Below the pieces are notes generated by a model. That model did no database searches, was not told the origin of the DNA, and saw nothing but the letters and a program-made list of their open reading frames with translations. The position numbers and the translations under genes are program-made. 47,858 bases of DNA. Source: Candidatus Omnitrophota bacterium. Lineage in GTDB: Bacteria > Omnitrophota > Gorgyraeia > Gygaellales > Profunditerraquicolaceae. The DNA lies in assembly GCA_028717245.1 (NCBI GenBank), contig JAQUOD010000010.1:1-47858 (forward strand), given 5' to 3'. Positions 1 to 47,858 of the stretch are shown piece after piece. The stretch's first letter is position 1, and each line of letters begins with the position of its first letter.

Positions 1-60
1 AATATTCACAGTATGAACAAAAAGAAAAGTCCGTCCCAAAAGAAAAAGAACTACTATTAA
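1..60 (+). CDS. C-terminal tail of a truncated upstream ORF, possibly an IS transposase
   Basis: Frame 1 is open from the first base and ends at TAA 58-60. It encodes a short lysine-rich tail (NIHSMNKKKSPSQKKKNYY). The tail is too short to identify by itself. It lies directly before a pair of direct repeats that look like the end of an insertion sequence, so it may be the end of a transposase. It could equally be an unrelated basic protein or chance. Confidence 0.3.
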   Translation, partial: NIHSMNKKKSPSQKKKNYY

Positions 61-124
61 CAATAACATGAAAACCGGACATTCTTGCTTTGCTAGAAAC
101 AGGACATTTTTGCCTTGCAATAAC
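61..124. mobile_element. Probable right end of an IS481/integrase-core type insertion sequence
   Basis: Two 17-bp direct repeats, GGACATTCTTGCTTTGC (77-93) and GGACATTTTTGCCTTGC (102-118), match at 15 of 17 positions and are 25 bp apart. Repeated GGACATTTTTxCxTTGC blocks near a terminus ending in ...TTGCAATAACA are typical of IS481-like and related DDE transposons. The likely terminus, read from outside, is TGTTATTGCAAGG. The other end and the transposase body are outside the window, so this is a recognition by style. Confidence 0.38.
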
Positions 125-142
125 ACTGCTCATTAAAAATAG

Positions 143-170
143 TTGCAAGTTTTAGAGATTCTGCTATACT
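143..170 (+). promoter_or_regulatory. Sigma-70-type promoter for the rpsB operon
   Basis: A -35-like TTGCAA (143-148) lies 16 bp from TATACT (165-170). A TG one base before the -10 makes it an extended -10 element. It lies between the presumed IS end and rpsB, which implies a 5' leader of about 170 nt. Confidence 0.5.
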
Positions 171-223
171 AAAAAGTTACTTTAAGTGAGGCTGGCCGCT
201 TTACGACGGATCAGGCCGAACTT

Positions 224-318
224 ACCCGCCAAAGTTCTGTGGCGGGTTTAATTCGCAGATACTAATATATTAGTTAAAGAAGCACTTATAATTTATGTCG
301 CTTTTAGCGACATAAATT
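224..318 (+). promoter_or_regulatory. Structured 5' leader of rpsB with two hairpins
   Basis: Hairpin 1 pairs ACCCGCC (224-230) with GGCGGGT (241-247) over a 10-nt loop. Hairpin 2 is a perfect 13-bp stem: 290-302 pairs with 306-318 around a TTT loop. Hairpin 2 ends 14 nt before the ribosome-binding site GGAGGG (333-338). No T-tract follows, so it is not an obvious intrinsic terminator. Leaders of rpsB are known sites of autoregulation by S2 in several phyla; that role here is inferred from position. Confidence 0.5.
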
Positions 319-345
319 GTCTGCTCATTAAAGGAGGGAAATAGT

Positions 346-1248
346 TTGTCTACAGAATTAATCAAACAGTTATTAGAAGCAGGGGTGCATTTCGGGCATA
401 AGACTTCGCGCTGGAATCCCAAGATGAAGAAGTTCATTTTCGGGCAGAGAAGCGGTATCTATATCATTGATCTGGAGAAAACTGCGGAATCCCTGAACAG
501 GGCCAGGGATTTTGTTTTGGATATAGCCTCCAAAGGCGAAGCAGTCCTGTTTGTCGGGACAAAGAGGCAGGCGCAGGAAGCTGTTTATCAGGAGGCGATA
601 CGTTGCGGTATGTATTACGTCACTGAGCGTTGGCCCGGAGGCATGCTTACAAATCTAGCGACCATAAAAAAGAGCATAAACCGCCTGAAGGCAATAGAAA
701 ATATGAAGACAGACGGCACCTTCGCAAAACTGACTAAGAAAGAAGTAGCGCATTTAGAGAAGGAATTGAATAAGTTAAAAAAGAATTTCGCCGGTATTGT
801 CCAGATGGAGCGGTTGCCCAAAGCGATATTTGTCGTAGATACGAAAAAAGAGGATACGGCGGTTAAAGAGGCAAAGAGGTTATCTATACCCGTAATAGGC
901 CTGATTGATACTAACTCTGACCCGGATTTAGTTATGTATCCTATCCCGGGTAATGATGACGCCACTAAGTCTATCCGCATCATTACCAGCCTTATCGCCG
1001 ATGGGATAATTGAAGGCCGTAAGAGGTTTTTATCTTATCTTGCTCAAGACGGCGTAGCGATAAAACCGGAAGAAAAAAAGGAAGAAGATATATCCTTAGT
1101 GTTTCCTGAAGAAGAAGTGAAGATAAAGGAGATCGAGGAAATCGTAGAGACAACCGAAACACCCGGGGAAGATGTAAAGTCTGCCAAAAAGGTGCGCGCT
1201 AAGCCGGTTCAGGAAGGAAAGGGCAGGCCGAGGAGAAAGGTAGAATAG
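346..1248 (+). CDS. rpsB: 30S ribosomal protein S2
   Basis: Small-subunit ribosomal protein S2, needed for binding S1 and for initiation. The first 230 residues are classic S2: the N-terminal block LLEAGVHFGHKTSRWNPKMK, the GTKRQAQEAV helix, ERWPGGMLTN and the PDLVMYPIPGNDDA block. At 300 residues it is about 60 longer than the E. coli protein. The extra length is a charged C-terminal tail (about residues 235-300), first acidic and then basic, as in several candidate phyla. The start is TTG at 346 with GGAGGG seven bases before it. It heads the conserved rpsB-tsf-pyrH-frr order. Confidence 0.97.
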   Translation: MSTELIKQLLEAGVHFGHKTSRWNPKMKKFIFGQRSGIYIIDLEKTAESLNRARDFVLDIASKGEAVLFVGTKRQAQEAVYQEAIRCGMYYVTERWPGGMLTNLATIKKSINRLKAIENMKTDGTFAKLTKKEVAHLEKELNKLKKNFAGIVQMERLPKAIFVVDTKKEDTAVKEAKRLSIPVIGLIDTNSDPDLVMYPIPGNDDATKSIRIITSLIADGIIEGRKRFLSYLAQDGVAIKPEEKKEEDISLVFPEEEVKIKEIEEIVETTETPGEDVKSAKKVRAKPVQEGKGRPRRKVE

Positions 1249-1334
1249 ATGAACCCCGCCCTTCCTAAAAATATTAGAACAGAAAACACAGGGAAGAGAC
1301 GGGCATATATTAAAAGAAAGGAAGGGTGGGGTGA
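1249..1334 (+). promoter_or_regulatory. Hairpin element (copy 1) enclosing the tsf ribosome-binding site and start codon
   Basis: CCCCGCCCTTCCT (1254-1266) pairs with AGGAAGGGTGGGG (1319-1331), a 13-bp stem with one G-U pair. The last G of the right arm is the first base of the tsf GTG codon. The left arm contains an ATG (1249-1251) directly after the rpsB stop. It opens a possible short reading frame beginning MNPALPK and ending at 1356. The same arms, in the same register to a GTG start, recur at 33803-33860 before porG, so this is a dispersed element rather than a tsf-specific leader. Control of tsf by occlusion is inferred. Confidence 0.6.
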
Positions 1335-1855
1335 AGGTGTCTTTGGAACTGATTAAGGAATTGAGGAATAAGACCTGCTCGAGCGTAGCGGATTGTAAGC
1401 AGGCGCTGGTGGAGGCAAAGGGAGATATTGAAAAGGCAGTCCAGCTTTTGCGTAAACGCGGCCTTGAGATTGCCGCTAAAAAGCAAGAGCGCTTTGCCAA
1501 AGAAGGCAGGATTGAGTCATATGTGCATCATGGCAACAAAATCGGCGTATTATTAGAAGTGAACTGCGAGAGTGATTTTGTCGCGCGTAACAGCGAATTT
1601 TGCCAGTTTACCAAGGATATCGCCATGCAGATAGCGGCGTGCAGCCCTACCTATATTAAAAAAGAAGATATCCCCGCCCAGGTGGTGAAGAAAGAAAAGG
1701 ATAAAGAGCGGTTCTATAAGGAGCATTGCCTGCTGGAGCAGGTTTTTATCAAAGACCAGGCTTTGGCCATAAAAGATTATTTAACCAGCCTCATCGCTAA
1801 GCTCGGCGAAAATATCGTTATCCGCAGGTTTATCCGCTATAAAATTGGCGAATGA
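1331..1855 (+). CDS. tsf: Elongation factor Ts, short form
   Basis: Guanine nucleotide exchange factor for EF-Tu. The N-terminal UBA-like three-helix domain is clear (about residues 4-40: [19 protein letters not shown]). The EF-Tu-contacting core follows, with CESDFVARN matching the conserved TDFVAxN block at about residues 75-83. At 174 residues it is a short-type EF-Ts like those of Thermus and plastids, lacking the second subdomain of the 283-residue E. coli protein. The start is GTG at 1331, inside the right arm of a hairpin element. Its end overlaps pyrH by 4 bp (ATGA), implying translational coupling. Confidence 0.95.
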
Positions 1856-2577
1856 TAGCCAAACCCGTATATAAAAGAATAGTTTTGAAGTTAAGCGGCG
1901 AAGCGCTTCAGGGCAAAGAGAGCCACGGCATAGACCATTCTGTTTTAGTTTCTATTGCCGGCCAGATAAAAGAGATCAGGGATCTGCATGTAGATGTGGC
2001 TATTGTTTTAGGCGCAGGCAATATCTTCAGGGGCCAGGAGAATACTGCTTCGCGGGGCCTGGATATGGACAGGTCTGTAGCTGACTATATGGGGATGCTG
2101 GCGACGGTAATAAATGGGCTGGCGCTGCAGGACGTGCTAGAGAAGATGGATATGCCTACGCGCGTGATGACGGCCATAGAAATGCAGAGGATTGCCGAGC
2201 CCTATATCAGAAGAAGGGCGATCCGGCATTTAGAGAAAGGGCGCATTGTTATATTTGTTGCCGGCACCGGTAACCCCTATTTTACTACCGATACCACAGC
2301 AGCGCTTCGGGCCATGGAGATTAGTGCCGATGCCATATTAAAGGCGACCAAAGTGGACGGCGTTTATTCCGCTGACCCATTGAAAGTAAAAGATGCGAAA
2401 AAATTCGTTACTTTGAAATATATTGATGTCTTAAGAAAAAACCTGAAGGTTATGGATGCTACTGCCGTAAGCCTTTGTATGGATAATAAATTGCCTATCG
2501 TAGTATTCAACCTCAATAAAGAAGGTAATATCAGGCGCGTCGTCCTGGGCCAGAAGTTAGGCACCATTGTCAGATAA
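1852..2577 (+). CDS. pyrH: UMP kinase
   Basis: Phosphorylates UMP to UDP with ATP, a step of cytosolic pyrimidine nucleotide synthesis. It belongs to the amino acid kinase fold. The N-terminal phosphate-binding KLSGEAL, the GAGNIFRG loop, the [12 protein letters not shown] helix, the nucleotide loop [17 protein letters not shown] and the [12 protein letters not shown] segment are all present. The length of 241 residues is standard. It overlaps tsf by 4 bp and sits in the usual operon position between tsf and frr. Confidence 0.97.
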
Positions 2578-2579
2578 TA

Positions 2580-2609
2580 CCGGATTGACGAATCATCCGG
2601 CCTTTATTT
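2580..2609 (+). terminator. Weak hairpin between pyrH and frr
   Basis: CCGGAT (2580-2585) pairs with ATCCGG (2595-2600), followed by CCTTTATTT. The stem is short and the T-run is interrupted, so this is at best an attenuator or processing site. Confidence 0.3.
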
Positions 2610-2658
2610 CCGGGCCTAGAATAACCCAATCTGATTTATAAAAAAGGGGAGGGTAATC

Positions 2659-3219
2659 ATGACCACGAGGGAAATCTTACATAATAGCGAAGAGAAAATG
2701 AAAAAGACCTTTGAGTCCGTGACGCGGGAATTTTCTGAAATAAGGACAGGCCGGGCAAGCCCTAGCCTTGTGGAGGGCCTGCACGTTGATTATTACGGGA
2801 CACCAACCCTGCTTAAACAACTGGCTTCTATTTCCGTGCCGGATGCGCACCTGATTGTAATACAGCCATGGGATGTTACGGCGATAGGCGAGATTGAAAA
2901 AACGATATTAAAGTCTAATCTGGGAATTAATCCTTCCAATGACGGTAAGCTCATCCGGCTTTCTATACCTGCTCTTTCCAAAGAAAGGCGCCAGGAGCTG
3001 GCCAAGGTGATCAATAAAATGGCCGAAGAAGGGAAGATTTCCTTGCGCACAATAAGGAGAGAGTCTAAAGAAGCATTGGAGAAATTGGAAAAAGACAAGA
3101 TTATCCCCGAGGATGATAAATTCAGGGGCATTGATGACCTGCAGAAATTAGTGGATAAATACATTGCTAAGGTTGACGAGCTTTTAAAGAATAAGGATAA
3201 AGAAATACTTGAGTTCTAA
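2659..3219 (+). CDS. frr: Ribosome recycling factor
   Basis: Splits post-termination ribosomes together with EF-G. The 186-residue protein has the signature REFSEIRTGRASPSLVEGL near the N-terminus, the central beta domain (YYGTPTLLKQLASISVPDAHLIVIQPWD) and the long C-terminal helices with KERRQELAKVINKMAEE and the IPEDD hinge. The start ATG at 2659 follows a strong AGGGGAGGG site. It is the last protein gene of the ribosomal operon and is followed by a phased AT-rich palindrome. Confidence 0.97.
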   Translation: MTTREILHNSEEKMKKTFESVTREFSEIRTGRASPSLVEGLHVDYYGTPTLLKQLASISVPDAHLIVIQPWDVTAIGEIEKTILKSNLGINPSNDGKLIRLSIPALSKERRQELAKVINKMAEEGKISLRTIRRESKEALEKLEKDKIIPEDDKFRGIDDLQKLVDKYIAKVDELLKNKDKEILEF

Positions 3220-3229
3220 AAATATTAGT

Positions 3230-3316
3230 AATGTTTGAATGTTGAAATGTTTCAATGTTTTAATATTGAGACCTTAGAAATAAACTTTCTAACATTTTAA
3301 CATTAAAACTTTTAAA
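3230..3316. repeat. Phased palindrome built from AATGTTTN octamers
   Basis: The left arm consists of four octamers in perfect phase: AATGTTTG (3230), AATGTTGA (3238), AATGTTTC (3246) and AATGTTTT (3254). The right arm (about 3289-3316) is made of the complementary words AACATTTT, AACATTAA and AACTTTTA, so the whole folds into a long imperfect A/T hairpin with a loop near 3270-3288. It lies just after frr and might act as a transcript end. It shares its design, not its sequence, with other palindromes in the window. Confidence 0.65.
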
Positions 3317-3328
3317 CAGAATAAATTT

Positions 3329-3377
3329 GGGCCTCTAGCTCATCCTCCACAAAACTTGGCGGATTTCGCTAGAGGGC
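3329..3377. repeat. Partial copy of the tRNA-Lys 5' end in a small inverted repeat
   Basis: GGGCCTCTAGCTCATC (3329-3344) is identical to the first 16 bases of tRNA-Lys (3394-3409), 65 bp upstream of it. The copy then diverges. Its GCCTCTAGC (3331-3339) is the inverse complement of GCTAGAGGGC (3368-3377), giving a closed hairpin. This could be a remnant of a tRNA-targeted integration or a tRNA-derived repeat; no integrase is visible. Confidence 0.55.
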
Positions 3378-3393
3378 ACATAGATAAAAATCT

Positions 3394-3466
3394 GGGCCTC
3401 TAGCTCATCTGGTAGAGCAGCGGCTTTTTAAGCCGCGTGTGCCGAGTTCGAGTCTCGGGAGGCTCA
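3394..3466 (+). tRNA. tRNA-Lys (anticodon TTT)
   Basis: The acceptor arm GGGCCTC pairs with GAGGCTC, including one G-U. The D-arm is AGCTCATCTGGTAGAGC. The anticodon stem GCGGC/GCCGC holds the loop TTTTTAA with anticodon TTT. The T-arm is CCGAG-TTCGAGT-CTCGG and the discriminator base is A. The CCA end is not encoded. Confidence 0.93.
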
Positions 3467-3505
3467 CTAAAATTGTTATAGCTTATAGCGTTGTAGCGAA
3501 GCGAC

Positions 3506-3587
3506 GCGGACGTGGCGGAACTGGCATACGCGTATGGCTTAGGACCATATGGGGAAACCCTTGGGGGTTCAATTCCCTCCGTCCGCA
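3506..3587 (+). tRNA. tRNA-Leu (anticodon TAG)
   Basis: The acceptor GCGGACG pairs with CGTCCGC. The anticodon stem TATGG/CCATA encloses CTTAGGA, anticodon TAG, reading CUA/CUG leucine codons. A long class II variable arm (TGGGGAAACCCTT) and a T-arm with GGTTCAATTCC follow. The discriminator is A. CCA is not encoded. Confidence 0.92.
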
Positions 3588-3622
3588 TAAAGTAAATTAT
3601 CATAAACTTAAAGTGAAAAAAT

Positions 3623-3698
3623 GCGGGAGTGGCTCAGTTGGTAGAGCGTAACCTTGCCAAGGTTAAAGTCGCGGGTTCGAACCCCGTCTCCCGCTCCA
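3623..3698 (+). tRNA. tRNA-Gly (anticodon GCC)
   Basis: The acceptor GCGGGAG pairs with CTCCCGC. The D-arm is GGCTCAGTTGGTAGAGC, the anticodon loop TTGCCAA carries anticodon GCC, and the T-arm is GCGGG-TTCGAAC-CCCGT. The discriminator U and an encoded CCA (3696-3698) follow, unlike the two neighbouring tRNAs. Confidence 0.93.
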
Positions 3699-3770
3699 TT
3701 ATTTTTCGCTCTGCAACAAGTAGCTGCAGAATATAGTTAAAAGCTAATCTAACGATAGAAGGAGAGCAGT

Positions 3771-4241
3771 ATGAATATTATGGATTTTTTGTCAAAGAAG
3801 GCGATATTGACCGATATAAAATCTACAAAAAAAGAAGAGATAATGAAAGAGCTGGTAGATGCCTTGATTAATGCCGGAGAAATTGAAAAGCGCTACCGCA
3901 ATAAGCTCATCGATGCCCTGATGGCCAGAGAGTCTTTAGGTTCGACTGCCATCGGCCAGGGCGTGGCTATACCGCACGCGAAATCCGACTGCGTAGATAA
4001 GCTTGTAGCGGCTTTCGGCCTCTCTAAAAAAGGCGTTAATTTTGATTCCTTAGACGGAGAACCGGCATACATCTTCTTTTTATTAGTAGCCCCGCAGGAT
4101 TCCGCCGGGCCGCACCTTAAGGCCCTGGCGCGGATATCGCGCCTATTAAAAGATAAGTATTTCCGTGATAGCCTGCGCGCTGCCACAGACGAAAAGGCGG
4201 TGATCAAGATAATTACCCAGGAAGATGAAAAAAAGGTTTAG
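3771..4241 (+). CDS. PTS EIIA domain protein (fructose/nitrogen-PTS, PtsN-like)
   Basis: Single-domain EIIA of the PTS_EIIA type 2 family, 156 residues. It would accept a phosphate from HPr on His69 within GQGVAIPHAKSD. The SLGSTAIGQGVAIPHAK motif and the downstream PQDSAGPHLKALARISRLLKD block are family hallmarks. No EIIB or EIIC transporter gene is present nearby, which points to a regulatory rather than a sugar-uptake role, as for PtsN. The start ATG 3771 has GGAG upstream. Its last 17 bp overlap yvcK, suggesting coupling. Confidence 0.9.
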   Translation: MNIMDFLSKKAILTDIKSTKKEEIMKELVDALINAGEIEKRYRNKLIDALMARESLGSTAIGQGVAIPHAKSDCVDKLVAAFGLSKKGVNFDSLDGEPAYIFFLLVAPQDSAGPHLKALARISRLLKDKYFRDSLRAATDEKAVIKIITQEDEKKV

Positions 4242-5493
4242 CCTGAAAAATATAAAAGTAACCAAGGTTAAGGCGATATTTATGTGGCTCTATCCGGGTA
4301 TAGGCATAAAACGCTGGATCGGCGTAAGCGCCTTTGGGATAGCCATGATCATTGTCGGCTCGCTTAGTTTACGCAGCGAAGAATTCTGGTTTGCTCAGAT
4401 CCTGGATACGGTTGTAGTGCTATCAGGCATCATTATCCTGATTTTAGGCATTAAAAGGATGATGCATTCCTTTATCATGGCGGTTATACCTTCGACAAAG
4501 GATACGCAGCTGGTGGATATTTTATACCAGAGGCGGCACCTCGGCCGCGGGCCTAAGGTAGTTACGGTAGGCGGCGGCACAGGATTATCCGTACTCTTAT
4601 CGGGCCTTAAAGAATACACCTCTAATATTACGGCCATAGTTACTGTTGCCGATTCCGGCGGCTCTTCGGGGCGCTTGAGGGAGCAGTTTGATATATTGCC
4701 TCCGGGAGATATACGTAACTGCCTGGTGGCCTTAGCCGATGCCTCGACATTAATGCGCGACTTGTTCCAGTTCCGTTTTGATAAGAGTTCGGAATTCTCC
4801 GGCCACAACTTCGGCAATCTTTTTATCACCGTAATGACCAGGCTGACGGGAGATTTTGAGAAGGCGATTAAAGAGACCAGCAAGGTTTTAGCTTTAAGGG
4901 GGCAGGTAATACCCTCTACGCTGGAGAATGTTACCCTGGTTGCCCGGCATAAGGACGGTTCGACTACTGAAGGAGAAGATAATATTCCCAAGGCGCACAT
5001 ACCCATAGAAAGGGTTTATCTAAGGCCTGCTTCGCCTTCGGCTACGCCTGAGGCGATAAAGGCTATCGAGGAAGCGCAGGTGATTGTTTTAGGCCCGGGT
5101 TCGCTTTATACCAGCATCATCCCTAACCTTTTGATAAAAGAGATTCGCGACGCTATCGTCGCTTCGGAGGCGATTAAAATATATGTCTGCAATGTGATGA
5201 CCCAGCCCGGAGAGACTGACAGCTACAACATATCCGAACACATAAAGACGCTTATCCGCCACAGCCACCCGCGGATCTTTGATTACTGCATTGTCAATAC
5301 AGGGGAAATACCCCAGGATGTGCGCAGGCGCTACGAAAATGAAGGGGCCTATCCCGTCGTCAATGATATCAAAACAATCGAAGGCATGGGATATCGTGTG
5401 GTTGAGAATGACATCGTTGTCATCAAGGATGTCATCAGGCACGACCCTTTAAAATTAGCCAAGTCTGTTTTAAGTTTTATAGAGGAGGCTTGA
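4225..5493 (+). CDS. yvcK: YvcK/CofD-like gluconeogenesis factor with N-terminal membrane segments
   Basis: Member of the YvcK (CofD-related) family, which binds UDP-sugars and is linked to carbon-source use and cell-wall synthesis in Firmicutes. The core starts near residue 110 with VVTVGGGTGLSVLLSGLK, then VADSGGSSGRLREQF, PPGDIRNCLVALAD, the FGNLF motif and GPGSLYTSIIPNLL. Before it are two predicted transmembrane segments (about residues 30-48 and 55-77), absent from the short soluble YvcK of B. subtilis but common in longer homologues. It lies between an EIIA and HPr, echoing the B. subtilis yvcK-crh neighbourhood. Confidence 0.9.
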   Translation: MKKRFSLKNIKVTKVKAIFMWLYPGIGIKRWIGVSAFGIAMIIVGSLSLRSEEFWFAQILDTVVVLSGIIILILGIKRMMHSFIMAVIPSTKDTQLVDILYQRRHLGRGPKVVTVGGGTGLSVLLSGLKEYTSNITAIVTVADSGGSSGRLREQFDILPPGDIRNCLVALADASTLMRDLFQFRFDKSSEFSGHNFGNLFITVMTRLTGDFEKAIKETSKVLALRGQVIPSTLENVTLVARHKDGSTTEGEDNIPKAHIPIERVYLRPASPSATPEAIKAIEEAQVIVLGPGSLYTSIIPNLLIKEIRDAIVASEAIKIYVCNVMTQPGETDSYNISEHIKTLIRHSHPRIFDYCIVNTGEIPQDVRRRYENEGAYPVVNDIKTIEGMGYRVVENDIVVIKDVIRHDPLKLAKSVLSFIEEA

Positions 5494-5513
5494 TTTTAAC
5501 ATACCTAAACACC

Positions 5514-5777
5514 ATGGCTTTGGTAAAAAAGAAGATGACCGTAAAGAATAAACAGGGCCTGCATGCTCGGCCCGCGGCTTTATTCGTGCAGGTAGCCAAC
5601 AAGTTTGATGCGCGCATAACGGTGGAACGCGATAAAGAAAGGGTAAACGGTAAATCCATTATGGGCATCCTGATGCTCGGGGCGGAAAAGGGGAGCGAGA
5701 TTACGGTAGAAGCCGAGGGCGAAGATGCAGGACTGGCTATAATAGAATTAGAAAAAACAATTAATAACCAGGAATAG
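5514..5777 (+). CDS. ptsH: Phosphocarrier protein HPr
   Basis: Small PTS phosphocarrier of about 87 residues. The active-site histidine lies in KQGLHARPA (about His17). The regulatory serine region VNGKSIMGILML (Ser48) matches the HPr kinase target site, so serine phosphorylation is possible. The reading frame is open upstream to TTG at 5490, but AGAGGAGG ends only one or two bases before that codon, too close for normal initiation. ATG 5514 gives the usual short N-terminus, though it has no clear ribosome-binding site. It is two bases from ptsI. Confidence 0.9.
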   Translation: MALVKKKMTVKNKQGLHARPAALFVQVANKFDARITVERDKERVNGKSIMGILMLGAEKGSEITVEAEGEDAGLAIIELEKTINNQE

Positions 5778-5779
5778 GG

Positions 5780-7513
5780 ATGATAGAACTTAAAGGGATA
5801 GCGGCAGCTTCGGGGATAAGTATCGGCCCGGCCCATAAGATAGGCAAGGAAGAATTTAATATCCCCCGGCAGGAAATCAGCCAGGAGGATATCCCTATCC
5901 AAATTCAGCTTTTTGAAGAGGCCTTAATCCGCACCCGCCGCGAAATCATAGAATTACAGAAGAGGATTGCCGTGGAGATGGGGCAGGAGCAGGCACAGAT
6001 CTTTGACGCGCATCTTTTGGTGCTTGAGGACCGCATGCTTATCGAAGAGGTGATCCTGCGCCTGAAACAAGAGCATATTAATGTAGCCTACATCTTTTCT
6101 GAAGTCCTGAAAAAATATATTAATGTTTTTTCCAAGATTGAAGACGAATATCTTAAGGAGCGCATCGCGGATATAAATGATGTGGGTAAGAGGGTCCTGC
6201 GTAATCTTTTAGGCAAAGAAAAGAGGAGTTTTGAGGACCTTAAGGAAAAGGTAGTGGTGGTGGCGCATGACCTTTCTCCTTCTGATACCGCTGCCATGCA
6301 TAAACAGAGTGTCTGCGCTTTTGTTACGGATATCGGAGGGAAAACTTCCCATACCGCGATTATGGCCAAATCCCTGGAGATTCCCGCGGTCGTGGGGGTC
6401 CAGGAGGCTACCACAAAGATTAAGAGCGGGGATATTTTAATCATTGACGGCGGCATGGGCGTGGTGATCGTAAATCCCGACGAGGATACCCTGCGTTCAT
6501 ATAAACAACAAGGGCGCAAACTCAAAGGCATAACAGACGGGTTTCTGTCGGTTAAGGATTTGCCTGCGGTTACCCGTGACGGCAAGATGATAGAAATAGT
6601 TGCCAATATAGAGTTACCTGAGGAACTGCCTTCGGTAAAACTGCATGGCGCTAAGGGGATAGGGCTTTACCGCACCGAGTTTTTTTATATGAACAGAAAA
6701 GACTTGCCTTCGGAAGAAGAGCATTACCAGGCCTATAAATATGTAGCTGAACAGATGTCCCCTTATCCGGTGATCATTCGTACCCTGGATTTGGGGGGAG
6801 ACAAGTTTTTATCTCAGTTCCAGATTCCTCACGAGATGCAGCCTTTTTTAGGCTGGCGCGCGATCAGGTTCTGCCTTGCCCGTCCGGATATATTTAAAGC
6901 GCAGCTTCGGGCGATATTACGCGCCTCAGTGCACGGAAAGTTAAAACTTATGTATCCCATGATTTCCGGCATAGAAGAATTGAGGCAGGCGAATAAGATA
7001 CTGGAAGAGGTAAAACAGGAATTGCAGAATAAAGGCATACCCTTTGATAATGATATAGAAGTAGGCGCAATGATTGAAGTGCCTTCTGCGGCGATGACCG
7101 CCGACCTTCTGGCTGAGGCAGCCGATTTTTTCAGTATCGGCACCAATGACTTGATCCAGTATTCCCTGGCAGTCGACCGCACCAATGAAAAAGTCGCTTA
7201 TCTCTACGAGCCGGCCCACCCGGCGGTCTTACGCCTGATTAAAAATATAATTGATGCGGCGCATCATGCCGGTATCTGGGTGGGGATGTGCGGGGAAATG
7301 GCAGGAGAACCTGCTTTGGTGCTCATACTCTTAGGCCTGGGTTTAGATGAGTTTAGCATACCGTCTTCGCTAATACCGGAAATAAAATATATCATCCGTT
7401 CGATTACGCTTAAAGAAGTTCAGGTAATCGCAAAAGAGGCCCTGAAATTATCTACTGGAACAGAGGTAGAGGAATACAGCCGGCGGAGATTAGGGCAGAT
7501 ATTGGAGGGATAG
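5780..7513 (+). CDS. ptsI: PTS enzyme I (phosphoenolpyruvate-protein phosphotransferase)
   Basis: Transfers phosphate from PEP to HPr in the cytosol. The 577-residue protein has the N-terminal HPr-binding helical domain, the phosphohistidine site GGKTSHTAIMAKSLEIPAVVG (His near 190), and the PEP-binding TIM barrel with GIGLYRTEF, RTLDLGGDK, MIEVPSAA, FFSIGTNDLIQY and the catalytic Cys in WVGMCGEMAG. All key elements are present. Together with the adjacent HPr and EIIA it makes a complete phosphorelay without a visible permease. Confidence 0.96.
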   Translation: MIELKGIAAASGISIGPAHKIGKEEFNIPRQEISQEDIPIQIQLFEEALIRTRREIIELQKRIAVEMGQEQAQIFDAHLLVLEDRMLIEEVILRLKQEHINVAYIFSEVLKKYINVFSKIEDEYLKERIADINDVGKRVLRNLLGKEKRSFEDLKEKVVVVAHDLSPSDTAAMHKQSVCAFVTDIGGKTSHTAIMAKSLEIPAVVGVQEATTKIKSGDILIIDGGMGVVIVNPDEDTLRSYKQQGRKLKGITDGFLSVKDLPAVTRDGKMIEIVANIELPEELPSVKLHGAKGIGLYRTEFFYMNRKDLPSEEEHYQAYKYVAEQMSPYPVIIRTLDLGGDKFLSQFQIPHEMQPFLGWRAIRFCLARPDIFKAQLRAILRASVHGKLKLMYPMISGIEELRQANKILEEVKQELQNKGIPFDNDIEVGAMIEVPSAAMTADLLAEAADFFSIGTNDLIQYSLAVDRTNEKVAYLYEPAHPAVLRLIKNIIDAAHHAGIWVGMCGEMAGEPALVLILLGLGLDEFSIPSSLIPEIKYIIRSITLKEVQVIAKEALKLSTGTEVEEYSRRRLGQILEG

Positions 7514-7519
7514 TAAAAA

Positions 7520-8326
7520 ATGATTTCGGATTTAAAACAAACTTCGGGTTTGGATTTAAAATTGGATACCGAGAAATGCCAGTTAAGTTTTGGCCAGGGC
7601 TTGGGGGCGCCTGTGCCTGCGGCGAGGAACATACGGGAAATGCAGGAAGTCCTTTTAGATACAGGCATCAATGAGCCGCAGGATTTATATTATATGTACC
7701 GGGATGTGCATCTGGTCAAGGACGCACCTTTATTGGAGGAGAACAAGCTGCGCTACGACGTCACGGTAATCAAGCCGGACCGTTTAGGCAGGGAATTAAT
7801 GAAGACTGCCGGGCACTATCATCCGGGAAGCTTTGGGGAGCTATACGAAGTCTTAGCCGGCGAGGCATTGTGCTTATTGCAGAAACCCAATCCCGCTGAT
7901 TATCATATAATCGAGGATGTTATTTTAATCAGGGCCAACGCCGGAGAAAAGATTGTTATCCCTCCGGGATACGGACATATACTGGTTAATCCCGGCCCGG
8001 GGTGCCTGGTTACCTCTAATTGGGTCAGCAGTAGATTCAGCTCAGAGTATCAATTATATAAAACGGCAAAGGGCGCGGCTTATTTTATACTTAACGCCGG
8101 CCCTGGCGATAAAATAGAATACATTAAGAATACATTTTTTAAACAACTTCCCTCGGTAAGATTTGCCCGGCCGGCTAAAAAGATAGAGAGATTCGGGCTG
8201 CTGGATAAGAGCCCCATATATCCTATTATTACTAAAGAAGCTATTAAGCTTGATTTCCTGAATTATCCCGATAAATACGAATATCGCGATATATTCGATT
8301 TTATAATAGAGGTAAAGGGCCCTTAA
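7520..8326 (+). CDS. Cupin-type glucose-6-phosphate isomerase
   Basis: Resembles the archaeal cupin phosphoglucose isomerase family (PF06560), metal-dependent and unrelated to the usual PGI. The metal-binding segment is visible as AGHYHPGSFGELYEVLAGEALC (about residues 92-113: two His and a Glu), with a later GYGHILVNPG histidine. At 268 residues it is longer than the about 190-residue archaeal enzymes, with additions at both ends. It would interconvert glucose-6-P and fructose-6-P, fitting PFK and aldolase genes downstream. Start ATG 7520 follows GGAGGG. Confidence 0.82.
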   Translation: MISDLKQTSGLDLKLDTEKCQLSFGQGLGAPVPAARNIREMQEVLLDTGINEPQDLYYMYRDVHLVKDAPLLEENKLRYDVTVIKPDRLGRELMKTAGHYHPGSFGELYEVLAGEALCLLQKPNPADYHIIEDVILIRANAGEKIVIPPGYGHILVNPGPGCLVTSNWVSSRFSSEYQLYKTAKGAAYFILNAGPGDKIEYIKNTFFKQLPSVRFARPAKKIERFGLLDKSPIYPIITKEAIKLDFLNYPDKYEYRDIFDFIIEVKGP

Positions 8327-8332
8327 ACGATA

Positions 8333-9067
8333 ATGAAAGCATTGATTTTAGCCGCAGGATACGCAACCAGGCTATATCCTTTGACCAAGGATTATCCTAA
8401 GCCGCTCCTTAAGGTGGGTCATAAACCCATAATCGATTATATCGTTGATAAGATAGAGGGCTTGGATGGTATAGACGAAATTATTGTAGTAACAAACAGC
8501 AAATTTATGCCCCTGTTTAGGAAGTGGAAGCTCGGCCTTAAGATAAAAAAACGCATCAGCCTGGTAGATGATTTGACCAAAAGCCACGCGGACAGGCGCG
8601 GGGCAATCGGGGATATGAATTTTGCCATTAGTAAAAAGCATCTCAAGGAGAGCCTTTTGGTGGTGGGAGGGGATAATCTTTTTGACGCGGACCTGAAAGA
8701 TTTTTTTTCTTTTGTTAAGAGTAACCCTCACCCGGTTATCGGCGTTTATGATATAAGGCAGAGGCAGCAGGCAAAGAAATACGGCGTGGTTAAGCTGGAC
8801 GCAGAATCCAGACTCATTGATTTTAAAGAAAAACCCCATAAGCCGCAATCTACCCTGATTGCGATGTGCCTTTATTATTTTCCCAAAGAAAAGATAGGGC
8901 TTATAGGTGAGTATTTTAGCAATAAGGCGGATAAGCATGACGCTACCGGTTTCTATATAGATTGGTTAAGAAAGAGAGTGCCGGTCTACGGGTTCGTATT
9001 TGACGGCCGCTGGTACGATATAGGAGACCATAAGTTTTATCATGAGGCAAACAAGAAGTTTGCATAA
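8333..9067 (+). CDS. Sugar-phosphate nucleotidyltransferase
   Basis: NTP_transferase family enzyme of 244 residues that would activate a sugar-1-phosphate to an NDP-sugar. The N-terminal signature [26 protein letters not shown] carries the nucleotide-binding G-x-G-T/A-R motif and the catalytic Lys. [12 protein letters not shown] is the metal-binding aspartate region and FKEKP follows. The closest well-known relatives are glucose-1-phosphate thymidylyltransferases, but the sugar and base cannot be fixed from sequence. It starts six bases after the GPI gene with no clear Shine-Dalgarno, so it is probably coupled. Confidence 0.85.
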
Positions 9068-9087
9068 CGAGAGGAGGAACAGAATCT

Positions 9088-10266
9088 ATGTCAGCGCGTA
9101 AACATTTCTTTACTTCTGAATCAGTAGGTGAGGGCCATCCGGATAAGGTCTGCGACCAGATATCCGATTCGGTTCTAGATGAGGTTTTAAGGTTAGACCC
9201 GGATAAGGAGAGAAGCAGGGTGGCTTGCGAGACTTATGTAACTATGGGCCTTTTGATTGTAGGCGGTGAAATCACTACCAGCGCCTACGTTGATATTCAA
9301 AAAATTGCGCGCAATGTTATCAAGGAGATTGGTTATACTCATCCTAAATACGGGTTTGACTATGAAACCTGCGCGATTATTAATACCATTCACAGCCAGT
9401 CCCCGGATATTGCCCAGGGCGTTAATATAGGCGGGGCGGGGGATCAGGGGATTATGTTCGGATACGCCTGTTCGGAGACCGAAGAATATATGCCTTTGCC
9501 TATTACACTCGCCCATAAGCTGGTAAGGCGCATGGCAGATGTGCGCAGGCAGAACATATTGAAGTATTTAGGGCCAGATTGTAAATCCCAGGTAACTGTT
9601 GAGTATGAGGATGGAGAGGCTAAGTGCGTAGATTCGGTGGTACTGGCCTGCCAGCATACCGACGATATACTGGATAATACGGGTAAGCACATCACAGTCA
9701 AGGCGCGCCATGAGATGATCGAGGCGATTGCCAAGCCGATATTAAAGAACCTGGTAGACAAGGATACCAAGTATTACGTTAACCAGACAGGCAAGTTCGT
9801 CGTCGGCGGCCCGCAGTCGGATACGGGTATGACCGGAAGAAAAATTGTCGTGGATACTTACGGCGGAAGCGTAGCGCACGGCGGGGGGGCCTTTTCCGGG
9901 AAGGACCCGACTAAAGTTGACCGTTCTGCTGCTTATATGTGCCGTTACATTGCCAAAAATATAGTTGCCGCAGGCCTGGCCGAGAAATTCCTCGTCCAGT
10001 TATCTTATGTTATCGGTTACGCCGATCCTTTGTCTGTTTATGTGGATACCTACGGCACGGGTAAATTAAGTAACGAGAAGTTTGAAAAACTTATCCGCGG
10101 GAATTTTGAACTTACGCCTAAAGGAATAATCAGTTCCCTGGACCTCTTAAGGCCCATTTACAGAAAGACCGCCTGCTACGGGCATTTTGGCCGGGACGAT
10201 TCGGACTTTAAGTGGGAGTTAACGGATAAGGTGGCGGCACTAAAGAAACAAGCGGCGAGGTTGTAA
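9088..10266 (+). CDS. metK: S-adenosylmethionine synthetase
   Basis: Makes SAM from methionine and ATP. The 392-residue protein has the full set of MetK signatures: [20 protein letters not shown] at the N-terminus, [12 protein letters not shown] (hexapeptide region), [21 protein letters not shown] and the glycine-rich [19 protein letters not shown]. Start ATG 9088 follows GAGAGGAGG. Its neighbour ahcY, after one palindrome, encodes the next enzyme of the methyl cycle. No SAM riboswitch fold is visible in the 20-bp gap upstream. Confidence 0.97.
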
Positions 10267-10267
10267 A

Positions 10268-10351
10268 AGTCTTAAGCCATAAGCCATAAGCTAAATGCTT
10301 TTACCTTTGGCTTACAGCTTATAACTTACAGCTTAATTATGACTTATGACT
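10268..10351. repeat. Phased palindrome built from TAAGCYN heptamers
   Basis: The left arm has TAAGCCA (10273), TAAGCCA (10280) and TAAGCTA (10287) in perfect 7-bp phase. The right arm has GCTTACA (10310), GCTTATA (10317), ACTTACA (10324) and GCTTAAT (10331), then two TATGACT units. The arms are complementary and fold around the region 10294-10309. It fills the metK-ahcY gap. The same word family builds the palindrome at 37421-37509. Confidence 0.7.
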
Positions 10352-10382
10352 TTTTATGTAGCTATCAACGAAGGGAGTTTAC

Positions 10383-11648
10383 ATGAAATACGACATCAAA
10401 GATATCAAACTAGCAAAGAGGGGGGCATTACGTATCGAGTGGGCCAGGCAGGATATGCCGGTATTGCGTTTGATCGAAGAGCGTTTTGCCAAAGAAAAGC
10501 CCTTAAAAGGCGTGCGCCTGGCTGCCTGTTTACATGTTACTACCGAAACGGCAAATTTAGTCAGGGCGCTTAAAGCTGGAGGCGCCGAAGTTTATCTTTG
10601 CGCTTCCAATCCGCTCTCAACCCAGGACGATGTTGCCGCGGCAATGGTAACAGATTTAAAGGTCCCTGTATTTGCAATTAAGGGAGAAGATAATAAAACT
10701 TATTATAAACACATAAAGGCCGTACTAGAAGCCCGCCCGAATATTACTATGGACGACGGCGCGGACTTGGTATCTATGATTCATAAGGAGTGTCAAAGTG
10801 TCAAAGTGTCAAAGTGTCAGGTTATCGGCGGTACGGAAGAGACAACTACCGGGGTAATCAGGTTACGCGCGATGCAAAGAAAAGGCGTGCTCAAATATCC
10901 GATTATTGCGGTTAATGATGCGCAAACCAAGCATTTATTTGATAATCGTTATGGTACCGGTCAGTCTACGCTCGACGGAGTTATCCGCGCCACCAACCGT
11001 TTAATCGCCGGCTTAAACGTGGTCATCTGCGGGTATGGCTGGTGCGGCAAGGGTGCAGCCATGCGCGCATCGGGCCTGGGCGCTAAAGTAATTGTAGTAG
11101 AAGTCGACCCCTTACGGGGCCTGGAAGCAAGCATGGACGGATACCGGGTGATGCCGATCGGCGATGCGGCGAGAATCGGCGATATCTTCATTACCCTTAC
11201 CGGGGATATCAATGTCATCCGCAAGGAGCATTTTAAAACGATGAAGGACGGCGCTATCGTGGCTAACTCCGGGCATTTCAATGTGGAGATAGATATACCG
11301 GCATTGGAAAAGTTAAACAGAAAGAAAAAACGCATCCGCGATTTTGTCGATGAGTATATCATGGCAGACGGCCGCAGGATCTATCTTTTAGGCGAGGGCC
11401 GGCTGATCAATCTGGCCGCTGCCGAAGGCCATCCGGCCCAGGTTATGGATATGTCTTTTGCTAACCAGGCCTTGAGTGCCGAGTATATCAGCAGGCACCA
11501 TAAGAAATTAAAGAGAGAAGTTTACAATGTCCCCGAGGCCATTGACAGGAATATCGCTATGCTCAAACTGAGGTCAATGGGTATTAAAATAGATGTATTG
11601 ACTGAAGAGCAAAAAAGGTATCTTGCCAGTTGGGAGATGGGAACGTAA
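10383..11648 (+). CDS. ahcY: S-adenosylhomocysteine hydrolase
   Basis: Splits S-adenosylhomocysteine to adenosine and homocysteine using tightly bound NAD. Typical blocks are [38 protein letters not shown], the DDGADLV loop, [13 protein letters not shown], the Rossmann segment [14 protein letters not shown] and AHCY-type [10 protein letters not shown]. At 421 residues it is the shorter form. Residues about 136-146 ([12 protein letters not shown]) are encoded by four tandem GTGTCAAA-type octamers, an in-frame repeat intrusion between two conserved motifs. Start ATG 10383 follows GAAGGGAG. Confidence 0.96.
10790..10821 (+). repeat. In-frame tandem octamer array inside ahcY
   Basis: Units GTGTCAAA (10790, 10798, 10806) and GTGTCAGG (10814) follow each other without a gap. 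These are the same words that form the arms of the intergenic palindromes at 27459, 36840, 40462 and 40873. Here only one arm is present and it is translated. Thirty-two bases of an 8-bp unit preserve the flanking frame only because adjacent sequence compensates. Confidence 0.85.
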
Positions 11649-11653
11649 CCTCT

Positions 11654-11711
11654 GGGACAGGTACAATCTTAAATCCGCACCAGGTGCCCGATTGAATCCG
11701 CACCTGGTGCC
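11654..11711 (+). repeat. GCACCAGGTGC dispersed element, copy 1
   Basis: GGGACAGGTACAATCTTAAA is followed by two 11-bp palindromes, GCACCAGGTGC (11677-11687) and GCACCTGGTGC (11700-11710), separated by CCGATTGAATCC. Copies lie at 19023-19080 (opposite orientation) and 39306-39362. It fills the ahcY-pfk gap; the downstream gene starts 15 bases later without a ribosome-binding site. Confidence 0.8.
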
Positions 11712-11726
11712 AAAAACCAAAAAGCT

Positions 11727-12689
11727 ATGATAAAGAGAATCGCAGTCTTGACTACTGGTGGCGATGCCCCGGGTATGAACGCGGCGATACGCAGCGTCGT
11801 GCGTTCCGCTGTAAATAAAAAATTGGAAGTAATGGGGGTATTCCGCGGCTGGTGGGGATTGATTAATGAAGAGATGAAGCTGCTGGATCACCGTTCTGTT
11901 TCGGGGATTATCAATCAGGGCGGCACTATCCTCAAGACTGCCCGCTGCCCGGAATTTACCACCGAAGAGGGACAGAAAAGAGCTTTTGATACCATAAAGA
12001 ATAAGGCTATAGACGGTTTGGTGGTTATCGGCGGTAACGGCAGCTTTGAGGCTGCGCACATCTTCGGTATGAAATACAATGTGCCTTGCATTGGTATTCC
12101 CGCTTCCATTGATAATGATATTAACGGCATAGATATGACTATTGGTTGGGACACAGCGATAAATACAGCGCTTAATGCTATTGATAATATTCGCGATACA
12201 GCAACTTCCATGGAGAGGATTTTCGTGGTGGAGGTGATGGGCAGGGATAGTGGCTCTATTGCCTTGGCTGTAGCCCTTGCTGGCGGTTGCGAAGACGTAA
12301 TTATACCGGAGAGAAGGTTTGACACTAATGAGATTTGCCATAATATTGTGAATGGCAATATCAGGGGTAAAATAAGCTGGATTATTGTGGTTGCCGAAGG
12401 CGCAGGTTCAGCTGAAGATATCGCCAAAAAAATAACCGAGACAACCAGTTTAGAAACCCGGGCGGTAGTTTTAGGCCATGTGCAGAGGGGTGGCCGGCCC
12501 ACAGCTATCAGCCGCGATTTGGCATTGCGTTTTGGCGAGGAAGCAGTGAATTGTTTGCTAAAGGGAGAAAAGGATAAGGCAGTGGGTTTTTGTTGCAGTA
12601 AGATGACTGCCGTGGATTTTGAATTTGCTATACAAAAGAAAGAACTGAATTTTAATTATTGGTACGATTTAATCAAGATATTAACCTAA
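11727..12689 (+). CDS. 6-phosphofructokinase family protein with unusual donor-site residues
   Basis: Phosphofructokinase-fold enzyme of 320 residues that would phosphorylate fructose-6-P. Recognised by TTGGDAPGMNAAIRSVVR, GGTILKTARCPEF, the catalytic IDNDI loop, the MGRDSG motif (11 residues after ERIFVVE) and C-terminal GHVQRGGRPTAISRDLALR. In the nucleotide-site signature GGDGS the Asp is replaced (GGNGS). The PGTIDND motif reads PASIDND: neither the Gly of ATP enzymes nor the Lys of PPi enzymes. The phosphoryl donor is therefore uncertain. ATG 11727 follows a dispersed repeat and has no Shine-Dalgarno. Confidence 0.88.
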   Translation: MIKRIAVLTTGGDAPGMNAAIRSVVRSAVNKKLEVMGVFRGWWGLINEEMKLLDHRSVSGIINQGGTILKTARCPEFTTEEGQKRAFDTIKNKAIDGLVVIGGNGSFEAAHIFGMKYNVPCIGIPASIDNDINGIDMTIGWDTAINTALNAIDNIRDTATSMERIFVVEVMGRDSGSIALAVALAGGCEDVIIPERRFDTNEICHNIVNGNIRGKISWIIVVAEGAGSAEDIAKKITETTSLETRAVVLGHVQRGGRPTAISRDLALRFGEEAVNCLLKGEKDKAVGFCCSKMTAVDFEFAIQKKELNFNYWYDLIKILT

Positions 12690-12703
12690 GGAGGAATTCT
12701 GCT

Positions 12704-14029
12704 ATGGGAAGAAGGCCGCTCGATATTGAAAAGATTGCCCTGGATTTAATCCAAAGTGATGACCCGCTTTTAAAGAAAAAGCTGGCTAAAAAAATACTTG
12801 ATACCGCTTACAAAAAAGGAATTTATCCTTCCAGTATCCATGAATTCTATATGGCGCGCGGTAAGGGCGAATTCGGCGGCTTTACTGTGCCGGCTATAAA
12901 TTTAAGGGCCATGACTTATGATTTGGCCAAGGCGATATTCAGGGTGGCCAAAAAGAATAATTCCGGGGCTTTTATCTTTGAAATTGCCAAGTCTGAAATG
13001 GGCTATACTGCTCAAACGCCTGTGGAATATACCAGCGTTATCTTAGCGGCAGCCATAAAAGAAAGTTTCACCGGACCGGTTTTTATCCAGGGCGACCACT
13101 TTCAGGCCAATGCTAAAAAATATTCAGAGAATCCCGATAAGGAGATGCAGGGATTGCAGGAGTTGATCAGCGCATCCATAGACGCCGGTTTTTATAACAT
13201 TGATATCGATTCCTCTACGCTGGTCGATTTATCCAGGCCTGATGTCAAAAAGCAGCAGTATTTAAATTATGAAGTCTGCGCCAAACTTACCCAGTTCATC
13301 CGGCGCATAGAGCCAAAGGGCATTACGGTCTCCGTCGGCGGAGAGATAGGCGAGGTAGGGCATCAGAATTCTACGCCCGAAGACTTGATGGCATTTATGA
13401 GCGGTTATCAGGAGAGGCTGCGTAAAGGGCTCTTGGGTATAAGTAAAATTTCTATCCAGACCGGCACTTCTCACGGCGGAGTGGTTTTGCCGGACGGGAC
13501 AGTAGCCCAGGTAAAGTTGGATTTTGCTACGCTTAAGGCGCTGTCAGAGATTGCCAAAAAGGAATACGGCCTTGCCGGGGCAGTGCAGCATGGCGCATCC
13601 ACTCTGCCGGCTGAGGCATTCCATAAATTTGCCGAATGCGATGCCGCGGAAGTGCACCTGGCCACGGAATTCCAGAATATGATTTACGAGAGTAAACATT
13701 TTCCGCAGGATTTAAAGATGAGGATCTATGAGTGGCTTAAAACTAACGCTGCCTCCGAGAAAAAAGAAGGCGAAACCGAAGAGCAATTCTTTTATAAGAC
13801 ACGCAAAAAAGCCTTAGGCCCCTTTAAGAAAGAAATTATGTCTTTGCCGCAAGAGAAGCGCGAGGCTATCGCAGGAGAAATCGAAAATAAATTTGAATTC
13901 CTCTTTAAGCAGTTAAACGCAATAAATAATAAAGGCCTGGTAGATAAATACGTCACTTTAAAACGCGTGATTTCGCGTAAACGTAAAGACACTCCCGCGC
14001 TTGAGCACGACGGGGAAGGGGCGGATTAA
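12704..14029 (+). CDS. Class II (zinc) fructose-bisphosphate aldolase-like protein
   Basis: A 441-residue class II aldolase-family protein. The usual HxDH motif appears as QGDHFQ (first His replaced by Gln). VSVGGEIGEVGHQ matches the Glu/Gly-rich zinc site, TGTSHGG and VQHGAST carry the other histidines. It is about 100 residues longer than E. coli FbaA, with a helical N-terminal stretch of 60 residues and a charged C-terminal tail. Placement right after the phosphofructokinase supports a glycolytic aldolase, but tagatose- or other ketose-bisphosphate substrates are possible. ATG 12704 has AAGGAGG before it; the frame is open to 12659 but has no better start. Confidence 0.72.
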   Translation: MGRRPLDIEKIALDLIQSDDPLLKKKLAKKILDTAYKKGIYPSSIHEFYMARGKGEFGGFTVPAINLRAMTYDLAKAIFRVAKKNNSGAFIFEIAKSEMGYTAQTPVEYTSVILAAAIKESFTGPVFIQGDHFQANAKKYSENPDKEMQGLQELISASIDAGFYNIDIDSSTLVDLSRPDVKKQQYLNYEVCAKLTQFIRRIEPKGITVSVGGEIGEVGHQNSTPEDLMAFMSGYQERLRKGLLGISKISIQTGTSHGGVVLPDGTVAQVKLDFATLKALSEIAKKEYGLAGAVQHGASTLPAEAFHKFAECDAAEVHLATEFQNMIYESKHFPQDLKMRIYEWLKTNAASEKKEGETEEQFFYKTRKKALGPFKKEIMSLPQEKREAIAGEIENKFEFLFKQLNAINNKGLVDKYVTLKRVISRKRKDTPALEHDGEGAD

Positions 14030-14046
14030 TAGTAGGGACGTAATAA

Positions 14047-14120
14047 TAGGGACGGTTCTCAATTACGGTTAAAAGTGTCCCCTAAGGGACACTTCTCGGT
14101 TGACTTGAGAACCGTCCCTA
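14047..14120. repeat. Nested double palindrome GGGACGGTTCTC, copy A
   Basis: The outer stem TAGGGACGGTTCTCAA (14047-14062) pairs perfectly with TTGAGAACCGTCCCTA (14105-14120), 16 bp. The inner stem AAGTGTCCC (14073-14081) pairs with GGGACACTT (14086-14094). The linkers between the stems are unpaired. A fragment TAGGGACG also occurs just upstream at about 14033. The whole lies between the aldolase gene and ilvD, ending 18 bases before the ilvD start. Copy B is at 24409-24486. Confidence 0.85.
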
Positions 14121-14137
14121 AAAAGAGAGGTGAAAAT

Positions 14138-15790
14138 ATGCGTTCCGATAAAATCAAAAAAGGTTTAGAACGGGTTCCTCACCGGGCGCTTTTGCATGCT
14201 ACAGGTCTAAGCAGGAAAGATTTAAACAGGCCTTTTATCGGCATAGCCAGTTCTTTTACGGATTTAATCCCCGGCCATATCGGCATGCGGGATTTAGAGC
14301 GTTTTATTGAACGCGGCATCTGTTATGGAGGGGGCGCGCCTTTTTTATTCGGCGTGCCCGGAATTTGCGACGGCCTTGCCATGGGCCATTTAGGGATGTG
14401 TTACCCTTTGGCCTTAAGAGAAATAGTAGCGGATACTATTGAGGCTGTCTGTAATGCCCATCAATTAGACGGAATTATTTGTTTGACTAATTGCGATAAA
14501 ATCACCCCCGGTATGCTGATGGGTGTAGCGCGTTTGAATATCCCGGCGATTATTGTGACTGCCGGGCCCATGCTCTCCGGCCGTTATAAACAACGTAAAC
14601 TCGCTTTTGTGCACGATACTTATGAGGGGTTAGCCAGGGCGAAAAAAGGCGATATTTCAGACGAAGAGTTGGCGTGTTTAGAGATGGAGGCCTGTCCCGG
14701 AGCCGGTTCCTGTCAGGGTTTGTATACGGCAAATACCATGGCCTGTATTACCGAGACAATGGGGATGTCTCTGCCCGGATGCGCCACGGGCCTGGCAGTT
14801 TCTGCTAAGAAGCGCCGTATTGCCCAAGCCAGCGGCGAGCGTATCGTGGAATTAATCCAGAAAGATATCAAACCGCTGGATATTATTCACAAAAAATCTT
14901 TGGAGAATGCCATTGTGGTGGATATGGCTTTGGGCGGCTCAAGTAATACGGTGTTACACTTAATGAGTATTGCCCATGAAGCAGGGATAAAATTAGACCT
15001 TAAAACATTTGACAACATCAGTAAAAAAACCCCGCATATTACTAACTTAGAGCCGTCAGGTGAGCATTTTATGGAAGATTTGGAATATGCCGGAGGTATC
15101 CCCGCGGTGCTCAAACGCTTAAAGAGTAAATTAAATAATACAATAACCACTAGCGGCAGGAGGATATTTGATATTGCTAATGGCGCCCGGATTTTCGACG
15201 AGGAAGTCATCCGGCCTTTAAAGAGCGCCTATCATAAACAGGGCGGGATTGCGGTTTTATACGGGAATCTCGCGCCTGAGGGGGCTGTGGTGAAGCAGTC
15301 AGCAGTGAGCCCTAAGATGATGCGGTTCATTGGCCGGGCGAAGGTTTTTAACCGGGAAGAAGAGGCTATGCAGGCCATCCTGGCGCACAAGATAAAAAAA
15401 GGCGATTGCATTGTTATCCGTTATGAAGGCCCCTCAGGCGGGCCGGGCATGCGTGAGATGCTTGCCCCTACTTCGGCCATCGTGGGCATGGGTTTAGCGG
15501 ATTCAGTCGCGTTGATTACTGATGGAAGATTTTCAGGAGGCACAAAAGGCCCCTGCATCGGGCATATTTCACCTGAAGCTTCAGCCGGCGGCCCCATTGC
15601 TATTTTAAAAGACAGTGATATAATTACTATAGATATACCGCAGAGGAAATTAGAAGTTAAGCTGGCCAGAGCCGAGATAGAAAAGAGGTTTAAGGGTTGG
15701 AAGCCGATTGCGCCAAAAATCAAGACTGGGTATCTGGCGCGGTATTCTAAACTGGTCAGTTCAGCGGATAAGGGAGCGATATTATTGTAG
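14138..15790 (+). CDS. ilvD: Dihydroxy-acid dehydratase
   Basis: Iron-sulphur enzyme that dehydrates dihydroxyisovalerate and dihydroxymethylvalerate in valine, leucine and isoleucine synthesis. At 550 residues it is full length. It shows [12 protein letters not shown], the cluster cysteine in [13 protein letters not shown], the second in [19 protein letters not shown], and the C-terminal blocks [15 protein letters not shown] and [26 protein letters not shown] 14138 with GAGAGG upstream is the start; the open frame back to 14075 only runs through a palindrome. First gene of ilvD-ilvB-ilvN-ilvC-leuA. Confidence 0.96.
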
Positions 15791-15793
15791 CCC

Positions 15794-15860
15794 GTAATTG
15801 GTAATTAGTAATCGGTAGTGATTTAGATTACGAGTTACGAGTTACGAGTTACGAGTTACG
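15794..15860. repeat. Phased palindrome of GTAATYN/GAGTTAC heptamers
   Basis: The left arm has GTAATTG (15794), GTAATTA (15801), GTAATCG (15808) and GTAGTGA (15815). The right arm has four identical GAGTTAC units (15832, 15839, 15846, 15853). Each arm is phased at 7 bp and they are complementary apart from wobbles. It fills the ilvD-ilvB gap up to four bases before the ilvB start codon, which has no Shine-Dalgarno. Confidence 0.7.
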
Positions 15861-15863
15861 ACA

Positions 15864-17528
15864 ATGACTGGTGCGCAGATATTAATTGAGTGCTTAAAGC
15901 GCGAAGGCGTAGAAGTAATCTTCGGCTATCCCGGCGGACAGGTCCTGCCTATTTTTGATAAGCTTTATGACGCGGGCCTAAAATTTATTTTAACCCGCCA
16001 TGAGCAGGGCGCAGCCCATGCCGCAGACGGATACGCCCGGGCAACGGGAAAAACAGGGGTTTGCCTTGCAACTTCCGGCCCCGGCGCAACCAATCTGGCC
16101 ACGGGCATTGCCAATGCTTATATGGATTCTATTCCCTTGGTGGCAATCACCGGACAGGTCAAATCTTTTCTGATCGGTAATGATGCCTTTCAGGAAGCAG
16201 ATATTACCGGGATTACCCGTCCCATCACCAAACACAATTATCTGGTCAAAGACGTAAAGGATTTAGCGCGGATTGTACGCGAGGCCTTTTATATTGCCTC
16301 AAGCGGCCGGCCCGGCCCGGTAGTGATTGATATTCCTTCGGATATCCAGATGCAGGATACGGAATTCATCTGGCCGGAAACAGTAGACATCCGCAGTTAT
16401 AAACCTACCTACTACGGCCACCCGGGGCAGATTAAAAAAGCAGCTAAGCTGATTGCGCAGGCAAAAAAACCCATCCTTTACATCGGAGGCGGGATTATTA
16501 CTAGCGGAGCAAGTTTCGTATTAAGAGAGTTGGCGGAAAAAATTCAGGCGCCGGTTACCTGGACCCTAATGGGCATAGGCGCTTTCCCTGCTACGCATAA
16601 ACTCTCCTTAGGTATGCTGGGTATGCACGGCACAGGTTATGCTAACCACGCCATCATGGAGGCGGATATAATCATCGCAGTAGGCGCGCGTTTTGATGAC
16701 CGCGTCACCGGAAGAATTGATACCTTTGCCCCCGGAGCAAAAGTTATCCACATTGATATTGACCCGGCATCGATTAGTAAGAATATTAAGGTTGATGTGC
16801 CGATAGTAGGAGATGCCCGGAATATAATCGGTGAATTATTGGAGCAGCTAAAGAAGGCCCCTGATACGAGTGAATGGTTAAAAATAGCAGAGGGCCTAAA
16901 GAGAAAATACCCTTTAAAATATAAAGATGACGGAAAAATTAAGCCGCAATATGTGGTAGAGCAGCTTTATGAAGTTACCAAGGGCAACGCCATTATAACC
17001 ACTGAAGTAGGCCAGAACCAGATGTGGGCGGCGCAGTGGTATAAATACGACCATCCGCGCACATTCATCTCCAGCGGCGGGTTAGGCACGATGGGCTTCG
17101 GTTTTCCGGCGGCCATGGGCGCAAAGATAGGATGCCCTGATAAAACCGTGATTGATATTGCCGGAGACGGCTCAATCCAGATGAACATACAGGAACTGGC
17201 CACCTGCGTCTGTAATAAAATAAACGTAAAGGTAGCCATTTTAAATAACGGATATTTAGGCATGGTCAGGCAGTGGCAGGAATTATTTTATAAAAAACGC
17301 TATTCGCAAGTCTGTATCACTTCGCCTGATTTCGTGAAGTTAGCAGAGAGTTACGGGGCAGAGGGTATACGGGTTGCCAAAAAAGAAGATGTCCGTCCGG
17401 CAATCGAAAAGGCGCTTGCCATAGACAATACGGTTTTCATTGATTTTAGCGTCGAGCCGGAAGAGAATGTTTACCCGATGGTTCCGGCAGGCGAGGCCAT
17501 AAACAGGATGATAGAGGGGTTGGCATAA
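15864..17528 (+). CDS. ilvB: Acetolactate synthase, large (catalytic) subunit
   Basis: Thiamine-diphosphate enzyme that condenses two pyruvates, or pyruvate and 2-oxobutyrate. Its 554 residues cover the three ThDP-enzyme domains: the N-terminal PYR domain with GYPGGQVLPIFD, the catalytic Glu in TRHEQGAAHAADGYARATG and GPGATN; the central FAD-like domain with GARFDDRVTG; and the C-terminal PP domain with GDGSIQMNIQELAT and NNGYLGMVRQWQ. Start ATG 15864 lies directly behind a palindrome without Shine-Dalgarno. Stop TAA shares its last base with the ilvN start. Confidence 0.96.
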   Translation: MTGAQILIECLKREGVEVIFGYPGGQVLPIFDKLYDAGLKFILTRHEQGAAHAADGYARATGKTGVCLATSGPGATNLATGIANAYMDSIPLVAITGQVKSFLIGNDAFQEADITGITRPITKHNYLVKDVKDLARIVREAFYIASSGRPGPVVIDIPSDIQMQDTEFIWPETVDIRSYKPTYYGHPGQIKKAAKLIAQAKKPILYIGGGIITSGASFVLRELAEKIQAPVTWTLMGIGAFPATHKLSLGMLGMHGTGYANHAIMEADIIIAVGARFDDRVTGRIDTFAPGAKVIHIDIDPASISKNIKVDVPIVGDARNIIGELLEQLKKAPDTSEWLKIAEGLKRKYPLKYKDDGKIKPQYVVEQLYEVTKGNAIITTEVGQNQMWAAQWYKYDHPRTFISSGGLGTMGFGFPAAMGAKIGCPDKTVIDIAGDGSIQMNIQELATCVCNKINVKVAILNNGYLGMVRQWQELFYKKRYSQVCITSPDFVKLAESYGAEGIRVAKKEDVRPAIEKALAIDNTVFIDFSVEPEENVYPMVPAGEAINRMIEGLA

Positions 17529-18001
17529 TGAGGCACACAATATCGGTCTTAGTAGAGAACAAGTTCGGTGTTTTAGCGCGCATTGCAGGATTATTCAGCG
17601 CGCGCGGATATAATATCGCTTCTTTAGCGGTAAGCGAGACGCTTGAGCCGGGTACTTCTTATATGACTATAGTGGTAGAGGCAGAGGATGAGAAGGTCTT
17701 AGAGCAGGTAAAGAAGCAGTTGAATAAACTTATAGACGTAATTACGGTAACTGACTTTACCAAGAAAGAGCATGTTGAACGCGAGCTGATCTTGCTGAAA
17801 ATCAATTATTCGGCGAAGGATAAGGCTAGGTTAGACAATATTATCAATAAATATGTTTCAAAAATAATCCAGCATAAGGGTGATACCGCTATATTAGAAG
17901 CTATAGGCGACCAGCATCAAATCAGGGGGTTGCTTGAAGATTTGAAACCCTTCGGGATTAAAGAATTGGTCAGGACAGGCAGGATTGCAATAGCGTATTG
18001 A
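17528..18001 (+). CDS. ilvN: Acetolactate synthase, small (regulatory) subunit
   Basis: Regulatory subunit that confers valine feedback inhibition on IlvB. The N-terminal ACT domain is clear in HTISVLVENKFGVLARIAGLFSARGYNIASLAV (residues 2-34). The second half (about residues 80-157) is the usual ALS_ss C domain with the REL.LLKI and GD.A.LEA-like blocks. At 157 residues it is standard length. The start codon overlaps the ilvB stop by one base, consistent with tight coupling of the two subunits. Confidence 0.95.
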   Translation: MRHTISVLVENKFGVLARIAGLFSARGYNIASLAVSETLEPGTSYMTIVVEAEDEKVLEQVKKQLNKLIDVITVTDFTKKEHVERELILLKINYSAKDKARLDNIINKYVSKIIQHKGDTAILEAIGDQHQIRGLLEDLKPFGIKELVRTGRIAIAY

Positions 18002-18025
18002 TTAAATTTACGAAAGGGGTAAACA

Positions 18026-19018
18026 ATGGCAAAAATTTACTATGATCAGGATGCGGATTTAAATCTCTTGAAAGATAAGACAATCGCGATTATCGGCTAT
18101 GGTATTCAGGGCCGGGGCCAGGCCCTATGCCTACGCGATTCCGGATGCAGGGTGATTATTTCCGAATTAGAAGGAACACCCAATTTTGAACAGGCAAAGC
18201 AGGATGATTTTACGCCGGTTCCTGCTGCTGAAGCAGCCAGGGCTGCGGATATCATCCAGATTCTCACCCAGGATCATGTCCAAGCCAAGGTTTATAAAGA
18301 GAGCATCAAGCCAAACTTAAAAAAAGGCAAGGCGTTATGTTTTTCCCACGGTTTTAATATCCGTTTTAAACAGATAAAGCCCCCGAAAAATGTGGATGTC
18401 TTTATGATTGCACCTAAGGGGCCGGGTGCTTTGGTCAGGCGTATGTATGAAGAAGGTAAAGGCGTGCCCTCTCTGGTAGCAATTTTTCAGGATGCAAGCG
18501 GCTCAGCAAAGCAGATAGCTTTAGCCTATGCCAAGGCTATCAGGGCCACTAAGGCAGGAGTAATTGAGACCACATTTGATGAGGAGACCGAAACCGATTT
18601 ATTCGGCGAACAGGCAGTGCTCTGCGGCGGGGTCACGGAACTGATTAAGGCCGGGTTTGATACCCTGGTTGAGGCCGGATATCAACCTGAGATTGCCTAT
18701 TTTGAGGTCCTGCACGAATTGAAATTAATTACCGACTTGATTCAGGAGACAGGCATATCCGGGATGCGCCGCCGGGTCTCCAATACTGCCTGTTACGGCG
18801 ATTTAAGCCGCGGGCCGATGATTATTACTGCTAAGACGCGTAAGGTTATGAAGAAACTTTTAAAAGATATCAAATCCGGAAAGTTCGCCCGCGAGTGGAT
18901 TAAAGAAAATGAGGCAGGCAGGCCGAACTTTAATAGTTTATTAAAAGCAGGCGATGAACACCCCATAGAAAAAGTCGGGCAGCAACTTCGAGAGATGATG
19001 CCCTGGATGAAGAAGTAA
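18026..19018 (+). CDS. ilvC: Ketol-acid reductoisomerase, class I
   Basis: Isomerises and reduces acetolactate to dihydroxyisovalerate. The 330-residue enzyme has the Rossmann motif [12 protein letters not shown], the metal-binding [12 protein letters not shown] and E[12 protein letters not shown] segments, and [12 protein letters not shown]. The loop after the second beta strand, which reads GLRxGSxSW in NADPH enzymes, is [10 protein letters not shown] here. The phosphate-binding Arg and Ser are gone and Glu is present, pointing to NADH preference. ATG 18026 follows GAAAGGGG. Confidence 0.95.
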
Positions 19019-19022
19019 ATTT

Positions 19023-19080
19023 TGCACCAGGTGCAAATCCAATCGGGCACCTGGTGCGGAATCAAGATTGTACCTGTACC
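19023..19080 (-). repeat. GCACCAGGTGC dispersed element, copy 2 (inverted)
   Basis: Read on the minus strand this repeats the element at 11654-11711, including the GGTACAATCTTGATTCCGCA stretch. Its 11-bp palindromes are at 19024-19034 and 19047-19057. An open frame through it would add 24 residues to LeuA, which do not resemble LeuA, so the element should not be read as coding. Confidence 0.8.
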
Positions 19081-19093
19081 TTATGTTGATAAC

Positions 19094-20599
19094 ATGGAAA
19101 AGATAATTATTTTTGATACCACATTACGCGACGGGGAGCAGGCGCCGGGGGCGTCAATGAACAGCTTCCAGAAAATGGAAGTGGCTAACCAGCTGGAAAA
19201 GCTGGGGGTGGATATTATTGAAGCGGGTTTCCCTGTTGCTTCCCCGGATGATTTCATAGCAGTAAGCGCTATCGCAAAAAAAGCAAAGAGAAGCGCTGTC
19301 TGTGCCCTTGCCCGCTGCATTAATAAAGATATTGAATCCGCCGGCAAGTCCGTAAAAAGGGCGAGGCATCCGCGTATACATTTATTTTTGGCAACTTCTA
19401 AAATCCACTTAAAGTATAAATTTAAAAAAGCCGAAGATGAGATAGTAGCTATTGCCCGGGATTCTATCAGGCAGGCTAAAAAATTCTGTGCTGATATTGA
19501 ATTCTCTCCGGAAGACGCCACTCGTACAGATAAAGACTTTCTATTCCGCATGGTTGAAATGGCTATAGGTGAGGGCGCACGCACGATTAATATTCCCGAT
19601 ACGGTCGGCTACAGCTATCCGCAGGAAATTTTTACCCTGATTACAGATATTAAGCAGAATGTCCCGAATATAAATAAGGCGGTGATTGCCATCCATTGTC
19701 ATAATGATTTAGGCCTGGCAACGGCAAATTCCCTTTCTGCGGTTCTTGCCGGCGCACGCCAGGTGCATTGCACGATTAACGGTATCGGCGAACGCGCAGG
19801 GAATGCTTCGTTAGAAGAAATAATTATGGCTATGAAGACCCGCCACGATGTTTTTGGTAATTTTTATACTAATATCTGTACTACGGAAATATACCCGACC
19901 TCCCGCCTGGTGAGTAAGGTCACCGGTTTTGCGGTGTCTCCTAATAAAGCTATCGTCGGCAGGAATGCCTTTGCCCATGAAGCTGGCATACATCAGGACG
20001 CGATATTAAAGAAGAGGATTACTTATGAAATTATGGATCCCCGCGATGTCGGTATCTCCGAAAGTTCCTTGATTTTAGGAAAACATTCTGGCAGGCATGC
20101 CTTCCGTCAAAGGCTGAAGACTTTAGGGTTTCATCTGGACGAAACCAGGCTGAATAAGGCCTTTGTGCGATTTAAAGAACTCGCTGACAAGAAGAAAAAT
20201 ATTTTTGATGACGACTTAATCTCCATAGTAGAAGACGAAACCAAGGCCGTAAAGCCCGTTTGGGCCTTTGAGAGTTTTGAGATTAATTCCGGGACAAGGA
20301 TTGCCCCTTTGGCTAAAGTAAGCCTAAAATATAAAAATAAGGTTATCTCAGCGAAATCTTCCGGAGATGGCCCGGTGGATGCCTGCTTTAAGGCCATTGA
20401 TAAAGCTACGGGCATAAAAGGCGAGCTTCAGGACTACCGGATAGAAGCAGTCACTAAAGGTAAGGATGCCCTGGGAGAAGTGAGCCTGAAGTTAAAGGCC
20501 AAGGCGCGCGTAGTTACTGCCCGCGGCTCAAGTACCGATATCATCGAGGCATCTATCAGGGCTTATATTAATGCCCTCAATAAAATCGAAAGCCTTTAG
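19094..20599 (+). CDS. leuA: 2-isopropylmalate synthase
   Basis: Condenses acetyl-CoA with 2-oxoisovalerate, the first committed step to leucine. The N-terminal catalytic TIM barrel starts with IIIFDTTLRDGEQAPG and includes the metal site HCHNDLGLATANS and NGIGERAGNASLEE. FAHEAGIHQD and LGKHSGRHAF follow in the linker. The C-terminal LeuA dimer (allosteric) domain occupies about residues 385-501, ending with GSSTDIIEASIRAYINALN. ATG 19094 is chosen because the frame upstream is repeat DNA; there is no clear Shine-Dalgarno. Homocitrate or citramalate synthase is less likely given the ilv context. Confidence 0.93.
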   Translation: MEKIIIFDTTLRDGEQAPGASMNSFQKMEVANQLEKLGVDIIEAGFPVASPDDFIAVSAIAKKAKRSAVCALARCINKDIESAGKSVKRARHPRIHLFLATSKIHLKYKFKKAEDEIVAIARDSIRQAKKFCADIEFSPEDATRTDKDFLFRMVEMAIGEGARTINIPDTVGYSYPQEIFTLITDIKQNVPNINKAVIAIHCHNDLGLATANSLSAVLAGARQVHCTINGIGERAGNASLEEIIMAMKTRHDVFGNFYTNICTTEIYPTSRLVSKVTGFAVSPNKAIVGRNAFAHEAGIHQDAILKKRITYEIMDPRDVGISESSLILGKHSGRHAFRQRLKTLGFHLDETRLNKAFVRFKELADKKKNIFDDDLISIVEDETKAVKPVWAFESFEINSGTRIAPLAKVSLKYKNKVISAKSSGDGPVDACFKAIDKATGIKGELQDYRIEAVTKGKDALGEVSLKLKAKARVVTARGSSTDIIEASIRAYINALNKIESL

Positions 20600-20621
20600 T
20601 TTTCACTCCCTAAAAAAGGTA

Positions 20622-21476
20622 ATGACTGACAACCCATCCGCTAAAAAAATCTACGGCTTAATCGGGTATCCCGTCAAACACAGCCTCTCACCGGCAATGC
20701 ACAACGCCGCATTCCAAGCCTTAAATATCAACGCTGAATATAAACTATTCGAATTAAAACCAGAAGAGTTGGAAGGCTTCCTTAGCGGGGTTAAAAAAAA
20801 TAATATTTTCGGCCTCAATGTAACCGTGCCCTATAAAGAAAAGGTCATGCCTTTTCTGGATAATCTATCCGAAGAAGCAAAATTAATCGGCGCGGTAAAT
20901 ACTATAAAATGTTCAGGTGAAAAACTAGAGGGTTTCAATACTGACGGAGCCGGTTTCTTGGAACATCTGATACAGGATTTAAAATTTGATCCGGCAGGGA
21001 AAGATATTGCCATCATAGGAGCTGGAGGAGCAGCAAGGGCAGTTTCCGTATCTTTAAGTAAGAAGGGGCCTAAGGGTATAGCTATTTATGACATAGATAA
21101 AAGCAAACTATCGGCACTAATCAGCCATTTGCAAGAAAATTTTAAGGGGATAGATTTTATAGCGGCGCCTTCCGTAGCGCAACTCAACCTGAAAAATGTT
21201 GATTTGCTGGTGAACGCCACGCCAATAGGCATGAAAGAAAGCGACCCCTGCCCGATAGAAGATATTCCTTTATCCGGCGGGTTATTAGTTTATGATTTAA
21301 TCTATAATCCCCAGGAAACCAAATTACTGAAAATCGCTAGAGCAGGAGGCAGCTGCGTAGCTAACGGCTTAGGCATGCTTCTTTATCAAGGGGTTGAATC
21401 CTTTGAATTCTGGACGGGACAGAAGGCGCCCGTTGAAGTTATGCGCCAGGCGCTAAGCGAAGCCATAAATAAATGA
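20622..21476 (+). CDS. aroE: Shikimate dehydrogenase
   Basis: Reduces 3-dehydroshikimate in aromatic amino acid synthesis. The substrate-binding start GLIGYPVKHSLSPAMHNAAF, the catalytic Lys in NVTVPYKEKVMPFL, NTDGAGF, the NADP-binding loop IIGAGGAARAVSVSL and NATPIGM are all seen. From ATG 20622 it is 284 residues, standard length. The frame extends to 20571, but that would overlap leuA by 29 bp and add non-homologous residues. Its stop overlaps the prepilin peptidase start (ATGA). Confidence 0.94.
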   Translation: MTDNPSAKKIYGLIGYPVKHSLSPAMHNAAFQALNINAEYKLFELKPEELEGFLSGVKKNNIFGLNVTVPYKEKVMPFLDNLSEEAKLIGAVNTIKCSGEKLEGFNTDGAGFLEHLIQDLKFDPAGKDIAIIGAGGAARAVSVSLSKKGPKGIAIYDIDKSKLSALISHLQENFKGIDFIAAPSVAQLNLKNVDLLVNATPIGMKESDPCPIEDIPLSGGLLVYDLIYNPQETKLLKIARAGGSCVANGLGMLLYQGVESFEFWTGQKAPVEVMRQALSEAINK

Positions 21477-22285
21477 CAGGGAAAATTTTAGTATTTATTT
21501 TCGGCTCTATCGTCGGAAGTTTCTTAAATGTCTGTATCCACCGCCTGCCCTTAGGCGAATCCGTGGTCTGGCCGCATTCCCATTGCCCTAAATGCCAGAA
21601 GAAGATCCCCGCATATGATAATATCCCTTTTTTAAGTTACCTGCTCTTGAGAGGGAGATGCCGTTTTTGTAAAGAAAGGATATCATTGAGGTATCCCTTG
21701 GTTGAGCTATTGACCGCAATAATTTTTCTCGCGCTTTTTAAACACTATGGCCTGAGTTATGATTTTGTGGTCTTTATGGTTTTGGCCTGCGCCTTGGTTA
21801 TTGCTACCTTTGTGGATATACAGCACCGTATTATCCCCGATGAAGTTTCTATCGGCGGCATGATTTTAGGATTCATTTTGACCTCGGTTAAGGGCTTTGC
21901 TTTAAAACCCCTAAGCTATAACCCGCAACCCCTCTATAATTCCCTTTTGGGTATTATTACCGGCGGCGGGATTATTTACCTTACCGGTTTTTTATTTGAC
22001 TTAATCTATTTTAAGCTTCTTAAAAAGCCGCCTATCCAGGGCGAAACCGAATCTATGGGCTTAGGCGACGTAAAACTATTAGCCATGATCGGCGCCTTTT
22101 TGGGTTGGCAGAAGGTAATTTTAGTTTTTTTTCTCGCGTCTTTCTTCGGAGTAGTTATAGGCGTGATAAATCTCATCGTGAAAAAAGACCACACCCTGCC
22201 CTATGGTCCGTTCCTGTCCCTGGCAGCCATTTTTTCTATATTCTGGGCAGCCAAGATAATTCATATATTCCTGCCTCTTTATTAA
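21473..22285 (+). CDS. pilD: Type IV prepilin peptidase / N-methyltransferase
   Basis: Inner-membrane aspartic protease that cleaves and methylates prepilins and pseudopilins. The N-terminus reads GSIVGSFLNVCIHRLP, then two CxxC pairs (CPKCQKK and CRFCKER) of the methyltransferase region. The first catalytic Asp is in ATFVDIQHRIIPDE, the second in GLGDVKLLAMIGAFLGW (GxGD). Around seven hydrophobic helices fit the family. Its likely substrates include the pseudopilins at 40512 and 40960. It is coupled to aroE by a 4-bp overlap. Confidence 0.95.
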   Translation: MTGKILVFIFGSIVGSFLNVCIHRLPLGESVVWPHSHCPKCQKKIPAYDNIPFLSYLLLRGRCRFCKERISLRYPLVELLTAIIFLALFKHYGLSYDFVVFMVLACALVIATFVDIQHRIIPDEVSIGGMILGFILTSVKGFALKPLSYNPQPLYNSLLGIITGGGIIYLTGFLFDLIYFKLLKKPPIQGETESMGLGDVKLLAMIGAFLGWQKVILVFFLASFFGVVIGVINLIVKKDHTLPYGPFLSLAAIFSIFWAAKIIHIFLPLY

Positions 22286-22315
22286 GCATTTTTCTAACTT
22301 CTAAGGAGTAAGCCG

Positions 22316-24358
22316 ATGGGTTCACATAAGAAGGATACCTCTATTTCTTCTGCGGCAGCTAAGCGTAGCTGGACAGAAGAGGAATTACAAAAAAAACAAG
22401 AAGAGCTGCAGATTATTTTTGATTCCATCCCGGCTATGATTTTTTATAAAGATAAAGATAACAGGATGGTCCATGTCAACAGGGCCTTTATTGAAACTAT
22501 GGGTTTAAACAAGGAGAAAATAGAAGGCCGGTCCTGCTTTGAGCTTTGGCCTGAACAGGCAGATGGTTATTGGTGCGACGATAAAGAAGTTATGGAATCG
22601 GGAGAGCCTAAAACAGGCATTATTGAACCCTTGATTACTGCAAAGGGCAAGATATGGGTTGAAACGGATAAGATACCTTACAGAAATGAAAAAGGAGAGA
22701 TCGTAGGAGTAATCGGCTTTGCTCTTGATGTTACTTACCGTAAAGAGGCGCAAGAGGCATTGACGCAGAGCGAAGAAGAGTACCGTAGCCTGGTGAACAA
22801 TGTAAATATCGGCGTATATAGAAACACGCCCGAACTGCATGGCCGTTTCCTCAAGGTGAACCCGGCAATGGCCAAAATGTTTGGTTATGGCTCTCCTGAG
22901 GAGCTGATGCAAATAGAAGTTTCGCAGTTATACCAGGACCCGCAAGACAGGGCGAGGTTCATAGAGAAAATTAAAAAAACAAATTTTGCGCAGGAAGAAG
23001 AACTCAGGATGAAAAAGAAAGACGGCTCATCTATCTGGGCCGCCGTAACGGCAAAAGTTAATTTTGATAATAACGGCAAGCCTCAATGGATAGACGGAGT
23101 TATTGAGGACATCACCGAACGCAAAAAAGCAAGGCAGGAGCTGGAGTTATTGAATAAAGAGCTGGTAAAGTCTAACCAGAAGCTGAAACAGCTGGTGTTA
23201 CGTGACCCCCACACCGGGCTCTTTAATCATCGTTACCTGGGAGAAGTAATTGAGGCGGAATTCCATCGCGCCAAAAGATACGCCCATCCGCTCTCCGTAA
23301 TGATGCTGGATATAGATTATTTTAAGTCCGTAAATGATGTTTACGGTCATCTTTTTGGAGACCTGGTGTTGAAGCAGCTGGCCAGGCAGCTGAAGGGGGT
23401 AGTGCGCCAATACGATATCGTGATTAGGTTCGGGGGGGAGGAATTTATGATCGTCTCCCCCGGTATAGACAGAATGCAAGCCTTAACATTGGCCCGGAGG
23501 ATTCTGGATGCCATCAATCTGTATAATTTCGGAGACAAGAACCAGACGGTAAAATTGAAATTAAGCATTGCCGTAGCTTCTTACCCTGAAGATAGGATAA
23601 ACAAGGGCATGGACCTGGTGGCGATAACCGACGAGATCTTAAGCAAGGTTAAGGAATACGGCGGTAATAATGTATATTCTATTCTGGACATAAATAAAAA
23701 AGAACGCCGGGAATCGCAAAACGGCAGGAGTGGTAAAGTCAAACCCAATGTAAAATCTTTGCAGGATAAGATAGAAAAACTGACTAAGCGCACGAATCAG
23801 AGCCTTATTGAAGCAGTCTTTGCCTTTGCCAAGACCATTGAATTAAAAGACCATTCTACGGGTGAGCATGTAGAGAAGACCGTGCAGTATGCCACGCAAA
23901 TTGGCCGGGCATTAGGTTTAACCGAAGAGGAGATAGACCAGATTAAGCAGGGGACTATACTGCATGACCTGGGAAAAATCGGTATCAGCGAAAAGATCCT
24001 GGTTAAAAAATTAAAGCTGACCAGGCAGGAATTCGAAGAGATTAAAAAACACCCGCAGATCGGCGTAGATATTATCCGGCCGATTAAATTCCTGCATAAT
24101 ATAATCCCCCTTATCCTCTATCACCATGAAAGATGGGATGGCCGGGGTTATCCTAACGGCTTAAAAGGAGAAGAAATACCCATAGGGGCGCGCGTAATTG
24201 CCCTGGCAGATGTCTATCAGGCCTTGACCTCTGACCGTCCTTACCGCAAGGCATATTCCATAGAAGAAGCCCTTAAGATAATCAGTAAGGGCTCTGGTAC
24301 CCAGTTTGACCCCCGCATGGTTACTAAATTCCTGCAACTCCTGCAGCCCAAAAAATAG
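22316..24358 (+). CDS. PAS-PAS-GGDEF-HD-GYP cyclic-di-GMP signalling protein
   Basis: A 680-residue soluble sensor with both synthesis and breakdown modules for c-di-GMP. Two PAS domains lie at about 25-145 and 150-275, each ending in a PAC-like DVTYRKEA or DITERKKA. A coiled linker leads to GGDEF (about 300-455) with intact active site GGEEF and an RxxD inhibitory site five residues before it. The HD-GYP domain (about 490-680) has HSTGEHVE, HDLGKIGI, HHERWDGRGYPNGLKGEEIP and DVYQALTSDRPYR. No membrane segment is seen. Both catalytic motifs look functional. Confidence 0.93.
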   Translation: MGSHKKDTSISSAAAKRSWTEEELQKKQEELQIIFDSIPAMIFYKDKDNRMVHVNRAFIETMGLNKEKIEGRSCFELWPEQADGYWCDDKEVMESGEPKTGIIEPLITAKGKIWVETDKIPYRNEKGEIVGVIGFALDVTYRKEAQEALTQSEEEYRSLVNNVNIGVYRNTPELHGRFLKVNPAMAKMFGYGSPEELMQIEVSQLYQDPQDRARFIEKIKKTNFAQEEELRMKKKDGSSIWAAVTAKVNFDNNGKPQWIDGVIEDITERKKARQELELLNKELVKSNQKLKQLVLRDPHTGLFNHRYLGEVIEAEFHRAKRYAHPLSVMMLDIDYFKSVNDVYGHLFGDLVLKQLARQLKGVVRQYDIVIRFGGEEFMIVSPGIDRMQALTLARRILDAINLYNFGDKNQTVKLKLSIAVASYPEDRINKGMDLVAITDEILSKVKEYGGNNVYSILDINKKERRESQNGRSGKVKPNVKSLQDKIEKLTKRTNQSLIEAVFAFAKTIELKDHSTGEHVEKTVQYATQIGRALGLTEEEIDQIKQGTILHDLGKIGISEKILVKKLKLTRQEFEEIKKHPQIGVDIIRPIKFLHNIIPLILYHHERWDGRGYPNGLKGEEIPIGARVIALADVYQALTSDRPYRKAYSIEEALKIISKGSGTQFDPRMVTKFLQLLQPKK

Positions 24359-24377
24359 TCCCCCCTGCATATTTATA

Positions 24378-24406
24378 TTGACCGCTTCAGCGTAGCCGTA
24401 TAATAT
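24378..24406 (+). promoter_or_regulatory. Candidate promoter upstream of the ttcA-like gene
   Basis: TTGACC (24378-24383) lies 17 bp from TAATAT (24401-24406), or 15 bp from TATAAT (24399-24404). Transcription would begin close to the nested palindrome at 24409, placing that palindrome in the 5' leader. Confidence 0.45.
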
Positions 24407-24408
24407 AT

Positions 24409-24486
24409 TAGGGACGGTTCTCAAGCCAAAGCAAGAAGTGTCCCCAAAAAGGGACACTTCTCCGATTAAGTTGAGAACCGTCCCTA
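24409..24486. repeat. Nested double palindrome GGGACGGTTCTC, copy B
   Basis: The outer stem TAGGGACGGTTCTCAA (24409-24424) pairs with TTGAGAACCGTCCCTA (24471-24486). The inner stem AAGTGTCCC (24436-24444) pairs with GGGACACTT (24451-24459). Both stems are identical in sequence to copy A at 14047-14120, while linkers and inner loop differ. As in copy A, a GAGAGG ribosome-binding site and the start codon follow within 20 bases. Confidence 0.85.
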
Positions 24487-24501
24487 TAGAAGAGAGGAGA
24501 A

Positions 24502-25221
24502 ATGGCAGTATTGCAGGGCCCGGAGTTCTATATCTCTAAGAGAGTGGGCAGGGCGATTATGGATTACCAGATGCTCTCTGAAGGCGATAAAATCGCCGTG
24601 GCAGTATCCGGAGGCAAGGATAGCCTGACGCTCCTTCGTCTCTTAGTTGACCGCCAGAAATTCGTGCCCATAAAATATGAAGTATTGGCCGTGCATATAG
24701 ATTTAGGTTATCCGCGTTCCTGCGCCAGGGCATTAACGGGATATTTTAAAAAAATCGGGGTCAAATACCACATTGAAAAGGTAGATATACTCAGGAAGGC
24801 CAGGCGTAAAGATATCAATTGTTTCTGGTGTTCCTGGAACAGAAGGAAGTCCCTTTTTGAGGTAGCAGACAGGTTCGCTTGCAGTAAGGTTGCCCTGGGC
24901 CACCACAAAGACGATATTATAGAAACGATTTTGATGAATTTATTTTTTAACGGCGAGATTTCGGCAATGTCGCCCAGGCAGGTATTGTTCAAAGGAAAGA
25001 TTGTCCTTATCCGGCCCCTTGCCTATGTGGAAGAAGATATGATTAAGCGTTTTGCCGGGCTTGAAAACCTGCCCCATGAAACCTGTGTCTGCCCCAACTC
25101 TATTACTTCAAACCGCACCAGGGTCGCCAATATCATCAAAGGCCTAAGGAAGGTCTCCCCCGACGTCAAGACCAATATTTTTAGAAGCATAAAGCGGATA
25201 AAAAAGGATTATTTGCTTTGA
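24502..25221 (+). CDS. TtcA-like tRNA 2-thiolation PP-loop ATPase
   Basis: A 239-residue member of the TtcA/TtuA family, which thiolates tRNA bases using ATP and an iron-sulphur cluster. The PP-loop AVAVSGGKDSLTLL is at about residues 33-46. The cysteine pair CFWCSW sits near residues 111-116 with RRKSLF after it, and a third cluster cysteine may be in ETCVCPNS. GHHKDDIIETILMN is the second family motif. The target, C32 or another position, cannot be fixed from sequence alone. ATG 24502 follows GAGAGGAG. Confidence 0.85.
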   Translation: MAVLQGPEFYISKRVGRAIMDYQMLSEGDKIAVAVSGGKDSLTLLRLLVDRQKFVPIKYEVLAVHIDLGYPRSCARALTGYFKKIGVKYHIEKVDILRKARRKDINCFWCSWNRRKSLFEVADRFACSKVALGHHKDDIIETILMNLFFNGEISAMSPRQVLFKGKIVLIRPLAYVEEDMIKRFAGLENLPHETCVCPNSITSNRTRVANIIKGLRKVSPDVKTNIFRSIKRIKKDYLL

Positions 25222-25246
25222 TAAGTGAAAAAGAGAGTGCTATAAT
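25218..25246 (+). promoter_or_regulatory. Strong sigma-70 promoter giving a leaderless rmuC transcript
   Basis: TTGATA (25218-25223) is 17 bp from a perfect TATAAT (25241-25246). TGC just before the -10 makes it extended. The -35 overlaps the stop codon of the ttcA-like gene. Initiation seven bases after the -10 falls on 25253, the A of the rmuC ATG. Confidence 0.65.
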
Positions 25247-25252
25247 AACACT

Positions 25253-26185
25253 ATGCTTTGGCTCATAGGTTTATTATTTCTGGCATTATCCTTCGTCATT
25301 ATCGCCCTCGTTTTAAAGATTTCCTCCCAGGTTAGCGAACGCCTGAACCAGATGAACCAGTCGTTGATAGAGGCCAATAAGATTATCGGCCAGAACTTAG
25401 GTTCAGCCACAACCGTCTTCGGCAATGTAAAAGAGCAGTTGGGCAAACTGGAAAAGACTAACCAGCAGATCGTGGAGATAAGCAAGGATATCTCCAGCCT
25501 CCAGGAGTTACTGCGCGCCCCTAAATTCCGCGGCTCAATGGGAGAGGCGCTTCTGGAAAATTTATTAGCCCAGGTCCTGCCGAAGGGGCATTACCAGATG
25601 CAGTACCGTTTTAAGTCAGGCGATGCCGTAGATGCGGTGATCCGCTTAGGCGAACGCCTGGTCCCGGTGGACGCCAAATTCAGCTTAGAGAATTTCCAGA
25701 AGATGCTGGATACCCAGGATGAGCAGGAGAAGAACGCCTATCGCAGGAAATTTATCCAGGACGTAAAAAACAGGGTCGAGGAAATCAGCGCCAAGTATAT
25801 CCTGCCGCAGGAGAATACCTATGATTTTGCGCTGATGTATATCCCGGCGGAGAATGTATATTATGAAGTGATTATCAAGGAAGATATTTTTTCTTACAGT
25901 ATGTCCAAGAAGGTCATCCCCGTATCGCCCAATACCTTTTACGCTTACCTGCAGGTAATCTGCCTGGGGCTTAAAGGCTTAAAGATAGAGGAGAACGCCA
26001 AAAATATACTGAAGAATTTAAGTATGCTCTCCATCGAAATCAATAAATTCAAGGAAGATTTTGATATCCTGGGTAAGCATATTTCCGGGGCCAGCGCTAA
26101 ATACGAAGATACCCAGAAGAAGCTGGATAGGTTTTCCGACCGGCTTAGCAATATCCAGGACAATAAACGGATAGAGGGCAAGTAA
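25253..26185 (+). CDS. rmuC: RmuC-family DNA recombination protein
   Basis: RmuC proteins limit inversion at short repeats and are predicted nucleases of the PD-(D/E)XK type. The 310-residue protein has an N-terminal transmembrane helix (about residues 2-22), a coiled-coil region (25-80) and the conserved core beginning RGSMGEALLENLLAQVLP, then VDAVIRLGERLVPVDAKFSLENFQ and FALMYIPAENVYYEVI. C-terminal coiled coil follows. ATG 25253 has no ribosome-binding site and lies at the predicted transcription start. A genome rich in inverted repeats is a fitting home for this gene, but that link is only suggestive. Confidence 0.9.
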   Translation: MLWLIGLLFLALSFVIIALVLKISSQVSERLNQMNQSLIEANKIIGQNLGSATTVFGNVKEQLGKLEKTNQQIVEISKDISSLQELLRAPKFRGSMGEALLENLLAQVLPKGHYQMQYRFKSGDAVDAVIRLGERLVPVDAKFSLENFQKMLDTQDEQEKNAYRRKFIQDVKNRVEEISAKYILPQENTYDFALMYIPAENVYYEVIIKEDIFSYSMSKKVIPVSPNTFYAYLQVICLGLKGLKIEENAKNILKNLSMLSIEINKFKEDFDILGKHISGASAKYEDTQKKLDRFSDRLSNIQDNKRIEGK

Positions 26186-26196
26186 TTAAAAAATCT

Positions 26197-26222
26197 AAGG
26201 CTTTAAAGCCGCAGCCTTTTCC
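26197..26222 (+). terminator. Possible intrinsic terminator after rmuC
   Basis: AAGGCT (26197-26202) pairs with AGCCTT (26213-26218), followed by TTCC. An alternative 12-base palindrome GGCTTTAAAGCC (26199-26210) overlaps it. The stem is short and the T-run weak. Confidence 0.3.
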
Positions 26223-26243
26223 TACCGGCATACAAAAAAAGAA

Positions 26244-26465
26244 GTGATTATCAATATCCGCGTTATACCCAAGGCAGGCAGGACGTTAGTCAAACAGGAA
26301 AATAATTATTTCAAAGTTTACCTTACTCAATCCCCCCATGAAGGCCTGGCTAATAAACAGTTAATTGAGGTGTTGGCAGAACATTTCCATCTGAAAAAAT
26401 ACCAGGTTAAGATTATCAAGGGTGAGAAATCCAGGGACAAGGCAATAGAAATCAATATCCCTTAA
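26244..26465 (+). CDS. DUF167 / YggU-family protein
   Basis: A 73-residue member of the DUF167 family, small alpha/beta proteins of unknown function found widely in bacteria. The family pattern is clear: V.PKAGR in IRVIPKAGRTLV, VYLTQSPHEGLANKQLIEVLAEHF and the final VKIIKGEKSRDKAIEI. The start is GTG 26244. It ends two bases before the pgeF start, so the two are likely co-translated. Confidence 0.85.
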   Translation: MIINIRVIPKAGRTLVKQENNYFKVYLTQSPHEGLANKQLIEVLAEHFHLKKYQVKIIKGEKSRDKAIEINIP

Positions 26466-26467
26466 AG

Positions 26468-27214
26468 ATGCCGGAAGAAAATAAGAAATATCGTATATTT
26501 GAAAAATTCCCCGATGCAGGGTTGGTATATTCTTTCAGCAGCCGCGCTAGCGGAAATATGTCTTTATGCTACGGCGATACCAAAGATTCTTTAGAAAACC
26601 GTAAGCTTTTTTTAAAGGCATTAGGCATTGATTATCAGCGCCTCGTATGTGCTAAACAGGTTCACGGTAAAACAGTCCGATATATGGGAGAGGATGATAA
26701 AGGCAGGGGCGCCTTATCTGGTGATACCGCTATCCCTGATACGGATGCTTTGGTAACCGATAAGAAAAATTTACCGTTGGCGATATTGACTGCAGATTGT
26801 TTGCCTGTATTTTTATACGATCCTAAAACGCCTGCTATCGGATTAGCACATGCGGGTTGGCGTAGTACCTCCTTTAATATCTCTGGGGAAACCGTGAAAT
26901 TAATGCGGGAAAGATTCCATACCGATGCCGGAAATTTTTTAGTAGGTTTTGGCCCGGTCATAAGAAGCTGCTGTTATGAAGTGAAAGAAGAATTGAGCGG
27001 TTTTTCTCCTTGCGAATTTATCAAGAGGGGACAGCGTTATTATCTGGATTTAGCGGTAATAAACAGAAAACAACTCTTAGGTTCAGGCGTTAAAGAGGAG
27101 AATATCTTTGACTGCGGCATTTGCACTGTCTGTCATAACAAGGATTTTTTTTCTTATCGCCTGGAACAAGGTTCTTCCGGCAGGATGATGTCGGTAATGA
27201 TGCTGAAGGATTAA
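26468..27214 (+). CDS. pgeF: PgeF/YfiH multicopper-polyphenol-oxidase-fold protein (peptidoglycan editing factor)
   Basis: Member of the Cu-oxidase_4 (DUF152) family. Homologues act on purine nucleosides or prevent misincorporation of serine into peptidoglycan. The metal-site residues are present: VHGKTV, the ADCLPVFLYDP cysteine with AGWRST after AIGLAH, and a late CGICTVC pair with DFFSYR. The 248-residue length is typical. ATG 26468 is chosen for its position directly after the DUF167 gene. The true substrate is not visible from sequence. Confidence 0.88.
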   Translation: MPEENKKYRIFEKFPDAGLVYSFSSRASGNMSLCYGDTKDSLENRKLFLKALGIDYQRLVCAKQVHGKTVRYMGEDDKGRGALSGDTAIPDTDALVTDKKNLPLAILTADCLPVFLYDPKTPAIGLAHAGWRSTSFNISGETVKLMRERFHTDAGNFLVGFGPVIRSCCYEVKEELSGFSPCEFIKRGQRYYLDLAVINRKQLLGSGVKEENIFDCGICTVCHNKDFFSYRLEQGSSGRMMSVMMLKD

Positions 27215-27216
27215 AA

Positions 27217-27459
27217 ATGCATAAGTACCATCTGGAGTTCATCTTAAATATCTTCCCGGCTATACCTATGGAAACCCTAAGGAATTCTTTAGTAGAATTC
27301 GGCGAAAATTTAGAGATTTCGCAAGCCCTACAGGATAACGATATAAAAGGGGAGGACTTTAAGGTATGTATATATACCGATGACCCGACTATCATCTTTG
27401 ATACCTGCGCGCAGTTCGGTAAGATGAAGTCCATAAAAATCGAGGAAAAACACAGTTAG
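27217..27459 (+). CDS. Hypothetical protein, 80 residues
   Basis: Not recognised. It encodes a small acidic protein with no signal peptide or membrane helix. The N-terminal half looks helical (FPAIPMETLRNSLVEFGENL), the second half beta-like (DFKVCIYTDDPTIIFDTCAQFG). It starts two bases after pgeF (TAAAAATGC) and ends in the first base of a phased palindrome. Codon use and tight packing support a real gene. The ferredoxin-like alternation could hint at an ACT-like or degradative adaptor fold, but there is no motif to rely on. Confidence 0.65.
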   Translation: MHKYHLEFILNIFPAIPMETLRNSLVEFGENLEISQALQDNDIKGEDFKVCIYTDDPTIIFDTCAQFGKMKSIKIEEKHS

Positions 27460-27523
27460 TGTCAAAGTGTCAGTGTATCAAAGTGTCAGAGAAAAAACTT
27501 TGATACTCTGATACCTTGACACA
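27459..27523. repeat. Phased palindrome of GTRTCANN octamers, copy 1
   Basis: The left arm has GTGTCAAA (27459), GTGTCAGT (27467), GTATCAAA (27475) and GTGTCAGA (27483). The right arm has TTTGATAC (27499), TCTGATAC (27507) and CTTGACAC (27515). The A-rich loop GAAAAAAC lies between. The first G is also the last base of the preceding stop codon. A proper AAAAGGAG site for the next gene follows 10 bases after the end. Confidence 0.8.
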
Positions 27524-27549
27524 AACGTATCTAAAAGGAGATGATAAAA

Positions 27550-28023
27550 ATGGCCAGGGCATTAGTTATTTACTATTCACGTAGCGGTAACACCAAAAAG
27601 ATGGCAGAATCCGTCGCAGAAGGCATTGAGAAAGAAGGATTAGAAACAGTTATCAAGGAGATAAAAGATGTAAAGGCGGATGAATTACTGCAGTATGAAG
27701 CCATAGCCATAGGTTCGCCTACCTATTATGGGACAATGGCTTATGAAATTAAAAGGCTTTTGGATGAATCGGTCAAATTTCACGGAAAACTTGACGGCAG
27801 AGTCGGGGCGGCATTTTCTTCTTCTGCTAATATCGGCGGCGGCAATGAAACCACTGTTTTAGATATCTTGAAGGCCATGCTTATTCATGGTATGATTATT
27901 CAAGGTGACCCGCAGGGAGACCACTACGGCGCAGTAGCCATTGACGCACCGGATACGCGCTCCACCAAGCAATGCCTGAGATTAGGCGTAAGAGTAGCAA
28001 AATTAGTGAAGAGATTAAAATGA
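27550..28023 (+). CDS. Flavodoxin / WrbA-like flavoprotein
   Basis: A 157-residue flavodoxin-fold protein, probably FMN-binding and acting in electron transfer or quinone reduction. The phosphate loop YYSRSGNTKKMAESVAEG is at residues 7-24. AIAIGSPTYYGTMAYEIKRLLDE is the second flavin loop, and SSSANIGGGNETT the third. Of two ATGs, 27541 touches the AAAAGGAG site, whereas 27550 is spaced correctly, so the latter is used. Its stop overlaps cutA (ATGA). Confidence 0.86.
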   Translation: MARALVIYYSRSGNTKKMAESVAEGIEKEGLETVIKEIKDVKADELLQYEAIAIGSPTYYGTMAYEIKRLLDESVKFHGKLDGRVGAAFSSSANIGGGNETTVLDILKAMLIHGMIIQGDPQGDHYGAVAIDAPDTRSTKQCLRLGVRVAKLVKRLK

Positions 28024-28331
28024 ATACAATAATTTTTGTCACCGCTAGCCATAAGAAAGAGGCGGAAAAAATCGCTTCAGCGCTAATTAAGGCAAAGTTG
28101 GCTGCCTGCGTCAATATCATCCAGGGTGTGCATTCTTTGTTCCGGTGGCGGGGGAAAATAGATCGGGCCAGAGAAATACTTTTAATAATTAAGACCAGGA
28201 AAACGCTCCTGTCTTGGGTGATAAAAAAGGTGAAGTCCCTGCACAGCTATAGCGTGCCGGAAGTTATTGCCTTACCCATTATCGCCGGAAATAAAGAATA
28301 CCTGAAGTGGCTAAATGATTCTACCAGATAA
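28020..28331 (+). CDS. cutA: CutA1 divalent-ion tolerance protein
   Basis: Small trimeric CutA1 family protein of 103 residues. It shows the family start IIFVTASHKKEAEKIASALIKAKLAACVNI, then SLFRWRGKID.A.E.LLIIKTRK and the HSYSVPEVIALPI block. In E. coli the gene is associated with copper tolerance, though the molecular role is unsettled. ATG 28020 overlaps the preceding stop; the longer open frame from 27972 is not supported by family length. As in E. coli, it lies next to a thiol-redox transporter gene. Confidence 0.93.
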   Translation: MNTIIFVTASHKKEAEKIASALIKAKLAACVNIIQGVHSLFRWRGKIDRAREILLIIKTRKTLLSWVIKKVKSLHSYSVPEVIALPIIAGNKEYLKWLNDSTR

Positions 28332-28989
28332 TTCCTTAACTTATATAGGCGCTTTTTTAGGCGGCTTGGGTTTAAGTTTTTCGCCCTGCGTTTACCCTTT
28401 GGTGCCGGTGACCCTGGGTTTTATCGGAGTTGAGGCGGGCTCTTCGCGCCTGCGGGGGTTCATCTTTAGCCTGGTCTATGTATCGGGCATTGCGGTCACC
28501 TATTCTATATTAGGGCTCGTTGCCTCCCTTAGCGCAGGATTATTCGGCAGGATTTCTACCCATCCTGTTTCGTTCCTGATTATAGGCAATGCCTGTATTA
28601 TCTCCGGCTTATCTTTTTTTGACGTCATCCATATCAATTTCTCCGGGATTCGCCTGCAGCATAAAATAAAAATGACAGGCGGTATCCTTTCTGTTTTTCT
28701 TCTTGGCCTTACTTCTGGGTTGGTGATTAGCCCCTGCACAGCGCCTGCCTTAGGCACAATATTGCTTTATGTGGCCACCAGGCAAAATATATTTTATGGC
28801 GCCAGCCTTTTATTCGTCTTTGCTTACGGCATGGGTTTTCTCTTGATCCTAACCGGGACCTTCAGCTCTATTTTTATGAACCTCTCCAAATCCCATGCCT
28901 GGCTTAAGGTGGTGAAGAAACTCTCTGGCTTTATCATGCTGGGAATCGGAGAATATTTCCTGATTATGGCCGGGAGGCTGATGTGGTAA
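28315..28989 (+). CDS. ccdA: CcdA-like cytochrome c biogenesis / thiol-disulphide transporter
   Basis: Six-helix membrane protein that passes reducing equivalents from cytosolic thioredoxin to periplasmic partners. Two conserved redox cysteines lie in matching motifs, LSFSPCVYPLVPVTLGF (helix 1) and LVISPCTAPALGTILLY (helix 4). The 224-residue length fits the CcdA branch rather than full DsbD. Its start overlaps cutA by 17 bp, and its end overlaps tlpA, whose thioredoxin-like product is the likely recipient. Confidence 0.9.
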   Translation: MILPDNSLTYIGAFLGGLGLSFSPCVYPLVPVTLGFIGVEAGSSRLRGFIFSLVYVSGIAVTYSILGLVASLSAGLFGRISTHPVSFLIIGNACIISGLSFFDVIHINFSGIRLQHKIKMTGGILSVFLLGLTSGLVISPCTAPALGTILLYVATRQNIFYGASLLFVFAYGMGFLLILTGTFSSIFMNLSKSHAWLKVVKKLSGFIMLGIGEYFLIMAGRLMW

Positions 28990-29477
28990 AAAAACCGCTT
29001 TTGTTTATCTTCTGCCTGATATTAATGCAGAATTTTTCTTATGCCGCAGCAGTCCCCCCTAAACCTAAGACTAGTGAATTGGCGCCTGCGCCTGACTTTA
29101 TGCTTTTGGATTTAGAGGGTAAAGAGATTTCTCTTGCCGCCTTAAAGGGTAAACCCATAATATTGTTTTTCTGGACGACCTGGTGCCCTTACTGCCGGGG
29201 CGAGCTCAAAGAACTAAACGATAAACAGGCAGAGATATCCCGGAATGATACGCAGGTATTGGCGATAAATATAGAGGAGCCCGCCGAGAAGGTAGGGAGG
29301 TTCATGAATAACCGGCTGGTATTTTATAAGGTTCTTTTAGATAAAGAGGCCTCCGTTGCCAATAGTTATAGCGTAATAGGAGTGCCTACTTATGTCTACA
29401 TTAATAAAGCAGGCTACATTGCCTCTTCCAGCAATTATTTCTCGCATAGTAAGTATGAGGATATCGCCTTAAAATGA
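28983..29477 (+). CDS. TlpA-like periplasmic thioredoxin
   Basis: A 164-residue secreted thiol-redox protein. A signal peptide covers about residues 1-22 (KKPLLFIFCLILMQNFSYA), then the AhpC/TSA-Redoxin fold follows with the active site FFWTTWCPYCRGE (Cys-Pro-Tyr-Cys) and the cis-Pro loop GVPTYVYINK. The start is GTG 28983, overlapping ccdA by 7 bp. Together the two make an extracytoplasmic reducing module, possibly for cytochrome maturation or disulphide repair. The C-terminus overlaps pncB by 4 bp. Confidence 0.9.
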   Translation: MVKKPLLFIFCLILMQNFSYAAAVPPKPKTSELAPAPDFMLLDLEGKEISLAALKGKPIILFFWTTWCPYCRGELKELNDKQAEISRNDTQVLAINIEEPAEKVGRFMNNRLVFYKVLLDKEASVANSYSVIGVPTYVYINKAGYIASSSNYFSHSKYEDIALK

Positions 29478-30838
29478 CACCGCAATACCCCAACCCATTA
29501 TTATTAGATTTATACGAATTGACTATGGCCCAGAGTTATTTTATTTACCGAAGGGCCACCCTGGCTACCTTTGATTTGTTTGTCAGAGAGCTCCCTAAGA
29601 ACCGCGCGTATCTGGTTGCCTGCGGCCTGGAAGATGTTTTGAATTATATAAGAAATTTAAGGTTCAGCAAAGAGGACCTGGAATATTTAAAGGGCCGTAA
29701 GATTTTTTCGAAGGATTTTCTGCGTTATTTAAGCCGTTTTAGATTTAAGGGCGATATCTGGGCAATGCCCGAAGGGAGTATATTTTTTGCCAATGAGCCG
29801 GTTATACGCGTTACGGCTTCGATCATCGAAGCCCAGATTATCGAGAGTTTCCTGCTCAATACCATAAACTTACAGACGATGATTGCCAGTAAGGCCTCGC
29901 GCGTGGTCTTAGCGGCTAAGGGCAGGGGTGTTTATGATTTTTCTTTAAGAAGGACGCATGGTTCTGACGCCGGGATCAAGGTAGGACGCGCTTCTTTTAT
30001 CGCCGGCTTCAGCGGGACCTCTTGCGTATTGGCAGGAAAATTATACCGGATACCCCTTATAGGCACTATGGCGCATTCCTACGTGATGTCTTTTAAACAT
30101 GAGCTGGATAGTTTTCTCGCTTATGCTAATACCTTCCCTGGGAAGACGACCCTGATTGTGGATACTTATAATACAAAGAAGGGTATTGAGAATGCCGTCA
30201 GGATAGGCCTCTACCTTAAAGCAATAGGGCATAAAATGCAGGGTATCCGGCTGGATAGCGGAGATATCGTAAGTCTATCTAAATTAGCCAGGAAGATGTT
30301 AAATCAGGCGGCTTTAAGTTATGTAAAGATTTTTGCCAGCGGCAATCTGGATGAGTTCAGGATAAAAAACCTGTTGGATGAGGGTGTTTTGGCGGATAGT
30401 TTCGGCGTAGGGACGAATATGGGTGTTAGCATTGACGCGCCCTGCCTGGATGTAGTTTATAAAATAAGCGAGGTTACCGGCGAAAATGGTAAATTCTTAC
30501 CTACGATGAAATTAAGCCGAGGGAAAATTACTTATCCGTCGAGAAAACAGGTTTTTCGGGTCCTGGGCGCAAGAGGCGACTTTATAAAAGACATCCTGGG
30601 TTTAGATAAGGAAAAAATAAGAGGCAGGCCATTACTGATAAAGGTGGTGGAGAAGGGTAGGATAATTTATAAGATGCCCTCTTTAGAGAAGGTAAGGGCA
30701 TTTGTCAGGGATAGCCTTTCTAAGATTACGCGGGACTTGAAGGATATTTATTTTAAGGTAGAATACCCGGTTTTGATCAGCCCGCAGTTAAAAAAAATAA
30801 GGCATAGCTTGTCTTCTCAGCTGAGAAGGAGGCAATAG
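29474..30838 (+). CDS. pncB: Nicotinate phosphoribosyltransferase
   Basis: Makes nicotinate mononucleotide from nicotinate and PRPP in the NAD salvage pathway. The 454-residue protein starts with LLLDLYELTMAQSYF, typical of the family, and has the active-site region DFSLRRTHGSDAGIKVGRASFIAGFSGTS followed by IGTMAHSYVMSF, LIVDTYNTKKGI and the phosphate-binding IRLDSGDIVSLSKLAR with the loop FGVGTNMGV. ATG 29474 overlaps the tlpA stop. No other NAD gene lies nearby. Confidence 0.93.
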   Translation: MTPQYPNPLLLDLYELTMAQSYFIYRRATLATFDLFVRELPKNRAYLVACGLEDVLNYIRNLRFSKEDLEYLKGRKIFSKDFLRYLSRFRFKGDIWAMPEGSIFFANEPVIRVTASIIEAQIIESFLLNTINLQTMIASKASRVVLAAKGRGVYDFSLRRTHGSDAGIKVGRASFIAGFSGTSCVLAGKLYRIPLIGTMAHSYVMSFKHELDSFLAYANTFPGKTTLIVDTYNTKKGIENAVRIGLYLKAIGHKMQGIRLDSGDIVSLSKLARKMLNQAALSYVKIFASGNLDEFRIKNLLDEGVLADSFGVGTNMGVSIDAPCLDVVYKISEVTGENGKFLPTMKLSRGKITYPSRKQVFRVLGARGDFIKDILGLDKEKIRGRPLLIKVVEKGRIIYKMPSLEKVRAFVRDSLSKITRDLKDIYFKVEYPVLISPQLKKIRHSLSSQLRRRQ

Positions 30839-31465
30839 GTGGAGCTAAAAATAGAAAATCTGCTTAAGAATTGGCAGAAAAGGAATATCGCCGGCCTTTA
30901 TTGCGGGAATAAAGAAGAGGCAACCGAAAAAATCCTGGAAATTATACCTTTAGCCAGCAGCGTCGGTATTTCCGGTTCAGTAACCCTTGACGCATTAGGC
31001 ATAGTCAAGCGCCTAGAAGGCCGCGGTAATCCGGTATTCAGCCAGTATAAAAACAACATTTCAAAAGAAGAGAGTTTGAATTTAAGGAGGCAGGGCGCGG
31101 CTGCTGATTATTACCTGGCCAGCGCTAATGCCATTTCGCAAAAAGGCGAGCTGGTTTTTTTTAGCGGTTTTGGTAATCGTACGGCAGGTATCTCCTATGC
31201 CAAGAATGTAATTATCGTTGCCGGCGTGAATAAAATCGCGCCGGATATTCAGGAGGCAATAAAACGGGCGAGGTGCTACGCCACGCCCCTGAATTGCAAG
31301 CGGCTTAACTGGAATACGCCTTGTTTTAAAGACGGTATCTGCCGCCAGGAGATCTGTTTATTCCCCGAATATAAAAGGATGTGCTGTCAGGTTTTAATTA
31401 TTGAAGCAGAAGTCACTCCGGACAGGCTGAAGGTAATATTAGTTAATGAAAATTTAGGATTTTAA
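30839..31465 (+). CDS. LUD-domain protein (YkgG/DUF162 family)
   Basis: A 208-residue single-domain LUD protein, related to LutC of lactate utilisation. The N-terminal GNKEEATEKILEII and the GISGSVTLDALGIVKRLEGRGNPVF stretch match the family, as does AGVNKIAPDIQEAIKRA. The C-terminus is cysteine-rich (NCKRLNWNTPCFKDGICRQEICLFP, then CC), which in this subgroup may bind a cluster or metal. No LutA or LutB gene is present, so a lactate role is not implied. GTG 30839 directly follows the pncB stop. Confidence 0.85.
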   Translation: MELKIENLLKNWQKRNIAGLYCGNKEEATEKILEIIPLASSVGISGSVTLDALGIVKRLEGRGNPVFSQYKNNISKEESLNLRRQGAAADYYLASANAISQKGELVFFSGFGNRTAGISYAKNVIIVAGVNKIAPDIQEAIKRARCYATPLNCKRLNWNTPCFKDGICRQEICLFPEYKRMCCQVLIIEAEVTPDRLKVILVNENLGF

Positions 31466-31470
31466 ATGAA

Positions 31471-31862
31471 TCTGCCGCTTTTCTCGCTTACGAGGTAGCG
31501 GGTCCTGCCGCGTGAGCGCCTCTCGCCAAATTTGGCTCGAGGCATCTCCCGCGTCACCCGCAAACACAATATTCTTAGCAGCCAGATGAAAATTCGCCAG
31601 ATTTATTTGTGAGTAAGTAGTTAGAATAAATTTTAGTGTTTTGCTGGAGCGTGCATTAGAAAATCTTTGGCAGGAGTGCACAAGGGATTACGTCGAGCGA
31701 AAGCCGAGTAACCTTACTCTTACCCGGGTAAGGCTCGAGCGACAGCGAGACGTAAACCGCAGTGCACGGCAAAGATTTTCAGCACGCGGAAGCGAAACAC
31801 TAAAATAATAACCCAAGATAGGACCCGCTGCCTCGTAAGAGGGGAAAATCGAGCGGTGCTGT
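31471..31862. repeat. 390-nt foldback element / structured RNA candidate
   Basis: This gap without an ORF folds back on itself through successive arms in order. 31487-31506 pairs with 31820-31839 (20 pairs, one G-U); TTTTAGTGTTTTGCT (31631-31645) with 31791-31805; GCGTGC (31649) with GCACGC (31782); AAAATCTTTG (31660) with CAAAGATTTT (31770); GTGCAC (31676) with GTGCAC (31762); TTACGTC (31688) with GACGTAA (31749); CCTTAC/GTAAGG at the tip. A side hairpin, GCCTC-TC-GCCAAA/TTTGGC-TC-GAGGC, lies at about 31518-31542. No transposase, rRNA, RNase P, tmRNA or 6S motif was recognised. It could be a MITE or a large ncRNA. Confidence 0.6.
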
Positions 31863-31901
31863 GGGAAAGTAAGACAAGACAGCCGCTAATAGGAGAGTAA
31901 G

Positions 31902-32198
31902 ATGTTTGTGTTTGGTAACTTCTTGATCGCCATAGCGAAAATTTTGGATGTAGTGCTAATAATACTCTATTGGCTGATACTGGTGCGCGCGTTAATCAGC
32001 TGGGTAAGCCCGGACCCCTTTAATCCCCTGGTGCAATTTTTATATAAGACTACTGAACCCATACTCTATCCCATCAGGAAAATCCTGCCTGCAGGATTCG
32101 GGATAGATATTTCTCCGATAATTGCATTTTTGGCGATATTGTTTTTCAGGTCATTTTTGGTCAGGACATTAATGGATTTAGCCATAAGATTGAGGTAA
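31902..32198 (+). CDS. YggT-family membrane protein
   Basis: A 98-residue membrane protein of the YGGT family, often found near cell-division or pyrroline reductase genes. Two hydrophobic helices flank the hallmark loop: LIILYWLILVRALISWVSPDPFNPLVQFLYKTTEPILYPIRKILP, then DISPIIAFLAILFFRSFLV. Function is unproven; homologues have been linked to osmotic stress and envelope assembly. ATG 31902 follows AGGAGAG, just downstream of the foldback element. Confidence 0.9.
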   Translation: MFVFGNFLIAIAKILDVVLIILYWLILVRALISWVSPDPFNPLVQFLYKTTEPILYPIRKILPAGFGIDISPIIAFLAILFFRSFLVRTLMDLAIRLR

Positions 32199-32216
32199 TC
32201 CCGCAAAGGGAGGCGT

Positions 32217-32681
32217 ATGCTATCCGTAAAGATAACCAAACTTTTAAAAAACAGGGCGTTTATCAGCGTGGCTACGGCTGATTTTAACGGCCAGCCGAAT
32301 GCCGCGCCTAAATTTTTCTTAAAATTAGAAAATAATTTTATTTATCTGGCTGATTATACCATCGGCAAGACCTGGGAGAATTTAAAGGTTAACCCTTGTG
32401 TCTCGCTGTCATTTATGGAGCCGGATACGCTGATAGGCTATCAGATAAATGGGGCGGTTGAGATAATAGATAAGGGCCCTGAATATGATAAAATGATGAG
32501 TGAGTTCAGGGAAAGAGAAGTAGATCTTTCGGCAAAGCGTATTATCGAAGGCCTCTATAGGGGCCGGGGGCATGAGACTTTTGAATTAACGTTTCCTGAG
32601 CGTGTCGTTATCTTTAAAATTAAATTAAAAGATATAGCGGAAATCGGGCCGCGCGGGGACTTAAGGAGAGAGAAAGTATAA
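32217..32681 (+). CDS. Pyridoxamine 5'-phosphate oxidase-fold flavoprotein
   Basis: A 154-residue split-barrel FMN-binding family protein. Visible features are the start ITKLLKNRAFISVATADFNGQPNAAPKFFLKLENNFIYLAD, then KTWENLKVNPCVSLSF and GYQINGAVEII, all typical of this superfamily. It lacks the extra C-terminal residues of true PdxH, so vitamin B6 synthesis is unlikely. A role in cofactor or haem handling is possible, but the substrate is not evident. ATG 32217 follows AAAGGGAGG. Confidence 0.82.
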   Translation: MLSVKITKLLKNRAFISVATADFNGQPNAAPKFFLKLENNFIYLADYTIGKTWENLKVNPCVSLSFMEPDTLIGYQINGAVEIIDKGPEYDKMMSEFREREVDLSAKRIIEGLYRGRGHETFELTFPERVVIFKIKLKDIAEIGPRGDLRREKV

Positions 32682-32692
32682 GGGAGCTGTAT

Positions 32693-33730
32693 ATGAAAGG
32701 CCTAAGGGGCTTAGCTACGGGAATAGGGAGCCTGCCGTATCGGGATGCCGACGAAGCATTAGAGGTGATATTTAAATATGTGCCGGATATCCCCTTCTGG
32801 CCGCAATTACCCAAGCGCGACATCCGTGAAGGGATGGTGGCGCAGTTTAGCGAGAATTTACCTTGTTTAAGAATAGCGCGCGAAGGTTTATTCTTTTCTG
32901 CGCTTGAAGATAAAGACAAGGAACTGGAAATTTTTTATGAGCGTATAATTGCCGGCGAAACGGATTATTTTAAAATAAGCAAGGATTTTGCCTTAGGCCT
33001 CTATAAATTTTACCAGAGATTAGAGAATTCCGATCTAAAAAATATAGAGTTTATTAAATGCCAGATTACCGGGCCGTTTACTTTTGCCGCCAGCATAAAG
33101 GATGAAAAGGGGAAGGCGCTTTTACACGATAGCGTGTTTATGCAGGCAATTTTAAAAGGCCTGCAGATGAAGGCGCTCTGGCAGATAAAACTTTTTAAAA
33201 AATTCGGCAAGAAGATAATTATGTTCCTGGATGAGCCGTATCTGGGCTGTTTTGGCTCTGCCTACACGCCTATAAACAGGGAGGATGTGGTTAAGGGGTT
33301 ATCGGAGCTTACAGGCCCCATAAAGTCCGATAATGTCTTGATAGGAGTCCACTGCTGCGGCAATACGGATTGGTCTATTTTTACGGATATCCAGGCCATA
33401 GATATTATCAATTTCGATGCCTTTGGTTTTTTAGATAAACTCGTTCTTTACGCAGGCAATCTCAACGATTTCTTAAAAAGAGGAGGCATCCTCTGTTGGG
33501 GCATAGTGCCGACACAGGAATTTACCGGCCAAGAGACCGTCGCATCCTTTGAAAAAAAGATCAAAGAAGGCATAGATATATTAGGTAAAAAGGGCGTGGA
33601 TAAGGATTTATTGTTAAGCAGGCTCTTAATCAGCCCGGCTTGCGGCCTGGGCACGCTGGATATCCGGAAATCGGAGAATATATTTAGATTACTTTCAGAG
33701 TTATCCTCGTCTATCGGAAAAACTCCCTAA
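32693..33730 (+). CDS. Methionine synthase II (MetE C-terminal-like) family protein
   Basis: A 345-residue UROD/MetE-like TIM-barrel protein. The start GLATGIGSLPYRDADEALEVIFKYVPDIPFWPQLPKRD is typical of the stand-alone archaeal-type and acetogen-type proteins. The zinc ligands of MetE are represented by HCCGNTDWS (His-x-Cys) and the late Cys in SPACGLGTLD. It lacks the MetE N-terminal domain, so the methyl donor may be a methylcobalamin protein or other carrier. It would complete a cycle with MetK and AhcY. ATG 32693 follows GGGAG. Confidence 0.8.
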   Translation: MKGLRGLATGIGSLPYRDADEALEVIFKYVPDIPFWPQLPKRDIREGMVAQFSENLPCLRIAREGLFFSALEDKDKELEIFYERIIAGETDYFKISKDFALGLYKFYQRLENSDLKNIEFIKCQITGPFTFAASIKDEKGKALLHDSVFMQAILKGLQMKALWQIKLFKKFGKKIIMFLDEPYLGCFGSAYTPINREDVVKGLSELTGPIKSDNVLIGVHCCGNTDWSIFTDIQAIDIINFDAFGFLDKLVLYAGNLNDFLKRGGILCWGIVPTQEFTGQETVASFEKKIKEGIDILGKKGVDKDLLLSRLLISPACGLGTLDIRKSENIFRLLSELSSSIGKTP

Positions 33731-33741
33731 AAATAAATTGT

Positions 33742-33770
33742 TTGACAAGTTAACTTAAAAATTATATTAT
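33742..33770 (+). promoter_or_regulatory. Consensus sigma-70 promoter for the por operon
   Basis: A perfect TTGACA (33742-33747) is 17 bp from TATTAT (33765-33770). Expected initiation near 33777 gives a leader of about 80 nt that carries a short ORF and the second copy of the CCCCGCCCTTCCT hairpin. Confidence 0.75.
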
Positions 33771-33802
33771 AGAGAAGTCTTTTTTTAAGGAGGCAAGGGA
33801 TT

Positions 33803-33860
33803 AGATGAACCCCGCCCTTCCTAAGAGGGCTGGGATAGAACAGAAAGGAAGGGCGGGGTG
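33803..33860 (+). promoter_or_regulatory. Hairpin element (copy 2) enclosing the porG ribosome-binding site and start codon
   Basis: CCCCGCCCTTCCT (33810-33822) pairs perfectly with AGGAAGGGCGGGG (33846-33858). The last G is the first base of the porG GTG, exactly as for tsf at 1331. Shared with copy 1 are TAGATGAACCCCGCCCTTCC at the left, TAGAACAGAAA in the loop and AGGAAGGGYGGGGTGAA at the right. Loop length differs (23 against 52 nt). Sequestration of initiation is the natural reading, with relief by translation of the enclosed short ORF. Confidence 0.65.
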
Positions 33861-33861
33861 A
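33805..33861 (+). CDS. Putative 18-residue leader peptide overlapping porG
   Basis: ATG 33805 has AAGGAGG (33787-33793) upstream and encodes MNPALPKRAGIEQKGRAG. The TGA stop (33859-33861) overlaps the porG GTG in the pattern GTGA, a typical translational-coupling arrangement. Ribosomes translating it would melt the hairpin. It also starts MNPALPK at the tsf copy, because the left arm is shared. Whether it is translated is not known. Confidence 0.35.
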   Translation: MNPALPKRAGIEQKGRAG

Positions 33862-34403
33862 AAGAAATACGCATCCACGCGCGCGCGGGCCAGGGCGCGA
33901 TTACTACGGCGGCATTATTAGGGTATGCCTATTTTTTAAAAGGTATGTACCCTTATGCCTTTCCGAATTTCGGCGCAGCCAGGATGGGAGCGCCCATGAA
34001 TGCCTTTGTGCGCGTAGATGCCAAGCCTGTGCGCCTGCGCAGCCAAATATATGAACCCGATTATGTTCTGGTAATGGACTCAACCCTGATGCGCGGCTTT
34101 AATTGTTTTTCCGGCCTGCAAGAGAACGGCGTAGCTATTATTAATGATAAAGAGGGCGCGGAAGCGCCCAAGGTAAAGGCAAAACAAAAAATATTTGTGG
34201 TCCCTGCTACTGAAATTGCCCTGAAGGCCATAGGCCGGCCATTAGGTAATACTACATTAATCGGGGCTTTTGCCGCTGCCACAGGAGAATTAGATTTAGA
34301 CACTCTATTGCAGGTGGTGAAAAAGCGGTTTTCCGGCAAGGCGCAGGAAGGGAATATTCAGGCTATCACGCAGGGATATGAATATATTAAGAAAGCTGTT
34401 TAA
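33858..34403 (+). CDS. porG: 2-oxoacid:ferredoxin oxidoreductase, gamma subunit
   Basis: Gamma subunit of a four-subunit pyruvate/2-oxoacid ferredoxin oxidoreductase (POR_N-independent catalytic_gamma domain). The 181-residue protein has EIRIHARAGQGAITTAALLGYA at the start, then FPNFGAARMGAPMNAFVRVD, and ends with the IGAFAAATGELDLDTL block. The gene order gamma-delta-alpha-beta matches archaeal and Thermotoga por operons. GTG 33858 lies inside the hairpin element. The acid specificity (pyruvate or branched 2-oxoacid) cannot be fixed, though pyruvate is the most likely. Confidence 0.9.
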   Translation: MKEIRIHARAGQGAITTAALLGYAYFLKGMYPYAFPNFGAARMGAPMNAFVRVDAKPVRLRSQIYEPDYVLVMDSTLMRGFNCFSGLQENGVAIINDKEGAEAPKVKAKQKIFVVPATEIALKAIGRPLGNTTLIGAFAAATGELDLDTLLQVVKKRFSGKAQEGNIQAITQGYEYIKKAV

Positions 34404-34405
34404 AT

Positions 34406-34429
34406 GTTTGAAAGTTTGAAAGTTTAAAC
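34406..34429 (+). repeat. Three tandem GTTTGAAA-type octamers
   Basis: GTTTGAAA (34406), GTTTGAAA (34414) and GTTTAAAC (34422) sit in perfect phase, filling the 29-bp gap between porG and porD. The porD ATG follows four bases later without any Shine-Dalgarno. Only a short self-complementary end (GTTTAAAC) can pair, so it looks like a single arm. Confidence 0.6.
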
Positions 34430-34432
34430 GTT

Positions 34433-34705
34433 ATGTTCGGACCATTAATAGTAAAACCCGCTAAGTCTAAAGGCGATAAGACCGGCTCCTGGAGAGTTAA
34501 GGCCAGGCCAAAATTCCTGCAGAAAAATTGTATTGCCTGTAAGATGTGCGCCTTAATTTGCCCGGAAAATTGCATACAGGGTAAAGAAAAAAACACATAT
34601 ATACCTGATTATAATTATTGCAAAGGCTGCGGACTCTGCGTTCAGATATGCCCCAAAGCCGATATCGAGATGGTAGAAGAGGTTACTGAAGGAGAAAAGA
34701 AGTGA
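34433..34705 (+). CDS. porD: 2-oxoacid:ferredoxin oxidoreductase, delta (ferredoxin) subunit
   Basis: A 90-residue subunit carrying two [4Fe-4S] clusters. The two motifs are CIACKMCALICPENC (about residues 33-47) and CKGCGLCVQICPKAD (about 63-77), in classical CxxCxxCxxxCP spacing. The N-terminal GSWRVKARPKFLQKNC segment is typical for PorD. It would pass electrons from the alpha/beta catalytic site to soluble ferredoxin. Start ATG 34433 lacks a ribosome-binding site and lies behind an octamer array. Confidence 0.92.
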   Translation: MFGPLIVKPAKSKGDKTGSWRVKARPKFLQKNCIACKMCALICPENCIQGKEKNTYIPDYNYCKGCGLCVQICPKADIEMVEEVTEGEKK

Positions 34706-34779
34706 CCCTTTGACTCGCTTTGCTCGCTTGAGGGCCATCCTGAGCAAGCGGCGAACGGAGGGAGGAGATTGTCGAACGG
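34706..34779. repeat. GC-rich repeat-like spacer before porA
   Basis: This stretch carries GCTTGAGG...CCTGAGCAAGC-type inverted blocks (34727-34750) and CGCTTTGCTCGCTTGAGGG. Sequences of this style recur as dispersed repeats in many uncultured genomes. The porA ribosome-binding site GGAGGGAGGAG (34757-34767) lies at its end. No ORF is seen. Confidence 0.4.
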
Positions 34780-35967
34780 ATGAAAGAGTTTTTGGAAGGT
34801 TCTCGCGCGGTTGCCGAAATCGTCAGGCTTTGTAAGCCGGGAGTTATTTCCGCTTATCCTATTACTCCCCAGACGCACATAGTAGAAGAGCTGGCCCAGA
34901 TGGTAGCCGACGGAGAACTGAACTCCCAGTTTGTTAACGTAGAAAGCGAACATTCGGCAGCGTCGGTAGTCTTAGGCGCTGTTGCTACAGGCGTGCGCGC
35001 TTTTACTGCCACCAGCTCACAGGGCTTACTTTATATGGCAGAGGTGCTTTTTAATATTTCAGGGATGCGCCTGCCTTTAGTTATGACTTGCGCCAACCGG
35101 GCGATATCCGCGCCGATTAATATCTGGAATGACCAGCAGGACTCTGTATCCTTGCGGGATTCGGGCTGGATACAATTATACGCGGAGAATAACCAGGAGG
35201 TAATTGACTTTCATCTCTTAGGTTACCGCTTAAGCGAGGATAAATCCATTATGCTTCCGGTAATGGTTTGTATGGACGGCTTTATATTGACGCACGGGAT
35301 GGAAGCGGTGGATATGCCCCAGCAGGATCAGGTGGATAAATTTCTGCCTCCCTATAAACCTTTGTATAAGTTAGATACTGCCGAGCCGCTAACTATGGGC
35401 CCACTGGCAGACCCGGATTGCTATCTGGAGGCGCGTTTTGCCATTCAGGAGACCTTTAAGGATGTCTTGAAAAAGATCCCCGAGATTTGCGCGGAATTCA
35501 AGAGCCAGTTCGGCCGGGATTATAAAGACGGGCTGGTTGAGGAGTATTATATTAAGGACGCGGAAAAAGTCATTGTGGCTATGGGTTCGGTATGCGGGAC
35601 GATTAAGGAAGCCGTGGATGCGCAAAGGGCAAAGGGTAAAAAAGTCGGCCTCTTAAAAATTATTTCTTACCGGCCATTTCCTTATAGCCGCGTGTACGAT
35701 ATGTTAAAAGACGTGCCTAAGGTTGCTGTTTTGGATAAGGCGGTCTCTTTGGGCGCTTATGCGCCTTTGGCTGTGGAGATAAAAGCGGCATTCTTCGGCA
35801 AGAAAAAAACGCCTAAAATAATCAGCAGTTTTGTAGCGGGTTTAGGCGGCAGGGATATCACGCTTGAGTCAATAAGAGATATATTCGCTAAATTAAACCA
35901 GAAAGAAGTTAATCTGGAGTTCATTGATTTAAAACCCGAATTGCTTAAAGAGGCATATGGAGAATAA
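34780..35967 (+). CDS. porA: 2-oxoacid:ferredoxin oxidoreductase, alpha subunit
   Basis: The 395-residue alpha subunit holds the thiamine-binding pyrimidine domain. MKEFLEGSRAVAEIVRLCKPGVISAYPITPQTHIVEELA carries the family start; the conserved VESEHSAASVVLGAVATGVRAFTATSSQGLLYMAE follows, and PLVMTCANRAISAPINIWNDQQDS is the core loop. The C-terminal VIVAMGSVCGTIKEAVD domain is the transketolase-C-like part. ATG 34780 has a GGAGGGAGGAG site upstream. Its end overlaps porB by 11 bp. Confidence 0.94.
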   Translation: MKEFLEGSRAVAEIVRLCKPGVISAYPITPQTHIVEELAQMVADGELNSQFVNVESEHSAASVVLGAVATGVRAFTATSSQGLLYMAEVLFNISGMRLPLVMTCANRAISAPINIWNDQQDSVSLRDSGWIQLYAENNQEVIDFHLLGYRLSEDKSIMLPVMVCMDGFILTHGMEAVDMPQQDQVDKFLPPYKPLYKLDTAEPLTMGPLADPDCYLEARFAIQETFKDVLKKIPEICAEFKSQFGRDYKDGLVEEYYIKDAEKVIVAMGSVCGTIKEAVDAQRAKGKKVGLLKIISYRPFPYSRVYDMLKDVPKVAVLDKAVSLGAYAPLAVEIKAAFFGKKKTPKIISSFVAGLGGRDITLESIRDIFAKLNQKEVNLEFIDLKPELLKEAYGE

Positions 35968-36838
35968 CCCTTTGTTTAAACCCGGGCATACTGCCTGCGC
36001 AGGTTGCGGGCAGTCTTTAGGGGCGCGTTTAGTCATCGAGGCTGCCGGCAGTAATACTGTGGTGGTCAATAACACCGGATGCCTGGAGGTATTTTCTACC
36101 AAGTATCCCGAGACAGCTTGGAATGTGCCTTGGATTCATTCCCTTTTTGAGAATGCCGCAGCAGTCGCCTCCGGAGTAGAGGCAGCCCTTATCTATTTAG
36201 GCAAAAAAGATACTACTAATGTGATTGCCCAGGCAGGCGACGGCGGCACAGCCGATATCGGCCTGCAGGCGCTATCCGGGATGTTAGAGCGCGGGCATGA
36301 TATCTTGTATGTCTGTTATGACAACGAGGCCTATATGAATACCGGCGTGCAGCGCAGCGGCCTGACGCCATTTCATACCAATACTACTACCAGCCCCACG
36401 GGCAGCAAATCTCAGGGCAATATCCGTCCCAAAAAACCCATGCCGGAGATCGCCAATGCCCACGGCATACCTTATGTGGCTACTGCTTCTGTCGGATTTC
36501 CCCAGGACCTGCAGCGTAAGGTAAAAAAAGCCATATCCATCAAAGGCCCTAAATATATCCAGATACACGTGCCCTGTCCTCTGGGCTGGCGCCATGAGAC
36601 TAACCTGACCTATCAAATCGCTAAGCTTGCGGTAGAGACGGGTTTATATCCTTTGATTGAATACGAAAATGGCCAATTGACAGCGGTGCGTAAGGTTACA
36701 CAGCCTAAGCCCGTAGAGGAATACCTTAAACCCCAGGGCAGGTTTAAACATATATTAGCTAACCCTGAAGAAATAAGGAAGATTCAGGAGATCGCGGATA
36801 ATAACATTAAGAAATATAATCTAAAAGCCGAAACTTAA
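35957..36838 (+). CDS. porB: 2-oxoacid:ferredoxin oxidoreductase, beta subunit
   Basis: The 293-residue beta subunit binds the diphosphate of thiamine and a proximal [4Fe-4S] cluster. Cluster cysteines are in GHTACAGCGQSL and later NTGCLEVF. The ThDP-binding AQAGDGGTADIGLQALSG carries the GDG and its downstream YDNEAYMNTGVQRS motif. THTHR-like loops (HTNTTTSPTGSKSQGN) fit PorB of the pyruvate clade. It completes the gamma-delta-alpha-beta operon. The stop is followed directly by an octamer palindrome. Confidence 0.94.
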   Translation: MENNPLFKPGHTACAGCGQSLGARLVIEAAGSNTVVVNNTGCLEVFSTKYPETAWNVPWIHSLFENAAAVASGVEAALIYLGKKDTTNVIAQAGDGGTADIGLQALSGMLERGHDILYVCYDNEAYMNTGVQRSGLTPFHTNTTTSPTGSKSQGNIRPKKPMPEIANAHGIPYVATASVGFPQDLQRKVKKAISIKGPKYIQIHVPCPLGWRHETNLTYQIAKLAVETGLYPLIEYENGQLTAVRKVTQPKPVEEYLKPQGRFKHILANPEEIRKIQEIADNNIKKYNLKAET

Positions 36839-36839
36839 T

Positions 36840-36910
36840 GTGTCAAGGTGTCAATGTATCAGAGTGTCAAAGAAAAACTTTGATACCTTGATACTTTGAT
36901 ACTATGACAC
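36840..36910. repeat. Phased palindrome of GTRTCANN octamers, copy 2
   Basis: Each arm is exactly four octamers plus a G. Left: GTGTCAAG, GTGTCAAT, GTATCAGA, GTGTCAAA (36840-36872). Right, read on the opposite strand: GTGTCATA, GTATCAAA, GTATCAAG, GTATCAAA (36878-36910). The loop is AAAAA. It is the most regular member of the class and fills the porB-ferritin gap. Confidence 0.85.
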
Positions 36911-36930
36911 CAATTAAAGGAGGTGTAAAA

Positions 36931-37410
36931 ATGGGTAAACAAGCAAGGGCAATAGTGGAATTGAGTTTAAAGGAACTGGTCAAGGACCTGAACAAGGCAT
37001 ATGCGGATGAGTGGTTAGCATTCTATCTTTATACGTATATGGCACTAATGGTTTCAGGCAAGGCCTACGAAGATATACAGGAGTTTTTGAACAAGATCGC
37101 TAAAGATGAATTAGAACATGCGCAGGAAGTCGCGGATATGATTATTAAGTTAGGTGGCATACCCATTGCCAATCCTATGGAACTGGAAAAGAACGCCAAC
37201 AGTCCCTATATGATGCCGCCAAAGAACAGTTCCGATATCAACAGGATTATACGCATAGTCTTAGAAGCTGAAGCAGGCGCGATCGATGTCTACAATAAAA
37301 TCGCCAAGAAGACTTTAGGCAAAGACAACGTTACTTATCAGTTAGTCACGCATATATTATCCGAAGAAGTAGACCACGAAGAGACGTTTGAAAATCTATT
37401 AGAGAGATAA
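36931..37410 (+). CDS. Ferritin-like diiron protein
   Basis: A 159-residue four-helix protein of the ferritin-like/bacterioferritin-related superfamily. Diiron ligands are in the pattern YADEWLAFYLYTYMA, KDELEHAQEVADMI (ExxH), LEAEAGAIDVYNKIA and LSEEVDHEETFENLLE (ExxH). It may store iron or scavenge peroxide, a sensible partner for the oxygen-sensitive Por enzyme. ATG 36931 has AAAGGAGGTG upstream; the longer frame to 36904 runs into palindrome DNA. Confidence 0.85.
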   Translation: MGKQARAIVELSLKELVKDLNKAYADEWLAFYLYTYMALMVSGKAYEDIQEFLNKIAKDELEHAQEVADMIIKLGGIPIANPMELEKNANSPYMMPPKNSSDINRIIRIVLEAEAGAIDVYNKIAKKTLGKDNVTYQLVTHILSEEVDHEETFENLLER

Positions 37411-37420
37411 TTTAAAAAAC

Positions 37421-37509
37421 AGCTTTAAGCTGTAAGCCGTAAGCTAAAAAAAGAAAGTTAATTTTACATATTGAAAAGCTTATAGCTTAACGCTTATAAC
37501 TTACAGCTG
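37421..37509. repeat. Phased palindrome of AGCTTAN/TAAGCYN heptamers, second copy of the word
   Basis: The left arm has AGCTTTA (37421), AGCTGTA (37428), AGCCGTA (37435), then AGCT. The right arm has AGCTTAT (37477), AGCTTAA (37484), CGCTTAT (37491), AACTTAC (37498), then AGCT. Phase is 7 bp on both sides, with an A/T-rich 31-base loop. Same word family as 10268-10351. It lies between the ferritin-like gene and the ferredoxin gene. Confidence 0.7.
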
Positions 37510-37530
37510 AATACGGAGGTTGATATAACG

Positions 37531-37713
37531 ATGAGTAAGGTAAGTGTAGATGTTTCCACATGCGTGGGGTGCGGTTTATGCGAACAGTCTTGCCCGGAAG
37601 TATTCGAGGTGGGAGGCGATGGTATCGCCCACGTGAAAGCCCAAAGTTGCGCTTTACATAATCTGCAGGAAGTATCCGAGCAGTGCCCGGTTAATTCCAT
37701 TAAGATAAGTTAA
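37531..37713 (+). CDS. Monocluster ferredoxin
   Basis: A 60-residue ferredoxin with one [4Fe-4S] cluster: VDVSTCVGCGLCEQSCPEVF, and the remote fourth Cys in SEQCPVNSIKI, with a further Cys in AQSCAL. It is a likely electron acceptor for the Por complex just upstream. ATG 37531 has ACGGAGG about 10 bases before it. Confidence 0.92.
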   Translation: MSKVSVDVSTCVGCGLCEQSCPEVFEVGGDGIAHVKAQSCALHNLQEVSEQCPVNSIKIS

Positions 37714-37726
37714 GTTTTTTATGGTG

Positions 37727-37751
37727 TAGGAAAGTATAAAGCACTTTCCTA
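37727..37751. terminator. Hairpin between convergent ferredoxin and PpiD-like genes
   Basis: TAGGAAAGT (37727-37735) pairs perfectly with ACTTTCCTA (37743-37751) over a 7-base loop. No strong T-run follows on either strand, though TTTTTT precedes it. A second inverted pair, GAAAATCG (37758-37765) and CGATTTTC (37789-37796), spans the end of the minus-strand gene. A bidirectional transcript end is plausible. Confidence 0.45.
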
Positions 37752-37778
37752 ACCACTGAAAATCGCACTTTAAGGTTA

Positions 37779-39236
37779 TTACCGAAGGCGATTTTCTTGG
37801 AACGCCTGCGTTTTTCTCTTTGATTCCTCAATGAACGCGGTGAAGTATTCTATTTTTTTCTGCAGCAATAATCTTTTAGCAAATTCTTCTTTTTCTTCTT
37901 TAAATTTAGCCTCATCAATAGGGGTTTTTGTTTTTAATCTGATGATATAAAAACCCGAAGGCATCTTGATAATCTGGCTGAATTCTTTTCCTTTTAGGCT
38001 TAAAGCAGCAGTAAAAAGAGTATCCGATACGCCGACCCCCTCTATATAACCGCCATACTTAAACATACCGGTCGATTTTGATTTTAAACCATAAATATCA
38101 GCTGCTTTATTGAAATCCGCAGCCTTGGATTTATCCGGGTATGACTCCCGCAGTTTTTTCAGGCAATTTTCTATTTTTTCTTGCGCGATTTCCTGCGATT
38201 TATCTCTGATAAATTCTTCTTCTACTTTGTCTTTTATCGCTAAGAAATCAGGTATATAAGATTCTTTCCTTTCTTTCAGTTTTAATATGTAATAGTATTT
38301 ATCCATACGTATAGGCGGTGAAAATTCTCCTGTTTTTAATTTCGCAATCAAACTGAAGATTTGCGGCGACCAGCCAATACCGGGGATAGGGTCTGTCTGG
38401 CTAAAAAATCCGGTTTCCTTTATTTCCAGGCCAAACGCTTTGGCTACTTTTACGAAATCTTCCCTTTTATTTAAGCGCCAGAAGAGTTTCTTGATTTTAT
38501 CCTGCGTTGCCTCTTCGTCTGTATCTTTGGCGGGCAAAGAGAGGTATTCTATATTAAAAGAAACAGGCTGCTTGAATTTAAGGGGATTTTTTGTGAAATA
38601 ACCTTTTAAGCCTTCTTCAGAGGCATTTACCTCTTTTATAAAATCAGCCGGTATAGCGGCAATATAATACAGGTCTATCTGTTCGTTTATTTTTTCGTAT
38701 TCTTGCCTGGTTATTTCCTCGGATATGCGTATATCGTCGGTAAGTTTTTTGTAAAGTTTTGAGATAGCCAGGTTTTGCCGGGCCTGTTCTTCAAAAACGC
38801 GCGGCTGGGTGCGGAAGACATACTGCAGCATCTGGGAGTATACCTGATTATTAAAGCGCCCGTTTTTATCCAGGAAGAAGGGATAGCCCTGGATTAATTC
38901 CACAACCTCTTTATCGCTTGCGTTTATTTTTCGTTTTTTTGCCTCGGCCAACAAAATCAATCTTTCCCAGGCCTGAGATTCCAGGTTGAGATTTTTTTCT
39001 ATTTCTGAGAGATTATCCCCGAATTGGATGATTGCCTGGTTTTTTACCGCATCCAGGGCGTCTTTATATTGCAGGGGCGTTATCTTCTTGCCGTAGATTA
39101 TTCCGACATAAGTAGCTTCCTGTTTGTTACGCATAAAACTGCCGAAACCCCAGAATACGAATGCCGGCACAATCAGGAGTATGAGGACAATCCAGATTTT
39201 TTTCGCTGTTTTCTTATGGCGTAATTTCTTAAGCAT
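37779..39236 (-). CDS. SurA/PpiD-like peptidyl-prolyl isomerase (periplasmic chaperone)
   Basis: A 485-residue membrane-anchored chaperone. One N-terminal transmembrane helix (about residues 11-32, KKIWIVLILLIVPAFVFWGFGSF) precedes a SurA_N/PpiD_N helical domain that includes GYPFFLDKNGRFNNQVYSQMLQ. Two weak PpiC-like regions follow (about 230-330 and 375-445, the latter with GVSDTLFTAALSLKGKEFS). ATG at 39236 has AAGAGGTGAAG before it; the longer frame adds 14 residues. It is the only gene on the minus strand and is transcribed from a shared divergent region with gspF. Confidence 0.85.
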   Translation of the reverse strand: MLKKLRHKKTAKKIWIVLILLIVPAFVFWGFGSFMRNKQEATYVGIIYGKKITPLQYKDALDAVKNQAIIQFGDNLSEIEKNLNLESQAWERLILLAEAKKRKINASDKEVVELIQGYPFFLDKNGRFNNQVYSQMLQYVFRTQPRVFEEQARQNLAISKLYKKLTDDIRISEEITRQEYEKINEQIDLYYIAAIPADFIKEVNASEEGLKGYFTKNPLKFKQPVSFNIEYLSLPAKDTDEEATQDKIKKLFWRLNKREDFVKVAKAFGLEIKETGFFSQTDPIPGIGWSPQIFSLIAKLKTGEFSPPIRMDKYYYILKLKERKESYIPDFLAIKDKVEEEFIRDKSQEIAQEKIENCLKKLRESYPDKSKAADFNKAADIYGLKSKSTGMFKYGGYIEGVGVSDTLFTAALSLKGKEFSQIIKMPSGFYIIRLKTKTPIDEAKFKEEKEEFAKRLLLQKKIEYFTAFIEESKRKTQAFQENRLR

Positions 39237-39260
39237 TGCTTCACCTCTTTTTAAGGATTT

Positions 39261-39288
39261 ATTATAATTCAAAATCACAATATTGCAA
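39261..39288 (-). promoter_or_regulatory. Promoter of the PpiD-like gene
   Basis: On the minus strand TTGCAA (39288-39283) is 16 bp from a perfect TATAAT (39266-39261). It is back to back with the gspF promoter. Confidence 0.5.
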
Positions 39289-39305
39289 CCATTTCTTATA
39301 GAAAA

Positions 39306-39362
39306 GGGACAGGTACAATCTCAACTTCGCACCAGGTGCCCGATTAGCTTCGCACCAGGTGC
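39306..39362 (+). repeat. GCACCAGGTGC dispersed element, copy 3
   Basis: GGGACAGGTACAATCTCAAC, then GCACCAGGTGC (39329-39339), CCGATTAGCTTC and a second GCACCAGGTGC (39352-39362). Compared with copy 1 the second palindrome has the central base flipped. It lies between the two divergent promoters, ending 12 bases before the gspF -35. Confidence 0.8.
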
Positions 39363-39374
39363 TAAATTTTGAGC

Positions 39375-39403
39375 TTTACAAAATAAACTTGGCTCGGTAT
39401 AAT
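39375..39403 (+). promoter_or_regulatory. Promoter of the secretion/pilus genes
   Basis: TTTACA (39375-39380) is 17 bp from a perfect TATAAT (39398-39403). Expected initiation near 39410 gives a 30-nt leader ending with AAGGAG and the gspF ATG. Confidence 0.65.
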
Positions 39404-39440
39404 AAAGCCGGTATCTATTCAAATCAAGGAGCCGCAAGTA

Positions 39441-40460
39441 ATGGTCATACCCTTTACACGCCAGCTATATACCCTTATAAAGACAGGTATCCCGCTTTTA
39501 AAGGCCCTGCAGATTATCTCTACGCAGCTACAGCCGGGCAGGTTCAAAAAGACTGTGGAAGGGGTAATACAGAATATCCAGGAAGGCAAGAGTTTTTCCG
39601 AGGCCTTAGGCAGCGCACCCAGGGTATTTTCCTCCTTATACATCAACATGATCAAGGCAGCGGAGGTAAGCGGCAACCTGACTGAAATACTTAAAGAACT
39701 ATCCCAGCACCTCGTCGAGAGCCGTAAGATTAACCGCCAGGTCCAGGCTGCCTTTATGTACCCCATCCTTGTTTTAATCATTGCTACCGTTATTCTGGTG
39801 GGCCTGCTGATGTTTGTCTTACCGGTCTTTATGCGCATATTTGAAGATATGGGCGGCAGCCTTCCTCCGACCACCCTGTTCCTTATTAACTTAAGCAAAT
39901 TCCTCCAGCATTGGGGCTGGATTTTTCCGGTTTTATTCGCTATTCTCTCCGTTATAGTTTTTCTGATGTCCCGCCGGCCGGCTGGTAAACAGATTATCAA
40001 TAATTTTCTCTGGCGTGTGCCTTTATTCGGCAAGCTGACTAAGATTATGGAGATAGGCAGGTTCTGCCGTACCCTGGGCACATTATTATCGTCGGGCGTG
40101 ACATTGACAAAAGCCATGGAGGTATTGTATGAGACTACCTCCGCAGTCCTGCTGCAGAATGCCTTAGAGGACATCCGTTATCAGGTAGAGCAAGGTAAGA
40201 GTCTTTCTGGCGCAATGGAGGAAACAGGATTATTCCCGTTGACCTTGGTCAGGATGATCCAGGTAGGAGAGGAGAGCGGAAAAATCGCCGATTTATTCTT
40301 AGAAATAGCGCATGACTATGAAGAAGAGGTATCATTTGCCGTTACCGGCCTATTATCCTTACTTGAGCCGGTTTTGATTGTAGTTATGGGCGCAATCGTA
40401 GGTTTTATCGTTGTCTCCTTATTCTTCCCCATCTTTACCTTAAGCGGTATGGTTAAATAA
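39441..40460 (+). CDS. Type II secretion / type IV pilus inner-membrane platform protein (GspF/PilC-like)
   Basis: A 339-residue polytopic membrane protein that organises pseudopilus assembly. Two T2SSF domains are visible: residues 1-120 (FTRQLYTLIKTGIPLLKALQ ... MIKAAEVSGNLTEIL) and 205-330 (FCRTLGTLLSSGVTLTKAMEVL ... MIQVGEESGKIADLF). Each is followed by hydrophobic helices, near 110-135, 150-172 and 305-330. It lacks the 50-60 residue N-terminal extension of typical PilC. ATG 39441 follows AAGGAG. GspE and GspG partners are not in the window. Confidence 0.92.
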   Translation: MVIPFTRQLYTLIKTGIPLLKALQIISTQLQPGRFKKTVEGVIQNIQEGKSFSEALGSAPRVFSSLYINMIKAAEVSGNLTEILKELSQHLVESRKINRQVQAAFMYPILVLIIATVILVGLLMFVLPVFMRIFEDMGGSLPPTTLFLINLSKFLQHWGWIFPVLFAILSVIVFLMSRRPAGKQIINNFLWRVPLFGKLTKIMEIGRFCRTLGTLLSSGVTLTKAMEVLYETTSAVLLQNALEDIRYQVEQGKSLSGAMEETGLFPLTLVRMIQVGEESGKIADLFLEIAHDYEEEVSFAVTGLLSLLEPVLIVVMGAIVGFIVVSLFFPIFTLSGMVK

Positions 40461-40461
40461 T

Positions 40462-40520
40462 GTATCAAAGTGTCAAAGAAAAAACTTTGATACTTTTGAC
40501 ACCCTGACACTATGACACTA
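40462..40520. repeat. Phased palindrome of GTRTCANN octamers, copy 3
   Basis: The left arm has GTATCAAA and GTGTCAAA (40462-40477). The right arm, after AAAAAA, has CTTTGATAC, TTTTGACAC, CCTGACAC and TATGACAC, so it is two units longer than the left. The gspI-like start codon ATG 40512 lies within the last unit of the right arm. Confidence 0.8.
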
Positions 40521-40871
40521 ATTATCAGAAAGGGTTTTACTTTAGTTGAAGTCCTACTTGCCATATTTATCCTGGGATTAGGCATGGTTACTTCTTATAA
40601 CCTTTTCCCCCTTGGCTTGCAATCCTTATCCTATGCCCGCCGGCTTAATGAGGTTTATTTCCTTGCTGAAAAGAAAATGGAAGAACTGAAGTCACAGCCG
40701 AACATAGGGCTTGGCGAGACAAGCGGTAAAGAAAAAGATTTGCTCTGGACTATCTATACTAAATCCTTGAAATTACAGGAAGGCGTAGAGTTGATTTATG
40801 TTGAATTAGATATAGACCTTATTTTTATGGGTAGGACAGAAAGACAGAGGTTCGTGACTTATCTTCCTTAA
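40512..40871 (+). CDS. Type II secretion minor pseudopilin (GspI/PilV-like)
   Basis: A 119-residue prepilin-like protein. The class III leader ends in IIRKG, followed by FTLVEVLLAIFILGLGMVTSYNLF, the conserved N-methylation helix with Glu5. PilD would cleave between Gly and Phe. The globular part (EKKMEELKSQP and the following beta region) resembles GspI/PilV. ATG 40512 falls inside a palindrome arm and has no Shine-Dalgarno; no better start exists because the leader must be short. Confidence 0.88.
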   Translation: MTLIIRKGFTLVEVLLAIFILGLGMVTSYNLFPLGLQSLSYARRLNEVYFLAEKKMEELKSQPNIGLGETSGKEKDLLWTIYTKSLKLQEGVELIYVELDIDLIFMGRTERQRFVTYLP

Positions 40872-40872
40872 G

Positions 40873-40943
40873 GTATCAGGGTGTCAATGTATCAAAGTGT
40901 CAAAGAAAAAACTTTGATACTCTGATACCTGATACTTTGATAC
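40873..40943. repeat. Phased palindrome of GTRTCANN octamers, copy 4
   Basis: Left arm GTATCAGG, GTGTCAAT, GTATCAAA, GTGTCAAA (40873-40904), loop of A residues, right arm with TTTGATAC, TCTGATAC, CTGATAC and TTTGATAC. One right-arm unit is a base short, showing that arms drift independently. It separates the GspI-like and GspK-like genes. Confidence 0.8.
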
Positions 40944-40959
40944 AACTTCGGTATTAATT

Positions 40960-43677
40960 ATGAAAGAAAAGGGTCAGGCGCTGATTTTGGTAGTGACTAT
41001 CCTGGGTATGTTTTTCATGCTCCTTACGGCTTTCTTCGTCCTTTCGCAGGCTGAGAGGACCGCCGCCTTACGCCACCTTGACAGTTTAAGGGCCCAATAT
41101 ATTGCCGAGGCAGGGGTTGCCTACGCCCATAAAGTTATAGCATTAGACGAAACCGCTAATATCATTGATTCCCTTGAAGATTTGAGTTTCGATAATTTTC
41201 AGGGTGAGGATGCGGATTTAGACGGCGATGGTAAGAATGAAAGTAAGGCCTTTAACGTAGCAAACAGGGAGGGTAATGCCTTCGGGCTTTTTAGCGTCAG
41301 GGTTTCTGACGAGGCTGCGCGCCTTAACCTTAATAGCGTTGCCGCAGAGAATTTAAGCCGGCTTTTTTCCGACTTAGGCATAAATTCTTCTAAAGCAAGC
41401 GCCCTTATATCCCGAAGGCCTTTTAATGCCAAAGAAGGGGCAGGTTCAATCCTGGGGGCAAAGGATTTTGCCGTAGCAAAAGATTATCTAACTATCTATT
41501 CCAAGGACCTGGAGATAGACTTGAGTGATAATAGGAGGGTGTATTTGAATAGTTCCCAGCCGCGCATTATTCTAGAGGCATTTTTAAACGCCGGTATAAA
41601 GGATGCTTATCAGAAGGCGGCAAACCTAAAAGATGCCTCTGATATTGATTTTGCCCAGACCCTTCTGGATAGATTCAGCCAGGCCTTCGTCCCTTCCGGG
41701 CTTTCGGAAGCCGGCAGTTGGCGTAAGAAGGATGGTTACTACGAAGCGAACGGTGATAGTGACAACCCGGGTAAATTTATCTGGTCTAACCTGCCTGTTG
41801 GAGATGGGAAGTATTTCTGTTTTTTTTATGGCACCCGGAGCGCGGATATGGTGGCGGCAGAGCCCCTGACGATGTCAGGAGAAGGATTAAATGAAATGGT
41901 CGAGGTAGAGGGAGGCAGCCTTGAGCTTTCCCTGAAGCCCATAAAAAACCAAATCTGTAAATTTTCCCATATTGAGTTAGTCAGTCCGGATTCTAAACAG
42001 GGGTTGAGTAGGAGGGTGGTTACGGGCACTGAAGCTTTAGTGATCAATGAGTTGATGATTCAGCCTGCGAAGGAAGTATTGGCCAGTAATCCGGGTTCTA
42101 TCGGAATTGGGCAGATCCAGAAATGGGTTTTAAGCGGCATTGAGCCAGGGTATTATTATGTGGCCGTCCAGGCACAGGTAAAGGGCGGCTTGGTAGGCGA
42201 TGTCTATATCTTAGGGGGAATAGGCGATAGCTTGCGCGATGGCGATTATTTTCCTGACACCGTAGAAGTAGGAGGTAACGGCACGATTACTATCGAAATC
42301 AGGAATAACTCGCTGGAAGGAGCCAGCTTCAAAGGAATAAGAATCCTGCAGGAACCGGACGGAGAATTTATTGAGGTGCTGAATCTTTCGCCCCGGGTAA
42401 TTAGTTTGGATGATTTTTCAGTGGAGGCCTACACGCTAGGAGGCGAATTAGTCCCGGGTTGGCCGGCCCGTATACCTAAAAATACGGATATTGAGCCTTA
42501 TCAACACTTAGTTTTAGCGGTGGATAATAATGATGTTGCGCCCACCCCTAAGAATTTGCGGTCAAACAAAATTTCTTTCCAGGGCATCTATAAAGTTAAT
42601 GCCGTGGGGCTTCTTTTTGATGAAACCGCTAAAAACATAGATAAGGGATCAGACCTCCTGCCTGATGCGGGAGGCAGGGTTATTTTGAAAGACAGCCGCG
42701 GTGAAAGGATAGATGCAATAGAATACCAGAGTACGCAGCTTAAGGCATTTACAAGTTTAGAACGGCCTGACCCCAGCGCCAAGAGCGATACGGATGGCAA
42801 CGGATTTTTTGACGGCTGGTATCTTAGTGAAAGCCAAACCTTATCCACGCCCGGCGCGGCTAATGAAAATTCCGGGATGTATACGCGCGATGAAAAAACC
42901 GGCAAGCTGATCAAAAATAATATTAGCCAGGTTAAAGTGCTCAATCAGCCTTTTTCCGGATTGGCCGAGGCAGAGGAATTGTCTTCCGGAGAAAACTGGA
43001 AAAAATTTTCCGTTGAGGATATTGCCCGTATGGCCGACCACTTTAGTTATGAAGCTATTCCCTTGGATATGTACAGCTATGAAAAACCGGGGGGCTCAGA
43101 TACCGTTGGGACATGGGAATTTTCGGCAGTCCCCAAAGGCAGTTACTCATTAAGCGTATTGACCGATGATGCGGATTTAGAGGGTAAGGAAATCCGGGTA
43201 GCAGTAAAGACTGTTGCTACGGAAGAATTCAATGACCCTGAATCGCTCTTGTTTATTTCAGGAAGCGCTTTTTACGGCGAAATAGAAATTCCGGGGGATC
43301 CCGGGATTTTGCAAATACAAATTACAGCCGGTTCTGAAAAAATAAAATCCGGTTTAAAACAAATACGGCTTGAGCCTGTTTTCTCTGTGGCAGGCCGGGT
43401 GAATATCAATACGGCGAAGAAAGAGGTTTTACGCAGCATACTTACTTCCGAGGCTCTCACGGATGTTATTTTGAGCAACCGGCCACTGGGTATTAAAGAT
43501 AGCCGTAAATTGGGAGTGGGGGATTTATTTCTTTTAAACCCCGGCTTTATCCCTTTCTGCAATTACTTCACGGTTAAATCTGATGTCTACGAAATATCCT
43601 CCCGCGGGGATTTTTCTCCGCAAGGTAAAACCCTTGCCTACCAGACTATCCGCACTGTTATAGAGCGGGGAGATTAA
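40960..43677 (+). CDS. Giant GspK-like pseudopilin with a lamin-tail-like insert
   Basis: A 905-residue protein, against 320-350 for usual GspK. The start MKEKGQALILVVTILGMFFMLLTAFFV is a type IV pilin-like helix. QYIAEAGVAYAHK and EAARLNLNSVAAENL match GspK, as does the C-terminal helix-hairpin-helix region GRVNINTAKKEVLRSIL ... YEISSRGDF. Between about residues 460 and 640 lies a lamin-tail-like domain (EPDGEFIEVLNLSPRVISLDDF ... SKSDTDGNGFFDGWYLSE). Acidic DADLDGDGKNE and DTDGNGFFD loops look calcium-binding. ATG 40960 lacks a Shine-Dalgarno. Confidence 0.8.
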   Translation: MKEKGQALILVVTILGMFFMLLTAFFVLSQAERTAALRHLDSLRAQYIAEAGVAYAHKVIALDETANIIDSLEDLSFDNFQGEDADLDGDGKNESKAFNVANREGNAFGLFSVRVSDEAARLNLNSVAAENLSRLFSDLGINSSKASALISRRPFNAKEGAGSILGAKDFAVAKDYLTIYSKDLEIDLSDNRRVYLNSSQPRIILEAFLNAGIKDAYQKAANLKDASDIDFAQTLLDRFSQAFVPSGLSEAGSWRKKDGYYEANGDSDNPGKFIWSNLPVGDGKYFCFFYGTRSADMVAAEPLTMSGEGLNEMVEVEGGSLELSLKPIKNQICKFSHIELVSPDSKQGLSRRVVTGTEALVINELMIQPAKEVLASNPGSIGIGQIQKWVLSGIEPGYYYVAVQAQVKGGLVGDVYILGGIGDSLRDGDYFPDTVEVGGNGTITIEIRNNSLEGASFKGIRILQEPDGEFIEVLNLSPRVISLDDFSVEAYTLGGELVPGWPARIPKNTDIEPYQHLVLAVDNNDVAPTPKNLRSNKISFQGIYKVNAVGLLFDETAKNIDKGSDLLPDAGGRVILKDSRGERIDAIEYQSTQLKAFTSLERPDPSAKSDTDGNGFFDGWYLSESQTLSTPGAANENSGMYTRDEKTGKLIKNNISQVKVLNQPFSGLAEAEELSSGENWKKFSVEDIARMADHFSYEAIPLDMYSYEKPGGSDTVGTWEFSAVPKGSYSLSVLTDDADLEGKEIRVAVKTVATEEFNDPESLLFISGSAFYGEIEIPGDPGILQIQITAGSEKIKSGLKQIRLEPVFSVAGRVNINTAKKEVLRSILTSEALTDVILSNRPLGIKDSRKLGVGDLFLLNPGFIPFCNYFTVKSDVYEISSRGDFSPQGKTLAYQTIRTVIERGD

Positions 43678-44024
43678 AACGATTAAATTCTAAATAAAAC
43701 ATAACTTATTGATAATAAAAGACTTTTGTTTCTACATAAGATTGCCTAAAACTGCTTTCTGCCATATCTCTGCACTTATACGTTCGCGGCCACAATCCTT
43801 CGGCATGCTCAGGACACTTCGCCGAAGGACACTGAGCAATGGCGAAGTGAACTGCGCTATTCATGGCGCGGATGCAATAAATTAATCATAAAATATAGTT
43901 AATAGCCCGTTTAGTCCTCTAAAATTAGCTTTTTGCTGAGGATCAGCGGTTATTAGATATGGGGGGCTCTGATTGTAGAAGATAGGCCTTTGGGCTAGCA
44001 GAGTAAGATAGATATAAAAAAAGC
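43678..44024. other. Non-coding gap with a shuffled inverted-repeat block
   Basis: No ORF is credible here. Between 43797 and 43849 three inverted pairs interlock: CCTTCGGC (43797) with GCCGAAGG (43821), GCTCAG (43807) with CTGAGC (43832), and CACTTCGCC (43815) with GGCGAAGTG (43841). They cannot all pair at once, so alternative folds or a pseudoknot are implied. This style of shuffled repeat is seen in many uncultured genomes. The remainder is A/T-rich with no feature I recognise. Confidence 0.45.
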
Positions 44025-44053
44025 TTGACAAAAATAAAAAAAGTATCTATGAT
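44025..44053 (+). promoter_or_regulatory. Strong promoter for the HTH-PilM operon
   Basis: A perfect TTGACA (44025-44030) is 17 bp from TATGAT (44048-44053). The 5' leader would be about 90 nt and carries several in-frame ATGs before the well-spaced start at 44148. Confidence 0.72.
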
Positions 44054-44147
44054 AGTGTCAACTTATCTCAAATATATACAAAGCATATCAGGGGGTTTTA
44101 AGATGATAAATCAAATGGGGATGCAAATGTCGGGAAAGGAGGATCAA

Positions 44148-44330
44148 ATGCAAAGGATGTATCATGGCACGCAGGAGGTAGCGGCGATACTGGGGATCTC
44201 CAAGCAGACTCTCATGCGTTATGAGAAGAAAAAGATTTTTCCCAAGCCCAGGAGGAACCCGATCAATAAACGCAGGGAATATTCGTTGGATGATATCAAT
44301 AAGTTTAAGAAAATCTTAGGGAGATTGTGA
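44148..44330 (+). CDS. Small MerR-type helix-turn-helix regulator
   Basis: A 60-residue DNA-binding protein consisting of little more than a MerR/HTH_17 domain: YHGTQEVAAILGISKQTLMRYEKKKIFPKPRRNPINKRREYSLDDINKFKKIL. There is no effector domain. ATG 44148 has AAAGGAGG five bases upstream; an in-frame ATG at 44103 would add 15 Met-rich residues with weaker support. Position at the head of the PilM operon suggests autoregulation or control of pilus genes. Confidence 0.82.
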   Translation: MQRMYHGTQEVAAILGISKQTLMRYEKKKIFPKPRRNPINKRREYSLDDINKFKKILGRL

Positions 44331-44332
44331 CA

Positions 44333-45754
44333 ATGGGCAAGAGAATTGTCGGCTTAGACATTGATGAAAATTCTATTGTAGCTACTGAGTTATTTTTTAA
44401 AGAGAAGGGTAAGGTCTCTTTAGGCGGCTACAAAGTCTTTGCTGATTTAAAAAGCTTAAGCCAGGATCCTTTCCTGAAAAAATCCGCTGTAGTGATGAGC
44501 CTGCCTACACAAGCCGTGCTTTTTCGGACCTTCCGCCTTGCTCCTTCTTTGGCAAAGGGCAAGGGCCAGGCCAGGGCAAAGGACCACACTGCATTTCTCC
44601 TGCATCAGAACCTTCCTTTCAAACTGGAGGAGTGTTTCTGGGATACATTTACGTTGAGTACTGAACTTAATCTTATAGCAGTGAAAAAAGAAGTGATGCA
44701 CAGGTATGTCACGCAGGTTGAAGAATTAGGCCTGAAATGTTTAGGTGTGGCCCCTGCCTTCGTAGCGCTTTATAACGTCCTTATCTATAATTATCCCGAA
44801 AAAGAAAAAGAGAAATGGGCAATTTTAAATATTAGAAGCTCCGCCAGCGACTTGCTTATTTACGAAGATAAACGTTTATGGCTTTATCCTTTGTCTATGG
44901 GCAGCCTTTATCTTGAGGAAGACCCCCAGGCCCCATCCAGATTCTCCTTAGAGATCCAGCAGATATTCAATACGCATTATTTACAGAACCCTTCCGCTAC
45001 GCAAAAGAGGGCTACCAGCCTTAATCTTTGCGGACGGATGAATAACTTTGGTGATATCATTTCTCCCCTCAGAGATGCCATGGGGGATTTTGAGATTAAG
45101 GCCCTGGAGCCCTTAAGAAAGATCGATTCTTCAGAAAAACCATCACCGGAAAATCAGCAGCCGATGGCTTTAAGCCTGGGCGTGGGGCTTACCTATCTTA
45201 AACCGGACCCCTGTTTCACGATAAACCTCATCAAAGAAAAAATAAAAGCAGAGGTCATCCTGAAGTGGCGCGCTACCGCCAGAAAGGCCGCTATATCATT
45301 AGGCGGTTTAGTTTTAGCCATACTATTATTACTGGATATAAGCCTCTTTAATAGTTTTCAGAAAAAAATGGCCGTTTATAAAAATATTAATTACTTAAGT
45401 TCTTCTGTTTCGCCGCAGGTGCGGGTCTTAAAAGACGAGAAAGAAAAACTACAGAAGATGCAGGATTATCTGGGGAAAAAATTAGGGCAGCAGGAGCTAT
45501 TATTAAAGGCGCTGGCAGAGATCTCCCGCGGTAAGCCCAAAGACGTAGAGATCCAGGAAGTAGAGGCAAAGAATAAGGAAGGCAGGCTTTTGGTTGACCT
45601 TTCGGGCAGTGCCTCTGATTATGAAGATGTGAATATTTTTTTGGTTAACCTTAAGAAAAACGAAGATATAAAGGATGCCAAAATATTTTCTTCTACTTTT
45701 CCTTCTGGCGCGGCCAAGGCGATTACTTTTAAATTACATTTTGAAGCAGAATGA
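44333..45754 (+). CDS. PilM-PilN (GspL-like) fusion protein
   Basis: A 473-residue protein. The N-terminal two thirds are PilM-like, an actin/FtsA-fold ATPase (KRIVGLDIDENSIVATELFF; VVMSLPTQAVLFRTFRLAPS; LQNLPFKLEE-like HQNLPFKLEECFWDTF). A transmembrane helix near residues 319-342 (AAISLGGLVLAILLLLDISLF) is followed by coiled coil and a PilN-like periplasmic domain ending in SGSASDYEDVNIFLVNLKKNEDIKDAKIFS. This layout equals GspL. ATG 44333 is preferred over GTG 44327, with AGGGAG upstream. It overlaps the next gene by 4 bp. Confidence 0.85.
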   Translation: MGKRIVGLDIDENSIVATELFFKEKGKVSLGGYKVFADLKSLSQDPFLKKSAVVMSLPTQAVLFRTFRLAPSLAKGKGQARAKDHTAFLLHQNLPFKLEECFWDTFTLSTELNLIAVKKEVMHRYVTQVEELGLKCLGVAPAFVALYNVLIYNYPEKEKEKWAILNIRSSASDLLIYEDKRLWLYPLSMGSLYLEEDPQAPSRFSLEIQQIFNTHYLQNPSATQKRATSLNLCGRMNNFGDIISPLRDAMGDFEIKALEPLRKIDSSEKPSPENQQPMALSLGVGLTYLKPDPCFTINLIKEKIKAEVILKWRATARKAAISLGGLVLAILLLLDISLFNSFQKKMAVYKNINYLSSSVSPQVRVLKDEKEKLQKMQDYLGKKLGQQELLLKALAEISRGKPKDVEIQEVEAKNKEGRLLVDLSGSASDYEDVNIFLVNLKKNEDIKDAKIFSSTFPSGAAKAITFKLHFEAE

Positions 45755-46833
45755 TGATAAAAAATTTTAACGTAGCCAGGCAGTCCGTTTTTTTAGTCTT
45801 ACTCGTAAGCGGGGCGCTTTTGGCAATTCCGGCAGCTGTCTTAAGCGGCAGGATTGCCTTGATTACTAAGGATACTTTTAAAAACCAGGCCATTCTGAAT
45901 CAGGTGATGCCCGGCCTGAATAATCAGACCCTGGCGTTACTTAAAGAGGATAAAGACCAATTGTTAGAAACACAGCTTCTGCCTTTGGTTTATCTCTTTG
46001 ACCCGCCGCAGAAAGAGATAAAAAAAGATTATGACCCGGCCATCTATTTTGTGGACCAGTTGGATAATATTAACCAGGCCTTGAAAAACAAGGCCATAGG
46101 CAAAAAGGTTAATTATAAAGATTTAGGCTTTAAAGAAAAATTACCGGAAGAAAAAGAGGCAAGGCATCTTTTAAAACAACTTTATGTCTTACAGGAAGTG
46201 GTGAATACGGGCATAGACTGCGGCATAAATTTCGTTTCTATCACTCCGCAACCTCCGGAGGACTTAAGCGGTTTATCCGGCGTAAAAGCGGCAAATGCCC
46301 GTTTAGAATTAGCCGCGCCGGCATCGGCTTTTTTGGAGTTTGTTATTCAGGCTAGCCAGATTGTGCCTTTGGTTTCTATTGATTCAATGCTTTTACAGTC
46401 GCAAGGTTCTGATTTTAAAATAGAGATGGTGATTAGCCAAACCCTGATTGAGGCGGACTGGAAAGACAAGGGTTTGCCTTTTAGCCCTTTGAATTTAGAG
46501 GATGTTTTTTTAGGGCAGGAAAGATTTATCAATATCTTAAGAGGGAATAATGCTTTTTCCGTGCCCAAGCCCCAGGAACCTGCGCCGGCGCAGGTCTCGG
46601 CGGCAGGCGCTGAGCAGCCCAAACAAGCGCCCCGGTTTTTATACCGCGGGAAAGCAACATTAAAGTCAGCAGAAGTAGCGGTGGTAGAAGATACCCTGAA
46701 TAAAAAAACCGTCTTTTTAGCCCCGCAGGGAAAAATAGGCGATTTTATGCTCAAAGAATTAAAAGCGCAGGAAATTATTTTAAAAAATACAACTAATGGC
46801 CAGGAGATAACTATTAAACGAGAGGCGAAATGA
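45751..46833 (+). CDS. PilO/GspM-like protein with a PilP/GspC-like C-terminal domain
   Basis: A 360-residue bitopic inner-membrane protein. One N-terminal transmembrane helix (about residues 11-30) leads to coiled coil and a PilO-like domain (about 130-250). A Pro/Ala linker (PKPQEPAPAQVSAAGAEQPKQ, about 272-292) is followed by a small beta domain RFLYRGKATLKSAEVAVVED..KKTVFLAPQGKIGDFMLKELKAQEIILKNTTNGQEITI, typical of PilP/GspC HR domains that contact the secretin. One gene thus appears to carry two usual subunits. Start at 45751 overlaps pilMN. Confidence 0.75.
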   Translation: MMIKNFNVARQSVFLVLLVSGALLAIPAAVLSGRIALITKDTFKNQAILNQVMPGLNNQTLALLKEDKDQLLETQLLPLVYLFDPPQKEIKKDYDPAIYFVDQLDNINQALKNKAIGKKVNYKDLGFKEKLPEEKEARHLLKQLYVLQEVVNTGIDCGINFVSITPQPPEDLSGLSGVKAANARLELAAPASAFLEFVIQASQIVPLVSIDSMLLQSQGSDFKIEMVISQTLIEADWKDKGLPFSPLNLEDVFLGQERFINILRGNNAFSVPKPQEPAPAQVSAAGAEQPKQAPRFLYRGKATLKSAEVAVVEDTLNKKTVFLAPQGKIGDFMLKELKAQEIILKNTTNGQEITIKREAK

Positions 46834-47858
46834 AAGATAAAAATCGCGTGAGCCTGGTTTTGTTTTTTATATTGCTGCTCTTATTTTCTTTTTCTCGTCT
46901 TGAAGGAGAAGATAAGGGTCCCGGTAATATAAATACTCAGGTTCAAGAAAGCGCAGGCTGCGAGGCCCAAGAGGTCCGGGCGCAAAAAGAAGAGCGGGTG
47001 AGGTTAGCGCAAGAGGCTAAGGCTATGAAACAACAACAGGATTTAGCCCTCAAGCAGGCTAAGCTTAAAGCCCGCCAGGAAGAGCAGGATAGGTTAAAAG
47101 CCGAACAAGAGAGGCAGCGCCAGGTAAAAGAAGCAGAGCTTAGAGCAGAAAAAGCCCGCCTCGCCCAGGAGAAAGAAATCAAGGCCAAACAGGCTGCCGA
47201 GGAGAGGGCCAGGAAAGAATATCAGGCAAGGATAGAAAAAGAAGCTAAAGCCAAACAATTAGAGCAGGAAAAGAGAAAACGCGAAGAAGAACTGGTCGCG
47301 AAAAAGAGAATCCAGCAAGAACAGGCTAGAGCTAAAGAACAAGAGAGGCTAAGAAAACTCGCCGTAGAAAAAGCGCAGAAAGAGCGGGCAGAGAGGATTC
47401 AGGCAGAAGAAAGAGCCAGGTTAAAAGCCGAACAAGAGAGGCAGCGCCAGGTAAAAGAAGCAGAGCTTAGAGCAGAAAAAGCCCGCCTCGCCCAGGAGAA
47501 AGAAGCTAAAGCCAGGCAGCTGGCGCAGGATAAGGCGCAGAAAGAAGAGCAGAGAAAATTAGAGGCAGCGGCAGCTGCCCAGCAAAAAGCCCGCCTCGCC
47601 CAGGAAAAAGAAATCAAGGCCAGACAGGCTGCCGAAGAGCGGGCCAGGAAAGAATATCAGGCAAGGATAGAAAAAGAAGCTAAAGCCAAACAATTAGAGC
47701 AGGAAAAGAGAAAACGCGAAGAAGAACTGGTCGCGAAAAAGAGAATCCAGCAAGAACAGGCTAGAGCTAAAGAACAAGAGAGGCTAAGAAAACTCGCCGT
47801 AGAAAAAGCGCAGAAAGAGCGGGCAGAGAGGATTCAGGCAGAAGAAAGAGCCAGGTTA
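46830..47858 (+). CDS. Glu/Lys/Arg/Gln-rich coiled-coil protein with N-terminal membrane anchor (partial)
   Basis: Open from ATG 46830 (overlapping the previous stop) to the end of the window, 343 residues without stop. A hydrophobic N-terminal helix (SLVLFFILLLLFSFS) could be a signal or an anchor. From about residue 48 on, all is a TolA-like charged helical rod of the KEAEAKARQEEQERLKAEQER type, made of nearly identical DNA modules. Position after PilO/PilP suggests an envelope-spanning partner, perhaps preceding a secretin or TonB-like domain, but the C-terminus is missing. Confidence 0.7.
   Translation, partial: MKDKNRVSLVLFFILLLLFSFSRLEGEDKGPGNINTQVQESAGCEAQEVRAQKEERVRLAQEAKAMKQQQDLALKQAKLKARQEEQDRLKAEQERQRQVKEAELRAEKARLAQEKEIKAKQAAEERARKEYQARIEKEAKAKQLEQEKRKREEELVAKKRIQQEQARAKEQERLRKLAVEKAQKERAERIQAEERARLKAEQERQRQVKEAELRAEKARLAQEKEAKARQLAQDKAQKEEQRKLEAAAAAQQKARLAQEKEIKARQAAEERARKEYQARIEKEAKAKQLEQEKRKREEELVAKKRIQQEQARAKEQERLRKLAVEKAQKERAERIQAEERARL
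47091..47858 (+). repeat. Large near-identical internal duplications in the coiled-coil gene
   Basis: Bases 47206-47423 are identical to 47641-47858 (218 bp, offset 435 bp = 145 codons). Separately, 47091-47177 is identical to 47418-47504 (87 bp, offset 327 bp = 109 codons). Both offsets are multiples of three. The lack of silent changes means recent duplication or gene conversion. The window ends inside the second copy. Confidence 0.9.

Follow-up and report, generated by a model that had tools for sequence, protein, structure and literature searches.

Is the 390-nt foldback between the LUD and YggT genes of this Candidatus Omnitrophota genome a mobile element or a large structured RNA? Both readings were offered by the original prediction, which concerned part of the window (the whole stretch of DNA analyzed, 47,858 nt). 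The LUD gene ends at 31465 and the YggT start codon lies at 31902, and the feature fills the gap between them, with repeated sequence spanning approximately 31463-31889, slightly past the 31471-31862 initially noted. Folding of 31460-31875 gave -180.4 kcal/mol for the + strand (z = -10.1, with none of 100 shuffles reaching this value) and -163.3 kcal/mol for the - strand (z = -7.7). The foldback is real and lies far beyond chance on both strands. Two pairs of inverted arms are present: 31479-31506 with 31820-31847 (86% complementary) and 31630-31654 with 31782-31806 (84% complementary).

Screening of the feature against the Rfam 15 covariance models produced zero matches, even at E ≤ 10, in agreement with the initial impression that it carries no known large RNA signature, and the only Rfam matches inside the window were tRNAs. 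A pattern scan of the LUD-YggT gap for promoters and terminators found none above chance, and the LUD-YggT synteny is not conserved in relatives.

Modular organization of the foldback

Rather than one element or a single-copy RNA gene, the feature is a composite of hairpin modules that recur in the genome. Searching its own genome (G000) with the feature returned 53 matches, which sort into modules in the order of an A shell around hairpin B, core C, and inverted A/E- and D-type end fragments:

31463-31497, no strand assigned: left arm, A-type shell (AAATGAATCTGCCGCTTTTCTCGCTTACGAGG); copies that take in hairpin B lie at G000 C17:338-443 and C3:9605-9704 (96-98% identical)
31498-31564, no strand assigned: B hairpin (TAGCGGGTCCT...CACCCGC), ~67-69 nt, lying inside the A shell here and occurring by itself elsewhere
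31565-31608, no strand assigned: right A-shell arm in degraded form (...CGCCAGATTTATTTG), which is the A/T-rich insert; alignable to the right arms of complete A-B elements
31626-31811, + strand: core element C, a long hairpin; 9 genome copies by covariance model, and found in 63 of 285 phylum genomes
31812-31840, - strand: inverted A/E-type left-arm fragment (reverse complement CTTACGAGGCAGCGGGTCCTATCTTGGGTT); a match to the C6:5000 left arm
31841-31889, no strand assigned: right-hand end of a D-type foldback whose left half is missing; joined to the A/E arm, it stops a few bases upstream of the start codon of YggT

Complete A-B elements on contigs C17 and C3 match the left third of the feature along its full length and are almost identical to it. 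Approximately 20 genome matches to the B hairpin were found at E < 1e-12, including some without the A shell (C1:334889-334957, 99%). Both the side hairpin (~31498-31564) and the A/T-rich insert, which had been predicted to lie only on the left, are present as described. On the right, the inner TCTTGGGT is common to the 31812-31840 fragment and the C6:5000 element, and the window's own left arm is without it. The D-type end is 100% identical over 44 nt to the C12:13578 region and 94% identical over 49 nt to the C6:5267 region, both of which hold complete D elements. Since the left side represents an A-B element and the right side an inverted A/E arm with a D end, the outer stem is formed by related arms of different elements in inverted orientation. 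Thus, the earlier claim of a single foldback pairing over the entire length is not borne out, because several repeated units are involved and the outer arms come from different elements. Shell motifs are six times enriched near C copies, and some C copies hold further inserted hairpins.

Core C: conserved pairing with changing sequence

Core C measures 180 nt in the feature and ~160-240 nt across the family. Its outer stem varies, its inner stems are conserved, and it contains internal loops of the GGA/GGA and ATTA/A types. A sequence search identified four further copies elsewhere in the genome (87-97% identical), and a covariance model was built on 26 copies drawn from this genome and its relatives. 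In these 26 copies, 26 of the 46 pairs were changed on both sides. Double-change cells numbered 116 against 37 in shuffled alignments, with 0 of 500 shuffles reaching 116, although these shuffles do not keep relatedness. Sliding the pair partners in the alignment destroys pairing, a control that favours the structure because the latter was derived from the same sequences. Across a set of 92 copies, outer-stem positions were occupied by each of the four Watson-Crick pair types. The C copies within one genome have a common outer stem and differing flanks, and the outer stems of C subfamilies are mutually unrelated in sequence, each still complementary.

The model gave 9 copies in this genome. 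Many relatives of the 63 positive among the 285 sampled Omnitrophota genomes have at least 9-10 copies, with no more than 10 candidates scored per genome. Among the 80 matches listed from a GTDB pattern scan, all are titled Omnitrophota or Omnitrophica except one ("bacterium"). Searches of viral, phage and plasmid collections revealed no core C, and nothing relevant was found in the literature searched for Omnitrophota repeats. Core C is apparently an undescribed mobile hairpin family found across Omnitrophota. A C copy of another genus lies, oppositely oriented, right at the LUD stop codon (G023 C61:2684-2847), with its end overlapping the last codons of the gene.

Mobility and insertion sites

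Comparison of related genomes indicates that core C is mobile. In genus g13, one site carries a 174/175-nt C element in two genomes (G107 and G175) and a short empty gap in 16 congeners; a second site in this genus is empty in two other relatives. The many genomic copies, found in both orientations, and the empty sites bear out the original description of a foldback element. Most copies (69 of 90) are essentially outside called ORFs, and among the copies clear of ORFs the orientations are ++ 18, -- 30, +- 7 and -+ 8. The orientation of C copies is not tied to the transcription of genes.

Congeners have differing inserts of ~185 to 372 nt (L274, L288, L294, L303 and L313) at a single intergenic site that precedes a helicase-like gene; this suggests a repeated insertion spot.

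Core C shares with classical bacterial MITEs its small size, non-coding nature, inverted repeats, mobility, many copies and empty sites. MITEs are deletion derivatives of DNA transposons, mobilized by a transposase that binds double-stranded terminal inverted repeats. However, the terminal stem of core C differs between subfamilies, with only complementarity conserved, and the internal loops are conserved within a covarying stem. At the edges of 89 C copies, direct repeats were no commoner than in shuffled flank pairs, and no ORF was carried between the element halves in 16 strict matches (a small sample). The combination that had been expected of a MITE, namely many copies, target-site duplications and a lack of covariation, was found only in part, as the copies are present, the duplication signal is absent and the covariation is very strong. 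The classical MITE reading, already disfavoured, appears highly improbable.

Selection on DNA or RNA

The very strong covariation would also be expected of a mobile structured non-coding RNA, in which the + strand would be transcribed and bound by protein, and the copies spread by an RNA-dependent or RNA-guided enzyme, comparable to guide-like RNAs and ORF-less introns. The strand-specific tandem G.A and ATTA/A loops point in the same direction, as does the greater stability of the + strand fold in 82 of 90 C copies. In + strand folds, GA/GA loops outnumbered TC/TC loops 196 to 1, a count that partly reflects the favour of the energy model for G.A mismatches.

The pair states of 92 C copies comprised 3848 Watson-Crick, 80 G.U, 55 A.C and 141 other cells. 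The small G.U excess over A.C (p = 0.04) is consistent with an RNA role, which core C may therefore still have. In contrast, tRNA stems of the same loci (24 genes, a small sample) had 21 G.U and 2 A.C, corresponding to a G.U/A.C ratio of 10.5, compared with 1.45 in C copies (Fisher p = 0.002). Under RNA selection, G.U would be tolerated on just one of the strands. The near-symmetry thus agrees with selection, or repair, acting on the DNA; with wobbles both rare and nearly symmetric, DNA-level hairpin selection is a better fit than RNA. Thus, the initial argument from the kept G-U pairs to an RNA fails. A folded single DNA strand would reconcile the wobble symmetry with the strand polarity of the loops.

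The orientation of C copies unrelated to gene direction, the lack of an Rfam match and the lack of a promoter-like site above chance also argue against the mobile RNA. Of 16 genomes, most of them rich in copies, 13 lack reverse transcriptase and all 16 lack IS110, which counts against the same explanation and led to the rejection of both enzymes as general C partners. On balance, we consider a mobile RNA of this kind unlikely. The more specific version, in which core C elements are Omnitrophota mobile structured RNAs whose transcribed strand would use tandem G.A motifs to guide or permit its own insertion through some enzyme, seems slightly less likely again. The large structured RNA of the original prediction, understood as an RNA gene, was not upheld by the same observations, since the feature is multi-copy, lacks an Rfam match, has an orientation independent of neighbouring genes and shows G.U hardly above A.C. 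Core C is a hairpin-type mobile element, neither a classical TIR/TSD MITE nor a plain RNA gene.

Comparison with REPINs and search for a partner enzyme

REPINs are extragenic hairpins in which compensatory changes are common (PMC3116915), and the strand-specific binding of TnpAREP to folded single strands relies on mismatches (PMC8266576). Core C resembles REPIN/REP elements as a high-copy, extragenic, non-autonomous hairpin with compensatory changes, and could in principle represent REPINs in the strict sense, mobilized by the RAYT transposases of these genomes. The presence of Y1 (HUH) genes in 17 of the 18 genomes with at least 9 C copies is in line with this reading. However, Y1 genes were detected in 53 of the 63 genomes with core C and also in 179 of the 222 without it, and one genome with at least 10 C copies has zero Y1 (G294, 89% complete). 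Y1 presence does not track core C. No Y1 motif was found beside C in 100 C-bearing loci of up to 8 kb.

This genome encodes two RAYT-like Y1 genes, at G000 C2:240302-240643 (L095) and C2:232362-232697 (L096). Both are flanked by palindromes of non-C families, which are also seen in the window (GGGACGGTTCTCAA... at 24402-24502; GCACCTGGTGC at 11648-11723 and 39303-39369), and these genes with their flanking palindromes are likely true REP/RAYT pairs. Linkage of core C to a RAYT was not found: other palindromes flank the genome's own RAYTs, none lies near C in the 100 loci, and presence is unassociated. Core C also differs from REPIN/REP in being longer (~160-240 nt), with several G.A internal loops, a conserved inner core and a free outer stem, as well as in having no RAYT beside its copies and no GTAG tag recognized by eye. 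Since the RAYT-association test failed, we did not file core C as a REPIN, and mobilization as strict-sense REPINs has very little probability.

Integron attC sites are single-strand hairpins handled by IntI, which recognizes their shape and extrahelical bases rather than the stem sequence. Core C would be similar to attC in its proposed mode, with recognition of hairpin shape and not of stem sequence. Unlike attC, it has a conserved core sequence and copies scattered among chromosomal genes, and no cassette array or integrase was seen.

Proposed mechanism

The feature is probably a pile-up of non-autonomous mobile hairpin elements, recognized as folded single-stranded DNA, in one Omnitrophota intergenic gap. 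According to this model, one strand, when single-stranded (for example, during replication), would fold into a hairpin. A trans-acting enzyme would read the hairpin shape and the strand-specific G.A and asymmetric loops, not the stem sequence, then cut the hairpin and insert it mostly where genes stay unbroken. Insertion may sometimes occur into or beside existing hairpins, producing nested composites. Such a mode would parallel that of REP/REPIN elements mobilized by RAYT and of attC sites handled by IntI. The most plausible candidate enzyme would be a Y1 (HUH) transposase acting in trans, although no link between the two was found.

Repeats in the genome and implications

The genome contains several further palindrome families. 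Within the window, palindromes of repeated short units (GTGTCAAAGTGTCAATG... pairing ...TTTGATACTTTGATAC) are located in gaps between co-directed genes at 27446-27553, 36834-36934, 40445-40536 and 40867-40962. Repeats of ~125 nt are found at contig ends (G000 C10:1-127, C3:1-124, C12:1-128 and C17:10377-10503), and this repeat probably broke the assembly.

In a 404-kb sample of genome stretches, about a quarter of the genome, repeats of all kinds occupied 17.8 kb, including ~10.3 kb outside ORFs. This corresponds to an estimated ~29% of the sampled non-ORF DNA, with foldbacks prominent among the repeats, which thus shape the intergenic regions of this genome. In core C, a poorly studied phylum has kept a hairpin shape while the stem sequence turned over almost completely. 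The family also cautions against taking strong covariation by itself as proof of RNA, and represents a natural data set on the recognition and movement of single-strand hairpins.
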